Below are positions 1 to 64,000 of a stretch of DNA of 64,000 bases, in pieces. The notes beneath the pieces were generated by a model. That model was not told where the DNA came from, did no database searches, and worked only from the letters and a program-made list of their open reading frames with translations. The DNA is from Clostridia bacterium (lineage in GTDB: Bacteria; Bacillota; Clostridia; Oscillospirales; CAG-272). Location: assembly GCA_017416185.1 (NCBI GenBank), contig JAFQDF010000033.1, positions 1 through 64,000 of the forward strand. The letters run 5' to 3'. The stretch's first letter is position 1. Each line of letters begins with the position of its first letter. Both the position numbers and the translations under genes were made by a program.

Positions 1-60
1 TGATCTTAATTCAAATATTTCTTTTTCATATTGCTTTATGTGGCGGTACCCTCTGGACAT
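1..60 (-). CDS. IS3-type transposase OrfA, N-terminal fragment (window edge)
   Basis: The ATG at 60 is preceded by GGAGGG with a 7-nt gap. The visible residues are MSRGYRHIKQYEKEIFELRS, like the start of helix-turn-helix OrfA proteins of clostridial IS3 elements. Only 20 codons are in the window, so catalytic residues cannot be checked. The ribosome site lies in the 3' arm of a strong hairpin (68-103). Confidence 0.55.
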   Translation of the reverse strand, partial: MSRGYRHIKQYEKEIFELRS

Positions 61-67
61 AAGAAAT

Positions 68-103
68 CCCTCCTATGGTTTTCTTAATTATACCATAGGA
101 GGG
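68..103 (-). promoter_or_regulatory. Hairpin enclosing the transposase ribosome-binding site
   Basis: CCCTCCTATGGT (68-79) is perfectly complementary to ACCATAGGAGGG (92-103), with a 12-nt loop. On the minus strand the 3' arm contains the GGAGGG ribosome site. Transcripts entering from the adjacent gene would fold and hide this site, whereas transcripts from the element's own promoter would start in the loop. The hairpin may also terminate the lipoprotein mRNA, since ATTTCTT follows it. Confidence 0.55.
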
Positions 104-116
104 GTTCTTTTGTCAT
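87..116 (-). promoter_or_regulatory. Promoter of the IS transposase
   Basis: Minus strand: ATGACA (116-111), an 18-nt spacer, then TATAAT (92-87). The predicted start near 80 lies in the loop of the 68-103 hairpin, so the transcript would lack the 5' arm. Confidence 0.55.
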
Positions 117-156
117 TGTCCGTTTTTACTGGATCAGTTCAATCCGCAGCGTTTTC

Positions 157-1320
157 TTACTTAGCAAAGATATACATATGGAGACAGTCATCCGTTATTA
201 CGTAGGATATATTATCCGCACCAAGTATATCATATATCTTCGAGTTTTTCATAAGATCGGTCTCTGCCTCCAACAGCTCACTGTAGCTGTCGAATCTCAG
301 GGCGATGTATTTTTCATCCGCCTGTGCCTCTATCATTTCACGTACTATATCGGGCTCGTATTCCGAAACGTTGGCTCCCTTATACACAAAGTAATTATAC
401 CTTGTACCGTTACAGTCGGGAGTGGGAGCATCACTCTGCATGGTAAAGTTTGTTTTAACAAGCTGATCTTCGTTAACCGCAAAATAAGAATGAGCAAAAT
501 CAAGGTAAGGCTTATATTCCTCGGCATCGAATATGGAATCATCCCAGGTCAGATCAAAATAATAATATTCGTCATCAAGCTTGCAATAATTCCACACGTG
601 TCCGTCTATGATCGAAAAATCCTCATAAGAGTTAAACTCGCTTCCGCATTCTATATTCAGCTTTTGCATAACCGAAACAAAGGCAAGAGTATAGCCGCTG
701 CACACAGTCCTGCCCTCAACCAAACAGCCATAGGCAGTAAGCTCAACCGTGCTTTCATCTCCGTCAAGCAAGCTCTCATCGTATTCGGCACCCAGAAGGA
801 TCTCGTCATAAACGTACAGCACTCTGTCAAAAACTCCGCTCTGTTTCTTTGCTTCCTCAACTATATCAGAGACCCTTTCGTCATACCTTTCCTTCATTTC
901 GGGAATATTATCGGTATCCACCAGATATGACAGGGATACGCTGAGACTGAATTGCCCCACGCTTTCCATCTCGTTCAGGGTATAAGTGTAAGGATCTATC
1001 CAGAAAAAGTCGGGCTGCTCGTATACTATCTGCCTGAAATTTTCATCTATCCATTCCTCTGCTTCCTCCATTTCTTCACGGGAAGCATAGGTGCCTATGG
1101 AAACGTCAGCCTGTGTCTGAGAGATCATTGCATTATACAAAAGCCCATATATTCTCTTACCCTCCTCGTCAAGTGAGTGGTATACCGGATATTTACGCCT
1201 GTTCAGGTCAAGCTCTGCGCGTTTTTCAGGTTCAGGTCTGCGGCTCTCCGAGCAACCGGAAAGCATTACAGCCGAAAGAATTATTACAAGGATCAAAAAC
1301 ACGGCACTTGCTCTTTTCAT
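157..1320 (-). CDS. Lipoprotein with transglutaminase-like domain
   Basis: This is an exported, lipid-anchored protein of 387 residues. The signal peptide ends in the lipobox LSGC (Cys23). A transglutaminase-like core follows, with a plausible triad: Cys207 in TVCSGY, His241 in GHVWNY and Asp256 in FDLTWDD. Such domains act as cysteine proteases or crosslinkers of wall-linked proteins; the substrate is unknown. The ATG at 1320 was chosen because AAGGAGG lies 6 nt before it; an upstream in-frame start at 1338 would overlap that site. The gene has its own promoter at 1374-1402 and a palindrome over the likely transcription start. It runs directly toward the IS element. Confidence 0.75.
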   Translation of the reverse strand: MKRASAVFLILVIILSAVMLSGCSESRRPEPEKRAELDLNRRKYPVYHSLDEEGKRIYGLLYNAMISQTQADVSIGTYASREEMEEAEEWIDENFRQIVYEQPDFFWIDPYTYTLNEMESVGQFSLSVSLSYLVDTDNIPEMKERYDERVSDIVEEAKKQSGVFDRVLYVYDEILLGAEYDESLLDGDESTVELTAYGCLVEGRTVCSGYTLAFVSVMQKLNIECGSEFNSYEDFSIIDGHVWNYCKLDDEYYYFDLTWDDSIFDAEEYKPYLDFAHSYFAVNEDQLVKTNFTMQSDAPTPDCNGTRYNYFVYKGANVSEYEPDIVREMIEAQADEKYIALRFDSYSELLEAETDLMKNSKIYDILGADNISYVITDDCLHMYIFAK

Positions 1321-1355
1321 TTTGTTCCTCCTTAACAAATAATAACAGCAGAATT

Positions 1356-1402
1356 ATCTTATCAGCTGACAAGATTATAGCATAAACACACCTGATTTGC
1401 AA
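1356..1402 (-). promoter_or_regulatory. Promoter and operator-like palindrome of the lipoprotein gene
   Basis: Minus strand: TTGCAA (1402-1397), a 17-nt spacer, then TATAAT (1379-1374). A 20-nt near-perfect palindrome, ATCTTATCAGCTGACAAGAT (1356-1375), covers the expected transcription start. This suggests a repressor site, though it could also be a 5' mRNA hairpin. Confidence 0.5.
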
Positions 1403-1464
1403 TAGAGAAAAGAAGAAGGATAATACGTTAAAATAAATCTTTTTAACATATTTTATAATATTAC

Positions 1465-1493
1465 TTGACATACAATTGAAAATGATTTAAAAT
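1465..1493 (+). promoter_or_regulatory. Promoter of rny
   Basis: TTGACA (1465-1470), a 17-nt spacer and TAAAAT (1488-1493), about 84 nt before the rny start. Near-consensus for the housekeeping sigma factor. Confidence 0.7.
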
Positions 1494-1576
1494 AGTGCTG
1501 TATATTGTTTTGTATTGTTCGCATTATGCGTTTATGCAATAACAGAAATTTGAAAATTGAATAAGGAGGTGCAAAA

Positions 1577-3133
1577 ATGGTTCAGACATGGATTTTGATC
1601 ATCAGTGTTGTTGCTGCATTTCTTGTCGCTTTAGTGATCGGTATGCTTGTAGGCGTGGCTTACCGTAAAAAGGTAGCCGAGGCCGAGATAGGCTCTGCTG
1701 AGGCACAGGCTAAGAAGATCGTGGAGGAAGGCGAAAAGCTCGCCGAGACCAAGAAAAAAGAAGCCTTGCTTGAAGCAAAAGAAGAGATCCTCAAGCAGAA
1801 GAACGAGATGGAGCGCGAAAACAAGGAGCGCCGCAAGGAGATCTCCAGAGCAGAAAACCGTGTGGCATCCAGAGAAGAGACTCTTGACCGTAAGTTAGAG
1901 AATCTCGACAAGAAGGAAGAGACACTGAGCAAAAAGATCAAGGAAAACACCGAACGTGGCGAAGAGCTGGAAAAGATGAAGGCAACCGAGCTTGAGCTTC
2001 TCCAGAAGATCTCCGGCTATACCGCTCAGGAGGCCAAGGCAGAGCTCATCAACCGCATTGAAGAAGAGGTCAAGCATGAGGCGGCTATGAAGATAGTTGA
2101 GATCGAGAGCCAGCTCAAGGATGAGGCTGATTCCAAGGCACGTGAGATAGTAGCTCTTGCTATCCAGCGCTGTGCAGCTGACCACGTTTCAGAAACCACC
2201 GTATCTGTTGTAGCACTCCCCAACGATGATATGAAGGGACGTATCATCGGACGAGAGGGACGTAACATCAGAACCATTGAGACTATGACCGGTGTGGATC
2301 TTATTATTGATGACACACCTGAAGCAATCACCCTTTCCTGCTTTGACCCCGTAAGACGCGAGGTTGCAAGGATAGCACTTGAAAAGCTTATTTCCGACGG
2401 ACGTATACATCCCGCCCGCATTGAGGAAATGGTTGAAAAGGCAAAGAAAGAGGTTGATAACGCAATCAAGCAGGCAGGCGATAAGGCGATATTTGAAACA
2501 GGTATCCACGGCATCGCTCCCGAGCTTGTACGACTTCTCGGTCGTTTACGCTACCGTACCAGTTACGGTCAGAATGTACTCACCCACTCTATTGAGGTTG
2601 CATTCCTGTCAGGCATCATAGCAGATGAGCTTGGTGTTGACAGCACCCTTGCAAAGAGAGCAGGCCTGCTCCACGATATCGGTAAGGCTCTTACCAGCGA
2701 GCTTGAGGGCTCCCACGTACAGCTCGGTATTGATATCGCAAAGAAACATAAGGAAAACAAGGACGTGCTCCACGCAATCGAGGCACACCACGGCGATGTT
2801 GAGCCCAGAACTATCGTGGCTATGATAGTACAGGCCGCAGATGCCATCTCCGCAGCCCGCCCCGGTGCTCGCAGAGAGGACCTTGAAAACTACATCAAAA
2901 GATTACAAAAGCTTGAGGAGATCGCAACAAGCTTTAACGGCGTTGAAAAATCCTTCGCTATTCAGGCAGGACGCGAGATCAGAATTATGGTCAAGCCGGA
3001 AGAGGTCAACGACGATCAGATGGTGCTGGTTGCCCGCGACATCGTAAAGAAGATCGAAGCAGAGCTGGAATATCCCGGACAGATCAAGATAAACGTCATC
3101 CGAGAGAGCCGCGCTGTAGATTATGCAAAGTAA
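1577..3133 (+). CDS. rny: Ribonuclease Y
   Basis: Membrane-anchored endoribonuclease that initiates mRNA decay in Firmicutes. The 518-residue length is normal. In order it shows an N-terminal membrane helix (about residues 5-26), a long charged coiled coil (about 28-190), a KH domain with [12 protein letters not shown], and an HD domain with the HDIGK metal-binding motif near residue 366 and a further His in THSIEVA. The ATG follows AAGGAGGTGCAAAA. The next gene is ymdB, the usual partner in this order. A hairpin at 3225-3252 separates the two. Confidence 0.95.
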
Positions 3134-3224
3134 GCTTAAGGCTTATTCACATAGATAATTTATATAGAACCAAGCTGATAACAATACGGTATTCCGTTTT
3201 ATATACTTTATTTATAAAAACCCG

Positions 3225-3252
3225 AAGTGCAATCCCATACGGGATTGCACTT
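3225..3252 (+). terminator. Hairpin between rny and ymdB
   Basis: AAGTGCAATCCC pairs perfectly with GGGATTGCACTT across an ATAC loop. It ends 20 nt before the ymdB ATG, with only a short T run, so it may be a partial terminator or an mRNA-stability hairpin. Confidence 0.6.
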
Positions 3253-3272
3253 TCCGTTTGAAAGGAAGAAAA

Positions 3273-4043
3273 ATGAAGATTTTAGCTATCGGTGACGTTG
3301 TAGGTCCTGCGGCAATAGAATATATGAGTAAAAAGCTCCGCAATTTTGTATCCGCCGAAAGGGTATCTCTGACTCTTGTCAACGGCGAAAATGCAAGTGT
3401 GGGTAACGGTCTTTCCCGAGCAGATGCGTTAGCTATGCTGGATGCCGGAGCAGATGTTATAACCGGAGGAAATCACATCTGGCAGAAGAAGGATCTCCGC
3501 GACTTTCTTGACACAAGCGAGCGTATCGTCCGTCCCGCAAACTATCCCTCGGCTAACCCCGGTAACGGTTATACCATAACAGATGCCGACGGCTACAGAG
3601 TCCTTGTTATGAACGTGATGGGGGTTATATACGGCGAGAGTCTGGCAGACCCCTTTGAGACGATTGAACGTATACTCAAAAGAGAAGAAGGCAACTACGA
3701 TATAGCCACCCTTGATATCCACGCCGAGACCACAAGCGAGAAATATGCTCTTGCCAGATACTTTGACGGCAGGATAAACGTGATATACGGTACCCACACC
3801 CATATACCCACCGCCGACGAGCAGGTACTGCCCAAGGGAACAGGGTATATCACCGACCTTGGTATGACAGGCCCTCACGATTCTATTCTTGGTGTGAAAA
3901 GCGAATGTATAATCCACAAGCTTACCACCAAGCTTCCTACTAAATTTGAGATAGCAGAAAACGATTTCCGTGTCAACGGAGCCCTGTTTGAGCTTGATGC
4001 ATCTACGGGCAGAGTGAGCAAAGTGACGAGAATCACTTTGTAA
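3273..4043 (+). CDS. ymdB: YmdB-family metallophosphoesterase
   Basis: Cytoplasmic phosphodiesterase of the YmdB/DUF3 family; the Bacillus member cleaves 2',3'-cyclic nucleotides and affects RNase Y activity and biofilm choice. The protein has 256 residues. The N-terminus MKILAIGDVVG carries the first metal-binding Asp. NGENAS, GGNHIW, DIHAETTSEK and GTHTHIPTAD supply the other metal ligands typical of the family. The ATG at 3273 follows AAAGGAAGAAAA; the in-frame TTG at 3258 only includes that ribosome site. It directly follows rny, as in Bacillus. Confidence 0.92.
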   Translation: MKILAIGDVVGPAAIEYMSKKLRNFVSAERVSLTLVNGENASVGNGLSRADALAMLDAGADVITGGNHIWQKKDLRDFLDTSERIVRPANYPSANPGNGYTITDADGYRVLVMNVMGVIYGESLADPFETIERILKREEGNYDIATLDIHAETTSEKYALARYFDGRINVIYGTHTHIPTADEQVLPKGTGYITDLGMTGPHDSILGVKSECIIHKLTTKLPTKFEIAENDFRVNGALFELDASTGRVSKVTRITL

Positions 4044-4074
4044 ATGCAAAATTCAAAATGCAAAATGCAAAATT
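4044..4074 (+). repeat. TGCAAAA-type intergenic string
   Basis: Degenerate 7-10 nt direct repeats of ATGCAAAAT / ATTCAAAAT lie immediately after the ymdB stop and before the terminator. One member of a family seen in at least nine gaps of this window. Confidence 0.6.
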
Positions 4075-4080
4075 AAGAAA

Positions 4081-4113
4081 GAAAGCCGTTGCTGTTGCAA
4101 CGGCTTTCATTTT
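4081..4113 (+). terminator. Terminator after ymdB, probably bidirectional
   Basis: GAAAGCCGTTGC (4081-4092) pairs perfectly with GCAACGGCTTTC (4097-4108) and is followed by ATTTTC. It lies between two convergent genes. Confidence 0.75.
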
Positions 4114-5022
4114 CTAACTATATTTGGTTAAGATAGTTTCAAAAAGCTTTTCAAAATTCACGCTGTCGATAAGCATCATTTTGTCGTTAAAATATGCCTG
4201 TTCGGACTCAAAAGGAATATCCATAGTCACCTTGACCGCAGCTTCTGAGGCGGCAAGAGTGGTCCATCTGTTGTGGAAAAGATAATACCCGTCCTCGGTA
4301 ACTTCTATGGGAGGGCAGTACGGATACATAGAGTGATATATACTTTCTCTTTTTGCAGAACCTTCTATGACGTTCCCCTGCCACAACCCATGTCCGACGT
4401 CCCCTGTTGTCTGTATAACGGAAATAACGTATCTGTGTCCCTCTTTCATATAAAACATCTGATCAAAAAGTATCGTATCCTCGATAATCATAGTTTCTAT
4501 GCCAAGTTCACCTTTGTATATCCTTTCAACCTCTATTTCATATATAACGGTATCCCAACGATATATCGTTTTACCGCCATCTCTGAATTTATCATAATCT
4601 GTGGCAAAATCGTAATGCTTTATCCTTACGTCCTTAACTCTGCCCTCTACCACCGCCACACAATCCTCAAGGTATTCCTCATAAAAGGGAGCTATATCAG
4701 CCATCATAATTCCTTTTACATCCTCAAGCCCGGGGGCAAGTCCTGTATCGGGAATATCAAGCTCGCTGTAAGGTATACCGTCGTATACCGGTGACGGAGT
4801 ATAAGTGATATCCGGAAGCTCGGTATCATCAACCATAGGCTCGATGGGTGGCGGAGTCTCTTTCTTAAAAAACGGCAGTGCCGCCACCAGTAAAACAAGC
4901 ACAAAGCAGGCTGCAATAAGTATCGGTATTCTTATATTCTTTTTTGTTTTCTTTTCTTCTGCTTCCTCAATGAATTTTTCATCTATAAGACCGAATTTTT
5001 CTAAGAAATCTTCTCCTCTCAC
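4114..5022 (-). CDS. Membrane-anchored anti-sigma-factor-like protein
   Basis: 302 residues: a short basic N-terminal cytoplasmic part, one membrane helix (about residues 30-50) and a long extracytoplasmic domain that I do not recognise. The GTG start overlaps the TGA of the sigma-factor gene (GTGA), with AAAGGAGGG upstream, so the two are translationally coupled. A single-pass protein encoded directly after an ECF sigma factor is most often its anti-sigma factor or sensor; this role rests on context, since no named anti-sigma motif is visible. Confidence 0.6.
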   Translation of the reverse strand: MRGEDFLEKFGLIDEKFIEEAEEKKTKKNIRIPILIAACFVLVLLVAALPFFKKETPPPIEPMVDDTELPDITYTPSPVYDGIPYSELDIPDTGLAPGLEDVKGIMMADIAPFYEEYLEDCVAVVEGRVKDVRIKHYDFATDYDKFRDGGKTIYRWDTVIYEIEVERIYKGELGIETMIIEDTILFDQMFYMKEGHRYVISVIQTTGDVGHGLWQGNVIEGSAKRESIYHSMYPYCPPIEVTEDGYYLFHNRWTTLAASEAAVKVTMDIPFESEQAYFNDKMMLIDSVNFEKLFETILTKYS

Positions 5023-5579
5023 AGCTCATAACCCTCCTTTATAAGATAATTTTTCAGCTCTGATCTCACACGGAAAAGTGAAGTCTTGACCTTACTCTCG
5101 GAAAGCGAGTACCGTCCTGCAATATCCTCCACCGAATCAAGAAAAAAATATCTTCTGACAAAAATTTTTCTTTTATCAGCCGTAAGTCTCTCAAGAAATT
5201 TATTAAGCATTTCTGCAAAAGCCATATCCTCTATACGCTGTGCGCAGTCATCGGGAGAAGGTATACAGTTCTCAAGCTCAAGACTTAATTCGCTTATATG
5301 GGCTTTGCGTTTAAGAGCTTCTCTTTGGCGGCAGCGGTCAAGTGAGATATTACGCACTATACGGCATAGAAAGGCATAAAAATAGCTTCTCGGCTCCTTT
5401 GGCGGTATACTGCACCAAGCCTCGGAATACGTATCGTTTTCACATTCCTCGGCGGTAGAACGGTCTCCCACTATACCAAAGGAAAGGTTTTGCAATTTTT
5501 TACCGTATTTCCCGGCGGTATATGTAATAGCATTTTCATCCCTCTGAAGATACAATTCGACTATTTTCACATCATCCAT
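5019..5579 (-). CDS. ECF-type RNA polymerase sigma factor
   Basis: 186-residue sigma-70 family extracytoplasmic-function regulator. Region 2 is at about residues 5-75 (DRSTAEECENDTYSEAW, then FYAFLCRIVRNISLD). Region 4 is at about 125-175 (DKRKIFVRRYFFLDSVEDIA, then LSESKVKTSLFRVRSELK, a helix-turn-helix). The ATG at 5579 was chosen because AAGGGAG precedes it; the in-frame ATG at 5600 has no ribosome site. It probably directs transcription in response to an envelope signal relayed by the overlapping downstream gene. Confidence 0.85.
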   Translation of the reverse strand: MDDVKIVELYLQRDENAITYTAGKYGKKLQNLSFGIVGDRSTAEECENDTYSEAWCSIPPKEPRSYFYAFLCRIVRNISLDRCRQREALKRKAHISELSLELENCIPSPDDCAQRIEDMAFAEMLNKFLERLTADKRKIFVRRYFFLDSVEDIAGRYSLSESKVKTSLFRVRSELKNYLIKEGYEL

Positions 5580-5677
5580 ATTCTCACTCCCTTCACCCAT
5601 AAAAGCGGATTTTTATAAAGAAAGGTTACACTATTATAACAAAATTTCCGAATTTTTTCAACAAGCGAAAATTGATA

Positions 5678-5706
5678 TTGCATTTTATAAAGCTTGGGTG
5701 TATAAT
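5678..5706 (+). promoter_or_regulatory. Promoter of trkA
   Basis: TTGCAT (5678-5683), a 17-nt spacer and TATAAT (5701-5706), 42 nt before the start codon. Confidence 0.6.
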
Positions 5707-5748
5707 GAGTGAAATGATTTCTTTATAAAACTATAAAAGGAGAAAAAT

Positions 5749-7107
5749 ATGAAGATCATTATCGTCGGCTGCGGCAGAATAGGTACTGCAATGCTCTCGA
5801 ACCTTGTAAACGAGGGACACGAGGTGCTGGCAATAGACAGCGACCCCGCCACCATAACCGAGCTGACAAATATCTATGACGTAATGTGCATATGCGGCAA
5901 CGGAGCAGACAGCGACATACTCAAGGAAGCGGGAGTTGAGGACTGCGAGATGTTCGCAGCGGTAACCGCCTCGGACGAGCTTAATATGCTCGCCTGCTTT
6001 TTCGCAAAAAAAATGGGTGCAAAGAACACTATTGCCCGTATCCGTAATCCCGAATATAATGACAAAAGTCTTTCATTTATGCGTCAGCAGCTTGAGCTGT
6101 CTATGTCCATAAATCCCGAGTCACTGTGTGCAAAGGAGCTTTTCAATATTTTGAAGCTGCCTGGTGCTATGAATATTGAAACATTCTCCCGCAGAAGCTT
6201 TGAAATGATAGAGATAAAGCTTCGTGAAAACTCTGCCTTTGCGGACAAGACATTAAGCGAGTTGAGACAGAAATATAAAGCTAAATTTCTTATCTGCGTA
6301 GTAAGCCGAGGGAAGGAGGTATATATCCCCGACGGTAATTTCGTTCTTCGTTCCGGAGACCGTATCGGTATGGCGGCGACCGCTGCCGAGGGTGAAAAGC
6401 TCTTCAAGATGCTCGGTCTTATGCGTAAGCGTACCAAGAACGTAATGATAGTAGGTGCCAACCGTACCTCTTATTATCTTGCAAAAATGCTGGTCAACAT
6501 CGGCGCCAACGTCAAGGTTATCGATAAGGACCACGATCGCTGTGTTACCTTCAGCGAGCAGCTGCCCGAGGCAGTCGTAATAGAAGGTGACCCCGCATCC
6601 CGCGAGGTACTTCTTGAGGAGGGACTTAACAGTATGGACTCCTTTGTTTCGCTTACGGGTATGGACGAGGAGAATATACTTCTCTCTATTTTTGCCTCCT
6701 CCAAGAACGTTCCCCAGATAATAACCAAGATAAACCGTCCCGAGCTTTGCCAGATGGCGTTGAACTTAGGACTTGATTCCATAGTTTCACCCCGTAAGAT
6801 AATTTCAGACCGTCTCTGTCAGTATGCCCGTGCTCTTGAAATGTCTATAGGTGCGGAGATGGAGACCCTGTACACCCTGATGGACGAAAAGGCGGAAGCA
6901 CTTGAGTTCATCGTAAGAAATGACTTTGAATATCTTGATATCCCCTTAAAGGACCTCAAGCTTCGTCACAACACCCTTATCGCAGGTATCATCCGCGGCA
7001 GAAAGACCATCATCCCGTCCGGTATGGACGTTATCCTGCCTGATGACCACGTTATAGTTATCGCCGCAGGCAGACGTATAACCTCTCTGGGCGACGTGTT
7101 TGAATAA
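5749..7107 (+). CDS. trkA: Trk potassium uptake protein TrkA
   Basis: Cytoplasmic regulatory subunit of the Trk potassium transporter; binds NAD(H) or nucleotides and gates TrkH. The 452 residues contain two tandem RCK units, each with a Rossmann fold: GCGRIGTAML near residue 7 followed by the acidic AIDSD, and GANRTSYYLA near 233 followed by VIDKD. Each unit is followed by a TrkA-C domain. The ATG has AAAAGGAG upstream. trkH follows after 12 nt, so the two form an operon. Confidence 0.93.
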   Translation: MKIIIVGCGRIGTAMLSNLVNEGHEVLAIDSDPATITELTNIYDVMCICGNGADSDILKEAGVEDCEMFAAVTASDELNMLACFFAKKMGAKNTIARIRNPEYNDKSLSFMRQQLELSMSINPESLCAKELFNILKLPGAMNIETFSRRSFEMIEIKLRENSAFADKTLSELRQKYKAKFLICVVSRGKEVYIPDGNFVLRSGDRIGMAATAAEGEKLFKMLGLMRKRTKNVMIVGANRTSYYLAKMLVNIGANVKVIDKDHDRCVTFSEQLPEAVVIEGDPASREVLLEEGLNSMDSFVSLTGMDEENILLSIFASSKNVPQIITKINRPELCQMALNLGLDSIVSPRKIISDRLCQYARALEMSIGAEMETLYTLMDEKAEALEFIVRNDFEYLDIPLKDLKLRHNTLIAGIIRGRKTIIPSGMDVILPDDHVIVIAAGRRITSLGDVFE

Positions 7108-7119
7108 GGCGGTGAGGGC

Positions 7120-8571
7120 GTGAACCGTAGACTTATTATGCATTTCACAGGCAGGCTGGTCTGTATAGAGGCGGCTCTTATGCTGCTCCCCCTGCTGGTT
7201 TCTGCCATATACAAAGAGGACTGTTATCTTTCCTTCCTTGTGGTCATAGTTATATCCCTCTCCCTGGGACTGTTACTGACCGCCGTATCCCGTCCACGGG
7301 ACAAGACAATATATGCCCGTGAGGGCTTTATAATAGTAGCCCTGAGTTGGGTGATATTTTCAGCCCTCGGTGCTTTACCCTTCGTGCTGTCGGGCGAGAT
7401 CCCATCATATGTCGATGCCTTCTTTGAAACGGTCAGCGGCTTCACCACCACGGGTGCTTCTATCCTTTCGGGAGAACGTATAGAGGCGATGAGCTACGGT
7501 ACCCTCTTTTGGCGTAGCTTTACCCACTGGGTAGGCGGTATGGGTATCCTCGTCTTTGTGGTGGCAATGACAAACTCAGTCTCCGACCGTTCTATTCATA
7601 TCCTGAAGGCAGAGATGCCCGGACCCACTATGGGTAAGCTGGTACCCAGACTCAGAGATACCGCAAAGATTCTTTATCTTATATATATCGGACTGACTCT
7701 CCTTGAAATTATAATGCTCATATGCGGCAAAATGCCCCTGTTTGACAGTATAGTTCACGCTCTTGGTACTGCAGGTACGGGAGGCTTCGGTATCAAGGGC
7801 GACAGCATTGCATCCTACAGTCCCTACTGTCAATGGGTCATCGGTATATTTATGCTGCTGTTCGGTCTTAACTTCAACGTATATTATTTCTCCCTCTGCC
7901 GCCGTTTCAGAGAACTGGGACACTGTGCCGAGGCGTGGGTATATCTGGCGATAGCATCAGTATCCTCCATCGTCATAACGATCAATATACTTCCCCTCTT
8001 TGACGGCTTTGGCGAGGCTCTGAGACACAGCGTGTTCCAGGTGGCAACGGTAATGTCCACCACAGGCTACGCCACGCAGGACTTTAACCTCTGGCCCAGT
8101 CTTTCAAAGGGAATATTGCTGGTGCTTATGTTCGTCGGTGCCTGTGCTAATTCAACGGCAGGCGGACTTAAGATATCCCGTATGATACTGCTCTTTAAAT
8201 CTGTAAGGGTACAGCTAAAAAAGCTTATCCACCCGAGATCTGTAAATACGGTTATATTTGAAGGCAAAAAGGTGGACGAAGATACCCTTACGGGTACTAC
8301 CAACTATTTTGCCGTTTATATGATATGCTTCTTTGTCATCTTCCTTATCATCAGCTTTGAGCCCTTTGATATGGAAACTAACTTTTCGGCGGTAACAGCC
8401 TGCTTCAATAACATCGGACCCGGCTTCGGTATGGTAGGTGCATCGGGTAACTACGCGTCATATTCGATCCTGAGCAAAATAGTTCTGTCGGTTGCAATGC
8501 TTTTGGGCAGACTCGAGATATTCCCCATACTGCTCACTTTGGCTCCCAGCACCTGGATGAAGCATAAATAA
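7120..8571 (+). CDS. trkH: Trk potassium uptake channel TrkH
   Basis: Membrane pore subunit of the Trk system, 483 residues with about ten membrane helices. Four pore-loop segments can be read: TTTGAS, GTGGFG, STTGYA and NIGPGFG, which make the potassium filter in this family. The GTG start follows AAGGCGGTGAGGGC. Co-transcribed with trkA; ends at a 30-bp perfect palindrome. Confidence 0.93.
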   Translation: MNRRLIMHFTGRLVCIEAALMLLPLLVSAIYKEDCYLSFLVVIVISLSLGLLLTAVSRPRDKTIYAREGFIIVALSWVIFSALGALPFVLSGEIPSYVDAFFETVSGFTTTGASILSGERIEAMSYGTLFWRSFTHWVGGMGILVFVVAMTNSVSDRSIHILKAEMPGPTMGKLVPRLRDTAKILYLIYIGLTLLEIIMLICGKMPLFDSIVHALGTAGTGGFGIKGDSIASYSPYCQWVIGIFMLLFGLNFNVYYFSLCRRFRELGHCAEAWVYLAIASVSSIVITINILPLFDGFGEALRHSVFQVATVMSTTGYATQDFNLWPSLSKGILLVLMFVGACANSTAGGLKISRMILLFKSVRVQLKKLIHPRSVNTVIFEGKKVDEDTLTGTTNYFAVYMICFFVIFLIISFEPFDMETNFSAVTACFNNIGPGFGMVGASGNYASYSILSKIVLSVAMLLGRLEIFPILLTLAPSTWMKHK

Positions 8572-8572
8572 G

Positions 8573-8602
8573 AAAAAACAGTGTCGTACGACACTGTTTT
8601 TT
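8573..8602. terminator. Bidirectional terminator between trkH and the M23 gene
   Basis: A perfect 30-bp palindrome with A6 and T6 ends, built on CAGTGTCGTACGACACTG. It serves both convergent genes. The core resembles hairpins at 22729-22757 and 46647-46675. Confidence 0.85.
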
Positions 8603-9350
8603 AATCCTTATATTCGTCAGTCACTGCCTCATAATTGATATAATCAAGGGGATCAACGTGCTTGCCGTCCTGCATTAACTCAAAGTGGAGATGGCTTGTA
8701 TCCGCCGCTTCAATCGCCGCAGACTCTCCTATACAGCCGATGGTCTGGCCGCCGTATACCTTACAGCCCACCTCGGCCTCCTTGGGATATTCGGGACCGA
8801 GATTCATATATTTCGATACCAGGCCTCCACCATGATCCACCTCTATGCACATACCCATAAAGGGGTCTGTATATCTTTTTGTGATTTCTCCCTGTGCAAC
8901 TGTTGCCACAGCACTTCCTACCGATGCCTGGATATCAAGACCCGAATGAGTACGGTAATCATTCATCGTAAGAGAGAATACCGGCATATCCATAGAATAG
9001 TCCTTGGAAATATATCCTGTTACAGGAAGGCAGAATTCAAGTGCAGCTGCTACAGGTGCAGTTTCGGTTCTCTCTGTCTGCTTTTCCGATTTTGTGTCTT
9101 TTGTGGATTCGGTATCACTTGTTTGCTTTGTTCCCTCTCTGAGCACAGTGTCAGAGGAAGTCCCCTTTGTCCCCGTATCCTTTTTTCCGGTAATAACAGC
9201 ATCCTCTGTACCAATACCGATCTTGTCGACTGTACGGTTAGCGGTACCTATTGCACTTATGACAGCTATGACCAACACGGATATCAGCATTATAACACTG
9301 AAAATGTATATAACAGAGTTTTTTGGTTTTTTGTTTTTGTTCTTTTCCAT
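8601..9350 (-). CDS. Membrane-anchored M23 (LytM) peptidase-like protein, SpoIIQ-like
   Basis: About 249 residues: a lysine-rich cytoplasmic start, one membrane helix, a Ser/Thr/Lys-rich linker and a C-terminal LytM domain. HSGLD and HLHFE supply the family's zinc ligands, so the domain could be an active peptidoglycan endopeptidase. The single helix plus LytM layout resembles SpoIIQ of sporulating Firmicutes, but no sporulation genes adjoin it. The ATG at 9350 has AAAGGACGG 7 nt upstream; in-frame starts at 9413 and 9434 are possible with weaker sites. Confidence 0.72.
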   Translation of the reverse strand: MEKNKNKKPKNSVIYIFSVIMLISVLVIAVISAIGTANRTVDKIGIGTEDAVITGKKDTGTKGTSSDTVLREGTKQTSDTESTKDTKSEKQTERTETAPVAAALEFCLPVTGYISKDYSMDMPVFSLTMNDYRTHSGLDIQASVGSAVATVAQGEITKRYTDPFMGMCIEVDHGGGLVSKYMNLGPEYPKEAEVGCKVYGGQTIGCIGESAAIEAADTSHLHFELMQDGKHVDPLDYINYEAVTDEYKD

Positions 9351-9470
9351 AACGTTACCGTCCTTTTTGTTTCGTTGCTCATATTGTTTCCCGCCTGTAC
9401 CCGGGTTATTCATATAAATCCCTGCTTTTCTCACTTCAAAATAAAAAATACAAAAATCTTAAAAAAACAC

Positions 9471-9499
9471 TTGCTTTTTTCAGAATAGTATGGTAGAAT
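9471..9499 (+). promoter_or_regulatory. Promoter of secG
   Basis: TTGCTT (9471-9476), a 17-nt spacer and TAGAAT (9494-9499), 65 nt before the secG ATG. Confidence 0.5.
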
Positions 9500-9564
9500 A
9501 ACCTTTGCCTATGATTATTTGGAAAAAATTATTCATATAAAACAGTATATTTGGAGGAACAACA

Positions 9565-9975
9565 ATGAATATCGTACTTGGTATAATTCTTTTAGTTGCA
9601 GCAGTATTTCTTATCGTATCTGTTCTTATGCAGTCCGGTAAGAGCCACAATCTCAGCGGTTCAATCGCAGGCGGCGCTGAGACATTCTTCGGTAAGACAA
9701 AGGGCAAGACCATCGACAAGGTACTCTCCAAGGTAACAACCGTTGTTGCTATCATCTTTGTTATTCTGGTTATCGTGGTCTACATCATCCAGCCCAACAC
9801 CACCGATGATGCAACAGGCACTGAAGCTCCCATAACCGATGTTCCCGTAACTGATGCAGTTGATGGTACCGACACCGCAGAGGTAGTTGAGGGTGCTGAC
9901 ACTGCAGAGGTAGTTGAGGGTGCTGACACCGCAGAGATAGTTGAGGGTGTTGAGACAACCGAGATCACCGGCTAA
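9565..9975 (+). CDS. secG: Preprotein translocase subunit SecG with an acidic repeat tail
   Basis: Small membrane subunit of the SecYEG translocon. Residues 1-75 match SecG: helix 1 (LGIILLVAAVFLIVSVLMQ), the loop with SGSIAGGAETFFGK, and helix 2 (VVAIIFVILVIVVYIIQ). The protein then continues for about 60 residues in an acidic Thr/Asp/Glu tail ending in three tandem nine-residue repeats of the type DTAEVVEGA. SecG usually ends near residue 75-80. The start follows TTTGGAGGAACAACA. RNase R lies downstream, a common order in Firmicutes. Confidence 0.88.
   Translation: MNIVLGIILLVAAVFLIVSVLMQSGKSHNLSGSIAGGAETFFGKTKGKTIDKVLSKVTTVVAIIFVILVIVVYIIQPNTTDDATGTEAPITDVPVTDAVDGTDTAEVVEGADTAEVVEGADTAEIVEGVETTEITG
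9871..9951 (+). repeat. 27-bp tandem repeat, three copies, inside secG
   Basis: Copies at 9871-9897, 9898-9924 and 9925-9951 encode DTAEVVEGA, DTAEVVEGA and DTAEIVEGV. Differences are few, so the expansion is recent. Confidence 0.9.
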
Positions 9976-9990
9976 AAATTGATAATTATG

Positions 9991-10026
9991 CCGCCTTTAG
10001 TATACACTAAAGGCGGATATTTTTTT
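9991..10026 (+). terminator. Terminator after secG
   Basis: CCGCCTTTAGT pairs perfectly with ACTAAAGGCGG across ATAC, followed by ATATTTTTTT. Confidence 0.88.
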
Positions 10027-10148
10027 ACGGCTATGCCGTAAATAATGTAATTTGTAGAATGTAGAATGAATGTATCATTATGATGGTAGATTTTCAACCG
10101 AAGTCGAAAACCTTCCTTTGATTGAAAATTAATATTAAGGAAACTTAA

Positions 10149-12341
10149 ATGAAAGAACAGATTTTAGAACTTATTTCCTCTCCCGATTACAGACCTACAC
10201 CCATAGACGGTGTGTATTCTCTGCTTTTGGACGGAGAGACGCTTTACAATGAATTTTACGATGCCGTAACCGAGCTTGAAAACGAGGGTAAGCTTATAGT
10301 TACACAAAGAGGCAAGCTTATGCCCCTTGAGGGAAGCGAATATTTTATAGGAAAATTCCGTTCATCCCAGAAGGAGTTCGGCTTCGTTACTCCCGAAAAG
10401 GAGGGTGTCGCCGATTTCTTTATCCCGCCCGACAGGACTCTTGATGCGATCGAGGGTGACCGCGTACTCTGCCACACAATAGAACACGACAGAGATAAGA
10501 GCGACGTTGCCGAGGTAATAAAAATACTGTCCCACAGTCTTGAAAGTATCATCGGTACACTTAAAAAGCTCCCTACCCGAGGTAAAAAGGGCAGACAGCT
10601 CTATACCGTCGAGCCTGACAGTAAAAAGCATTCCTTTACCGTTATATGTACTCCTGCCGAAGGTATCTATCCCAAGGTGGGCAACAAGGTAGAGGTTAAA
10701 ATAATCAAATATCCCAAGAAGGATGTTGCCGCAAGGGGTGAAATAGTAAAGGACTTCGGCGAGGCTCATTCCCGCGAGGCAAACTATACAGCCATACTCC
10801 ACGAAAACGGCATACGTACCTTCTTTGACAAGGAAGTATTACGTCAGGCTGATATCGAAGCACAGGATATCCCCGACACAGCAGACGGCCGCGAGGATAT
10901 CCGCGACATGGTTATCTTCACCATAGACGGCGCCGATGCCAAGGATTTGGACGATGCCGTGTCCTGTGAGCGCGACGGTGACGGATATATCTTAGGCGTT
11001 CATATAGCCGACGTTTCCCACTACGTTCGTCAGGGCTCAGCCATAGACCGCGAGGCATACGAGCGAGGAACCAGCGTATACTTTACAGATCAGGTGGTAC
11101 CTATGCTTCCCAAGGCTCTGTCCAACGGCATATGTTCTCTTAACGCAGGCTCTCCCAGAAGAGCGCTTTCCGCCTTTATCTACATCGACAAAAACGGAAA
11201 TCTTACAGGATGCGACGTAAAAAAGACCCTTATAGAGTCAAGGGTCAGAGGTGTCTACACCGAGGTAAACGACGTGTTTGAAAATGGTGAGGAGTCCGAG
11301 TTTTACGAAAAATATTCGGTACTGGGTGACACTCTGCCTTTGATGTACGAGCTATATAAGATCCTTGCAAAAAAGAGCGTACAGCGCGGCGCCCTTGAGC
11401 TTGAGACCACCGAGGCTAAGATAATCGTTGATGAAAACGCTCGGCCTATAGGCATCGTCAAGCGTGAAAGAGGAGACGCGGAGAAGCTCATTGAACAGTT
11501 TATGTTAGCGGCAAATGAGGGTGTGGCAAACTGGCTCAACGATATGAGTATGCCCTGCGTATACCGTATCCACGAGGAGCCCCAGGGAGAAAAGATACAG
11601 AAGTTCAGGCTCTTTGCTCACAATTTAGGTCTTGACGTTTCTGCCCTCGGCGCAAAGAAGCTTCATCCCTCTATGTTCGCGGAAATTCTGAAGCAGGCAA
11701 AGGAACAGGAGCTGGGCGGTATAGTTTCATATATCCTGCTTCGTTCACTTTCCAAGGCAAAATATTCGGAATCACCCAGCCCCCATTTTGGCTTGGGTAT
11801 AGAAAAATACTGCCACTTCACCAGCCCCATCCGCCGTTATCCCGACCTTGCCACCCACCGTATAATCTCAAATATATTGGTGGGGAATATAAGCGGCAGC
11901 TCGACAAACTATATGGCATCCTTTGCACAGAAGGCGGCGGTAAAATCCAGCGAAAACGAGCTTAAAGCCATAAACGCCGAGCGTGATATAGAGGACCTGT
12001 ACAAGTGCCTCTGGATGGAGCAGTATATAGGTGAGGAGTTTGAAGCTGTGGTAAGCTCGGTTGCCAACTTCGGTATGTTTGCGGAACTCCCCAACACCTG
12101 CGAGGGTATGATACCCATAACCGCCCTTGACGGATATTACGTATATGACGAGGCGACCTATTCGCTGGTGTGCGGACTTCAAAGCTATAAGTTAGGCGAC
12201 CGTATCAAGGTGCGTATAGAATCGGTTGACTTGATCGCCCGTAAGATTGAAATGAGACTTGCCGAGCAGAAGCCGAAGCTCATAATTCCCAAGCCCCGTG
12301 ATTTTTACGTTAAGAAATCCCAAAGAAAGAGAAAAAGATAA
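10149..12341 (+). CDS. rnr: Ribonuclease R
   Basis: Processive 3'-5' exoribonuclease of the RNase II/R family, 730 residues. It has an N-terminal winged-helix segment, cold-shock domains (FRSSQKEFGFVTPE near residue 70), and the RNB catalytic domain with DGADAKDLDDAVS near residue 257, whose aspartates bind magnesium. A C-terminal S1 domain (EAVVSSVANFGMFAEL) and a basic tail (KKSQRKRKR) follow. The start follows AAGGAAAC. Its position after secG is conserved, but smpB, the frequent third member, is not next. Confidence 0.95.
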   Translation: MKEQILELISSPDYRPTPIDGVYSLLLDGETLYNEFYDAVTELENEGKLIVTQRGKLMPLEGSEYFIGKFRSSQKEFGFVTPEKEGVADFFIPPDRTLDAIEGDRVLCHTIEHDRDKSDVAEVIKILSHSLESIIGTLKKLPTRGKKGRQLYTVEPDSKKHSFTVICTPAEGIYPKVGNKVEVKIIKYPKKDVAARGEIVKDFGEAHSREANYTAILHENGIRTFFDKEVLRQADIEAQDIPDTADGREDIRDMVIFTIDGADAKDLDDAVSCERDGDGYILGVHIADVSHYVRQGSAIDREAYERGTSVYFTDQVVPMLPKALSNGICSLNAGSPRRALSAFIYIDKNGNLTGCDVKKTLIESRVRGVYTEVNDVFENGEESEFYEKYSVLGDTLPLMYELYKILAKKSVQRGALELETTEAKIIVDENARPIGIVKRERGDAEKLIEQFMLAANEGVANWLNDMSMPCVYRIHEEPQGEKIQKFRLFAHNLGLDVSALGAKKLHPSMFAEILKQAKEQELGGIVSYILLRSLSKAKYSESPSPHFGLGIEKYCHFTSPIRRYPDLATHRIISNILVGNISGSSTNYMASFAQKAAVKSSENELKAINAERDIEDLYKCLWMEQYIGEEFEAVVSSVANFGMFAELPNTCEGMIPITALDGYYVYDEATYSLVCGLQSYKLGDRIKVRIESVDLIARKIEMRLAEQKPKLIIPKPRDFYVKKSQRKRKR

Positions 12342-12349
12342 ACTACAAA

Positions 12350-12382
12350 AAGGAAGGCTTAAATGCCTTCCTTGATTATTTT
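12350..12382 (+). terminator. Terminator after rnr
   Basis: AAGGAAGGC (12350-12358) pairs with GCCTTCCTT (12365-12373), then GATTATTTTA. The AAGGAAG/CTTCCTT arms recur in other hairpins of this window. Confidence 0.65.
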
Positions 12383-12403
12383 AAGGTATGAAAAATCTAC
12401 GCC

Positions 12404-12667
12404 TTACTTGTGTTTTTTGAATACAGAAAAACAAACAATAATTGCTAACATAACAAGATAACTCGAATACTCTATATAATTAGGCAGATCACATACATCT
12501 GCAAAAAGATCTATACCTATCAAACATGCCGCTGTTAAAATAAGCAAGGATATATGTACCAGTTTGCCGTTTTTGATCTTTTCGGAGCTTGACAAAATAC
12601 TATCTAATATACCAAGCGAAAAACCGAAACCTATAGACAAGATCAATAAAAATATTCCTTGTATCAT
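12404..12667 (-). CDS. Small membrane protein of unknown function
   Basis: An 87-residue protein with three probable membrane segments (IFLLILSIGFGFSLGIL, LVHISLLILTAACLIGIDLF, YLVMLAIIVCFSVF). The ATG at 12667 follows AAGAAGGAAGC; the frame is open further upstream, but without another good ribosome site. I do not recognise the family. It is convergent with rnr and divergent from rlmB. Confidence 0.55.
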   Translation of the reverse strand: MIQGIFLLILSIGFGFSLGILDSILSSSEKIKNGKLVHISLLILTAACLIGIDLFADVCDLPNYIEYSSYLVMLAIIVCFSVFKKHK

Positions 12668-12882
12668 AAAATTTGCTTCCTTCTTCGAGATATATCCGAT
12701 ACCACTGTCTGTAAAATGGTGTCTTCTCAATTGATTATAGCACTTAAACCGGTAATTTTCAATAAATTTCTTCAAATTGATACTATTATTGGTATATAAC
12801 AAAAAATTATAAAAATAATGTATACAAAATTAAAAAAGTATGATATAATAAACTTAAGTGTTTATATATGAAGGAAAAATCT

Positions 12883-13638
12883 ATGGAAAACAACATTATC
12901 GTTGGCAGAAATGCCGTAAGAGAGCTGCTTCGCTCGGGCAGAGACGTGGACAAGCTCCTTGTAGCCAAGGGACAGCGCACAGGCTCTATCGGAGAAATAA
13001 TAGCAGATGCTAAGAAAAACGGAATAGTTGTCGTTGAAGCTTCCAAGGAAAAGCTGGATCAGCTGGCAGGCGGTCTTCCCCATCAGGGAATATGTGCTTA
13101 TGCCAGTGCGCACAGCTACTCAAGCGTTGAGGATATCCTTGAGAGTGCAAGAGCAAAAGGGGAAAAGCCTCTTATCGTTATTGCAGATGAGATAAACGAT
13201 CCCCACAACCTGGGTGCCATCATCAGATGTGCCGAGGGCTCGGGCGCTCACGGAGTTATCATTCCCAAGCGCAGAAGCGTGGGCCTCACCGGTGTCGTTG
13301 CAAAATCCAGCGCCGGTGCCATAGAGCATATGCCTGTGGCAAAGGTGACGAACATCGCCCGCACCATAGACGATCTCAAGAAAGAAGGCATATGGGTCTT
13401 TGCAGCCGATATGGGAGGCGAAGCCTACTATAACACAGACCTTAACTGTGCCGCCGCTATCGTTATGGGAAGCGAAGGTCAGGGAATCTCCCGCCTGGTC
13501 AAGGAAAAGTGTGACGCCGTGATTTCCATCCCCATGTACGGTAAGGTAAACTCCTTCAACGTATCCACAGCCTGTGCGGTTTTACTGTGTGAAGCCGCAA
13601 AACAGCGGCAGGCAGGGACCGGTCCCTGCACCCGATAA
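12883..13638 (+). CDS. rlmB: 23S rRNA 2'-O-methyltransferase, RlmB/TrmH type
   Basis: SPOUT-class methyltransferase of 251 residues. The N-terminal substrate-binding part is followed by the knotted SPOUT domain with all three family motifs: NDPHNLGAIIRCAEGSGAHG, VMGSEGQGIS and IPMYGKVNSFNVSTACAVLL. Start ATG 12883 follows AAGGAAAAATCT; the upstream in-frame ATG at 12868 overlaps that site. The last ten codons run into a GC-rich palindrome (about 13612-13631), so the C-terminus seems extended by a repeat insertion. The methylated base could differ among family members. Confidence 0.88.
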   Translation: MENNIIVGRNAVRELLRSGRDVDKLLVAKGQRTGSIGEIIADAKKNGIVVVEASKEKLDQLAGGLPHQGICAYASAHSYSSVEDILESARAKGEKPLIVIADEINDPHNLGAIIRCAEGSGAHGVIIPKRRSVGLTGVVAKSSAGAIEHMPVAKVTNIARTIDDLKKEGIWVFAADMGGEAYYNTDLNCAAAIVMGSEGQGISRLVKEKCDAVISIPMYGKVNSFNVSTACAVLLCEAAKQRQAGTGPCTR

Positions 13639-13684
13639 TCGCGTGAGGCTCAGTTAAAACCTGATATGCTCACACGAGGATAAG
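13635..13684 (+). repeat. Conserved 50-nt intergenic motif, copy A
   Basis: Overlaps the rlmB stop codon. Aligns without gaps to 20880-20929, with 38 of 50 positions identical by my count. The shared core is GAGG..CAG.TAAAACC and CACAC.AGGATAA. Confidence 0.6.
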
Positions 13685-13746
13685 ATTTGAGTTACAGAAA
13701 TCATTCAATTTATTGCAGATTTCCGCCCTGCGGAAATCATCCATAA

Positions 13747-13804
13747 TTCTGCATTCTGCACTCTGCATTCTGCATTAACAGAAGGCATTTTGCATTCTGC
13801 ATTT
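13747..13804 (+). repeat. TGCATTC-type intergenic string
   Basis: Seven-nt units of TTCTGCA/CTCTGCA repeated about eight times, directly before the ribosome site of the next gene and after a small hairpin (ATTTCCGC/GCGGAAAT). Confidence 0.65.
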
Positions 13805-13820
13805 ACACAAGGACGGTATT

Positions 13821-16538
13821 ATGAGTAAGAAGAATCATAACAACGACATATCCACCGAGGAACTGTTAAAGCAGTTGAAGTCCAGCATTGAGCTTGAGGA
13901 TACGGGAGTAATCGAGGAGATCGCTATGCCCGTTATTCCTCAGACAAAGAAAATGTCTGCCGAGGAGCGCTTCAGATCCCGCAGAGGTACCAAAGGCAAG
14001 TCCGAAGCTTCAGAGGAGCTCGCACCCGAGGTGCCTGCAGTTGAAAAGCCTGTAGTCGAGGAACCTATAGTCAAGGAGCCTGTGATCGAGGAATCCTTAG
14101 TCGAGGAACCCGTAGTCAAGGAGTCTGTAGTCAAGGAGCCTGTGATCGAGGAACCCGTAGTCGAGGAATCTGTAATCGAGGAACCCGTAGTCGAGGAATC
14201 TGTAATCGAGGAACCCGTAGTCAAGGAGTCTGTGATCGAGGAGCCTGTAGTCGAGGAGCCCACGGCTGAAGTCAAGCTCTCCGATACACGTGAGGTCCCT
14301 ACTGTAAATACAGAAGACAAAACCGAGGCAGCACCTGTACAGATGTCTTCAAAGACAGAGACTGAAAAAGAAACCACCTCGGATTTTGATGCAGTAAGCG
14401 ACGAGACCCCCGAGGTCGACATTGACGCTCTGATGAAGAAATACCTTACCGAAGCAGAATATCAGGAGGTATTGCGCACACGCCGTGAGACAGAGGACCC
14501 TGACCTTGCGTTGCATATAAGCGAGGCAGAGGAATATGTAAATGCTATCGAAAACGAGATAGTAAAATCCACTCCCTCGGCTCCTACCACCGAAACACAG
14601 AAGGTGCTTGCCGAAATGGACATTCCCCAGATCTCCGACGACGGAAGTCTTGACGAGACCGACATCAACCTGATGATCGCCTTCGGCATGAACGAGGAGC
14701 TGGGCGAAAAGCTGGGCGACGAAAACGCTCAGGTTATAGAAAAGGCTCTCAAAAAGGATGCAGAGGTATTCTCTCAAATCAAGAACGAGGAAAACGTTCC
14801 CGACGAGATAGATGCAAGTATGGAATATACCCATGCTTCTCAGATCAAAGACGTTTTCAATATATACAAAAAGCAGCACAGAAATCTGCTCCTGAAGATT
14901 TTTGCGGCAATAGCTGCTCTCGCAGTAGTATTTCTGTTTGACAACCTTACCTCTCTGGGGCTCAACTACCCCAAATTCCTTGATCCCCACGTATTCCCCG
15001 TTATACATATAATGGCATCTCTTCAGCTTCTTGCCCTGTCGTGCATACTTGTTATCCGTCCTATTCTTGACGGTTTCAAGGGCTTCTTCACAGGTAAGCC
15101 TACCGCTGACAGTGTTCTCAGCTTTACTGTACTGGTTGCTGTAGCTTATCATATCGCTGCATGCTTTGTATATGACTATTCAGCAATGCTGCTCTGCAAC
15201 ACGCCCGCCCTGCTGTGTATTCTCTTTTCGCTTATTTCGAAAATGTACTCTCTCAAGAGAGACATCTTCTCTTTCAATATCGTTTCCTCAAAGAGGGTAA
15301 AATACACTATTTCCTGTATGTCCGAAGAGGATACAGTGATGGAACACGAGGCGTTCGACGAATACATAGACGAGGACAGCTCTGTGTTCAGAGTCACAAA
15401 AACAAACTTTGTAGACAACTTCTTCAAGCGTACCCGAGCTTACGGCAGAAATAAAACAGTTCTTTGCGCGCTTATACCTATATGTCTCTGTCTTGTGGCA
15501 TTTTTCGTAGTATTTGTGGGACTTTTCCGTAATGACTGGTTCACAGGCATACGTTGCGGATACCTTCTTATGATGTTGGCAGCTCCCGTTACCTCATTTA
15601 TTACCTATTCTTACCCCCTTTACCGTGCATCCAAGGTAGCCTTTGATATGGGCTCTGCCATTGTCGGTGAACAGAGCCTTGACGAATATTCCAATGCAGG
15701 TGCGATATCCTTTGACGATAAGGATGTTTTCCCCTCACAGAAGACCAAGGTCAAATCCATCAAGATATACGGTAACAACCGTATCGACAAGGTCATCTAC
15801 AATGTTGCCAGCCTGTTTAAGGTTCTGGGCGGACCTCTGCGTGATGTGTTCAATATTGCAACAAAGGAATTTGATTGCTCTGATGACGTGGAGATAGTAG
15901 ATATCGCCGAGGACGGCATCGAGGCAGTAATTTCCGGTAAGCATATCTTCTACGGCAAGGCCTCCTATCTCCACAAGAACAACTTTGATCCCTCCTTTGA
16001 GACAGAGGATGAAAGAATAGAATTTTCCGGTGAGGCTTGTATTGCATATCTTGTATGTAACGACGAGGTTGCAGCAAAGCTGTACATCAGCTACGGCATA
16101 GACCCTGACTTTATCACTATTTCAAAGCAGCTTTACCGTGCAGGTATGTGCATAGGTATCAAGTCCTTTGACCCCAATATTGATGATACGCTTTTAGGCA
16201 AGTACATCAATATGTCCAAGTATGCGGTCAAGGTCCTCAAGTGCCGTCTGCTCAACGAGAAGACAACCACCGAGGACAGAGGAGACAGCGGTATAGTATC
16301 AAAGAAGAGTCCCAAGTCCCTTCTGAGAACGCTTGCCCTCTGCGACAAGGTAAATTCTGTAACCCGGGGTGCACTTGCCATCAAATTCCTTTCCGTGCTT
16401 ATTGCCTTCGGTATTACAGTATTTATTATGTTCAAGGGAGTTTCCTCCTTCGACTTTGCAGGTGCATATGCCGCGGCATATCAGCTGTTCTGGATGATAC
16501 CTATTTTGGGCATCTCACTTATCAATATTAAAAAATAA
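13821..16538 (+). CDS. Degenerate P1B-type ATPase-like membrane protein with a repetitive acidic N-terminus
   Basis: 905 residues. Residues 1-350 are acidic and apparently disordered, including fourteen five-residue repeats of the type PVVEE/SVIEE (77-146). The rest follows the P1B heavy-metal ATPase layout: four membrane helices, a small soluble loop, two helices, a large soluble region and two final helices. Where these pumps have CPC, this protein reads LAAPVTSF; where they have the phosphorylation motif DKTGT it reads FDDKDVFP. I see no TGES or GDGxNDxP motif. It is therefore probably not a working pump. Start ATG follows AAGGACGGTATT. Role unknown. Confidence 0.6.
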   Translation: MSKKNHNNDISTEELLKQLKSSIELEDTGVIEEIAMPVIPQTKKMSAEERFRSRRGTKGKSEASEELAPEVPAVEKPVVEEPIVKEPVIEESLVEEPVVKESVVKEPVIEEPVVEESVIEEPVVEESVIEEPVVKESVIEEPVVEEPTAEVKLSDTREVPTVNTEDKTEAAPVQMSSKTETEKETTSDFDAVSDETPEVDIDALMKKYLTEAEYQEVLRTRRETEDPDLALHISEAEEYVNAIENEIVKSTPSAPTTETQKVLAEMDIPQISDDGSLDETDINLMIAFGMNEELGEKLGDENAQVIEKALKKDAEVFSQIKNEENVPDEIDASMEYTHASQIKDVFNIYKKQHRNLLLKIFAAIAALAVVFLFDNLTSLGLNYPKFLDPHVFPVIHIMASLQLLALSCILVIRPILDGFKGFFTGKPTADSVLSFTVLVAVAYHIAACFVYDYSAMLLCNTPALLCILFSLISKMYSLKRDIFSFNIVSSKRVKYTISCMSEEDTVMEHEAFDEYIDEDSSVFRVTKTNFVDNFFKRTRAYGRNKTVLCALIPICLCLVAFFVVFVGLFRNDWFTGIRCGYLLMMLAAPVTSFITYSYPLYRASKVAFDMGSAIVGEQSLDEYSNAGAISFDDKDVFPSQKTKVKSIKIYGNNRIDKVIYNVASLFKVLGGPLRDVFNIATKEFDCSDDVEIVDIAEDGIEAVISGKHIFYGKASYLHKNNFDPSFETEDERIEFSGEACIAYLVCNDEVAAKLYISYGIDPDFITISKQLYRAGMCIGIKSFDPNIDDTLLGKYINMSKYAVKVLKCRLLNEKTTTEDRGDSGIVSKKSPKSLLRTLALCDKVNSVTRGALAIKFLSVLIAFGITVFIMFKGVSSFDFAGAYAAAYQLFWMIPILGISLINIKK
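14049..14258 (+). repeat. 15-bp tandem repeat, 14 units, coding
   Basis: Units encode PVVEE, PIVKE, PVIEE, SLVEE and close variants. Higher-order 30-bp pairs (PVVEE-SVIEE) are nearly identical in DNA, indicating recent slippage expansion. The length stays a multiple of three. Confidence 0.9.
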
Positions 16539-16540
16539 TT

Positions 16541-16568
16541 CATATGGGCTGTTTTAACAGCCCATATG
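16541..16568 (+). terminator. Hairpin after the P-type ATPase-like gene
   Basis: CATATGGGCTGTT and AACAGCCCATATG form a perfect 13-bp stem with a two-base loop. No T tract follows. It overlaps an in-frame ATG at 16544, which argues against that start for the next gene. Confidence 0.6.
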
Positions 16569-16582
16569 CTATGGTTAGGATT

Positions 16583-18430
16583 ATGATTTCAGATAAGATT
16601 TTAAAAAAAGTTTCAAAGCCCGGCAGATATATCGGCGGGGAATACGGACAGATATTAAAGGACAAAAAGGACATAAAGGCAAGGTGGGCATTCTGCTTTC
16701 CCGATACCTACGAGATAGGTATGAGCAATCTGGGTATGCGTATACTCTACGGCTCGCTTAACTCCTATCCCGATATATGGTGTGAAAGATGCTACACCCC
16801 TTGGGAGGATATGCAGAAGGAAATGAGAGAGAATAACATTCCTCTCTATGCTCTTGAAAGCGGCGATCCCCTTGGTGATTTTGATTTTGTGGCGTTTACT
16901 CTCCAGTATGAACTCTGCTATACAAACGTACTGACGATGCTTGATTTAGCGGGTATTCCCCTTATGTCAGCTGACAGAGGTGAGGAGCATCCCATCGTAA
17001 TCGGCGGCGGCCCCTGTGCTTACAACGCCGAGCCTGTGGCTGATTTCTTCGACATCTTCTCTATCGGAGAAGGCGAGGAGGCTCTGCCCGAGGTAACAAG
17101 GCTTTATATCGAGATGAAGGACACAGGCACATATACCCGTGAAGCCTTCCTTCACGAGGCGGCAAAGTTAGAGGGCTTCTACGTTCCTTCACTTTACACC
17201 GTAACATACAACGGGGACGGCAGTATTAAGGAATATACCCCCAAATACGACGACATCCCCGTAAAGATAAAAAAGAGAATAATCGAGGATATGGACAAGG
17301 CGTTTTTCCCCGACAAAGTGGTTATGCCCTATATCGAAACGGTACACGACCGCATAATGCTTGAGGTCTGCCGCGGCTGCTACAGAGGCTGCCGCTTCTG
17401 TCAGGCAGGAAATCTGTTCAGACCCGTGCGCCGCAAGAGCGTTGAGGTGTTAAATCAGCAGGCAAAGACCCTGTATGAAAACTGCGGCTATGACGAGATG
17501 TCCCTGACCTCTCTTTCTATATCCGACTATCCCTATCTTGAAGAGCTGTGCGACACACTTCTTTGCTGGACAGAGGATAAGAAGGTAAGTATGTCCTTGC
17601 CTTCGCTTCGTATAGATTCATTTTCAAAAGAGCTTATGGACCGTATTTCTTCGGTTCGCAGTTCAGGTCTTACCTTTGCTCCCGAGGCAGGTACACAGAG
17701 ACTTCGTGACGTTATAAATAAAGGTGTATGCGAGGAAGATCTGATGAACGCTGCAAAAATAGCCTTTGGCGGCGGCAAGAGTCTTGTGAAGCTCTACTTT
17801 ATGTTGGGACTTCCCACCGAGACAAACGAGGACCTTTGCGGCATAGCAACAATGGCAGAACACGTGCTTGACGCCTACTATCAAAACCCCGACCGCAAGA
17901 AGGGATCTAAGCCTCCGCAGGTGACCATAAGCGTAGCATCATTTATCCCCAAGCCCTTCACTCCCTTCCAGTGGGAGCCTCAGGATGACCTCGATACTCT
18001 GCTTGAAAAGCAGAAATATCTCGGCTCCAAGATAACCAACCGTAAGATAAAATACAACTGGCACGAAGCAAAGGTATCCCGACTTGAAGCGGTGTTTGCC
18101 CGCGGCGACAGAAAGCTGTCAAAGGCGATACTTGAAGCACATAAGCAGGGTATGATGTTCGACTCCTGGGATGAATACTTCAACTACGAAAAGTGGATGG
18201 AAATATTCAAATCAGTTGATATAGACCCCTCCTTCTATGCCAACCGCCGTTTTGGTGACGATGAAGTTCTCCCTTGGGATATCATCGACATCGGCGTGAC
18301 AAAATCCTTCCTCCTGCGTGAGAAGAAGGCGGCATATGAGGAAAGACCCACACCCAACTGTGTAGAAAAATGCTCAGGCTGCGGTGCCAATAAGCTGGGA
18401 GGTGAAAATTCGTGTTGTCCGAAAATATAA
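16583..18430 (+). CDS. Radical SAM protein (TIGR03960-like)
   Basis: About 615 residues. The radical SAM cluster motif CYRGCRFC (C-x3-C-x2-C) is near residue 263, preceded by a B12-binding-like N-terminal half (MSNLGMRILYGSLN, IGGGPCAYNAEPVADFFD). The C-terminus is cysteine-rich (CVEKCSGCG...CC). This matches the uncharacterised TIGR03960 family, nearly always encoded beside a TIGR03936/DUF2344 protein, as here. The ATG at 16583 follows TTAGGATT. The next gene overlaps its end. Substrate unknown. Confidence 0.82.
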   Translation: MISDKILKKVSKPGRYIGGEYGQILKDKKDIKARWAFCFPDTYEIGMSNLGMRILYGSLNSYPDIWCERCYTPWEDMQKEMRENNIPLYALESGDPLGDFDFVAFTLQYELCYTNVLTMLDLAGIPLMSADRGEEHPIVIGGGPCAYNAEPVADFFDIFSIGEGEEALPEVTRLYIEMKDTGTYTREAFLHEAAKLEGFYVPSLYTVTYNGDGSIKEYTPKYDDIPVKIKKRIIEDMDKAFFPDKVVMPYIETVHDRIMLEVCRGCYRGCRFCQAGNLFRPVRRKSVEVLNQQAKTLYENCGYDEMSLTSLSISDYPYLEELCDTLLCWTEDKKVSMSLPSLRIDSFSKELMDRISSVRSSGLTFAPEAGTQRLRDVINKGVCEEDLMNAAKIAFGGGKSLVKLYFMLGLPTETNEDLCGIATMAEHVLDAYYQNPDRKKGSKPPQVTISVASFIPKPFTPFQWEPQDDLDTLLEKQKYLGSKITNRKIKYNWHEAKVSRLEAVFARGDRKLSKAILEAHKQGMMFDSWDEYFNYEKWMEIFKSVDIDPSFYANRRFGDDEVLPWDIIDIGVTKSFLLREKKAAYEERPTPNCVEKCSGCGANKLGGENSCCPKI

Positions 18431-19101
18431 CGCAGCAAGTGCTGCACCCAAACTCGCACGAAGATAAGTGCGAACAAACCTCACGCAACATTGTTTTGCC
18501 TAAACCTGTACGAATCAAATTTGAAAAGATGAACGTCCTTAAATTCATCTCTCACCTTGACGTTACGCGTACAATGAAGACCGCTCTTACCCGTGCAGGC
18601 ATCCCCGTATGGTACACCGAAGGATTCAATCCCCATCCCAAGATGATATTCTCTCTGCCTCTGTCTATAGGCACCGAGAGCGTATGCGAGTATCTTGACA
18701 TCAAGATCACAGAGCCTATGTCCCACGAGGAGATAAAGAGCCGTCTGGGCGCGGCTCTCACCTCTGATATGGCTGTAACCGAGGTATATTCTCCCAAGAT
18801 GAAGTTTCAGGAGATAGCCTACGCCCTCTACGAGGTAACACCCTATGAGCCTTACGATCTTTCACCCCTTGATACCGAAAAGGTCATAGTGAAAAAGCAT
18901 TCCAAGAAGGGCGAGATAGAGATCGACCTTAAAGAGCGTATCAAGTCTATCGAGGTAAAGGACGGAAAAATTATGATCTTGGGTCGTGCCGACCAGCTCA
19001 ACTACCTTAACCCCGAGCAGGTTATGGCTCTGACAGGCTGTACGGATCATAGAATTATAAGAAAAGAAATATACAACGAAAGAATGCAGATCTTTCGATA
19101 A
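18412..19101 (+). CDS. Radical-SAM-associated protein (TIGR03936 / DUF2344)
   Basis: 229 residues. The family's opening VRIKFEKMNVLKFISHLDVTRT starts near residue 33, and GFNPHPKMIFSLPLSIG is also present. The GTG at 18412 follows GGGAGGTGAAAATTC and lies inside the end of the radical SAM gene, so the pair is translationally coupled. The 32 residues before the family core are unusual; a later start at KFEKM (Met40) would lack them. Function unknown; presumed partner of the upstream enzyme. Confidence 0.8.
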   Translation: MLSENITQQVLHPNSHEDKCEQTSRNIVLPKPVRIKFEKMNVLKFISHLDVTRTMKTALTRAGIPVWYTEGFNPHPKMIFSLPLSIGTESVCEYLDIKITEPMSHEEIKSRLGAALTSDMAVTEVYSPKMKFQEIAYALYEVTPYEPYDLSPLDTEKVIVKKHSKKGEIEIDLKERIKSIEVKDGKIMILGRADQLNYLNPEQVMALTGCTDHRIIRKEIYNERMQIFR

Positions 19102-19114
19102 TGCATAAAAGGAA

Positions 19115-19136
19115 GAAAACCGCCAAAGCGGTTTTC
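19115..19136 (+). terminator. Hairpin after the DUF2344 gene
   Basis: GAAAACCGC (19115-19123) pairs with GCGGTTTTC (19128-19136). No T tract; it is followed by the TTCACTATTCAC repeat string. Confidence 0.45.
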
Positions 19137-19140
19137 AACC

Positions 19141-19239
19141 TTCACTATTCACTATTATCTATTCTCTATTCACTATTCACTTGTTATATAAAACCGATAG
19201 TTAGTGAATAGTGAATAATGAATAGTGAATAATGAATAA
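19141..19239. repeat. Inverted TGAATAR/TTCACTA strings before the ABC-F gene
   Basis: The left half (19141-19181) repeats TTCACTA/TTCTCTA and the right half (19202-19239) repeats TGAATAG/TGAATAA. The halves are roughly complementary, so the region can fold into a long imperfect stem around TTATATAAAACCGATAG. Confidence 0.7.
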
Positions 19240-19268
19240 CCGATAAACAGTTGAAAGGAATTATATAA

Positions 19269-20867
19269 ATGATATCAACAAACGATCTCTCACTTCAGTA
19301 CGGCGGAAGAACTCTGTTCAAAAATGCTAACCTTTCATTTACCCCCGGTAACTGCTACGGTATCATCGGAGCAAACGGCGCGGGTAAATCCACACTTTTA
19401 AAGATCCTCTCCGGCGAGATAGAATCCACCTCGGGCGAAGTATTCCGTGATCCCAAGGAACGTATGTCTGTACTCAAGCAGGACCACTTTATGTTTGACG
19501 AGCATACCGTTCTTAAGACCGTAATTCTCGGTAACACCGAGCTCTGCGACATTATGGACAAGAAGGAATACTACTACTCCAAGGAGGAAATGACCGAGGA
19601 GGAGGGTATGATCCTCTGTGACCTCGAGGAACGCTTTGCCGAGCTTGACGGCTGGACCGCAGAGTCGGATGCGGAAATTCTCTTAAACTCCCTCGGTATC
19701 ACAAGCGAGTATCACTATATGCTGATGTCTGAATGCCCTTCTGATATCAAGGTAAAGGTACTGCTTGCACAGGCACTTTTCGGCAACCCCGACATCCTTC
19801 TTATGGACGAGCCTACAAACCATCTTGACCTTGAGACCATCGCCTGGCTTGAGGACTTCCTTATAGACTTCCCCAACACGGTCATCGTCGTTTCCCACGA
19901 CCGTCACTTCTTAAATAAGATCTGTACACATATCGTTGACGTTGACTTCGGTAAGATAACCACAGTTGTAGGTAACTACGATTTCTGGTTTGAATACACC
20001 CAGATAAGACAGCGTCAGATCAAGGAACAGAACAAGAAGGCAGAGCAGAAGATCAAGGAGCTTCAGGAATTCATTTCCCGATTCTCCGCAAATGCAAGTA
20101 AGCATAAGCAGGCTACCAGCCGTAAGAAGCTGCTTGATAACATCTCTCTTGAGGCTGAGGAGGTTTCTTCAAGAAGATTCCCCTATATTGCCTTCAAGCC
20201 TACCCGTGAGATCGGTAACGAGGTTCTTACCGTTACTAATCTTTCAAAAACCATAGGTGACCGTAAGGTCCTTGACAACGTAAGCTTTATCATCCGTCCC
20301 GACGATAAGGTTGCATTTGTAGGAAGCGACCCTGTGGCAAGAACGACACTCTTCTCTATACTTGCAGGCGAGATGGAGCCTGACGAGGGCGAGATCAAGT
20401 GGGGCGTTACCACATCCCAGTCCTACTTCCCCACCGATAACTCAAAATACTTTGACGGCTGTGAGGACTCCCTTATCGACTGGGTAAGAAACTACAGCGA
20501 CCTTGTTTACGAGGCAGACGTGCGCGGCTGGCTCGGCAGACTTCTCTTCTCAGGTGATGAGGCAGCCAAGAGCGCAAAGGTGCTTTCGGGTGGTGAGAGA
20601 GTAAGATGTATGCTCTGTAAAATGATGCTTGAGGCGGCAAACGTGCTTATCCTTGACGAGCCCACCGACCACCTTGACCTTGAGTCTATTCAGGCTCTCA
20701 ACAAGGGGCTGACAGAGTTCACCGAAACAATCCTCTTCTGCTCCCACGACCATCAGTTCACCGAGACTATCGCAAACCGTATCATCGACGTAACTCCCGG
20801 TCACTTCTACGACAAGCAGACAAACTATGACTCATATGTTGCCGAAATAACAGGCAGACAGGACTAA
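19269..20867 (+). CDS. ABC-F family ATPase
   Basis: 532-residue soluble protein with two ABC domains and no membrane segment, typical of ribosome-associated ABC-F factors. Domain 1 has Walker A GANGAGKST near residue 36 and Walker B ILLMDEPTNHLDLE. Domain 2 has GSDPVARTT in the Walker A position (the usual lysine is absent), signature LSGGERVR and Walker B LILDEPTDHLDLE. The first domain's signature position reads SDIKVKVLLAQ rather than LSGGE. Those two departures suggest asymmetric ATP sites. Start follows GAAAGGAATTATATAA. Confidence 0.88.
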   Translation: MISTNDLSLQYGGRTLFKNANLSFTPGNCYGIIGANGAGKSTLLKILSGEIESTSGEVFRDPKERMSVLKQDHFMFDEHTVLKTVILGNTELCDIMDKKEYYYSKEEMTEEEGMILCDLEERFAELDGWTAESDAEILLNSLGITSEYHYMLMSECPSDIKVKVLLAQALFGNPDILLMDEPTNHLDLETIAWLEDFLIDFPNTVIVVSHDRHFLNKICTHIVDVDFGKITTVVGNYDFWFEYTQIRQRQIKEQNKKAEQKIKELQEFISRFSANASKHKQATSRKKLLDNISLEAEEVSSRRFPYIAFKPTREIGNEVLTVTNLSKTIGDRKVLDNVSFIIRPDDKVAFVGSDPVARTTLFSILAGEMEPDEGEIKWGVTTSQSYFPTDNSKYFDGCEDSLIDWVRNYSDLVYEADVRGWLGRLLFSGDEAAKSAKVLSGGERVRCMLCKMMLEAANVLILDEPTDHLDLESIQALNKGLTEFTETILFCSHDHQFTETIANRIIDVTPGHFYDKQTNYDSYVAEITGRQD

Positions 20868-20879
20868 GCTCTGCTCTAT

Positions 20880-20929
20880 ATAATCGGGCGAGGTACAGCT
20901 AAAACCGATTATTGTCACACAAGGATAAA
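20880..20929 (+). repeat. Conserved 50-nt intergenic motif, copy B
   Basis: Ungapped match to 13635-13684 (38 of 50 identical). Sits 12 nt after the ABC-F stop and just before a terminator. Confidence 0.6.
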
Positions 20930-20949
20930 GAAAAATACAGACAATTATA

Positions 20950-20977
20950 AAAAGTCTCCCATAAGGGAGACTTTTTT
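20950..20977. terminator. Bidirectional terminator between the ABC-F gene and the atp operon
   Basis: AAAGTCTCCC pairs with GGGAGACTTT across ATAA, with T runs on both strands. It lies between two convergent transcription units. Confidence 0.88.
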
Positions 20978-21000
20978 CCTTAATTTTGCATTTAGAATTT

Positions 21001-21273
21001 TTAATTTTGGATTTTCTCTGTTACCACCGTAACCGTATCATTTTCAACGGTGGCAAATCCGCCGTCGGTAATGCGGGAAAAGATCTCTTTTCCTTCTATA
21101 AAAGCGGTAACGGGACCTTTGTCAAGAGAGATAAGCGACTTTATATGACCTGAGCGTATACCCATACTTCCGCCGCCCTGACCCATATTGTCATCAGCGA
21201 CCGTCAGGTGTACCGAATCACATTCTACGGGTGTTTCGCAGCCGTCCTTTGAAATTATTTTTAAGGTCAGCAT
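21001..21273 (-). CDS. atpC: F-type ATP synthase epsilon subunit, short form
   Basis: 90 residues, the last gene of the atp operon. It covers the N-terminal beta-sandwich that contacts gamma and the c-ring (LTLKIISKDG, SMGIRSGH, TDGGFATVENDTVTVVTE). Bacterial epsilon is usually about 130-140 residues; here the C-terminal helical hairpin, which can insert into F1 and inhibit ATP hydrolysis, is missing. The stop codon is followed by noncoding DNA and a terminator, so this looks natural rather than a frameshift. It starts just after atpD. Confidence 0.85.
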   Translation of the reverse strand: MLTLKIISKDGCETPVECDSVHLTVADDNMGQGGGSMGIRSGHIKSLISLDKGPVTAFIEGKEIFSRITDGGFATVENDTVTVVTEKIQN

Positions 21274-21276
21274 AGC

Positions 21277-22757
<1,481 letters not shown>

Positions 22758-22781
22758 TTCCTTAACTTTGCACTTTGCACT

Positions 22782-23603
22782 CTAAACATCTGCCTCCGCA
22801 GATGTTTCAATAACATCTGCCGTAACCGCGCTCTGCCGCAGACGGTTTATCTCACCCTCCAGCCTTTCGCAATATTCGGTTGCGGTATCAAAGGCGGAGC
22901 GCATAGTCATAAGAGTTGATGCCTGTGCTCCGAGAGCGTTTTCAAGCACCAATTCGTATATCATAGAGCCGAATACCGTCATCGCGGTTTTTGATATCAC
23001 CGTGTCGCGGTCGGGAGCAAAAAGCAGTCCCGTATCCTCTCCGTCCTCCCCCCTTGAGACGAACAGCTCGCACCGAGAGGGCTTTTGGGTCATCATATTA
23101 TGATACTTCTGATATATCACGATCACCCTTGATACCTTACCCTCGCTTCGCCAAAGAGCGATGTCGTCAAGGAGCATATTGCTTTCTTCATAAGAAGGAA
23201 CATCATCAAAAACGTATTCTTTTTCTATGGGAATATCCTTTTTCTTAAAAAAGCTTGCCGCTTTTTTTCCTACCGTCACAAGGACAAGATCCTTAATTTC
23301 GGAGATATGTCCGTGTGCGTAGTTAAGAAGCTCGGAATTGTAGCTTCCGCACATTCCCTTGTTTGCCGCCATAACCACCACAAGGGTCGGTGCGTCGGGG
23401 TCAGCCGCGGAAAGCACGTTTACAAAGCTTGCTTCATATTTGCGGTATATGCTCTCACACTCTCTGCCGTAAAGAGAAAAGTCGGAATATATACCGTTTA
23501 GCTTGGAGAACTTGACGGTGGATACCGTCTTCATAGCCTTGGTCAGCTTACGGGTGGAACGGATACCCCGAAGCTGTTTTTTTAGATTCTGAACGGCGGG
23601 CAT
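22782..23603 (-). CDS. atpG: F-type ATP synthase gamma subunit
   Basis: Central rotor shaft, 273 residues. The N-terminal helix (LKKQLRGIRSTRKLTKAMKTVS) and C-terminal helix (ASTLMTMRSAFDTATEYCERLEGEINRLRQ) are both recognisable. The start lies 2 nt after the stop of the fused alpha gene. Slightly shorter than the usual 285-290 residues; the difference is in the middle Rossmann-like part. Confidence 0.92.
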   Translation of the reverse strand: MPAVQNLKKQLRGIRSTRKLTKAMKTVSTVKFSKLNGIYSDFSLYGRECESIYRKYEASFVNVLSAADPDAPTLVVVMAANKGMCGSYNSELLNYAHGHISEIKDLVLVTVGKKAASFFKKKDIPIEKEYVFDDVPSYEESNMLLDDIALWRSEGKVSRVIVIYQKYHNMMTQKPSRCELFVSRGEDGEDTGLLFAPDRDTVISKTAMTVFGSMIYELVLENALGAQASTLMTMRSAFDTATEYCERLEGEINRLRQSAVTADVIETSAEADV

Positions 23604-23605
23604 AG

Positions 23606-25816
23606 CTATTCACCCATTCTGTAGCCGTCAAGAGCAGCTCTCATTTCGCTCAGAAGAGTACCGTCCGCCTTGGCACCTGTTTTTAACTTGTGCACAAGAG
23701 ATGTATGTTCGGATTCAAAATAGGGGAACAGGCCCTTTTCGTAGCTGTCCATACGGTCAAGGGGTACCTCACGGGCATAACCCTCGGAAACAGCGAAGAG
23801 CAGAAGCGCCTGCTGCCAGTCCTCTAAGGGCTGATATCTGTTCTGCTTCAGAGCCTCCATAAGTCTTGCACCCGAATCAAGGGTGATACGGGTGGTCTCG
23901 TCTATATCCGAGCCAAGCTGAGTAAAGTCGGCAAGCTCACGGTACTGAGCGAGCTTGGTTCTGAGACTTGACGCCATCTGCTTCATAAGCTTGGTCTGAG
24001 CGGCACCGCCCACACGGGAAACCGAAAGTCCCACGTTGATAGCAGGTCTCTGTCCTTCGTGGAAGAGGTCGGCTTCGAGGAATATCTGACCGTCAGTTAT
24101 GGATATTACGTTTGTAGGAATATAAGCGGAGATATCACCTGCCAGAGTCTCGATGATAGGCAGAGCGGTTATAGAGCCGCCTCCAAGCTCGGGGGACAGG
24201 TGAGCGCTTCGTTCAAGAAGTCTGGAATGGAGATAGAATATATCTCCGGGGTATGCCTCACGTCCCGAGGGACGGTGAAGAAGAAGTGAAAGCTCACGGT
24301 ATGCCACCGCGTGCTTTGAAAGATCGTCATAAATGATAAGCACGTCTCTGCCCGAATACATAAAGTATTCTGCCATAGCAGTACCCGCAAAGGGAGCGAT
24401 ATACTGGGTAGCCGCAGAACCGGAGGCAGGTGCGGCAACGATGGTGGTATACTCCATAGCGCCGTACTTGGTAAGCTTATCCTTGATGTCGGCTATAGTG
24501 GTATCCTTCTGACCTATGGCAACGTATATACAGATAACGTCCTTGCCCTTCTGGTTAATGATAGTGTCCACCGCTATAGCAGACTTACCCGTCTGACGGT
24601 CACCGATAATAAGCTCACGCTGACCGCGTCCGATAGGAACGAGGGCGTCTATCGCCTTGATACCTGTATGAAGCGGCTTATCTACTGCCGCACGGTCAAG
24701 TATGCCGGGGGCTTTACACTCAATAGGTCTCTTTTCGGTGCAATGTATATAACCCTCGCCGTCAATGGGATTACCTCTGGGGTCAACGACTCTGCCAAGC
24801 AGTCCCTCACCTACGGGTACGGAGGCGATTCTGCCTACGCGTCGAACGGGGCTGCCGCTGTCTATATGCTCGTATTCACCGAAGATAACGCATCCGATAC
24901 GCTCGGGCTGGATATCCAACACCATTCCGCGCTCGCCGCAGTCAAACTCGACTACCTCGCCGTACATAATGTCGGCAAGACCGTCCATCCAGCAGATACC
25001 GTCGGATATCTGAATAACTCTGCCAAGCTGATAGGTACGTATCTCGGGACTGTGTATTCTTGCCTGACTTGCAAAGGCTGCATATACCTCACCGTAGGCA
25101 TCCTCGCTGGTAACAGGCTCACTTTTGACCCTGTCGTGATAGTGATATATCTCGTCAAGGACGGTACCGTCATACACCGTATCACCTATACGAAGGCGCA
25201 GACCACCTATAAGAGAAGGATCCTCACGTACCCAAAGGGAGGTCTTACCGTTAACACTTTCAAGAAGCTTGGTGGTAGCCTCGTCAACCTTTTTCACCAG
25301 AGCCTCGTCAAGAGTATAAGCGGAGGTAAGGGTAACGTAAAGCACGTCGTGACGGCGAAGATAAGACATATCTCCGGGGGTGAGCTTTATCATAGAAAGG
25401 ATACGGTCTATCTGATCTGCTTCCTTTGCTCTCATAACCGAAAGATAAGGCTCACGGACAAAGACCTCGGCAACAGAGGTCTTAAGTGCATCAAAGAATT
25501 TTCTTCTTGTTTTCTGAATCATCAGACGGCGCATTTCCTTGCACTCACGCTCACCGAAGGAGTGAATGTCTGCAAGCTTTTCGTCCGTCTGCTTTTTTGC
25601 CTCGGCAAGCTCTGCTGCGTTTTCCGGAACACTCTCCTCAAGCATCGGCTCAGTAAAGACGGGAAGCTCCGTTTTTTCAAGCTCCTCTGCTTCATCGAGA
25701 TCTCGCAGTATTGCCTCACGGCGATTTTTGAACAATCTGATAATAGTCTTACGGGCAAAGATAATAATTATCGCCGCAAGTATCAGAAAGTTTATTATTA
25801 CATATTGGATCTTCAT
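23606..25816 (-). CDS. atpA: b'-delta-alpha fusion subunit of F-type ATP synthase
   Basis: 736 residues in one uninterrupted frame. Residues 1-25 form a b-type membrane helix (YVIINFLILAAIIIIFARK). Residues 26-150 are charged and helical. About 155-232 is the C-terminal domain of delta, with VREDPSLIGGLRLRIGDTVY. From about 245 onward is a complete alpha subunit, with YQLGRVIQISDGI, Walker A GDRQTGKSA near residue 396, and a full C-terminal domain. The six-helix N-terminal domain of delta is not evident. Alpha alone is usually about 500 residues. No separate atpH or atpA exists in the operon; a separate atpF is just upstream. Start ATG follows AAAAGGATAAGCT. I saw no convincing internal start for free alpha. 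Mycobacteria fuse b and delta; I know of no described b-delta-alpha case. Confidence 0.9.
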   Translation of the reverse strand: MKIQYVIINFLILAAIIIIFARKTIIRLFKNRREAILRDLDEAEELEKTELPVFTEPMLEESVPENAAELAEAKKQTDEKLADIHSFGERECKEMRRLMIQKTRRKFFDALKTSVAEVFVREPYLSVMRAKEADQIDRILSMIKLTPGDMSYLRRHDVLYVTLTSAYTLDEALVKKVDEATTKLLESVNGKTSLWVREDPSLIGGLRLRIGDTVYDGTVLDEIYHYHDRVKSEPVTSEDAYGEVYAAFASQARIHSPEIRTYQLGRVIQISDGICWMDGLADIMYGEVVEFDCGERGMVLDIQPERIGCVIFGEYEHIDSGSPVRRVGRIASVPVGEGLLGRVVDPRGNPIDGEGYIHCTEKRPIECKAPGILDRAAVDKPLHTGIKAIDALVPIGRGQRELIIGDRQTGKSAIAVDTIINQKGKDVICIYVAIGQKDTTIADIKDKLTKYGAMEYTTIVAAPASGSAATQYIAPFAGTAMAEYFMYSGRDVLIIYDDLSKHAVAYRELSLLLHRPSGREAYPGDIFYLHSRLLERSAHLSPELGGGSITALPIIETLAGDISAYIPTNVISITDGQIFLEADLFHEGQRPAINVGLSVSRVGGAAQTKLMKQMASSLRTKLAQYRELADFTQLGSDIDETTRITLDSGARLMEALKQNRYQPLEDWQQALLLFAVSEGYAREVPLDRMDSYEKGLFPYFESEHTSLVHKLKTGAKADGTLLSEMRAALDGYRMGE

Positions 25817-25819
25817 AGC

Positions 25820-26239
25820 TTATCCTTTTACGATTCTGTCCGCAAGCATAACCGCTAACTCCTCGGCGTGAGAGCTCAGCTTTGAAAGTATCTGTGCTTC
25901 TTCTTCCTCGGTTTTCTTACGGGCATCGTCTAACTTTTTAAGTCTGACCTCTTTTGCAGCCTCAACAGCCTTTTTACGGTCGGACTGAACCTTTTCCACT
26001 CTTTCCTTGATGAGCTTTTTCTCATTTGCCGCGTGTTCAGCCTTCTTTTCTGCCAAAAGTCTTTCGTTCTCGGCAATAAGGCTGTCACGTTCTGTCTTTT
26101 TTGCCTTTGCAGCCGCTATCTTCTCACGGCGCTTATCCATAATTTCAAGGACCGGCTTAAAGAGCAGGTTGTTGAGAATTATCATCAGAAGGATAAAGCA
26201 GATAACAGTCCATATAGTTACTGAAATCTGTATTGACAT
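25820..26239 (-). CDS. atpF: F-type ATP synthase b subunit
   Basis: Peripheral-stalk subunit, 139 residues. One N-terminal membrane helix (VICFILLMIILNNLLFKPVL) is followed by a long Lys/Glu-rich coiled coil (IMDKRREKIAAAKAKKTE). It would pair with the b'-like segment of the downstream fusion protein. The start has only a weak AAAAGAAA site. The next gene starts 3 nt after its stop. Confidence 0.9.
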   Translation of the reverse strand: MSIQISVTIWTVICFILLMIILNNLLFKPVLEIMDKRREKIAAAKAKKTERDSLIAENERLLAEKKAEHAANEKKLIKERVEKVQSDRKKAVEAAKEVRLKKLDDARKKTEEEEAQILSKLSSHAEELAVMLADRIVKG

Positions 26240-26245
26240 TTTCTT

Positions 26246-26473
26246 TTAGATTTTTGCAATAAGCATAAATGCGATAAGAAGGCCGTAGATGGTAAGAGCC
26301 TCCATAAGCGCAAGGGCGATAATAAGTGTGGATCTGATGTCCTTTGCGGAATCGGGCTGGCGGGCGATAGATTCCATAGCCGCCTTTGCGGTCTTGCCCT
26401 GTGCAAGAGCGGGTGCGATTGTACTAACTGCGATAGCAAGAGCCGCAGCGATTGCGATAAGTCCTTTTGTCAT
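26246..26473 (-). CDS. atpE: F-type ATP synthase c subunit
   Basis: 75-residue membrane rotor subunit with two helices joined by the polar loop ARQPD. The ion-binding carboxylate is the Glu in LMEALTIYGLLIAF, the form found in proton-type chloroplast rings. The Ser-Thr after Glu that marks sodium-type rings is replaced by Ala-Leu, although the helix-1 Gln (AQGK) is present. Proton use is therefore more likely, by inference. The start follows AAAGGAGATTATAAAA. Confidence 0.93.
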   Translation of the reverse strand: MTKGLIAIAAALAIAVSTIAPALAQGKTAKAAMESIARQPDSAKDIRSTLIIALALMEALTIYGLLIAFMLIAKI

Positions 26474-26494
26474 TTTTATAATCTCCTTTTATAA

Positions 26495-27178
26495 TTATTC
26501 AAGCTCGGTTACTTCATCCAGATAGATGGATGTAAGCATCGAAAATACAAGTGCCTGCAAAGCACAGAAAAGAATTGAAAGCACCATCATTACCACGGGT
26601 ACGCCTATGGGGATAAGGTGATACAACTGTTCCATAACCGTTTCCTCGCCGAATACGTTTCCGTAAAGTCGAAGGGCAAGGGATGCGGGCTTGATAAATT
26701 CGTCAAGCAACAGCAAGGGGAGCATAAAGAACATAGGGGAAACAAAGCGCTTGAAATAATGCTTTGCGCCCATCTTAAGTCCCGCATACTGCAGAAATAC
26801 AAAGGTCATTATACCCAACCCCGCCGTAACCGAAAGGGATGCCGTAGGAGCTTTAACGTACTTTGTCAGTCCCACACCGGGTATAAGTCCGGAATAGTTA
26901 CAGAATATAATGAAGGTAAAAAGCGTTGCAAGAAAAACAAAATATTTTCTCGCCTTTTCCTTGCCTAAATTGTCGGTGAAGAAGTTGTCAAGGTACTCAA
27001 CACCGGTCTCGATCATATTCTGAAATTTACCCGGTCGTTCTTTAAGATTTTTTCGGACGATAAGAGATATGACGGTCAGAAGCCCGAGGATTATCCACAT
27101 TGTAACGACTTCGCCTGTAACATCCAAAATGCCGAAGATCTTTATGATCGGTTCAGAGCTGTGACCCATCACTGTCAT
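26495..27178 (-). CDS. atpB: F-type ATP synthase a subunit
   Basis: Membrane stator subunit forming the proton half-channels, 227 residues with five to six helices. The essential Arg is in FIKPASLALRLYGNVFGEE, and the C-terminal helix has ALQALVFSMLTSIYL. Its start overlaps the end of atpI by 26 nt. Followed by atpE after 21 nt. Confidence 0.95.
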   Translation of the reverse strand: MTVMGHSSEPIIKIFGILDVTGEVVTMWIILGLLTVISLIVRKNLKERPGKFQNMIETGVEYLDNFFTDNLGKEKARKYFVFLATLFTFIIFCNYSGLIPGVGLTKYVKAPTASLSVTAGLGIMTFVFLQYAGLKMGAKHYFKRFVSPMFFMLPLLLLDEFIKPASLALRLYGNVFGEETVMEQLYHLIPIGVPVVMMVLSILFCALQALVFSMLTSIYLDEVTELE

Positions 27179-27473
27179 CCTCCTTTTTCTTGTCGTTAAA
27201 TTTCACTAATTTATACGTAAAATAAAACATCGGTAACGTAATACCCAGACATCCGCCCACAAGAAGCCAGAGAGGATCCCAGGGAGTATGGCCGCCGAGG
27301 GTATAGAGCAATACCAGATAGCCGATCTGTATAACAGAACGGATCACCTGCCCGCCGGTATACATATCCGGATATTTTTTCAACAGATATTTTGAAACGG
27401 CGTAGTTAATATACGCCACCACGGCACCAAGCGCAAAGGCAATTATGGCACCTACAATATTATTGTCCGTAAT
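27153..27473 (-). CDS. atpI: AtpI-like ATP synthase assembly protein, probable ATT start
   Basis: 106 residues if started at the ATT at 27473. It has three to four membrane segments: VGAIIAFALGAVVAYINYAV, then VIQIGYLVLLYTLGG and WLLVGGCLGITLPMFYFTYKLV, matching clostridial 'ATP synthase subunit I' proteins. A nearly perfect ribosome site, AAAGAAGGTGAT, ends right before the ATT, and an in-frame TGA lies just upstream of it. The next standard start, GTG at 27422, would delete most of the first membrane helix and has no ribosome site. Overlaps atpB. Confidence 0.65.
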   Translation of the reverse strand: MTDNNIVGAIIAFALGAVVAYINYAVSKYLLKKYPDMYTGGQVIRSVIQIGYLVLLYTLGGHTPWDPLWLLVGGCLGITLPMFYFTYKLVKFNDKKKEDDSDGSQL

Positions 27474-27493
27474 ATCACCTTCTTTAACAATTC

Positions 27494-27522
27494 ATTATAC
27501 TACCAATTTTTTTGTTTTTCAA
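27494..27522 (-). promoter_or_regulatory. Promoter of the atp operon
   Basis: Minus strand: TTGAAA (27522-27517), a 17-nt spacer, then TATAAT (27499-27494). The predicted start near 27487 gives a leader of only about 14 nt, which begins at the ribosome site of atpI. Confidence 0.7.
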
Positions 27523-27644
27523 GAGGAAAACCAAAAAAATCAAGACGTTCAAAAAAACAAATTATTTTAAAAGCTCGTATGAGAGTCTTAAACCATTCTT
27601 GTGAATTATAAATCATTCATATTGAGCAATTTACAAAAAATTAA

Positions 27645-27673
27645 TCGACTGTTTATACTGTTTTTTGTATAAT
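27645..27673 (+). promoter_or_regulatory. Promoter of the 140-residue protein gene
   Basis: TCGACT (27645-27650), a 17-nt spacer and TATAAT (27668-27673). The -35 is weak. Confidence 0.45.
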
Positions 27674-27702
27674 CTGCTAAATTATAGACAAGAGGTGATT
27701 TT

Positions 27703-28125
27703 ATGAAAAGAGCTTTTAAGATATTGATCTGTTTTTTCGTTGTTCTTTTCGCAGTAATGCTTGTACTGCTCTGTATGTTCACCCACGCAATGATTACCCG
27801 TGCAGACTCTCCGGAATATGAGCCGGGAAGTGTATGGTATAACGAAGAAACAGGAATCACATTTACCGCAGATGACAAGGGAACTCTCTGCGGCAAGAAT
27901 AGCGTTAACGGTCAGGAATATGATCTGACCGTCGGTCACCGTGCCGGTAATATAGCTGTCAGTTACCTCGGTTATGATACTATACTTGGCGAAGAAACTC
28001 GCGGCCAGCGCAGCTTGCTTATAGGCGACTACAAGCTAAAAAAGGATAAGCTGATAATCCGTAATATCAGTTATTTTGAAAATATAGGTATCAATGCGGA
28101 TGAGCTGATATTTGTCAAGCAATAA
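27703..28125 (+). CDS. Small exported or membrane-anchored protein, unknown
   Basis: 140 residues: an N-terminal hydrophobic segment (LICFFVVLFAVMLVLLCMF) without a lipobox, then a small beta-rich domain (GSVWYNEETGITFTADDKGTL) ending in ELIFVKQ. The start follows AGAGGTGATTTT. The ending and the size match the next gene, suggesting diverged tandem paralogues. Function unknown. Confidence 0.6.
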   Translation: MKRAFKILICFFVVLFAVMLVLLCMFTHAMITRADSPEYEPGSVWYNEETGITFTADDKGTLCGKNSVNGQEYDLTVGHRAGNIAVSYLGYDTILGEETRGQRSLLIGDYKLKKDKLIIRNISYFENIGINADELIFVKQ

Positions 28126-28244
28126 ATACGTGTCAAAAAAACGTGTTTATAGTACAATCCGCAAGATAGAGGAGCGCCCCTGTCTTATGGCGATGACATA
28201 ATTGTAAGATTAATTGAATTATTTAATCAAATAAGGAGAAATTT

Positions 28245-28646
28245 ATGTCAAAAAAGCTTATAATATTATTCTCAATTATACTTATTCTTGCATATTCATT
28301 AACAGGTTGCTATGTGTACGGAGGAAGCAATCGACCGACAAATCAGGTTCCGTCGATATGGGTCTGCGAGGATCCCGGTATAGTAATTGAAATTCTTGAT
28401 GAATATGTAACGTCTGATGACATTGGAGAAAACCTCGCAGACCCCATATGCACCGTAAATTATGAAGGCAACGAATATAAATTTGATGTTATTTTCGGTT
28501 TTGATTCAATGATTTATTTTTATTCTGATGATGACCTTAAATTGTGTGGAAGTTGCGTATATAAACCCGATAGTTTTACGGTAACAGTCGAAAAAGATGA
28601 TGTTTTCGAAGGGGAATACAAAACATTACATTTTGTAAAACAGTAG
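28245..28646 (+). CDS. Small lipoprotein, unknown, paralogue of its neighbour
   Basis: 133 residues. Lipobox LTGC (Cys22) follows a hydrophobic signal, then PSIWVCEDPGIVIEI and a beta-rich domain ending in TLHFVKQ. The pattern (W near the mature start, then a domain ending in FVKQ) parallels the upstream protein. Start follows AAGGAGAAATTT. Function unknown. Confidence 0.6.
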   Translation: MSKKLIILFSIILILAYSLTGCYVYGGSNRPTNQVPSIWVCEDPGIVIEILDEYVTSDDIGENLADPICTVNYEGNEYKFDVIFGFDSMIYFYSDDDLKLCGSCVYKPDSFTVTVEKDDVFEGEYKTLHFVKQ

Positions 28647-28723
28647 ATCAGTGGACGGCTCTTTGATTGCTTTTGACTCATTGATCTTTATGGAATTATT
28701 ACTATCGGATATTTTTACAATGC

Positions 28724-28751
28724 TAAAGCCACCGCTGTGCGGTGGCTTTAC
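28724..28751. terminator. Bidirectional terminator
   Basis: AAAGCCACCGC pairs perfectly with GCGGTGGCTTT across TGT. It lies between the small lipoprotein gene and the convergent aldolase gene. Confidence 0.75.
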
Positions 28752-29663
28752 TTATACCATTCTTGTAAGTTTTTTCATTTCTTTTGCAAGGCGCTCGTTT
28801 ATACCCTTGTAGGTGAAGCTGCCCTCGTTTGCAACGATCTGCTTGTTACCCATAACGAGACCTCTCTTTTCTATAGCAAGCTTGTAGCCTGCGGGGAAGG
28901 TAAGGCTGTCGCAGAGACGAAGTGCGGGAAGGTATGCTTTATTAAGCTTCTGGGCTTCCATAATTTCACCATTTTCAAAAAGCTCGAAGATCTTTGCATT
29001 GACCTCGGGAAGGATAGCGGACATAGCGGTCATAGAGCCGGTACAGCCTGCAACAAGAGAGGGCAGGAGCATATCGTCGGTTCCGCAGAATACCGCAAAG
29101 TCGGGTCTTATCTCGTCCTTGATATCTATAAGGTGGGATATACGCTTCAAATTTTGACTTGAATCCTTGATACCTATGATATTCTCACACTGGAGAAGTC
29201 TCTCGTAGGTGGATATAGCTATCTCCCCTGTAAACATAGGGATATTGTAGAGCATTATATTGATGCCCTCAAGTCTCTTTGAAAGTCTTACAAAGAACTC
29301 CTCCACCTCAAGCTGAGGAAGGGTAATATAGTAAGGCACGCACACAACTATGGTGTCACAGCCGCATTTCTCTGCGTGGCGGGCATACATCTCAACAGTA
29401 TCAAGATTGGTGGCACAGGCACCGGCAGCGATTCTCTTTCTGCCGTTATTCACCCTTGCACATACCTCGATAAGCTTCATATTTTCCTCGGGAGACATAT
29501 GCACGAACTCACCTGTGGTGGCACAGGGAAAAAGTCCGGTTATGGGGCTGCGGGCAAGAAACTCTACCTCTGCCTCATATGCTTCCCAGTCTATTGTGCC
29601 GTCATACTTAAAGGGGGTCATAAGAACGGCGTAGGGACCCTTGGGAATAAAGTATTTATCCAT
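28752..29663 (-). CDS. DHDPS/NAL-family aldolase or lyase
   Basis: 303-residue (beta/alpha)8 enzyme of the dihydrodipicolinate synthase/N-acetylneuraminate lyase superfamily. The Schiff-base Lys is in GIKDSS (residue 166), the Tyr in LYNIP (139), and the Thr pair in ATTGEF. Operon partners (acid-sugar dehydratase, alcohol dehydrogenase) suggest cleavage of a 2-keto-3-deoxy sugar acid to pyruvate plus an aldehyde, rather than lysine synthesis. The ATG at 29663 follows AAAGGATTAAAACA. The exact substrate cannot be told from sequence. Confidence 0.82.
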   Translation of the reverse strand: MDKYFIPKGPYAVLMTPFKYDGTIDWEAYEAEVEFLARSPITGLFPCATTGEFVHMSPEENMKLIEVCARVNNGRKRIAAGACATNLDTVEMYARHAEKCGCDTIVVCVPYYITLPQLEVEEFFVRLSKRLEGINIMLYNIPMFTGEIAISTYERLLQCENIIGIKDSSQNLKRISHLIDIKDEIRPDFAVFCGTDDMLLPSLVAGCTGSMTAMSAILPEVNAKIFELFENGEIMEAQKLNKAYLPALRLCDSLTFPAGYKLAIEKRGLVMGNKQIVANEGSFTYKGINERLAKEMKKLTRMV

Positions 29664-29680
29664 TGTTTTAATCCTTTCAG

Positions 29681-29922
29681 GAATGAATTGCGGCGTTGAC
29701 GCATGAATTGATGACAAGGTCATCATAAATTGATGCTAAAGCATCATGAATTGCATCTGAGATGCATTAAGGTAAGTTTTCGTCTTCAGACGAAAACTAT
29801 TTTAATTGAATTTGATTTTTGCTGAAGCAAAAATCTTCCTTAATGACAACGCAGTTGTCAATTCATGAAACTGTAGGTTTCAATTCATGGCGAAGCCAAT
29901 TCATGCCAAAGGCAATTCATTA
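29681..29922. repeat. Array of about ten small hairpins with ATGAATT/AATTCAT spacers
   Basis: Stems in order include GCG/CGC, GATGA/TCATC, GATGC/GCATC, GCATC/GATGC, GTTTTCGTCT/AGACGAAAAC, GATTTTTGC/GCAAAAATC, GACAAC/GTTGTC, GAAAC/GTTTC, GGC/GCC and GCC/GGC. The spacers read ATGAATT in the left half and its complement AATTCAT in the right half. The array fills the gap between two genes of one operon. Confidence 0.8.
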
Positions 29923-29923
29923 T

Positions 29924-31051
29924 TTATATTTTAACGGTATATCTCTGTGCAACCTCTTCGTCTATCTCAACACCGAGACCGGGGATATCGGGAATATTTA
30001 CGTAGCCCTCGGAGTCTATCTGGAAGTGATGCTTAACAAGGTTCTTTGAAAGCACGGTCTCCTGACTGCAATATTCAAGGAAGGGAGAGTTGGGAGTAGC
30101 TGCGATAAGCTGGAGGGATGCGGACATAAGTATACCTGTTTTGAAGGCGTGGGGGATCATAGGGATACCCTTGAGCATAGCCATATCCATAACCTTCTTG
30201 GCAACGGTGATACCGCCGCAACGGCTCATATCGGGCTGGATGATATCAATGTTACAGCCGTTGATAAGCTCGTTGAACTCGTACATCGTACCAAGCTCCT
30301 CACCCGCGGAGATGTTTACGCAGGATACGTCCTGTGTCAGTCTCTTATAGAACTCGACCGCATCGGGAAGGAAGGGCTCCTCTACCCAATGAACGTCATA
30401 TTCGCTGAACTTGTTACAGAGTCTTACCGCCTGCTTGTACTCGGTCCATCTCATACCGATATCTATCATCAGCTTTGCTTTGTCGCCCATATGCTTACGG
30501 CAGAGGCGGACAAGCTCAAGGTCACGGTCGTCGTCGCGGCCCAGCGCTCCCCAGCCCCATTTGATTCCCGTGAAGCCCATAGGGAGATAAGTCTCGCATA
30601 TTCTTGCTATTTCTTCTTCTGTTTCGGGCATAAGAACGGAGCAATACGCCTTGATCTTGTTACGGAAGGAGCCGCCAATAAGCTTGTGTACAGGCTTACC
30701 GAGAGCCTTACCGATAATATCCCAGATAGCAATATCTATACCCGACATTGCGTGGATAGCGGCAGAACGTCTGCCGTAATAGTAGCTGTAGTTATACATC
30801 TTCTGCCAGATCACCCCTACGTCAAAGGGATCCATACCGATAACTGCGTCACGAAGGCCTCTGCATACCTCGTGGGATGCAGGGGACTCAACTATAGCCT
30901 TTACGATATAGGGAGATGAGTCTACCTCGCCTATACCCTGAATGCCTGTGTCTGTGGTAACTCTTACAACGGCGGTATCCTGACTGCCGTCGCCTATCAT
31001 CTTAATTTCGGGCTGCTTAACAACCAATACTTCTACATCTGTAATAATCAT
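29924..31051 (-). CDS. Enolase-superfamily acid-sugar dehydratase (mandelate racemase subgroup)
   Basis: 375 residues. The N-terminal capping domain is followed by the barrel with metal ligands Asp (MIDIGMRW), Glu (VEEPF) and Glu (SAGEEL). The catalytic base strand has GIKWGWG, and an Asp-His pair (IIQPDMSRCGG, IPHAFKTG) follows. This residue set marks the mandelate racemase subgroup, whose members dehydrate acid sugars to 2-keto-3-deoxy acids. Its start overlaps the stop of the dehydrogenase gene (ATGA). Specificity is unknown. Confidence 0.82.
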   Translation of the reverse strand: MIITDVEVLVVKQPEIKMIGDGSQDTAVVRVTTDTGIQGIGEVDSSPYIVKAIVESPASHEVCRGLRDAVIGMDPFDVGVIWQKMYNYSYYYGRRSAAIHAMSGIDIAIWDIIGKALGKPVHKLIGGSFRNKIKAYCSVLMPETEEEIARICETYLPMGFTGIKWGWGALGRDDDRDLELVRLCRKHMGDKAKLMIDIGMRWTEYKQAVRLCNKFSEYDVHWVEEPFLPDAVEFYKRLTQDVSCVNISAGEELGTMYEFNELINGCNIDIIQPDMSRCGGITVAKKVMDMAMLKGIPMIPHAFKTGILMSASLQLIAATPNSPFLEYCSQETVLSKNLVKHHFQIDSEGYVNIPDIPGLGVEIDEEVAQRYTVKI

Positions 31052-32076
31052 TTGAAACTTAATACCGCCTTTATTATATTATTTCTGCGATTTTCGATAT
31101 CGTCTATCGCCTGATTTATATCTTCAATTCTGTACGCCGCACTTACCATAGCCTTGAGGTTAAACTTACCCTCAGAGGTCCACTTGAGCATAGGCTCCCA
31201 AGCCTTTGGGGAGCTGCAGGCACCGAATATTGATAACTGTTTTATAATAATGTCCGTTACGGGGAAATCCACCTTGTCATCGTCCGAGGGGATTCCGTAG
31301 AGGATAACGCGTCCGCCGCCGCAGGCACACTTGACCGCCATATCAACGGTGGTACCGAAGCCCGCCGCATCTATGGAAACGTCAACTCCGTAGCCGTCGG
31401 TCTCCTCGTGAACTCTGGCAAGAAGATCCTCCTTTGTGGGGTCGATATGTACGTCTGCACCAAGGGTCAATGCAAGGTCGCTGCGATAGCTCTTACGGCA
31501 GGAAAGAATGACCTTCTTTGCTCCCTGAATCTTTGCAAGCTGAATATATGCAAGACCCGCAGGGCCTGCACCCTGCACCAAAACTATCTCTCCCGGCTTT
31601 ACGGGATGAGCCAGCATAGAGCCTGCAGGACAAACACAGCTCTCGATTATAGCCGCTTCCTCGTCGGTCACGTTGTCGGGGAGCTTGTGAAGATTTGGCG
31701 CGGGAACCGCCACGTATTCTGAATACGCACCGTTATAGGGGGCATAGCCTATCTCACCGCCGTTACAGCAAAACTCGCTGTTGCCTTCTTTACAGTATTT
31801 ACAGGTCTCACAACCGATCATAGTGTCAACGGTACATCTGTCCCCTAATTTCCAACCCTCTACTCCTTCTCCTATCTCGCAGATGACACCCGCCATCTCG
31901 TGACCCAGAATATGAGGGGGCTTGGTAAGGGATATCTTACCCATAATATGATGAATGTCAGTAGCACAAAGACCCGCCGCCGTTATCTTAAGTATGACCC
32001 AACCGGGCTTAACTTCAGGCTTGGGTACGTCTCTGACTTCAACTTTTCCTATATCTGTCCAGACTGCTGCTTTCAT
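31048..32076 (-). CDS. Zinc-dependent medium-chain alcohol/polyol dehydrogenase
   Basis: 342 residues of the MDR family. Catalytic zinc ligands are in GLCATDIHH and LGHEMAG, and the structural zinc lobe is GCETCKYCKEGNSEFC. The Rossmann fold has VLVQGAGPAGLAYIQLAK. Relatives include sorbitol and threonine dehydrogenases. As first gene of a three-gene operon ahead of a dehydratase and aldolase, it probably oxidises a sugar or sugar alcohol. Start follows GAAAGGATGCAACT. Confidence 0.85.
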   Translation of the reverse strand: MKAAVWTDIGKVEVRDVPKPEVKPGWVILKITAAGLCATDIHHIMGKISLTKPPHILGHEMAGVICEIGEGVEGWKLGDRCTVDTMIGCETCKYCKEGNSEFCCNGGEIGYAPYNGAYSEYVAVPAPNLHKLPDNVTDEEAAIIESCVCPAGSMLAHPVKPGEIVLVQGAGPAGLAYIQLAKIQGAKKVILSCRKSYRSDLALTLGADVHIDPTKEDLLARVHEETDGYGVDVSIDAAGFGTTVDMAVKCACGGGRVILYGIPSDDDKVDFPVTDIIIKQLSIFGACSSPKAWEPMLKWTSEGKFNLKAMVSAAYRIEDINQAIDDIENRRNNIIKAVLSFK

Positions 32077-32209
32077 AGTTGCATCCTTTCATAAAAAATA
32101 CGATGTAGTAAATTACTCGATTCAATTGTAATAATATGTATACGATCAATTTGTCATTTAACATTATATATTATATGATAATAATTTTCAACCTTTTTTT
32201 ATATAATAA

Positions 32210-32238
32210 TTGACATTGTATTTTCTAAAATGTATAAT
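32210..32238 (+). promoter_or_regulatory. Promoter of the DUF4838 gene pair
   Basis: TTGACA (32210-32215), a 17-nt spacer and TATAAT (32233-32238): full consensus. It lies in an AT-rich divergent gap of about 200 bp. Confidence 0.75.
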
Positions 32239-32274
32239 GTCTTTACTGTATATAAAATGGAGTAGTTTACATAT

Positions 32275-34749
32275 ATGAAAAAATTAGCAATATTTCTGAT
32301 ATGCCTTATAATTTCGCTTACATCCTGCAGTTCAGGCAGTGTGTTTACCCCTTCGGAGAAAGTAACTCTCACGGGAACGGAGGGTAAGGCGGATTTTATA
32401 ATAGTACACCGCGAGGATGCCCATCAGGATATCGAGGACGCTCTTTCTGCATTCTGTAAGACCCTTCGCGAAAAGGAAGAGCTTGACCGCATCGAAATAC
32501 ACAACGACAGCCGTCGTGAAAACCCCGACGTGGTTGAAATTCTTGTAGGCGACACCAACCGTTCGGCTTCACAGACTGCAATCAAAGACCTGCGCGACCG
32601 CGAGTTTACCGTAGGTGTATACGAGGGTAAGTTCGTTATCGCAGGCGGTGACGAGGAGGCAACGGTAGACGCCATAAACCATCTGTATATGCACTATGAT
32701 GAGTTTATAGTTGACGGCGAGATATCCTCTGAAAACAACTATACTCTTAAATACGATTATAAATATGATAACATCAAGGTAGGTAATACCGATATTTCCG
32801 CATATACCGTGGTTTATCCCGACCCGGGCGGAGTTTATGCCGAAAAGGAAAGTGCGGAGAAATATGCTGCACATAGACTTGCTGAACAGATAAGTCAGTT
32901 AAGCGGAATTATTGTACCCTGTGAAAATATCAAGAACACCGAAGCTGAATATCAGATAGTTATAGAAAAGGGAAAGGGAGAATATGCCTACAGCATAAAG
33001 ACAGAAGGCAAAAAAATCACGATTACCGCCGACGGTATTTACGCCTTTACAAAAGCTTATGATGTCATGCTTGAAAATAAAAATATTCCCGCTGATTTTT
33101 CAGCTAAGGGAAGTGATCTCTTAAAGGGAAATAAAAAGGATAATTTCGTTTACGTATCCTACACCGAGGACACCGTATTCGGTGACAACCCCGTAAAATC
33201 AATCAAAATAGGTGACGTTGATATTACCGAATACCGTATAATCCATCACGATTACGGCAAGGGATATTCGGGGTACGGAATGAACGAGATATATGCCGCA
33301 CAGCAGCTTCAGAAATATCTGAAATATGCACTCGGTGTAGAATTATCTCTCGATACTGACTCCTCCGAGCCTACAGAGTACGAGATACTTATAGGTAATA
33401 CCGACCGCACAAAGGAAGACACGTCTTCCTACGGAATTGAGGAGTACATAATCAAAACCGAGGATAAGAATCTCATTATTACAGGCGGTGAGCAGAGAGG
33501 TACCATATACGGAGTATACTCCTTCCTTGAGGACTATATAGGCTGCCGCTTCTTCACAGAGGACTGCGAGATAATCTATAAGACTGACGAAATTATCGTA
33601 CCCGGGGATATAAACGTCCGTTTCGCTCCTGTTCTCGAATACCGCGATACCAACGAAAAGGCTTATCAGAATGCAGAAATAGCCTCCAAACGTAAAGTAA
33701 ACTCAAGCTATACCCGTGCAATGAGCTATTTTCAGGGTTCCAGTATCGACTTTGCAGGCGGTGCCTTTGTCCATACTATGGACACGGTATACGATCTTGC
33801 CCCTCAGAGCTCTCAGCCCTGCTTCTCAAGTGAGGAGACCTATCAGACGGTCCTTGAAAAAGCGAGAAAAATTCTTAAAGCAAGCCCTAACGCAGAGCTT
33901 ATCTCGGTAACCCAGAACGACAACAACAACTCCTGCACATGTCAGGAGTGTACACTGGTATATAAAGAGGAGGACAGCCGTGCGGCACCTCTTATCCGCT
34001 TTGTCAACAGACTTGCCGAGGAACTGGAGGATGAATATCCCAACGTAAAGATACAGACCCTTGCCTATATGTTTTCAAGCCAGGCTCCCACCAAGACCAA
34101 GCCCCACAAAAACGTGGTCATAGAGCTCTGCTCTCTTGATGCCTGCTGTGGACATCCTCTGTGCGATCTTTCCTGTCCCACCAACGCGGAGTTCAGAGGT
34201 CAGATAGCCGACTGGAGCGTTCTTACCGACAATCTCTACGTATGGTATTACGTTGTGGAATTTACAGGTAACGCAAAGAGCGCACCCTTTATGAACTTCG
34301 ATTCTCTCTACGATACCTATACCCTATTCCACCAAAACGGCGTCAAGGGTGTGTTCAACGAAGCAAATATGAATGAGGAAAGCCTTGAGTTCGGTGCTCT
34401 GCGCTCATATCTTATCTCCAAGCTTATGTGGGATCGTGATATGACAAGAGAAGAATTTGATACGGCAATTCATGAGTTTATCGTAGCATATTACGGTGAG
34501 GCATCTGATATAGTAGAGGAATATTTCTATATGATGTCTGCCTTTGCCCACGACCGTCACTTCGAGCAGTATGCGGGAGTAGCGGGAATTTTGGATATGA
34601 ACCGATTAAAGGATGTAATGAGCGAGCTTACAGAGTGGATGGATGCTCTTACAGGCTTTGATTACACAAGAACCGAAACCGAGGCTCACGTCAACCGTCT
34701 GAGAAAAGGATATTCTCAGCTCAGAAGCTTTGCAGCTAATTTGAAATAA
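32275..34749 (+). CDS. DUF4838 lipoprotein, glycoside-hydrolase-like (copy 1)
   Basis: 824 residues. The lipobox SLTSC gives a lipid-anchored protein. Two alpha-glucuronidase-type N-terminal-like domains (about 40-150 and 330-450, each with an EILVGDTNRS / EILIGNTDRT strand) precede a barrel region typical of DUF4838, with NDNNNSCTCQECTLVYKEED and ALRSYLISKLMWD. DUF4838 proteins are predicted glycan-degrading or glycan-binding enzymes related to GH20/GH67 folds; activity is unproven. A close paralogue follows 8 nt downstream. Confidence 0.75.
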   Translation: MKKLAIFLICLIISLTSCSSGSVFTPSEKVTLTGTEGKADFIIVHREDAHQDIEDALSAFCKTLREKEELDRIEIHNDSRRENPDVVEILVGDTNRSASQTAIKDLRDREFTVGVYEGKFVIAGGDEEATVDAINHLYMHYDEFIVDGEISSENNYTLKYDYKYDNIKVGNTDISAYTVVYPDPGGVYAEKESAEKYAAHRLAEQISQLSGIIVPCENIKNTEAEYQIVIEKGKGEYAYSIKTEGKKITITADGIYAFTKAYDVMLENKNIPADFSAKGSDLLKGNKKDNFVYVSYTEDTVFGDNPVKSIKIGDVDITEYRIIHHDYGKGYSGYGMNEIYAAQQLQKYLKYALGVELSLDTDSSEPTEYEILIGNTDRTKEDTSSYGIEEYIIKTEDKNLIITGGEQRGTIYGVYSFLEDYIGCRFFTEDCEIIYKTDEIIVPGDINVRFAPVLEYRDTNEKAYQNAEIASKRKVNSSYTRAMSYFQGSSIDFAGGAFVHTMDTVYDLAPQSSQPCFSSEETYQTVLEKARKILKASPNAELISVTQNDNNNSCTCQECTLVYKEEDSRAAPLIRFVNRLAEELEDEYPNVKIQTLAYMFSSQAPTKTKPHKNVVIELCSLDACCGHPLCDLSCPTNAEFRGQIADWSVLTDNLYVWYYVVEFTGNAKSAPFMNFDSLYDTYTLFHQNGVKGVFNEANMNEESLEFGALRSYLISKLMWDRDMTREEFDTAIHEFIVAYYGEASDIVEEYFYMMSAFAHDRHFEQYAGVAGILDMNRLKDVMSELTEWMDALTGFDYTRTETEAHVNRLRKGYSQLRSFAANLK

Positions 34750-34757
34750 CAGAAATT

Positions 34758-37226
34758 ATGTTTAAAAAAATATTTATAGTTTTATTATGTTTTATAATGT
34801 TGCTCACCGCCTGTAAGAACGGTGATAAGAGCGAAGAACCGATACAAAGGGTGAGACTGGATGCGACCGAGGGTAAAGCAGATTTTGTCTTTGTTTATCC
34901 CGAGGGCAGCGACCAGAGTATAGAGGATGCACTCAACTCATTATGCAAGGTTTTCCGTAATAAAATGAACCTTGACCGTATTACCGTCTGCGACGATACA
35001 AAAAAGGAAAACTCCGAGGTTACCGAAATACTTATAGGCAATACCAACCGCAGTACCTCTCAAAGAGTTGTAAGCGGACTTCGTGACCGCGAGTTCACCG
35101 TGGGTGTTTACGAAGAAAAATTCGTTGTTGCAGGCGGCGACGAGGAGGCTACCCTTGATGCAATTAATTACCTGTATATGCACTATGATGAATTCGTCGC
35201 GGAAGGTATTGTTTCCTCGGAAAAAAATTACCTTCTCAAATATGATTATAGGTATGACAACATAAAGATCGGGAAAACCGATATATCTGCTTATACCATC
35301 GTATATCCCGATCCCGGCGGCACTTATTCCGAAAAGGAATCCTGCGAAAAATATGCAGCCCGCAGACTCTCTGAACAGATAAGTCAGTATAGTGGCATCA
35401 TCCTCCCCTGTGAAAACGAAATAAGCACGGATGCGGAATATAAACTGATTCTTAAAAAAAACGATAAAAAGAATTCCTACAGTATAAAAACAGAGGGCAA
35501 AAATATCATAATTTCGGCAGATACGGTCTATTCCTTTACAAAGGCGTTCGATACCCTGCTTGAAAACGAAAATATCCCCGATGATTTTTCGGCTGAGGGA
35601 AAAGATCTTCTCAAGGAAAGCAAGCAGAACAATTTTGTTTACGTTTCCTACGGAGAGGACAAGGTTCACGGTGACAGCCCCGTAAAATCGGTAAAGGTCG
35701 GGGACGCAGATATCACAAAATACCGTATAATCCATCACGATTACGGCAAGGGATATTCGGGCTACGGAATGAACGAGATATACGCCGCACAGCAGCTTCA
35801 GAGATATCTGAAATATGCGCTCGGTGTAGAATTATCTCTCGATACTGACTCCTCCGAGCCTACAGAGTTCGAGATACTTATAGGTAATACCGACCGCACA
35901 AAGGAGGATACGTCTTCCTACGGAATTGAGGAATATATTATCAAGACCGAGGGAAAAAACCTCATCATCACAGGCGGTGAACAGAGAGGTACCATATACG
36001 GTGTATACTCCTTCCTTGAGGACTATATCGGATGCAGATTTTTTGCTGAGGACTGCGAGGTAATCTACAAAGCGGATGAAATAGTTATCCCTGCCGATAT
36101 AAACGTTCGCTTCAAGCCAAATCTTGAGTACCGAGATATTGACGAATACATCTACCGCAACGGAGAGGGCGGTTCAAAACGCAAGATCAACTCCAGCTTC
36201 GGCAGAGCAATGAGCTATTTTCAGGGCTCAAGCATCGACTTTGCGGGCGGGGCGTTCGTACATACTATGGATACGGTATACGATTTGGGCACTCAAAGCA
36301 CACAGCCCTGTTTTTCAAGTGAAGAGAATTATCAGAAGGTACTTGAAAAATCAAGAAGAATACTCAAGGCCAACCCCAACGCAGAGATAATCTCGATAAC
36401 CCAGAACGACAACAACAACTACTGCACCTGTAAGGATTGCTCCCTTGTTTATAAGGAGGAGGAAAGCCACGCCGCTCCCCTTATCAGATTTGTCAACCGT
36501 CTGGCGGAGGAGTTGTCTGACGAATATCCCGATATTCAGATAGAAACATTGGCATATATGTTCTCCACCGAGGTGCCTAAGATCACAAAACCTCACGAGA
36601 ACGTTATTATCCAGCTCTGTTCTCTTGATATGTGTTGCGCCCACGCCCTGAGCGACTTAAGCTGTACCGACAACCGGCGGTTCCGTGACCAGATAGAAGA
36701 GTGGAGCGCCATCACCGACAATCTCTACATATGGTATTATGCAGTTGAGTTCACGGGCAATGCAAGAAACGCACCCTTTATGAACTTTGACGCTCTCTAC
36801 GATACCTACGCTCTGTTTATGCAGAACAACGTAAAAGGCATCTTCAATCAAGCGTATACCAACCAGGAAAGCGCGGAGTTTGGTGCGCTGAGAGGATATC
36901 TGCTGTCAAAGATGATGTGGGATACCGATATAACAAGAGAGGAATTAGACCTTGCCGTAAAGGAGTTTATCGCGGCGTACTACGGTGAAGCACAGGATAT
37001 TATAGAAGAATATTTCTATATGATGCGTGACCTCGGTGCTGACAAGCATTTCACACAGTATGCGGCTCTGAGCGGTGTACTTGACCTTAACAGATTTAAT
37101 GTTATGTCAGAGGAGCTGTCAAATTGGATGGACACGCTCTCAAGCTTTGACTACGAAAGAACAGAAACTAAAGATCATGTCAACAGACTCAGAAAAGGGT
37201 TTGGGGATATGAAGAAATATGCTTAA
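34758..37226 (+). CDS. DUF4838 lipoprotein, glycoside-hydrolase-like (copy 2)
   Basis: 822 residues, with the same architecture as copy 1 throughout: lipobox LLTAC, repeated NTNRS / NTDRT domains, CTCKDCSLVYKEEE and ALRGYLLSKMMWD. DNA identity is very high at 35721-35930 but lower around it, suggesting gene conversion. The ATG at 34758 has no clear ribosome site, so it may rely on coupling to copy 1. Probably a partner enzyme for a related glycan. Confidence 0.75.
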   Translation: MFKKIFIVLLCFIMLLTACKNGDKSEEPIQRVRLDATEGKADFVFVYPEGSDQSIEDALNSLCKVFRNKMNLDRITVCDDTKKENSEVTEILIGNTNRSTSQRVVSGLRDREFTVGVYEEKFVVAGGDEEATLDAINYLYMHYDEFVAEGIVSSEKNYLLKYDYRYDNIKIGKTDISAYTIVYPDPGGTYSEKESCEKYAARRLSEQISQYSGIILPCENEISTDAEYKLILKKNDKKNSYSIKTEGKNIIISADTVYSFTKAFDTLLENENIPDDFSAEGKDLLKESKQNNFVYVSYGEDKVHGDSPVKSVKVGDADITKYRIIHHDYGKGYSGYGMNEIYAAQQLQRYLKYALGVELSLDTDSSEPTEFEILIGNTDRTKEDTSSYGIEEYIIKTEGKNLIITGGEQRGTIYGVYSFLEDYIGCRFFAEDCEVIYKADEIVIPADINVRFKPNLEYRDIDEYIYRNGEGGSKRKINSSFGRAMSYFQGSSIDFAGGAFVHTMDTVYDLGTQSTQPCFSSEENYQKVLEKSRRILKANPNAEIISITQNDNNNYCTCKDCSLVYKEEESHAAPLIRFVNRLAEELSDEYPDIQIETLAYMFSTEVPKITKPHENVIIQLCSLDMCCAHALSDLSCTDNRRFRDQIEEWSAITDNLYIWYYAVEFTGNARNAPFMNFDALYDTYALFMQNNVKGIFNQAYTNQESAEFGALRGYLLSKMMWDTDITREELDLAVKEFIAAYYGEAQDIIEEYFYMMRDLGADKHFTQYAALSGVLDLNRFNVMSEELSNWMDTLSSFDYERTETKDHVNRLRKGFGDMKKYA

Positions 37227-37229
37227 GAG

Positions 37230-37260
37230 TTCAAAGTGCAAAATGCAAAGTGCAAAGTTA
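37230..37260 (+). repeat. TGCAAAR intergenic string, first part
   Basis: Units AAAGTGC/AAAATGC repeated about four times just after the copy 2 stop. A matching complementary string (TTTGCAC, GTGCACT) is at 37401-37422, and hairpins lie between. Confidence 0.7.
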
Positions 37261-37369
37261 TGGTGGATTTTCTCCCTTTAGGTCGAAAATCTTCATTTAT
37301 CATAATTTTGTATTCTTTGATTTGCTGCTTATACCTATAGTTTTCCTGTATAAATATAATTTAATGGAA

Positions 37370-37395
37370 TTTTTGTTGCATTAGTGCAACAAAAA
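37370..37395 (+). terminator. Hairpin before the 213-residue gene
   Basis: TTTTTGTTGCA pairs perfectly with TGCAACAAAAA across TTAG, with CTCCTTAACTTTGCAC after it. It belongs to the composite repeat family and may act as the terminator of the DUF4838 pair. Confidence 0.55.
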
Positions 37396-37435
37396 ACTCC
37401 TTAACTTTGCACTGTGCACTTTACAGAGGTTTATT

Positions 37436-38077
37436 ATGAAAAAATGCTACGTATTTTATTCCCCCAACGGCGGATATTGGCCTGACGGTACAACAGAGCC
37501 AAAGCCCTCTGCAACAGAGGGCGGAATGATGGCTGACGGAGACAGATTTTATTTTCCCGAGGGAGCCTTTGCTCTTAAAAGAGAGGGCTACCGTCATCAG
37601 ACCTCCCAGAGATATATGTCTGTTCCCCGTTTCTATACCGGAGACGGTAAGGGCGGCGGCTTTGACCCGGAGAAGATCTGTAACGGCTTCGGATACGATT
37701 GCTGGCCATACAATGCTCTTGAACTAAGTGAGGGAGGACACGATACCAACTGGCTGGGACTTAACGGTATGCCTATAGAGGACGGCGGTACCCTTATGCT
37801 CTATGCCTGCTGGGATCCTATCGTCAACTACCATATCGGAGACGAGATCATCCGTGATTTTGTTTATAAGACAGACGGAAATGAGTATCTTATTCTCGGC
37901 AGAGGAGAAAAAACCAACTACGGTCTCTGCAAGACTACCACCAACCTTGACGGCTACTACGGCAAGGGCGAGATACCCGATATCGACTTCGATCATTGGG
38001 AAGATAAGGACGGCAACGTCTATATCCCCGGAAAGGAATATACGGTAACCGAGCCGCTTGAGCTTTTTGCAAAATGA
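37436..38077 (+). CDS. Unknown protein with InlB-type repeat-like fold
   Basis: 213 residues, no signal peptide or membrane segment. It opens with YVFYSPNGGYWPDG and has further aromatic-glycine strands (GGTLMLYACW, DFDHWEDKDGNVYIPGKEYTV), like Listeria-Bacteroides (InlB B-type) repeats usually found in surface proteins. Its cytoplasmic form is therefore odd. The stop overlaps the next start (ATGA). Start ATG follows CAGAGGTTT. Function unknown. Confidence 0.6.
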   Translation: MKKCYVFYSPNGGYWPDGTTEPKPSATEGGMMADGDRFYFPEGAFALKREGYRHQTSQRYMSVPRFYTGDGKGGGFDPEKICNGFGYDCWPYNALELSEGGHDTNWLGLNGMPIEDGGTLMLYACWDPIVNYHIGDEIIRDFVYKTDGNEYLILGRGEKTNYGLCKTTTNLDGYYGKGEIPDIDFDHWEDKDGNVYIPGKEYTVTEPLELFAK

Positions 38078-39207
38078 GCTGGTACGTATATATGATGCGG
38101 TGCGCCGACGATACCCTCTACTGCGGTATGACCGACGATATCGAAAAAAGGCTGAAGGCACACAACAGCGGTAAGGGGGCAAAGTATACCCGAGCCCGCC
38201 TGCCCGTGACTCTTGCTTACGGCGAGGAATGTCCTACCCGCTCTTATGCTTTGAAAAGAGAAAGAGCCATAAAGGGTATGACAAGAGAACAAAAATTAAA
38301 ACTTATTAAAAATAAAGGAGAAAACAAAATGATCTACACAATCGAGAACGACAAGATCAAGGCAAGCTTTTCCGACGTTGGTGCAGAGCTGATATCCCTT
38401 ATCAATAAGGCTGACGGTACCGAGTATCTGTGGCAGGGCGATCCTGCCTACTGGACAGGCCATGCATACAACCTGTTCCCCATCTGCGGCAGACTGACAG
38501 AGGGCAAGTACACCTACAAGGGCGAGACCTACGAGATGAATCTTCACGGCTTTGCACGTAAGACCTCCATCCCCGTAACAAAGCAGGAGGACAAGAAGAT
38601 AACCTTCACCCTTACCGCCGACGAGAATACTCTTAAAATTTATCCCTTCAATTTCAAGCTTGAGATAACCTATTCTCTTTGCCGTAATGCGCTTACCACC
38701 GCCTTCACCGTAAAGAACAACGACGACAAGGTAATGTACTTCGCTCTGGGAGGTCATCCAGGCTTCAACGTACCTCTGGGAGGTGACGGAAAGTTTGAGG
38801 ATTACTACCTTGAATTTGACGAAGAGTGCGCCCCCGAGAAGCTTATTATGTCAGAAACCTGTTATTACACAGGCAAGAACGAAAAATTTAACAAAATAGA
38901 CAAAAAAACTGTCAATTTGGAACATTCTTTATTTGACAACGACGCAGTTTTCCTGTATAATGTACCTAAGGGAGTGACGCTTAAAAATAAGGTGTCGGAC
39001 AGATATGTGCGTGTAGAGTACCCCGATATGCAGTATCTTGGCATCTGGCATGCTCCCAAGACCGAGGCTCCCTACGTTTGCATCGAGCCCTGGTATTCCA
39101 TCCCCGCTGACGACGGAGTCATTGACGACCTCGAGACCAAGCGCGAGATGATGACTCTTGAGTCAAAGAAGACCTACAAAACAAAGATGGTCTTCAAGAT
39201 CAACTAA
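38074..39207 (+). CDS. GIY-YIG (UPF0213) domain fused in frame to an aldose 1-epimerase-like enzyme
   Basis: 377 codons without a stop. Residues 1-84 are a complete small GIY-YIG protein (YVYMMRCADDTLYCGMT, with Arg and Glu of the active site following), normally a free 80-100 residue protein. Residues 86-377 are a complete aldose 1-epimerase/LacX-like domain (NLFPICGRLT, GGHPGFNVPLG). At 38329 an ATG is preceded by AAAGGAGAAAACAAA, the ideal spacing for independent initiation. Both a fusion and a separate epimerase may be made. Confidence 0.75.
   Translation: MSWYVYMMRCADDTLYCGMTDDIEKRLKAHNSGKGAKYTRARLPVTLAYGEECPTRSYALKRERAIKGMTREQKLKLIKNKGENKMIYTIENDKIKASFSDVGAELISLINKADGTEYLWQGDPAYWTGHAYNLFPICGRLTEGKYTYKGETYEMNLHGFARKTSIPVTKQEDKKITFTLTADENTLKIYPFNFKLEITYSLCRNALTTAFTVKNNDDKVMYFALGGHPGFNVPLGGDGKFEDYYLEFDEECAPEKLIMSETCYYTGKNEKFNKIDKKTVNLEHSLFDNDAVFLYNVPKGVTLKNKVSDRYVRVEYPDMQYLGIWHAPKTEAPYVCIEPWYSIPADDGVIDDLETKREMMTLESKKTYKTKMVFKIN
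38314..38331 (+). promoter_or_regulatory. Internal ribosome site and start for the epimerase domain
   Basis: AAAGGAG (38314-38320) lies 8 nt before the ATG at 38329, in frame with the surrounding ORF. The product would be a 292-residue aldose epimerase, a normal family length. Confidence 0.7.
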
Positions 39208-39242
39208 GTTATTAAAATTTTTTTAATAAAGGAGAGAAAATC

Positions 39243-42200
39243 ATGAGAATTTTCAAACGCGTGTTAGCTGTAGTGTTAGTATGCATGATGATACTCCCTC
39301 TGGGTATCTCATCCTTCGCCGCATGGAATCTCGACGAAGCAGTTACAGTTAACTGGAATCCCATGGCAGCAAAGTATTCCAAGGGTACATGGAAGATCAT
39401 TGCTCCCAAGTCCGAAAATTATGAGATCAGAACCAACAATTTTGATTTCAGCAAGGACGAAAACGGCGGTATCAAGGTTGTTACCCCCGACTACAAGGCA
39501 TTTGCAGGTACATACGGCGTTTCCGCTGTTACCTCCAAAGCAACCACACCTCTGGACGGTCTGTCTGTGGTTATTACCCCCGATGAGTTCGACTCTCTCG
39601 TTGACTCCATCGACTCCGGTAACAGCCTGAACGTTCTTTGGACCGAGGAGCCCATCACTGAGATCGCAGGTTTCAACGATGCCTCCAAGTCCTATGACTC
39701 CGGCCTTTACACAGCAGTTCCCGCTTACTCCAACGGTCTGCGTCACCTTATCCCTGTTGTTGAGCCCGCTGACGGCAGCGACAAGGTAACTCTTACTCCT
39801 GCTTACAAGGCTCCCGATAAGGCAAACGGCAAGGCTCTCTCTGTAAGAGTAGCTTTTGACAAACAGATCGGTGATGAGGGTGCGGCTGTCGCTTCCACAG
39901 TTTCCATCGTATACTACGACGGTTACTACATCAACGATGACGGTCATCCCGGTTACCGCTGGACATTCTCCGGTATGAATCACGAGGATTCTAAGCTTGG
40001 TAACTACTCCAGCACCTCCACTCCCTACGAGGCTCTTGATATCAGAAACGGTCTTGCTATCAACGTAAGAGCTGACGAGAGACTCGGCTTCATCGTTAAC
40101 ATCAACGGTTACGATTATTACAAGGGCGAAGAAATCGGCTTCTTCCCTGACTGTGATACCGATTGGGTCGGCTACAAGACCAACGAGCTCAAGGATGAGC
40201 AGATCATAAACGGTGATCCCATCTGGACAACCTCTATGAACTGTGCAAGAGCTGACATCGACCTTACCGGTCTTCGCGATGCAGGCAACGGTTACGTTAC
40301 CGTTGGTGCAGTTTCCAACAACGACCAGCAGCTCACCGAGCACCACTGCAACTACACCGTTAAGTCTATCAACGGCGTTCCCGCAGCAGACTGGACAGGC
40401 GGTGCCACTGCTGACCACGAGTGCAGCTTTGAACTCGTAAACACAATCGGCGCAACCTGTACCCGCGACGGTCGTGACTACTACAGATGTACAGTATGCG
40501 GAAAAGCTGACAACAGAAATGTTGTTCCTGCATTCGGCCATACTCCCAAGGAAGATATCACCGTAATCGCAAAGCCCACATGCTCCACCTACGGTACTTC
40601 CTCCAGAAACTGTTTTGTATGCAAAACAAGACTTGAAACATACCACGATGCTCCTTCTGCTCACACCTTTGCAACAGATTGGACCGTTATTGAAGCAGCT
40701 ACCTGTGAAAAGGAAGGCAAGCGCACCAATACCTGTTCCGTATGCTCTGCAGCAGTAGAAGAGGTTATCCCTATGCATAACTTTGAGTGGGTTGTTAAGA
40801 CCGAGGCTACCTGCCTTGTTCCCGGCTCCGAGACTCAGGTATGTAAGGATTGCGGCGTTGAAGGCGAGACCAGAGAGATCCCCTCTGACACCGCTCACAA
40901 GTTCGACGCTTCCACTCCCGTAATCGAGACTATCGACGGTGCTACCGACTGGTTCGGCAAGGTTGCAGGTACTTGTACCGTTTGCGGCGAAAAGGCTGAA
41001 TCCACCGAGGATATGTACGACATCGTAGATCACTTTACCGATGTTAAGGAAAACCATTGGTTTATGTCCGAGGTAGCCTTCTGTGTAAGACAGGGCTACG
41101 TTTCCGGTATGAACGATACCACATTTGCTCCTAACGCAAATCTTACAAGAGCACAGTTCCTTACCCTTCTTGCTAAGTTCGACGGTGTTGATCTTACACA
41201 GTACGAAGGCAAGGATGCAGGCTTTGAAGACGTTAAGACCAGCCACTGGTGGAACAACGTAATCAACTGGGCAGTTGAAAACGAGTATACCTCCGGTATC
41301 TCCGAGACCAAGTTCGGTCCCTCTAACAACATCACAAGATCTCAGCTTGCAAGATTCTTCCAGGTTTACACCGAGAAGGAAGGCTTTGACGTTTCCGATG
41401 CAGCTGACCTCTCTATCTTCCCCGATGCAGGTAAGGTACAGGAATGGGCAGTTCCCTCCGTTAAGTGGGCAGTTGCTAAGGGCCTTATCGCAGGCAGCAA
41501 CGGCAAGCTCGAGCCTAACGGCAACGCTACAAGAGCTCAGGCAGCTCGTATCTTCATGATGTATGCAAACACCGAGTTCAAGAAAGTTGAGCCCGAGGTT
41601 TGCGAGCACGTTTGGGGCGAATGGGTTGTTACAGTTGAGCCCACCACTGAGACAGCAGGCGAAAAGACTGCTACATGTACTCTCTGCGGTGAGACCAAGA
41701 CCGAAGAGATCCCCCCCATTCCCTGTGAACACGTTTGGGGCGAATGGACAGTGACCGCTCCCGCTACTCACACCGCTGACGGCAAGCAGACCAGAACCTG
41801 TACTCTCTGCGGCGAGGTTGAGACCGAGGATCTTCTTAAGCACGAAGCAGACAATACTATCAGACTTTTCCTTGATCCCGCTGACGTAGAGAAAGGCGCT
41901 AAGATCGACGGTACAGACGCTACTGAGCTTCTTCTCCCCATCTGCTACGGCGAGGACTACAACGACTTTATCGGCGATATGCCCACCGCTTCTATGGAGG
42001 GTTATGAGTTCGTAGGTTGGTATCTTGAGGCTTATGGCTTTATGATGATCCAGGCTGAGTGGGACAACGGCACATACGCTGTTCCCGGCGACTGCGAGCT
42101 TTACGCTATATTCGAAGAAATAGTTGTTCCCTGCGAGCACGTATGGGGCGACTGGACAGAAACCGCAAAGGCTACTCATACCGCTGACGGTGAGCAGACC

Positions 42201-43922
42201 AGAACCTGTACTCTCTGCGGCGAGGTTGAGACCGAGGTTATCCCCGCTCACGAAGCTGACTTCGTTATGAGATTCTTCCTTGAGGATCTTGACGTTGAGG
42301 AAGGCGCTAAGATCGACGGTACAGATGCTACCGAGCTTCTTCTCCCCATCTGCTACGGCGAGGACTACAACGATTTCATCGGTGATTACCCCACCGCTTC
42401 CAAGGACGGCTATGACTTTATGGGTTGGTACCTCGAGTCCTACGGCTTCCTTATGACCGAGGGCGAGTGGAACGGTAATACCTATGCTCTTACCTCTGAC
42501 TGCGAGCTTTACGCTATCTTCGAAGAGGCAGCTCCCGTGCTTCCTCTTTACAACGAGAACGGCGTTGACGGTTACCTCAACGTAGGTACCGCTGACTACG
42601 ATCTCTCTGCTGACTATCAGTACACTCTTTACGAGTTTGCTCCTACCGAAACAGGTAAGTACACAATCACTGCTAACGACAGCCTTGTTGGTATCGCAAG
42701 CTACAACGGTATGTGGGTTACAATTGATCCCTCCGAAGAAACCGTTGCAGGCAACTCCGTAGAATGGGATTGCACAGGCGTAGGCCAGGCTATTTGGGTT
42801 GCAGTTAAGGGCGGTGCAGCTACCGCTAACATTACCGTTGAGGCTGAGGCTCCCGTAGATCCCATAGGTCCTGAGTACGTTACATACGTAAACGTAGCTC
42901 TTCCCGAAAGCTTCACTCTTACCGAGGATGCAGCAGCTCTCGTAAACGTTGCTTACAATGACGACGTAGTTGATATCGCAGTTCTCGACGAGGACGGCTT
43001 CTATCACCTTAACACAGTTGACGGTCCCGTTCTTTACGTGAACCTCGCTGACACCAAGATGAACCTTACAGACGCTATGGGCTTCGGCCAGCTTAAGGGC
43101 AGCACCAAGGAAGACGGCGTTATTAAGGTGATCACTGATTACAACGAAGCATATCAGGCATATATCGACGTAGCAGATCAGGGTTACGCACCTCTCACCG
43201 AGGACCTTATGGTTATCCTCTCTGAGGTTGGTAAGAATCAGGGCTGGTACGAAGGTGAAGGCGCTTGGATCGCTACCACCGAGGATGCTTGGATGTTCGC
43301 TTGCTACTATGCAGAGATTGCTGAACCCGAGTACACCTTTACTCTTAACTTTGTAGCTGATGCTGACGCTGCTATTACAAACGATGCAGCTCTTACCTAC
43401 ACAATGAAGCTTGGCGACAAGTATTCCGACTACATCACCGAGCTTCCCGTAGCTGAGAAGGAAGGCTACGTATTCAAGGGTTGGTACAACCGTGACCGCA
43501 GAATCGCTCTTAACCCCGGCTTTGATGCTGAGAAGGTATTTGAGCTTTACCTCGGTGAAACAGGTTCAGAGGATGATATTGCAGATGTTGAATCCACACT
43601 CGAGCTTATCCCCATCTGGGATACCGAGGGTGAAAAGGATTGGACCCTTACATTTGTAAACTGGGATAACGAAGATTTCGAAACTCTCGAGATCGGTGCA
43701 AACGTAGGTGACAGCTATATGTCCCTCTTTGCAGGTAACTATCCCGATCCCGGCCTCCAGATCCTTGATTTCGGCGACGGCGATACCTATGCATTCGTTG
43801 GCTGGTGTATCGAGCATCCCGACGTAGGCGTATTCCTTCTTACCGAAGGCGATATGTGGGATCTTGGTTACCTTGCCCTCCCCGGCAACTGGGAATTCTA
43901 CGCTCTCTACGAGTTACAGTAA
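39243..43922 (+). CDS. SLH-domain cell-surface protein with repeat modules
   Basis: 1559 residues with a signal peptide ending near SSFA. The N-terminal 380 residues are an unrecognised beta-rich domain. Next come cysteine modules of the type CxxxG...CxxCG...H (about 390-590), three SLH domains (about 592-776: FTDVKENHWF, FEDVKTSHWW, FPDAGKVQEW) that anchor to wall polymers, two 136-residue near-identical modules, and further InlB-like repeats to the end. Codon choice is strongly biased compared with its neighbours, suggesting high expression. Start follows AAAGGAGAGAAAATC. Confidence 0.85.
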   Translation: MRIFKRVLAVVLVCMMILPLGISSFAAWNLDEAVTVNWNPMAAKYSKGTWKIIAPKSENYEIRTNNFDFSKDENGGIKVVTPDYKAFAGTYGVSAVTSKATTPLDGLSVVITPDEFDSLVDSIDSGNSLNVLWTEEPITEIAGFNDASKSYDSGLYTAVPAYSNGLRHLIPVVEPADGSDKVTLTPAYKAPDKANGKALSVRVAFDKQIGDEGAAVASTVSIVYYDGYYINDDGHPGYRWTFSGMNHEDSKLGNYSSTSTPYEALDIRNGLAINVRADERLGFIVNINGYDYYKGEEIGFFPDCDTDWVGYKTNELKDEQIINGDPIWTTSMNCARADIDLTGLRDAGNGYVTVGAVSNNDQQLTEHHCNYTVKSINGVPAADWTGGATADHECSFELVNTIGATCTRDGRDYYRCTVCGKADNRNVVPAFGHTPKEDITVIAKPTCSTYGTSSRNCFVCKTRLETYHDAPSAHTFATDWTVIEAATCEKEGKRTNTCSVCSAAVEEVIPMHNFEWVVKTEATCLVPGSETQVCKDCGVEGETREIPSDTAHKFDASTPVIETIDGATDWFGKVAGTCTVCGEKAESTEDMYDIVDHFTDVKENHWFMSEVAFCVRQGYVSGMNDTTFAPNANLTRAQFLTLLAKFDGVDLTQYEGKDAGFEDVKTSHWWNNVINWAVENEYTSGISETKFGPSNNITRSQLARFFQVYTEKEGFDVSDAADLSIFPDAGKVQEWAVPSVKWAVAKGLIAGSNGKLEPNGNATRAQAARIFMMYANTEFKKVEPEVCEHVWGEWVVTVEPTTETAGEKTATCTLCGETKTEEIPPIPCEHVWGEWTVTAPATHTADGKQTRTCTLCGEVETEDLLKHEADNTIRLFLDPADVEKGAKIDGTDATELLLPICYGEDYNDFIGDMPTASMEGYEFVGWYLEAYGFMMIQAEWDNGTYAVPGDCELYAIFEEIVVPCEHVWGDWTETAKATHTADGEQTRTCTLCGEVETEVIPAHEADFVMRFFLEDLDVEEGAKIDGTDATELLLPICYGEDYNDFIGDYPTASKDGYDFMGWYLESYGFLMTEGEWNGNTYALTSDCELYAIFEEAAPVLPLYNENGVDGYLNVGTADYDLSADYQYTLYEFAPTETGKYTITANDSLVGIASYNGMWVTIDPSEETVAGNSVEWDCTGVGQAIWVAVKGGAATANITVEAEAPVDPIGPEYVTYVNVALPESFTLTEDAAALVNVAYNDDVVDIAVLDEDGFYHLNTVDGPVLYVNLADTKMNLTDAMGFGQLKGSTKEDGVIKVITDYNEAYQAYIDVADQGYAPLTEDLMVILSEVGKNQGWYEGEGAWIATTEDAWMFACYYAEIAEPEYTFTLNFVADADAAITNDAALTYTMKLGDKYSDYITELPVAEKEGYVFKGWYNRDRRIALNPGFDAEKVFELYLGETGSEDDIADVESTLELIPIWDTEGEKDWTLTFVNWDNEDFETLEIGANVGDSYMSLFAGNYPDPGLQILDFGDGDTYAFVGWCIEHPDVGVFLLTEGDMWDLGYLALPGNWEFYALYELQ
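41721..42536 (+). repeat. Two 408-bp tandem modules in the SLH protein gene
   Basis: Units 41721-42128 and 42129-42536 encode a CEHVWG...CTLCGE zinc-ribbon-like segment plus an InlB-type repeat (GTDATELLLPICYGEDYNDF in both). Confidence 0.85.
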
Positions 43923-44016
43923 GGAGTAAGTGCTCCGCCTAAACTGCGCTCTGTGGCTTAAATGACATTTTTGTCTATCACGCGCCACGACGCAATTTGC
44001 TGTATAATATAACGAT

Positions 44017-44044
44017 AAAGGACGGTCTTTGACCGTCCTTTTTG
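44017..44044 (+). terminator. Terminator of the SLH protein gene
   Basis: AAAGGACGGTC pairs with GACCGTCCTTT across TTT, followed by TTG. Confidence 0.85.
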
Positions 44045-44252
44045 TTAGCCGATCTTTCATAAACATTGTAGTATCGGCATATTCAGATGTAAATGACGCG
44101 TCACGAGAATCATATATCCCGTTACGATAATTACTGCCCACAGATACATATGCTTGTACCCTGCAGCGAGGATCCTGTTTATATTATATATGACAGAAAT
44201 GGATTTCGGTAGGGTACCATAGGGTACTTTTTTCTATTTTTGATAAAATTTT

Positions 44253-44286
44253 AAGGAAGCATTTTGTACGTACAAAATGCTTCCTT
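44253..44286 (-). terminator. Palindrome after the DUF1836 gene
   Basis: A 34-bp perfect palindrome centred on GTAC with AAGGAAGC/GCTTCCTT ends. The T run on the minus side is interrupted (AAAATTTTATC), so termination strength is uncertain. Confidence 0.6.
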
Positions 44287-44295
44287 ATATTATTT

Positions 44296-44835
44296 CTATT
44301 TTTTCTTTTTTTCCTTTACCGGCGGTTCCTTCTTTTCGGGCAATCGGGAGGCTACAAGGTACCCCGCATAAAGCATATTGGAGAATGCTAAGGTAATACT
44401 GCTTATTATTGAATCCTCCTCAGCAAATTTTGTTTTTGATATTTTTGTTTTTTCCTCAAAAAAAACAAGAGCCAGGCTGCTTTCAAATATCTCGCAGAAG
44501 CGGTTATAAGCATCCTTTGAGGAATATTTTTCGGTAACACAGGTTATTGCAGCTCCTATCTCACCAAGCGACATTATCTGCTTTAACAACGTGATAATAT
44601 ATAAGTTAGCAATATGACCGCGGTCATAACGCTTGTTTTTCGGCGCACGTACAAGCTTCTGCTTTACGTAGTTATTTATCATGGTAGGCGTGACCGATTT
44701 TGAGGGGTCATCACCTATAAAGATCTTCAGATTTTTTTCAAGCACGCTTATAACCTGATCCATATAAAGCTCAAGGTCGGGCAGCTCCTCCCAGCGGGGG
44801 CAGCGGTAAGCACGGATCTCTTCTAACGATATCAT
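44296..44835 (-). CDS. DUF1836 family protein
   Basis: 179 residues, cytoplasmic. It matches DUF1836: an N-terminal segment with CPRWEELPDLELYMDQVI, then a MerR-like helix-turn-helix (TPTMINNYVKQKL..PKNKRYDRGHIANL), a helical C-terminal half and a lysine-rich tail. The helix-turn-helix suggests DNA binding, but no target is known. Start follows a GGATGTG-type site. Divergent from the acyl-CoA synthetase gene. Confidence 0.75.
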   Translation of the reverse strand: MISLEEIRAYRCPRWEELPDLELYMDQVISVLEKNLKIFIGDDPSKSVTPTMINNYVKQKLVRAPKNKRYDRGHIANLYIITLLKQIMSLGEIGAAITCVTEKYSSKDAYNRFCEIFESSLALVFFEEKTKISKTKFAEEDSIISSITLAFSNMLYAGYLVASRLPEKKEPPVKEKKKK

Positions 44836-44892
44836 AATTTCACATCCTTTATTTTAATATTATCATAATTATTAAAAAAGGTCAACACACAC

Positions 44893-44921
44893 TTGAAATT
44901 ATTTCTGTCTGCCTGTATAAT
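44893..44921 (+). promoter_or_regulatory. Promoter of the acyl-CoA synthetase-like gene
   Basis: TTGAAA (44893-44898), a 17-nt spacer and TATAAT (44916-44921), 24 nt before the ATG. Confidence 0.65.
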
Positions 44922-44944
44922 ATAATTGAAAAGAGGTGAGCATA

Positions 44945-46621
44945 ATGAAGCATAAGCTATACGATGTAATGGAGCTTTCCAACATCGGAGAAATACTTGA
45001 TATAGCAAAGACCGAAGCCGGAGGACATATAGCTTTCCGTTACCGAATCAATGATATAATAAGAGAAATAAGCTATGCCGAATTCTGCCACGATACCACA
45101 TCTCTGCTGTATGCTATAAGAAAGCTTGATATTGACGGCTGTCATATAGCCTGTCTCAGCGAAAATAGATACGAATGGATTAACACCTACCTTGCGGTAC
45201 TCTGCTCAAAAAGTGTTTTTGTTCCTGTTGACCGAGATATGACCGAGGAGGAAGTATTAAACGTACTAAATCACAGCGATTCTGAGGTTGTTTTCTGCTC
45301 CGGCTTATATGAGGAGCTGCTACGTAACAACAGAGATAAGCTCAAGAGGATCAGATACTTTATTTCTTTTGACCGTAAAGAGGATGAAGATGGTTTTCTT
45401 TCCTTTGATGAGCTGCGCCGTAAAGGTGAGCTTACACTCATTAACAGCGGCGAACAGTACCCACAGGAAAAGCGCGACCCCGCGGCTATGTGTATGCTAT
45501 TTTATACCTCGGGTACCACAGATACACCGAAGGGAGTAATGCTGAGTGAAAAAAGCATTATATCCTGTATTGTAAACGCTCTGAAGTACTGTAAATTAGA
45601 GGGAAGCTGCCTTTCTCTTCTTCGTTACAGCCATATTTACGAAGCGGTATGCGGAATTCTCGGAAGCCTGCACAGCCACACTACAATATGTATAAATGAA
45701 TCTCCCCGTACCGTAAATACCAATCTTAAGTTTTACAAGCCTGACTACATATATACAGTTCCCGCCTTTCTTGAGGCGATATACCAGCGTATCTGGAAAA
45801 ATGCCGATGAAATGGGAAAAAAGAACAGGTTAAAAAATCTCTTGAACGCATCAAAAACTGCAAAAAGGATAAATATAGACGCGGGCAAGGGTTTGTTTTC
45901 CTCTCTGCACAAGTCTTTTGGCGGTGAACTGAAAAAGATAATCTGCGGCGGAGCACCACTGAGAGGAGAGGTTGCCGAATTCTTTGAGGCGGCAGGAATA
46001 CAGATCATTAACGGATACGGACTGACCGAGTATTCTCCCATCGTTTCGGTAAACTCCGATACCCGAAGTGATCCTCATACGGTTGGCTTACCCCTCCAGG
46101 ACACCGAAATCAATATTATAAATCCTCAGAGAGACGATAACGGTGAGATATACGTAAGAGGACCCGGAACTATGCTTGGATATTATAAAAATCCCGAGGA
46201 GACCGCAAGGACAATAACCGAGGATGGTTGGCTGATTACCGGAGACCGCGGACGTCTGAATGAGGACGGTCATCTTATAATCACCGGAAGATCAAAAAAT
46301 CTCATAGTTTTTTCCAATTCAAGAATAGTGCACCCCGAGGAAATCGAGGAGCATTTATATAAGATAGATTATATCAAGGAGGCCGTGGTATACGGCATTC
46401 GTGCGGAGGGTGGCATCAGGGAATTGTGTGCCGAGGTATATATGGATCCGGAAAAGCAGATGGGAGACCTAATTGAACAGACCGAAAAGCTGCGTAATGA
46501 CATTACCGATATTCTCAGCCCCTTGCCTCTGTACAAACAGATCTCCCAGATAGTTATCCGTCCCCAGGAATTCCCCAAAACAGCAAACGATAAGATCAAA
46601 AGAGACGAGCTGGGACTCTAA
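44945..46621 (+). CDS. AMP-forming acyl-CoA synthetase-like enzyme
   Basis: 558 residues of the ANL superfamily. The P-loop-like LFYTSGTTDTPKGVM, the GYGLTEYSP motif, the adenylate-binding WLITGDRGRL and the C-terminal lysine motif (KTANDKIKRDEL) are all present, so it should be active. Relatives are long-chain fatty-acid CoA ligases; the substrate is not fixed by the sequence. The ATG at 44945 follows AAGAGGTGAGCATA; an in-frame GTG at 44936 overlaps that site. Confidence 0.82.
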   Translation: MKHKLYDVMELSNIGEILDIAKTEAGGHIAFRYRINDIIREISYAEFCHDTTSLLYAIRKLDIDGCHIACLSENRYEWINTYLAVLCSKSVFVPVDRDMTEEEVLNVLNHSDSEVVFCSGLYEELLRNNRDKLKRIRYFISFDRKEDEDGFLSFDELRRKGELTLINSGEQYPQEKRDPAAMCMLFYTSGTTDTPKGVMLSEKSIISCIVNALKYCKLEGSCLSLLRYSHIYEAVCGILGSLHSHTTICINESPRTVNTNLKFYKPDYIYTVPAFLEAIYQRIWKNADEMGKKNRLKNLLNASKTAKRINIDAGKGLFSSLHKSFGGELKKIICGGAPLRGEVAEFFEAAGIQIINGYGLTEYSPIVSVNSDTRSDPHTVGLPLQDTEINIINPQRDDNGEIYVRGPGTMLGYYKNPEETARTITEDGWLITGDRGRLNEDGHLIITGRSKNLIVFSNSRIVHPEEIEEHLYKIDYIKEAVVYGIRAEGGIRELCAEVYMDPEKQMGDLIEQTEKLRNDITDILSPLPLYKQISQIVIRPQEFPKTANDKIKRDELGL

Positions 46622-46640
46622 GAGTGCAGAGTGCAGAATT
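46621..46640 (+). repeat. GTGCAGA string, composite intergenic element
   Basis: Two to three units of AGAGTGC directly after the stop codon, followed by the hairpin at 46647-46675. Confidence 0.55.
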
Positions 46641-46646
46641 GTTGAA

Positions 46647-46675
46647 GAAAATAGTGTCCTTGTGACACTATTTTC
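46647..46675 (+). terminator. Hairpin between the synthetase and deacylase genes
   Basis: GAAAATAGTGTC and GACACTATTTTC pair perfectly. Almost identical to the hairpin at 22729-22757 inside the atp operon. Confidence 0.6.
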
Positions 46676-46703
46676 AACTATTTATTTGAAAGAAGGAAGA
46701 TAT

Positions 46704-47240
46704 ATGTATACATTATATGATGGCAGACCGCAGGACTGCAGTGACCGATTGGAGAAAGAAATCAAAACCTACGACCTGCTTGACAGCCTGGGAATAGAAT
46801 ATCAGAGAGTGGACCACGGCGAGATGCCCACCATCGAATCCTGCAAGGAGGTCGACGAAGCTCTGGGTGTACACATCTGCAAAAATCTACTGCTCTGCAA
46901 CAGACAAAAGACGGATTTTTACCTTGTGCTTATGCCCGGTGACAAGAAGTTTATGACCAAGGAGCTGTCAGCTCAGTTAGGCACGGCAAGGCTTTCCTTT
47001 GCCGACGGAGAGTATATGGAAGAATTTCTTAATATAACTCCCGGCTCACTTTCGGTATTCGGACTTATGAATGATAAGGACAACCGTGTAAGGCTGATAA
47101 TCGACCGAGATATCACAAAAGAACCTATGTTTGCTGCTCATCCCTGTATCAACACCTCGAGCCTGAAGGTTAAGTTCTCTGACGTTATCGAAAAATTTCT
47201 TCCCGCAGTAAAGCATGATTATACTGTAGTGGAATTATAA
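46704..47240 (+). CDS. YbaK/ProX-type prolyl-tRNA deacylase-like protein
   Basis: 178 residues. YbaK/EbsC fold with LGIEYQRVDHGEMPTIE, CKNLLLCNRQKTDFYLVLMPGDKK and the GSLSVFGLMND / HPCINTSS motifs of ProX/PrdX editing enzymes, which hydrolyse mischarged Ala- or Cys-tRNA(Pro). The ATG at 46704 follows AGAAGGAAGATAT; an in-frame start at 46662 lies next to the upstream hairpin. A strong terminator follows. Confidence 0.82.
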   Translation: MYTLYDGRPQDCSDRLEKEIKTYDLLDSLGIEYQRVDHGEMPTIESCKEVDEALGVHICKNLLLCNRQKTDFYLVLMPGDKKFMTKELSAQLGTARLSFADGEYMEEFLNITPGSLSVFGLMNDKDNRVRLIIDRDITKEPMFAAHPCINTSSLKVKFSDVIEKFLPAVKHDYTVVEL

Positions 47241-47250
47241 AGGACTGCCA

Positions 47251-47285
47251 AGAGACGCACTTTGTTACGAAGTGCGTCTCTGTCT
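47251..47285 (+). terminator. Terminator of the deacylase gene
   Basis: AGAGACGCACTT (47251-47262) pairs with AAGTGCGTCTCT (47270-47281). Confidence 0.8.
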
Positions 47286-47410
47286 TATTCACCTTGCGTC
47301 GAGTTATATTGCTTTGCAGTTATATTCGTCTCGTGTTATTCGTTTCACGAGTTTAAGGAACGAATAAAATATCTCTGTGAGACCTGTCTCACAATAAACT
47401 TATGCTTATG

Positions 47411-47580
47411 AGGCGGGAGACCAATGGTCTCCCCTACGGGTCATCGAAAAATTAATGCCAATTTCATTAATCTGTCGGTTTTGTAGGGGCGGTCATTGGC
47501 CGCCCGCTTTTAACGGTAACGGATACCGTCACCCCAAGCCGCTTGTGATACGGACGGCGGACACCGTCCCTATGAATTCA
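47411..47580. repeat. Cluster of GTAGGG-type palindromes
   Basis: Three palindromes stand in a row: GGGAGACC/GGTCTCCC with CCTACGGG (about 47417-47440), GTAGGGGCGG..CCGCCCGC (47483-47507) and GGACGG..ACCGTCC (about 47552-47571). The same style recurs at 63511-63540 and at the end of rlmB. Confidence 0.65.
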
Positions 47581-47861
47581 GAAAAAACCGCACCTAAGGA
47601 CGTTCTACCCATCGTCCGTAAATGCGGCTTTTCCCAAAAAATCTATAAAAGGAGAAGGTACACTCGGGGGTCGTTCCCCTTGTGTGATTATATTTTACCG
47701 TCCAAATGTGTTTGCTGTGTGACGGCAAACTGAATTTACGAGGATTTATTATACCAAGATAGTGGTAATTTACCACTATCTTCAATATATTACGTTTACA
47801 CAGGCAGACTGCGCCCGACTCCGTAAATCAAATAGCTCAAAAAATAACTTCCTATAACACA

Positions 47862-47896
47862 AAGAAGATTGTGGCTTAAAGCCACAATCTTCTTTT
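47862..47896 (-). terminator. Hairpin after the gene remnant
   Basis: AAGAAGATTGTGGC pairs perfectly with GCCACAATCTTCTT across five bases. It lies just past the remnant's stop on the minus strand. Confidence 0.65.
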
Positions 47897-47905
47897 CATA
47901 TTCAC

Positions 47906-48001
47906 TTAATCGGCAAAGTCTGCATAGGGGGAATCTACGGAAACCAGAATCAACATGATATCGTTCCAATTCCGAGCTTTTTCGTAATCTTGAACAAGAG
48001 C
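47906..48001 (-). pseudogene. Possible C-terminal gene remnant
   Basis: A 31-codon stretch without a usable start reads protein-like (YEKARNWNDIMLILVSVDSP), then a stop and a strong hairpin. It begins right after an in-frame stop. It may be the tail of a lost gene; family unknown. Confidence 0.3.
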
Positions 48002-48024
48002 TTAAATAAATAGAATAAAATAAA

Positions 48025-48052
48025 GAAAACAGTTGCCTGCGCAACTGTTTTC
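48025..48052 (-). terminator. Terminator of the parA-to-MORN operon
   Basis: On the minus strand GAAAACAGTTGC pairs with GCAACTGTTTTC and is followed by TTTATTTTATTC. Confidence 0.75.
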
Positions 48053-48103
48053 CACCTTAATTATACATTTTACATTATACATTTTACATTAAGAAACCAC
48101 CGA

Positions 48104-49069
48104 CTATTCGTCGGTGGTTTCGTCGTTATCTTCGTTTTCTTCGTCGTTATCCTCGTCATCAGGGTTCTCGGTGGTGCGAACGAACACGCCCTTCTCAAAC
48201 TGTCCCTCAAGAACTCTGCCCGAGGGCCATTCGTATTTACCCCAACCACTTATCTGACCGTCAGTAAAGTTACCTGTATACTTTTCGCCGTTTGCCCAGG
48301 TATAGGTACCCTGACCCGAGAACTTGTCATTTTCAAAGTTGCCTTCATAGATATCACCGCCGGCAAAGGTATATTTGCCTGCGCCTGTCTTAGAATCGTT
48401 AACGTAGTTACCCTCGTAAACGCTTCCGTCACCGTAGACGGTTTTGAAAACTCCGTTTTTCATATTATCGGTAAAGTTACCCTCGTGTACGGTACCGTCG
48501 GCCTCGGTGTAAACTCCGGTACCTGTGGAAACTCCGTTTTTAAAGTCACCCTCATATACGTCGCCACCGGAATAGGTAAACTTACCCTTACCGTCGATAA
48601 CTCCGTTGACATAGCTGCCCTCGTAGATGTCGCCGTTATAGAAGCTCATTTTACCCTGGCCGTTAGGAAATCCGTTCGCCATATCTCCCACGTATACGTC
48701 ACCGTTGGAGTATACGATGCTCTTATCCTTGGCACTTATCTTTGCCGTACCGCTTCTTTGACCGGAAAAATACAAGGTACCTCTGTCCATATTGCCGGCA
48801 TCGTTGACCCAGCCGAAGAATTTTGCCGTTGTGCCGGCATTATCGGTAGCCTTTGTATAACGAAGACCGGAGAGCATAAGGCCGAATATAACGATTATTA
48901 CCGCTATTGCCGCAACTATAACGGTGCGGACAAGCAGCTTATTGAAGCTTTCCTTTGATTTATGACGGTTTGCCGCATTGCTTGACGGCTTTTCCGTCTT
49001 TTTCGGTGCAGGCACCGATTTAGCACCCTTCTGCACCTTATCTGTTTTTTGTCTTTTTTGTTCAGACAT
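48104..49069 (-). CDS. Membrane-anchored MORN-repeat protein
   Basis: 321 residues: a lysine-rich N-terminus, one membrane helix (about residues 47-70), and then about eight MORN repeats of roughly 23 residues (GDIYEGSYVNGVIDGKGKF and similar) ending in a very acidic tail. MORN repeats are beta-hairpin scaffolds that bind lipids or proteins. Last gene of the operon starting at parA. Function unknown. Confidence 0.8.
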   Translation of the reverse strand: MSEQKRQKTDKVQKGAKSVPAPKKTEKPSSNAANRHKSKESFNKLLVRTVIVAAIAVIIVIFGLMLSGLRYTKATDNAGTTAKFFGWVNDAGNMDRGTLYFSGQRSGTAKISAKDKSIVYSNGDVYVGDMANGFPNGQGKMSFYNGDIYEGSYVNGVIDGKGKFTYSGGDVYEGDFKNGVSTGTGVYTEADGTVHEGNFTDNMKNGVFKTVYGDGSVYEGNYVNDSKTGAGKYTFAGGDIYEGNFENDKFSGQGTYTWANGEKYTGNFTDGQISGWGKYEWPSGRVLEGQFEKGVFVRTTENPDDEDNDEENEDNDETTDE

Positions 49070-49099
49070 ATTAAACCTCGTTAAATATTTAACAATCTT

Positions 49100-49570
49100 T
49101 TATATATCCTTAAGCATTGAGAGTATCTTGGGAATAAATATAATACAGAGATTAGCAAGGATGAACATCACTATGGCTACGATCACCACCATACCCAAGG
49201 TGTTATTGTTTCCTCTGTATTTGAAGTAAGCGCGGTTCTTTTGCTCCTCGGGGATATAGAATTTTGCTTCATAGAAATCATTTCTTTTCAGCTTTTCCTT
49301 ATCCACGGTACAGTAGACCACTTTGCGAAGGGCAGAAAACTTGTTTTTAAGAGCATTTCGTATAAAGGGGTTATCAAGCCCAAGCTCACGAAGTGTCCAA
49401 GCCTCATCGGGGGTATGAACATTTTTCTCCGCAAGCTTTCTTGCAACCTTACCTATGAAGCCCTTGGAATACCATAGCATAAATGCTGCTATAACTATAC
49501 CGACGTATACTGCCCAAACTACCTTCTCAAGGGTTGAACCTGTGTCTATCCAAAGACTGGCAATACTCAT
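49100..49570 (-). CDS. Two-helix membrane protein, unknown
   Basis: 156 residues with a helix near the N-terminus (VVWAVYVGIVIAAFMLWY), a soluble central part (LRELGLDNPFIRNALKNKFS) and a C-terminal helix (LGMVVIVAIVMFILANLCIIFI). Its start overlaps the serS stop by 4 nt, so it is coupled to serS. Family not recognised. Confidence 0.65.
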   Translation of the reverse strand: MSIASLWIDTGSTLEKVVWAVYVGIVIAAFMLWYSKGFIGKVARKLAEKNVHTPDEAWTLRELGLDNPFIRNALKNKFSALRKVVYCTVDKEKLKRNDFYEAKFYIPEEQKNRAYFKYRGNNNTLGMVVIVAIVMFILANLCIIFIPKILSMLKDI

Positions 49571-50868
49571 TTCTGCTTGATCATATCCTTGGTGATGACC
49601 TCAACACCAAGATACTTCTGGAGAACCTCGGGAACCTTAACAGAGCCGTCTGCAAGCTGATTCTGCTCAACTACTGCAGGAAGGATTCGGCTTGTTGCAA
49701 GTCCGGAGCCGTTGAGTGTATGAACGAACTCGGTCTTACCGGTCGCCTCGTTACGGTATCTCATATTACCGCGGCGAGCCTGATAGTCTCTTGCGTTGGA
49801 TACGGAGGAAACCTCCTTATAGCCGTTCATGGAAGGAATATGGATCTCTATATCATATGTTCTTGCCATAGAAGCGGAGCAGTCAGCTGCAGCCAGCTTA
49901 ACCGTTCTGAAGTGGAAGCCCAGACCCTTAACAAGAGCCTCTGCCTTACCTACAAGCTCCTCGAAAGCCTCGTCGGAGTTGTCGGGACGGGTGTACTGAA
50001 CCATCTCAACCTTGTTGAACTGGTGACCTCTTACCATACCGCGCTCATCAGCTCTGTATGAGCCTGCCTCACGGCGGAAGCAGGGAGTATAAGAAATATA
50101 CTTACGGGGAAGATCTGCCTCGGTGAGTATCTCGTCACGGTGGAGAGAAACGAGTGCTGTTTCCGCTGTAGGAAGCATAAATCTTCTCTGATTGTCTTCT
50201 GCAGTGTCAAGCCAGTAAACGTCGTTTGCAAACTTGGGGAACTGACCTGCTGTCAGACCACATTCATAGCCAAGCATATGGGGAACCAGCACCAGCTCGT
50301 AACCGTCTGCAAGGTGGGTATCTATAAAGTAGTTGAGAAGCGCCCACTCAAGGCGTGCGCCCATACCTCTGTAGATCCAGAAGCCGCTGCCGGAAAGCTT
50401 TGTTCCGCGGGGATAGTCGATCAGCCCGAGATCTGTACAGAGATCTACGTGATTTTTAGGCTCAAAATCAAAGCTGTGGGGATCGCCAAAGTATTTTATA
50501 GGCTCGTTGTTTTCCTTACCGCCGGGCTTAAGGTCGGGGTCGGGAAGGTTGGGAAGGGAAAGCATAAGAGTTCTGTACTTTTCCTCTATCTCCTTAAGCT
50601 CAGCATCATTTCCCTTGATAGTCTCGGAAAGCTCCTTCATCTGTGCGAAAATAGGCGCTGTATCCTCGCCGTTCTTCTTCATCATAGGGATCTGCTTGGA
50701 AACTTTATTCTGCTCTGCCTTGAGGCTCTCGGTCTTAGCGATAAGCTCACGGCGGGCTACGTCTAACTTAAGGATCTCGTCGATCTCGTTAGATGCGTCA
50801 TATTCCTTTGCGGCAAGTAATCTTTTTACTTCGTCGGGATTTTCTTTAATAAGTCTGATGTCTAACAT
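49567..50868 (-). CDS. serS: Seryl-tRNA synthetase
   Basis: 433-residue class II synthetase that charges tRNA(Ser). The N-terminal coiled-coil arm that grips the tRNA long arm spans about residues 30-105. Motif 2 is FRREAGSYRADERGMVRGHQF and motif 3 includes LNGSGLATSRILPAVVE. Full family length. The 25-nt gap to parB leaves no room for a T-box leader, so it appears co-transcribed with parAB. Confidence 0.95.
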   Translation of the reverse strand: MLDIRLIKENPDEVKRLLAAKEYDASNEIDEILKLDVARRELIAKTESLKAEQNKVSKQIPMMKKNGEDTAPIFAQMKELSETIKGNDAELKEIEEKYRTLMLSLPNLPDPDLKPGGKENNEPIKYFGDPHSFDFEPKNHVDLCTDLGLIDYPRGTKLSGSGFWIYRGMGARLEWALLNYFIDTHLADGYELVLVPHMLGYECGLTAGQFPKFANDVYWLDTAEDNQRRFMLPTAETALVSLHRDEILTEADLPRKYISYTPCFRREAGSYRADERGMVRGHQFNKVEMVQYTRPDNSDEAFEELVGKAEALVKGLGFHFRTVKLAAADCSASMARTYDIEIHIPSMNGYKEVSSVSNARDYQARRGNMRYRNEATGKTEFVHTLNGSGLATSRILPAVVEQNQLADGSVKVPEVLQKYLGVEVITKDMIKQK

Positions 50869-50893
50869 TTTTATATACTCCTGTATTTATTTC

Positions 50894-51775
50894 TTAGTCA
50901 TTATCAAATATATTATGTCCGCAGAGTTTAACTATAAGATCCTCAAGATCCTTGTTATCCTCATAGGATATTTCGATTTTTTTCGCCTTGCCCTTATCCT
51001 TAATGGCAATTTTTCTGCCAAGACGCTGCGTCATACGTCTCTCAAGCTCTTTACGGTAGTCAACCTCAACTTTATCTGTAACTACGGTAACTTCGACAGG
51101 CTTGGCACTATTCATCTTTTTTACTAACTTTTCGGTATCACGAACAGATAATTCCTTGGTTATAATAAGATGTATTGCCTCATTATACTTGTCCTTATCC
51201 TTTAATCCGAGAAGAGTACGGGCGTGTCCCGCCGATATCTCGTTATCGGCTACAAGATTCTTTATATCCTCGGGAAGGTTTAAAAGTCTCAAAGAATTTG
51301 TAATTGCCGTTCTTGATTTGCCGATACGCTGTGATATTTCTTCCTGTGTAAGACTGTATTCGGTTGCTAAAGCCTCATATGCCATAGCTTCTTCTATGGG
51401 ATTGAGGTCCTCACGCTGAAGATTTTCTACCAACGCAAGCTCTGCCGCTTTGGCATCGTCTATATCAAGTATTACTACGGGAATCTCGGTAAGTCCTGCA
51501 AGCTTTGAAGCCCGCCAGCGTCGCTCACCTGCAACGATACTGTAAAATCCGCGGCTATCCTCCCTTACCACCACAGGCTGAATAAGACCGTGGGTAGCTA
51601 TTGAATCTGCAAGCTCTGACAGCGCTGTTTCATCAAAAACCTTTCTCGGCTGATTTAAACGAGGCTCGATATCGCTTATACGCAGCATTGTACCGCCTTT
51701 ATTGCCGGATTCCGCAAAATTGTCTTCAAATATTGCTCCGAGACCCTTTCCCAGACCTGAATTCTTTGCTGCCAT
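50894..51775 (-). CDS. parB: Chromosome-partitioning protein ParB
   Basis: 293-residue CTP-dependent DNA clamp that loads at parS. N-terminal motifs ALVENLQREDLNPIEEA and VAGERRWRASKLAG, and the central helix-turn-helix (LTQEEISQRIGKSRTAITNSLRLL), are intact; a C-terminal dimerisation part follows. parA lies 1 nt upstream. Two parS sites lie 840-930 bp away. Confidence 0.95.
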   Translation of the reverse strand: MAAKNSGLGKGLGAIFEDNFAESGNKGGTMLRISDIEPRLNQPRKVFDETALSELADSIATHGLIQPVVVREDSRGFYSIVAGERRWRASKLAGLTEIPVVILDIDDAKAAELALVENLQREDLNPIEEAMAYEALATEYSLTQEEISQRIGKSRTAITNSLRLLNLPEDIKNLVADNEISAGHARTLLGLKDKDKYNEAIHLIITKELSVRDTEKLVKKMNSAKPVEVTVVTDKVEVDYRKELERRMTQRLGRKIAIKDKGKAKKIEISYEDNKDLEDLIVKLCGHNIFDND

Positions 51776-51776
51776 A

Positions 51777-52538
51777 CTAAATCCTTTCTGTTATCTCTCT
51801 TGCGATCTCTATATACGCAAGGCTGCCTTTTGAATATCTATCATATGCAATTATGGGCTTTCCGTGGCTGGGAGCCTCGGAAATTCTTACATTTCTGACT
51901 ACGGGAGTTGAAATTATCTTATTTGCATAATACTTTTTAAGCTCGTTTACCACCTGCAAGGTGAGATTGAGCCTGCCGTTGTACATCGTAAGAAGTATAC
52001 CCGTTATCTCGATATCGGGATTATACAGCTTCTTAACCTGTCTTATCGACAGCATAAGCTGTGACAGACCCTCCAGAGCATAATACTCACACTGCATAGG
52101 AATTATTATTCCGTCCGCCGCAACAAGTGAGTTGACTGTCAGTATTCCCAAAGACGGAGGACAGTCTACAATAATATAATCGTAATCCGGTTTTATGCTT
52201 TCAATACCGTTGCGAAGCCGTTTTTCTCTGTTATCCAGTTCTACAAGCTCAAATTCGGCCCCCGCAAGAGCAATATTTGCAGGAATTACATCAAGATTTG
52301 TAAATTCTGTTTTTATTACACAATCCTTACCGCTTACTCTTCCGATAAGCAAATCGTAGGTGGAATTGACTATCTGTCTCTTGTTTATACCCACACCGCT
52401 GGTTGCGTTCCCTTGGGGATCGCAGTCTACAAGCAGTACCTTCTTGCCAAGATAAGCCATAGCTGCAGCTGTGTTAACAGCTGATGTGGTCTTACCGACC
52501 CCACCCTTTTGATTGGCAAATGTTAAAGTCTTACCCAA
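51777..52538 (-). CDS. parA: Chromosome-partitioning ATPase ParA/Soj
   Basis: 253-residue Walker-type ATPase (deviant Walker A KGGVGKTT near residue 10) with VDCDPQGNATSG and VDCPPSLGILTVNSL. The TTG at 52538 (MGKTLTFANQKGG) sits 7 nt after AGGAGG; the adjacent GTG at 52541 would add one residue. Its promoter is at 52572-52600. Confidence 0.94.
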   Translation of the reverse strand: MGKTLTFANQKGGVGKTTSAVNTAAAMAYLGKKVLLVDCDPQGNATSGVGINKRQIVNSTYDLLIGRVSGKDCVIKTEFTNLDVIPANIALAGAEFELVELDNREKRLRNGIESIKPDYDYIIVDCPPSLGILTVNSLVAADGIIIPMQCEYYALEGLSQLMLSIRQVKKLYNPDIEITGILLTMYNGRLNLTLQVVNELKKYYANKIISTPVVRNVRISEAPSHGKPIIAYDRYSKGSLAYIEIAREITERI

Positions 52539-52571
52539 CACATCGCCTCCTAATATAAGTGTATATGATAA

Positions 52572-52600
52572 ATTATACACTATATGGTGACCAAAGTCAA
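52572..52600 (-). promoter_or_regulatory. Promoter of the par operon
   Basis: Minus strand: TTGACT (52600-52595), a 17-nt spacer, TATAAT (52577-52572). parS1 starts 13 bp upstream of the -35, so ParB spreading could affect it. Confidence 0.7.
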
Positions 52601-52612
52601 TATTTCTGCAAA

Positions 52613-52628
52613 TGTTTCACGTGAAACC
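52613..52628. promoter_or_regulatory. parS site 1
   Basis: TGTTTCACGTGAAACC, 15 of 16 positions identical to the conserved bacterial parS palindrome. Confidence 0.93.
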
Positions 52629-52694
52629 ACCTGCGGCAGGGCTATACTTCACATATTCTTTAAATTCCAACCATACATTAATACCCGAGGATAT

Positions 52695-52710
52695 TGTTTC
52701 ACGTGAAACA
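52695..52710. promoter_or_regulatory. parS site 2
   Basis: TGTTTCACGTGAAACA, a perfect parS palindrome, 82 bp from site 1. Confidence 0.96.
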
Positions 52711-52777
52711 TATCCGTACATTCGTGAGCTGATACACGATAATAACATATCACACGATTACAGCACCGCAAGCGGCT

Positions 52778-53572
52778 TTACTTACGAACAATAATCGTCA
52801 CCCTCTTGCAATTATCCTCCTCAACTGTTTCTGTTACAACGTTAACTCCTAATTTTTTCACAGTATTCACTGCTCTGTCAATCGAATTATAAAAAAGCCG
52901 CAGATCCTTTAGCTGACTGTTAATAACTCTGGGCTGTTTTTTTATATCGGCACATAATCTGTCCACATATCCTTCAGCTGCTGCAACATTCAGATTATGC
53001 CGTATTATGTAATCAAGTGCTTCAGACCTAAGCTCTCCATCAAGACGAAGCAAGGCTCTGCAATGCCTTTCGCTTAGTCCTTGCTCGATTATTTTGCGTT
53101 GCTCCTCAGGGGACAGACGAAGAATACGCAGCTTATTTGCTACGTAAGATTGACTAACCGACAGAGTACGTGCAATACTCTCCTGAGTCATAGCATAAAG
53201 CTCTTTAAGGGTCATTATAGCCATAGCCTCCTCAAAAATATTCAGGTCCTGGCGTTGTATGTTTTCAATTATTGATATGATCGCCGAGGTCTCCTCATCT
53301 ATATTGATGATAATACAGGGGACACGCTTCATTTTCAACAGTCTTGCCGCCCTTAAACGTCTTTCTCCCGCTACAAGCTCGTAATTCTGCCCCTCTTTGC
53401 GAACAGATAAAGGCTGAAGTATGCCGTGACGGTGTATGCTGTCTGCAAGCGACAGGATCGACCTTTCCTCAAAAAGCTTCCTCGGCTGTCGCTTATTCGA
53501 CAATATACGGCATTCTTCCAGCATGCATACCCTTTCGCTTTCTTTAATACATTCTACTGCAAGTGTGTTCAT
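52778..53572 (-). CDS. ParB paralogue, Noc-like
   Basis: 264 residues with the ParB/Noc family layout: CTP-binding motifs (VAGERRLRAARLL, IIENIQRQDLNIFEEAMA) and helix-turn-helix (MTQESIARTLSVSQSYVANKL). In Firmicutes the second origin-proximal ParB is usually the nucleoid-occlusion protein Noc. I did not see the Bacillus Noc target in this window, so it may bind parS or another site. The ATG at 53572 follows AAAGGAAAGGG. Confidence 0.8.
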   Translation of the reverse strand: MNTLAVECIKESERVCMLEECRILSNKRQPRKLFEERSILSLADSIHRHGILQPLSVRKEGQNYELVAGERRLRAARLLKMKRVPCIIINIDEETSAIISIIENIQRQDLNIFEEAMAIMTLKELYAMTQESIARTLSVSQSYVANKLRILRLSPEEQRKIIEQGLSERHCRALLRLDGELRSEALDYIIRHNLNVAAAEGYVDRLCADIKKQPRVINSQLKDLRLFYNSIDRAVNTVKKLGVNVVTETVEEDNCKRVTIIVRK

Positions 53573-53609
53573 TTTTTTCCCTTTCCTTTGCTTTTTATAC
53601 TGTATCGGT

Positions 53610-53637
53610 ATTATACCAGTATTTTCCATTTTGTAAA
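53610..53637 (-). promoter_or_regulatory. Promoter of the Noc-like gene
   Basis: Minus strand: TTTACA (53637-53632), a 16-nt spacer, TATAAT (53615-53610). Confidence 0.55.
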
Positions 53638-53690
53638 GCAGTATTCTGTCTTAGGAAAAAAATATCTTTTTGTATTTTTGGAGTAAAAGA

Positions 53691-53726
53691 AAAAGTCTTT
53701 TGACCTATAGGGTCAAAAGACTTCAT
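53691..53726 (-). terminator. Terminator after pgsA
   Basis: On the minus strand AAGTCTTTTGACC pairs with GGTCAAAAGACTT and is followed by TTTCTTTTAC. Confidence 0.85.
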
Positions 53727-53780
53727 TTTCTCTTATTTTTTCTCTCTTATCTCTTCTCTGTAAAATGAACTGCGTTCATT

Positions 53781-54359
53781 TTACTTTGTAGGATCAAGAT
53801 AAGGCCAGTAAGCTATGAAGTAATTTATACCCGACCACATTGTAAGAATTACGGTTGCGGCAAGGAAAATATAGCTTACGATATTATTGGTAGGAACAAG
53901 GGGCTCAAGTATAAGCACTACCATAGTAACTGTCTGAAGTACGGTCTTGCACTTGCCCATCCAGTTAGCGGCGATGACTATATTACCCGCATCGGATACC
54001 ACCAGACGCATAGAGGTAACAGCCAACTCACGCAGAAGGATCAGGAAAAATGACCAGGCAAGAACCTTGGTATAAATCTCTCCTCTTGCATTCGCAACAC
54101 AGAGAAGACCTATAAATCCACCAAGTATCATACATTTATCAGCCAGGGGATCAAGAAACTTGCCGAAATTTGTAATAAGATTATACTTTCTTGCAATCTT
54201 ACCGTCAAGCATATCGGTAAGAGCGGTAAGAATAAATATAACGGTCGCAACTATAGGACTTATCACATCACCGAAAACGGGGAATATGATAAAAAACATA
54301 AATAAGGGGATCATAATGACACGAAGAAGTGTCAGCTTATTGGGAAGATTAAGTTTCAT
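53781..54359 (-). CDS. pgsA: CDP-diacylglycerol-glycerol-3-phosphate 3-phosphatidyltransferase
   Basis: 192-residue membrane enzyme making phosphatidylglycerol phosphate. The CDP-alcohol phosphotransferase motif is present as LTDMLDGKIARKYNLITNFG then KFLDPLADK, with both Asp pairs intact, and about six membrane helices. Start overlaps the end of rimO by 4 nt (ATGA). Confidence 0.93.
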   Translation of the reverse strand: MKLNLPNKLTLLRVIMIPLFMFFIIFPVFGDVISPIVATVIFILTALTDMLDGKIARKYNLITNFGKFLDPLADKCMILGGFIGLLCVANARGEIYTKVLAWSFFLILLRELAVTSMRLVVSDAGNIVIAANWMGKCKTVLQTVTMVVLILEPLVPTNNIVSYIFLAATVILTMWSGINYFIAYWPYLDPTK

Positions 54360-55690
54360 TGTAAAGCCTCTCCTATCAAGTCATAGTCTAATATCTCGGT
54401 AATCTCAACCTTGACAAATTCATGAACATTCAGTCTTGCCCTTGAGGTAAAGTAAACCTTTCCGTCTATTTCGGGAGCATCTGCCTCGCTACGTCCGAAA
54501 TAAGCCTCAGATACGGGATCAAAGCCCTCGCAGAGCACGGTAATTACCTTACCTAACTGCTTTTGGTTATATTCCTCACTTATATGCATCTGCTTTGACA
54601 TAAGCATATCGGCACGGTCGAGCTTTGTCTGTTCGTCTATCTGGTCGGGCAGGTCATAGGCAGGGGTATCCTCCTCACGGGAATATGCAAAGGCACCGAA
54701 TCGCTCAAACTTAACCTTGCCGATAAACTCGCACAGCTCCTCAAACTGCTCCTCGGTCTCTCCGGGAAAGCCTGCAATAGCCGTAGAACGGATAACTATA
54801 CCGGGAACGTTGTCGCGCAGGCGCTTGACGGCATCCTCGATACAAGCTCTATCTCCGTGACGGTTCATACGCTTTAATATATCGTTATTAATATGCTGAA
54901 TAGGCATATCAATATACTTTACAAGCTTATCGTTGTCACGAAGCTCTGCTACGAGCTCGTCGGTGATCTTGTCGGGATAGCAGTAGAGAATTCTGAACCA
55001 AGGAATATTCGTCTCCTCGGTAAGCTTATGAAGAAGCTCTGCAAGCTTATACTCACCGTAGATATCCTGACCGTAGCGGGTAGTATCCTGTGCAACCACT
55101 ACGACCTCCTTTATACCGAGATCACAAAGATCCTTTGCCTCTGCTATTATATCCTCCATCGGGCGGCTTCTGAAATGACCGCGGATAGAGGGGATAGCAC
55201 AATAGGTACAGCGGTTGTCACAGCCCTCGGCGATCTTAAGATAAGCATATCCTTCGGTAGTAACCACTCTTTCACCGCCTAAGGTAAGCTCGTCTGCCTC
55301 TTTGAATGACGTATACTTACTTTTCTGTTTATTTTCTATAGCACGAACGGCTTTAACGATATCGTGTATAGAGTTAACACCTATAAGAGCATCGACCTCG
55401 GGCATAGAATCAAGGATCTCCTCACGGTAACGCTCGGCAAGACAGCCTGTAACTATAATACCCTTCAGACTGCGGTTTTCCTTAAGCCACGCAACGTCAA
55501 GTATATTGTCGATAGCTTCTTTTTTTGCACTCTCGATAAAAGCGCAGGTATTGATGATTATAATATCCGCATCAATATCTTCTGCTACGATAGGATAGCC
55601 TGCTTCTACAAGCTCCCTTAGCATTATCTCGGTGTCCACCTGATTTTTTGGGCATCCGAGGGAAATAAATCCTACTTTTGCTTTACTCAT
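54356..55690 (-). CDS. rimO: Ribosomal protein S12 methylthiotransferase RimO
   Basis: 444 residues. N-terminal UPF0004 domain (FISLGCPKNQVDTE, NTCAFIESAKKEAI), radical SAM cluster CDNRCTYCAIP, and C-terminal TRAM domain. It modifies S12 Asp with a methylthio group. The ATG at 55690 lies within the recX end (8-nt overlap), with GAGG 6 nt upstream. Confidence 0.94.
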   Translation of the reverse strand: MSKAKVGFISLGCPKNQVDTEIMLRELVEAGYPIVAEDIDADIIIINTCAFIESAKKEAIDNILDVAWLKENRSLKGIIVTGCLAERYREEILDSMPEVDALIGVNSIHDIVKAVRAIENKQKSKYTSFKEADELTLGGERVVTTEGYAYLKIAEGCDNRCTYCAIPSIRGHFRSRPMEDIIAEAKDLCDLGIKEVVVVAQDTTRYGQDIYGEYKLAELLHKLTEETNIPWFRILYCYPDKITDELVAELRDNDKLVKYIDMPIQHINNDILKRMNRHGDRACIEDAVKRLRDNVPGIVIRSTAIAGFPGETEEQFEELCEFIGKVKFERFGAFAYSREEDTPAYDLPDQIDEQTKLDRADMLMSKQMHISEEYNQKQLGKVITVLCEGFDPVSEAYFGRSEADAPEIDGKVYFTSRARLNVHEFVKVEITEILDYDLIGEALQ

Positions 55691-56144
55691 TTTCATCCTC
55701 AATTATTCTGTATGCGTCCTTTATATCCGACGGTGAAAAACCGTAACGCATAAGGGCAGCATAGAGCTTACGCTCGTCAGAATATCTGTTTTTTATCTTA
55801 AGAATACGCTTGGCACAGTTAGCGGCAAAATCAATTTCCGAAAAATCTATATTTGCTATATCTTCACGCTTGAAGCCCTTGGTATAAAGCTCGGTCACGA
55901 GCCTTCTTTTACCGTAGAGCTTGGAGTTGGCAATAACGTATACGGCGTTTTCCAGATATCTTGCCTCGTTGAGATAACCTACCTTTTTGGCATAGGAGAC
56001 TGCAAAATCTATTGCATCTTCATCGTGTCCCTTACGCTGTAGCTTTTCTCTCAGCTTTTTTTCTGTACAATCTGCGTAATCAAGCATATTCAATGCCGAA
56101 CGTGCAGCACGTTTATAATTAATCGGTATATTATCTGAACTCAT
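55683..56144 (-). CDS. recX: Regulatory protein RecX
   Basis: 153 residues, three-helix repeats: ALNMLDYADCTEKKLREKLQ, then YLNEARYLENAVYVIANSKLYGKRRLVTEL. RecX modulates RecA filaments. It directly follows recA in the operon direction. The first codons and upstream leader are duplicated in tandem (56126-56291). Confidence 0.88.
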   Translation of the reverse strand: MSSDNIPINYKRAARSALNMLDYADCTEKKLREKLQRKGHDEDAIDFAVSYAKKVGYLNEARYLENAVYVIANSKLYGKRRLVTELYTKGFKREDIANIDFSEIDFAANCAKRILKIKNRYSDERKLYAALMRYGFSPSDIKDAYRIIEDENE

Positions 56145-56291
56145 AATATTTCTTCACTTCGGGCACTGAAAATACAACAATGTCTATCTTCACACCCGAT
56201 TATGGCATCTGTATATTATCTGAACTCATAATATTCTTCACTTCGGGCACTGAAAAATGACACCGTCTGTCTTCATACCCGATTATGGCAG
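56126..56291. repeat. 85-bp tandem duplication covering the recX start
   Basis: Copy 1 (56126-56210) contains the real recX ATG. Copy 2 (56211 to about 56291) carries the same leader and a second ATG reading MSSDNIQMP then stop. The copies differ by a few substitutions and one-base indels. Confidence 0.88.
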
Positions 56292-56298
56292 GGGTAAC

Positions 56299-57420
56299 TT
56301 ACCCCTCCTCATCAAATCCGCCGGCTAATGCGATCTCAAAATCGTCGTCGTCTGCATCAAGGCTGGGTGTGGTGTCTTCGGGAAGAACTCCGTCCTTCAT
56401 CTTTTCCTTGATCTTTTCCTCAAGCTCAGCCATAAGCTCGGAGTTAGACTCAAAGAGAGCGCGTACCTTTTCCTTACCCTGACCGATACGCTCGCCGTTG
56501 TAAGAGAACCAGCTGCCTGATTTTTCGATAATATCAAGCTCAAGACCCATATCAATAATTTCGCTTGACTTTGAGATACCCTTACCGTAGAGGATATCAA
56601 ACTCAGCTACCTTGAAGGGAGGAGCAACCTTATTCTTTACTATCTTACACTTAACGTGGTTACCGGTCACGTCCGTACCCGATTTGAGAGTTTCGGTCTT
56701 ACGGATATCTATACGGACGGATGCATAGAACTTAAGCGCACGTCCGCCGGGGGTGGTCTCGGGGTTACCGTACATAACGCCGACCTTCTCACGGAGCTGG
56801 TTAATAAAGATAACTATACAGTTAGTCTTGGCAATAGAGCCGCTTAATTTACGAAGTGCCTGAGACATAAGTCTTGCCTGCAAGCCCACGTGGGACTGAC
56901 CCATATCGCCGTCGATCTCCTGCTGAGGAACGAGAGCCGCAACCGAGTCAACTACGACGACGTCGATAGCACCGCTTCGTACAAGAGCCTCTGTTATCTC
57001 AAGAGCCTGCTCACCGCAGTCGGGCTGAGAAACCAAGAGATCGTCGATATCCACGCCAAGAGCTTTTGCATAAACGGGGTCGAGAGCGTGCTCGGCATCT
57101 ATAAACGCACCTGAGCCGCCCATCTTCTGTACCTCTGCGATAACGTGAAGTGCAACGGTGGTCTTACCTGAAGATTCGGGACCGTAGATCTCGATGATCC
57201 TTCCTCTGGGAACACCGCCTATACCGAGAGCCATATCAAGCATAAGAGAGCCTGTGGATACGGCAGATACGTTCATTTCATTATTTTCGCCAAGGCGCAT
57301 AATAGCGCCCTGACCGTATGCTTTTGTTATATTAGCTATTGCGGTATCAAGGGCCTTTTTACGTTCCTTTTCGTCCCCGATAGCCGAAACAGTTGCTTTT
57401 GCCTGTGTTTTCTTAGCCAT
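56299..57420 (-). CDS. recA: Recombinase RecA
   Basis: 373-residue DNA strand-exchange ATPase. Walker A is GPESSGKTT near residue 70, with [12 protein letters not shown], the L2 loop region ([28 protein letters not shown]) and an acidic C-terminal tail. The ATG at 57420 follows AGAAAGGAAGATATATT. I saw no Gram-positive SOS box (GAAC-N4-GTTC) upstream. Confidence 0.97.
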
Positions 57421-57460
57421 AATATATCTTCCTTTCTGTACCTGATTAAATCGGAATGAA

Positions 57461-57484
57461 GATTTTTGTCTAAAGGCAAAAATC
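57461..57484 (-). terminator. Weak hairpin upstream of recA
   Basis: GATTTTTG and CAAAAATC arms, next to a TTCTGCATTTA string; a member of the composite repeat family. It lies between the lipoprotein gene and recA. Confidence 0.4.
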
Positions 57485-57522
57485 CCCATTAATTCTGCAT
57501 TTATTAAGCATTCTCCAAATGC

Positions 57523-58116
57523 TTAATATGTGGGTGTGTCAAGTCTCCAACCGCTTTCCTGCTGAACCAGAACTATTATAAGTGTAGTTTCCTCTCCGCC
57601 GACAGTTGCTTTGACCTCGATATTCTGCTTACCGCGCTTGGCAGAAACCACCTTTGCACTTGCAGGATCTATTTTTGTGGTAAGCTCAAAACCTTTATTT
57701 GTAATATCAACCACCAGAACACCGTCATTACCGTCAGCATATCTGGGGTACATCTGAGCCTCTGTATTCTCAAGGGCGTCGTCTGCACCTGTAAAGCAGG
57801 CATATTCAATGGTATTTGCTATAAATGCATCCGAGTATACCTCTGCGATAGCCGCCTTCAGCTCCTCGGTACTCTGATAGGGAGAGTTTTTTGCAACAGT
57901 TCTGTACTGAGCCGCAGTAACAGTATTGAGAGCCTCATCCTGCCCGGGTTCAATATCAAGTCCGACACCCCAGACTATATCGTTTATTATTTCTGCCTTT
58001 GGAATAAGCTCTTCAAGGATAGCTCTTGCCTCATCGTCGGTTATGGGTTTTGTGCAGGAAACGAGGGATAGAAGCATTATAACCGACAGGCAGACTATAA
58101 TAATCTTATTCTTCAT
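57523..58116 (-). CDS. Lipoprotein of unknown function
   Basis: 197 residues: signal peptide with lipobox LVSC (Cys21), an N-terminal helical part ([24 protein letters not shown]) and a beta-rich C-terminal part. The start overlaps the end of gyrA by 11 nt, so the two are coupled. Family not recognised. Confidence 0.7.
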
Positions 58117-60627
58117 CGGCTTCTACCGTCTCTACAACTTCTGTTGCCTCAGCCGGAGCTTCTACCTCGGGAATCTCGTCAGGCTCCTTTGCAACCTTTG
58201 CAAAGTTCACTATATGAGTATCCGCACCGGTTCTCATAACGATTACACCGCCTGCAGTTCTTGAGTAAACGGGAATATCGGATACGGCGATACGTATCAT
58301 CGTACCCTCGCTTGTTATCATCATAACGTCCTCGTCCTCGGCTACGGATGCGATACCGCAGAGCTTACCTGTCTTAGCTGACAGCTTATGACAGCATACA
58401 CCCTTAGTGCCTCTGTTGTGAGCGGAGAAATCGTCATACTCGCATCTCTTGCCGAAGCCCTTTTCGGTAATGGAAATAAGCTTCTTACCCTCCTCAACGA
58501 TGGCAACCGCCTTTACGTAATCTCCCTCGGTAAGCTTGATACCGCGTACACCGCGGGCTGTTCTGCCCATTACTCGAGCCGCTGACTCGTGGAAGCGTGC
58601 TGCATAACCGTTGTAGGTTGCAATGATTACTTCATTTTCACCTGTGGTATGAGCAACGAATACCAGCTCGTCATCCTCGTCAAGGTTAAGAGCTTTTTTA
58701 CCGCCCTTACGCTGATACTCATATTCGGAAAGATCGGTACGCTTGATAACACCGTTCTTTGTGACCATAGTAAGGTATTCACCTGCAACAAACTCGGGTA
58801 TAGAGAGAAGTGCAGTAACCTTCTCGCCCTCGTCAAGCTCAAGGATGTTTACGATATTCGTACCCTTGGCTGTTCTGCCTGCTTCAGGTATCTGATATGC
58901 CTTCTTTACCTGTACCTTACCCTTGTTGGTAAACATCATAAGGTAAGAATGACTGTGGCAGGCAACAACGGTCTCAACGAAGTCCTCTTCCTTTGTGGAC
59001 ATACCGATAATACCCTTACCGCCTCGTCTCTGTGCGGAATAAGTATCGGAAGGACAACGCTTGATATATCCCGCATTGGACATTGTAACAAGACAGGTAT
59101 GCTTTTCGATAAGGTCCTCAATAAGGATATCGTCCTCTGCTTCGATTATCTCGGTCTTACGTTCATCGCCGAATTTCTTCTTTGCCTCAAGCAGCTCGTC
59201 CTTGATTATCTGCTTAATTCTGTTTTCGTCTGCAAGGATAGCTTTGAATTCCTTTATCATCTCATAGAGCTCGTTAAGTCTTGCCTCTATCTTGTCACGC
59301 TCCATACCGGACAGACGGCCCAGAGTCATCTCAACTATAGCCTGAGCCTGAATATCGGTAAGTCCGAAGCGCTCCATCAGCTTTGCTTTGGCATCGGGAA
59401 TAGATGCCGAACCGCGGATTATACTGATGACCTCGTCGATATGATCAATAGCTATCTTCTGACCCTCACGGATATGCGCCTCGTGCTCTGCCTTCTTAAG
59501 ATCGAAGTTTACACGGCGGATAATAACGCTCTCCTGATGGTCGATATAGTGGTTAAGTATCTCTTTAAGCGAAAGGATCTTGGGCTCGCCCTTAACGAGA
59601 GCAAGCATATTTATTGCACAGGTATCCTGAAGCTGAGTATTCTTATAGAGCTGATTCAGAATGATCTGTCCGTTTACGTCACGGCGGTATTCTATAACTA
59701 TACGGATACCCTTCTTCTTGTCGGTCTCATCACGCAAAGCCGTGATACCGTCAACCCTCTTATCCTTTACAAGACCCGCGATCTGTGATACAAGAGTGAC
59801 CTTGTTCACCATATAAGGGATCTCGGTAACGATAATACGGCGGTTTTCTTCGTCTATCTCAGCCTTGGAGCGTACCATAACTCTGCCGCGGCCGGTTGAG
59901 TAAGCCTGAACGATACCGTTAGAGCCGTAGATGGTAGCACCCGTGGGAAAATCGGGACCCTTAAGATGCTGCATAAGCTCCTGAACGGTAGCCTCGGGAT
60001 TTTCCATCAGACAAATAGTAGCATCCACTACCTCTCCTAAATTGTGAGTAGGGATGTTTGTCGCCATACCTACGGCGATACCTACAGAACCGTTTACCAG
60101 AATATTAGGAAAACGGGAGGGAAGAACGGTAGGCTCCTTTAATTTGTTATCAAAGTTGGGAGCAAAGTCAACGACGTCCTTCTCAATATCCTCAAGCATA
60201 AGGTTAGCCATCTTGGACATTCTTGCCTCTGTATAACGGTAAGCCGCCGCCTGGTCGCCGTCGATATTACCGAAGTTACCCTGACCGTCGATAAGGGTAT
60301 AACGCAGGGAGAAGGGCTGGGCAAGTCTTACCATAGAGTCGTAAACTGCCGAGTCACCGTGGGGATGATATCTACCAAGCACGTTACCGACTGTAGTCGC
60401 AGACTTACGGTAGGGCTTGTCATAGGTCAGATGATCCTCGTACATAGCGTAGAGGATACGTCTGTGAACAGGCTTAAGACCGTCACGGACGTCGGGAAGA
60501 GCTCTGGACGTGATAACGCTCATTGAATACTGGATAAAAGAGGTCCTTACCTCCTTACCCATATCAACGTCCAAGATCTTCTGGTCCAAAAATCTGTAAT
60601 CTTTTGTTTCTTCTTGTCTTCTACTCA

Positions 60628-60628
<1 letters not shown>
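58106..60628 (-). CDS. gyrA: DNA gyrase subunit A
   Basis: 840 residues. Catalytic Tyr lies in ARMSK..RYTEA (YRYTEARM). The quinolone region reads [20 protein letters not shown], with the usual Ser and Asp, so no classical resistance change is seen. The C-terminal beta-pinwheel contains the GyrA box AQRRGGKG, confirming gyrase rather than topoisomerase IV. Its start overlaps the stop of the pfkB gene. Confidence 0.97.
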
Positions 60629-63506
<2,878 letters not shown>

Positions 63507-63510
63507 TTAC

Positions 63511-63540
63511 GGAAGGCAGAGGTCTGCCTTCCCTACGGGG
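63511..63540. repeat. GTAGGG-type palindrome between remB and gyrB
   Basis: GGAAGGCAGA..TCTGCCTTCC with CCTACGGGG on one side; same style as 47411-47580. A smaller CCGTA/TACGG hairpin lies next to it. Confidence 0.6.
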
Positions 63541-63545
63541 TTTAT

Positions 63546-63800
63546 TCAATCGTGTTTATTAATATTTGTCATTCTTCCCGCAAGGGACTGAGGTGAAAGC
63601 TGTGTCAGCATCACTTCGTTATCCTCTGTAACCACAAAGGATTTTGGTATCTCATATTTTACGTTAATGCTTCTTCCCTCTTTTTCGGCACGTCTTAAAA
63701 AAACTCTCGTTTCACTGCCTCGGGTAGAGGTATCCATATCAAAGATACCGATTATTTTCTTTTTTCTCAAAACGGCATTATTGCCAAGATGTATATACAT
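63546..63800 (-). CDS. remB: RemB-like DUF370 regulator
   Basis: 84 residues. MYIHLGNNAVLRKKKIIGIF and IPKSFVVTEDNEVMLTQLSP match DUF370 (Bacillus YaaB/RemB), a DNA-binding regulator linked to matrix genes. The position between recF and gyrB is the same as in Bacillus. Confidence 0.88.
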   Translation of the reverse strand: MYIHLGNNAVLRKKKIIGIFDMDTSTRGSETRVFLRRAEKEGRSINVKYEIPKSFVVTEDNEVMLTQLSPQSLAGRMTNINKHD

Positions 63801-63802
63801 AG

Positions 63803-64000
63803 CTAATCCGAGATTACAAAATTTCCTTGCTTGACCGTATAAGTCAAAGCATTGCTTAAACCTTTAAAATCCTCCGTACTACAAGAAGTTATAAAGGTTT
63901 GCCTGTCCGATAAACCGGACAGAATATATTCTCTTCTTTTAGTGTCAAGCTCACTTAAAACGTCATCAAGCAGAAATACGGGATAGCTGCCGCATTCCTT
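63803..64000 (-). CDS. recF: RecF, C-terminal fragment (window edge)
   Basis: The last 65 codons are visible. YPVFLLDDVLSELDTKRREYI carries the Walker B and D-loop of the RecF SMC-like ATPase, followed by the QTFITSC strand. The stop is 2 nt before the remB start, so the two are coupled. The rest lies beyond the window. Confidence 0.9.
   Translation of the reverse strand, partial: KECGSYPVFLLDDVLSELDTKRREYILSGLSDRQTFITSCSTEDFKGLSNALTYTVKQGNFVISD

Follow-up and report, generated by a model that had tools for sequence, protein, structure and literature searches.

Between two genes of an operon in the 64,000-nucleotide window analysed here (positions 1 to 64,000 of contig JAFQDF010000033.1 of a Clostridia bacterium) lies a 242-bp mirrored ladder, at 29681-29922, that contains no ORF and in which short hairpins alternate with spacers of seven nucleotides. 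What this ladder is, and how it came to lie there, is the question raised by the locus. The reading favoured here, at a probability of roughly 0.7, is that of a non-autonomous mobile element served by proteins of the PF05635 family. As the initial annotation had placed it, the element lies between a dehydratase and an aldolase gene, both of which are on the minus strand: upstream in the operon is an enolase-superfamily (MR_MLE) dehydratase gene (29924-31051), whose stop codon lies a few bases from the element, and downstream is a DHDPS-family aldolase gene (28752-29663), whose start codon, set by comparison with orthologues at empty sites, lies about 17 bp from it. Orientation was scored from arm type, as the AT-rich core is ambiguous in this respect, and the canonical orientation of the element is that of the plus strand of the window, antisense to the operon.

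Read from the sequence on the plus strand, the element has eight hairpin modules, four with spacers of the ATGAATT type and four with mirrored AATTCAT spacers, on either side of a core with two hairpins, and so bears out the earlier description of ten hairpins with a spacer that flips past the centre. In the left arm, ATGAATT (29683-29689, 29703-29709 and 29746-29752) and ATAAATT (29725-29731) alternate with hairpins h1 (29690-29702), h2 (29710-29724) and h3 (29732-29745), in a layout common to 16 other copies, and lead to h4 (GCATC-TGA-GATGC, 29753-29765). The core (29766-29844) has a closing stem formed by ATTAAGG (29766-29772) and CCTTAAT (29838-29844), an AT-rich middle, and two longer hairpins at 29775-29798 and 29814-29835. 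On its other side, h5 (GACAAC-GCA-GTTGTC, 29845-29859) is followed by the right arm (29860-29920), where four AATTCAT spacers (29860-29866, 29882-29888, 29898-29904 and 29914-29920) alternate with h6 (29867-29881), h7 (29889-29897) and h8 (29905-29913). The hairpins, described earlier as perfect, are not all so, since h1 has a mismatch and h6 a T-G pair, and the use of one spacer throughout holds for the outer modules, not for the core with its ATTAAGG/CCTTAAT closure or for the single ATAAATT spacer.

The left spacers are complementary to the right ones, so that the arms could pair into a ladder of stacked junctions. The predicted fold of about -89 kcal/mol is far better than that of shuffled sequences (z of -9.8 for the minus strand and -7.7 for the plus strand). 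At gathering score, a scan of the window against Rfam gave no match, and a hit of MIR7504 to the element at E 0.34 was set aside as a chance match to a palindrome.

Dispersal of this architecture is demonstrated within the host genome itself (G000; 2.55 Mb in 45 contigs, with all copy counts being minima), where at least 17 scattered copies of the window type are found. The initial annotation had proposed a genome-wide search for ATGAATT-hairpin units and named a lack of other arrays in the genome or its relatives among the findings that would count against it; such arrays are abundant, with 37+44 (81) matches to ATGAATT-N(7-25)-ATGAATT in the host genome and 0+0 for the reversed pattern as a control. 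At the window locus, the junction is empty in the congeners G003 and G001, while in G004 it holds a different ORF-less element with TGCAGAA heptamers around a similar core, and for about 11 of the 16 other host copies one or more congeners show a clean empty site. Because clean empty sites exist in congeners here and at most other loci, the array is an insertion. Comparison of host copies with empty sites revealed no constant direct target-site duplication, and by arm type the copies stand in both orientations relative to their operons. Co-directional ORFs apparently flank all 17, with the ORFs on both sides identified for 15, whereas 76% of gene pairs are co-directional in the background (p ~0.01-0.02). 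Among the 94 modules parsed in the 17 copies, 77 are perfect and 81 have a C-G closing pair; the commonest loop sequences are TTC and TTT on the left side and GAA on the right. Stem sequences differ, as first noticed, with 44 distinct 5' arms among the 94. In a younger family, two near-identical ladders with the same hairpins occur at unrelated loci (L272 and L274 of G031), as expected of recent dispersal.

Comparison of G000 with G004 shows how the arms change. Most orthologous elements are nearly identical, and the exceptions demonstrate module swapping: at C18 and C34c one arm is largely unchanged and the other differs throughout, at C33 and C4 the orthologues differ by whole spacer-hairpin units, and at C19b a near-identical core at the same site carries ATGAATT spacers in one species and GTGAAAT spacers in the other, and every hairpin is different. 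Single-base changes in stems are few among the orthologues and go uncompensated. Together, these observations suggest that stems are swapped in whole modules and do not drift with compensation. With its copies, its empty sites and its swapped or lost spacer-hairpin modules, the family thus supports the earlier suggestion of a repeat-copying process, in the form of a mobile dispersed family. Within one genome, the spacers of a family vary little, which suggests a recogniser acting in trans.

These observations also bear on the view that the ladder is a structured RNA owned by the host, which selection maintains for its part in stabilising, processing or regulating the mRNA, with dispersal being secondary. 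Such a role would suit the very stable fold, the position of all 17 copies between co-directional genes (p ~0.01) and the near-constancy of several orthologues between G000 and G004, but close congeners retain the operon with an empty site, copies occur in both orientations, different element families occupy one junction, and point changes in stems go without compensation, all of which makes this explanation unlikely. A structured RNA that would slow decay, as proposed in the initial annotation, has the strong fold in its favour, but the two orientations and the uncompensated stem changes give no sign of selection for one particular RNA.

The key link, overlooked by the initial annotation, is the presence of a PF05635 gene inside or beside ladders. 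PF05635 is the 23S rRNA intervening-sequence protein (IVP), a four-helix bundle. The host genome has nine PF05635 matches, and 37 of 59 genomes have at least one. An ORF-bearing member of the family is demonstrated in the same genome: in copy C36, a PF05635 ORF occupies the core loop between the two core hairpins, and this element has an orthologue in G004 and an empty site in G003. The window copy lacks such an ORF, both within the array and next to it, and is therefore filed, as a relative of C36, as an ORF-less derivative rather than an autonomous member. Given a single ORF-bearing copy against many ORF-less ones, the ORF could be a passenger. The ORF lies inside the ladder in C36 and L088, and in a second layout the complete ladder stands just upstream of it (e.g., L103, L105-L111, L114, L115, L121 and L126). 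Many ladders stand entirely upstream of the ORF, which is why mirrored ends were recovered at only 15 of 51 loci when its two flanks were compared by simple local alignment. Mirrored 6-mers flank 115 of 137 PF05635 loci, compared to 6 of 65 distal control windows, and upstream of such loci there are 4.07 hairpins per 300 bp, compared to 1.11 in controls. An excess of G-T over A-C pairs upstream of IVP genes (51 vs 19), at one time taken for selection at the RNA level, is mostly due to tRNA terminators and was withdrawn.

Linkage of IVP to mirrored arrays is demonstrated in several phyla. On plasmids of Cyanobacteriota, Spirochaetota, Bacteroidota, Chloroflexota and another Clostridia species, as well as on viral contigs, PF05635 genes have short mirrored repeats on both sides, for the most part arranged in tandem. 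The period of these tandem runs is exactly 7 in 30 of 30 cases, with one run found in the control. Since the clostridial spacers are likewise 7 nt long, what is general is the combination of a PF05635 gene and mirrored heptamer arrays, of which the window element is the hairpin-decorated, ORF-less form. On plasmids (L284, L285 and L287), PF05635 genes with heptamer arrays lie inside restriction-modification or helicase operons (HsdS/HsdR, helicase/N-6 DNA methylase). PF05635 had been noted earlier in cas loci (PMC3936711).

The protein family also provides the nearest precedent. In the intervening sequences (IVSs) of 23S rRNA, the S23/IVP protein is encoded in the loop of a mirrored stem, and the mobility of IVS elements with this ORF was already suspected (PMC4990558; PMC11270868). 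Ladders share the protein family and the ORF within the loop of a mirrored stem. Unlike IVSs, however, they lie between protein genes or after tRNA terminators (the window copy is not in a 23S rRNA gene), their arms consist of multiple heptamer/hairpin modules, and the majority of copies carry no ORF. Simple heptameric repeats found in bacteria, such as GGGAATC and TAACTGA, which are intergenic, partly in inverted pairs and of unexplained origin (PMC4692102; PMC4679880), have 7-nt units as ladders do; these papers make no mention of PF05635, and the link drawn here extends only to arrays beside PF05635 genes.

A further connection is to Gut-1 (Rfam RF01706), which was reported from gut metagenomes alone and described as noncoding (Weinberg et al., 2010; PMC2864571). 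In its consensus, spacers of the UGAAAU type alternate with hairpins, making it one arm of the GTGAAAT ladder, so that what was described as a free RNA is here an arm of a mirrored element. Among the 55 IVP loci scanned, 22 have a Gut-1 match at gathering score, as do three elements of G003 that have no ORF (L246, L253 and L255), of which L246 occupies a site filled in the host genome by an ATGAATT copy. The window element, with its ATGAATT spacers, has no match to RF01706 even at E<=1. Across 59 genomes, the number of Gut-1 hits follows that of PF05635 (Spearman 0.78, p 2e-13, uncorrected for phylogeny), and all 14 genomes with at least 20 Gut-1 hits have PF05635. The same class of element appears to account for the orphan family Gut-1 and for some of the bacterial 7-base repeat arrays that have lacked an explanation.

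Insertion at terminator hairpins and at gene ends is demonstrated by the positions of the ladders. By hand count, about 35 of 60 PF05635 loci have a tRNA gene ~120-570 bp upstream, in every case on the same strand. The ladder often begins directly after a terminator hairpin, often that of a tRNA, and in many Clostridia it lies between the terminator and the IVP gene. A perfect hairpin with a stem of at least 7 adjoins 37 of 198 ladder starts compared to 41 of 4760 random positions, an excess for which natural terminators account in part. In several gene-end insertions (L246, L248, L251, L254, L255 and the host copies C13 and C19b), the 5' arm is the coding end of a host gene with its stop codon and the 3' arm is an inverted copy of it, directly adjoining the first spacer; where empty orthologues were checked, for C13 and C19b, this inverted copy is absent. 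The inverted gene ends are a hint of fold-back copying at insertion, not proof of it. At L255 and L085, an identical terminator hairpin flanks the element on both sides, as would result from duplication of the target hairpin during insertion. In independent species (L106, L108-L111, L075 and L278), an ATGAATT ladder with a PF05635 gene recurs where an rlmD-like methyltransferase gene has its 3' end, with the stop codon within the first spacer (CGA CAA TGA ATT). Group IIC introns insert strand-specifically just downstream of terminator hairpins and carry an ORF in a structured RNA. Ladder elements resemble them in both respects, but have neither an Rfam ribozyme match nor an ORF for a reverse transcriptase (RT).

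The modelled structure of IVP (pLDDT 92) has the S23/Avd four-helix fold and matches 2RLD (TM 0.87), 2GSC (TM 0.86) and Avd itself (4DWL, TM 0.79/0.86), in addition to chains 8UBE/8UB7 of a DGR ribonucleoprotein, with the E-values for Avd being weak (0.02-0.09). Avd, the accessory protein of DGRs, works with a hairpin target of free stem sequence and fixed loop (PMC3240598; Avd also in PMC10053308), and the hairpins of the ladder, with free stems and conserved loops, form a suggestive parallel to this target. Unlike DGRs, the loci read have no pair of template and variable repeats, and RT is not needed in ladder-rich genomes. An element dependent on RT, in which IVP acts like Avd together with an RT in trans and copies ladder RNA beside target hairpins, would draw on the shared fold, the likeness of DGR target hairpins to ladder modules (PMC3240598) and the resemblance of terminator-adjacent, strand-specific insertion to that of group IIC introns. 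It is nevertheless an improbable explanation, as G001-G005 carry IVP and ladders without an RVT_1 match and RT number does not track ladder number (rho -0.10), although the 80-97% completeness of the draft genomes limits this argument.

Like MITEs and REPINs, the ladders are short, mirrored, non-autonomous, intergenic and dispersed; unlike them, their candidate helper is a four-helix bundle and their ends are multi-unit arrays with exchangeable hairpins, and no transposase with the same ends, the criterion for a MITE, was found among the loci read. Mobilisation of REP/REPIN-like repeats in trans by a Y1 transposase (RAYT or IS200/IS605) that recognises hairpins and adjacent guide bases would fit the mirrored, dispersed, intergenic pairs of hairpins with conserved flanking bases but is very improbable, given that the host genome holds just a 62-aa Y1 remnant, that the ladder-rich genomes G003, G018, G034, G038, G046 and G058 have zero Y1 matches (RT is likewise absent), and that ladders are tracked by PF05635 rather than by Y1, as judged for Y1 by inspection.

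For the non-autonomous mobile element served by PF05635 proteins, the following mechanism may be proposed. The element would consist of mirrored arrays of a 7-nt recognition unit, followed here at each unit by a short hairpin of free sequence, and autonomous or helper members would encode the PF05635 four-helix bundle. Acting in trans, this protein may bind heptamer-hairpin modules in the form of DNA or RNA and, together with host enzymes, could drive copying next to hairpins, while folding of the ladder in mRNA would make insertion between the genes of an operon tolerable. No catalytic site is known for IVP, and the analysis turned up no enzyme that would mobilise the ladders. A broader proposition, held tentatively at slightly less than even odds, is that PF05635 marks an undescribed mobile class that spans phyla, moves without a recognised transposase or RT, ends in mirrored heptamer arrays (in Clostridia with every heptamer followed by a hairpin), gains new hairpins through fold-back copying of the 3' end of the target itself, and would account for Gut-1 and for much of the unexplained heptameric repeats. 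In open-access text, no connection of PF05635 with heptamer arrays, Gut-1 or terminator-adjacent ladders was found. The reading gives testable identities to three orphans, namely PF05635 proteins outside rRNA, Gut-1 RNA and, at least in part, the heptameric repeats over-represented in bacteria, and it offers a candidate mobile element whose sole gene encodes an Avd-fold four-helix bundle and whose mobility chemistry is directly testable.

The window contains a second ORF-less mirrored element at 19140-19243, of the ACTATTC heptamer type and without hairpins, which, like the ladder, lies between a pair of co-directional ORFs (18412-19101 and 19269-20867). Heptamers of this family also flank a PF05635 gene elsewhere in the host genome (C43:9461 of G000). 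At 32275-37226, two neighbouring, paralogous large lipoprotein-like ORFs of 824 and 822 aa resemble a tandem duplication.
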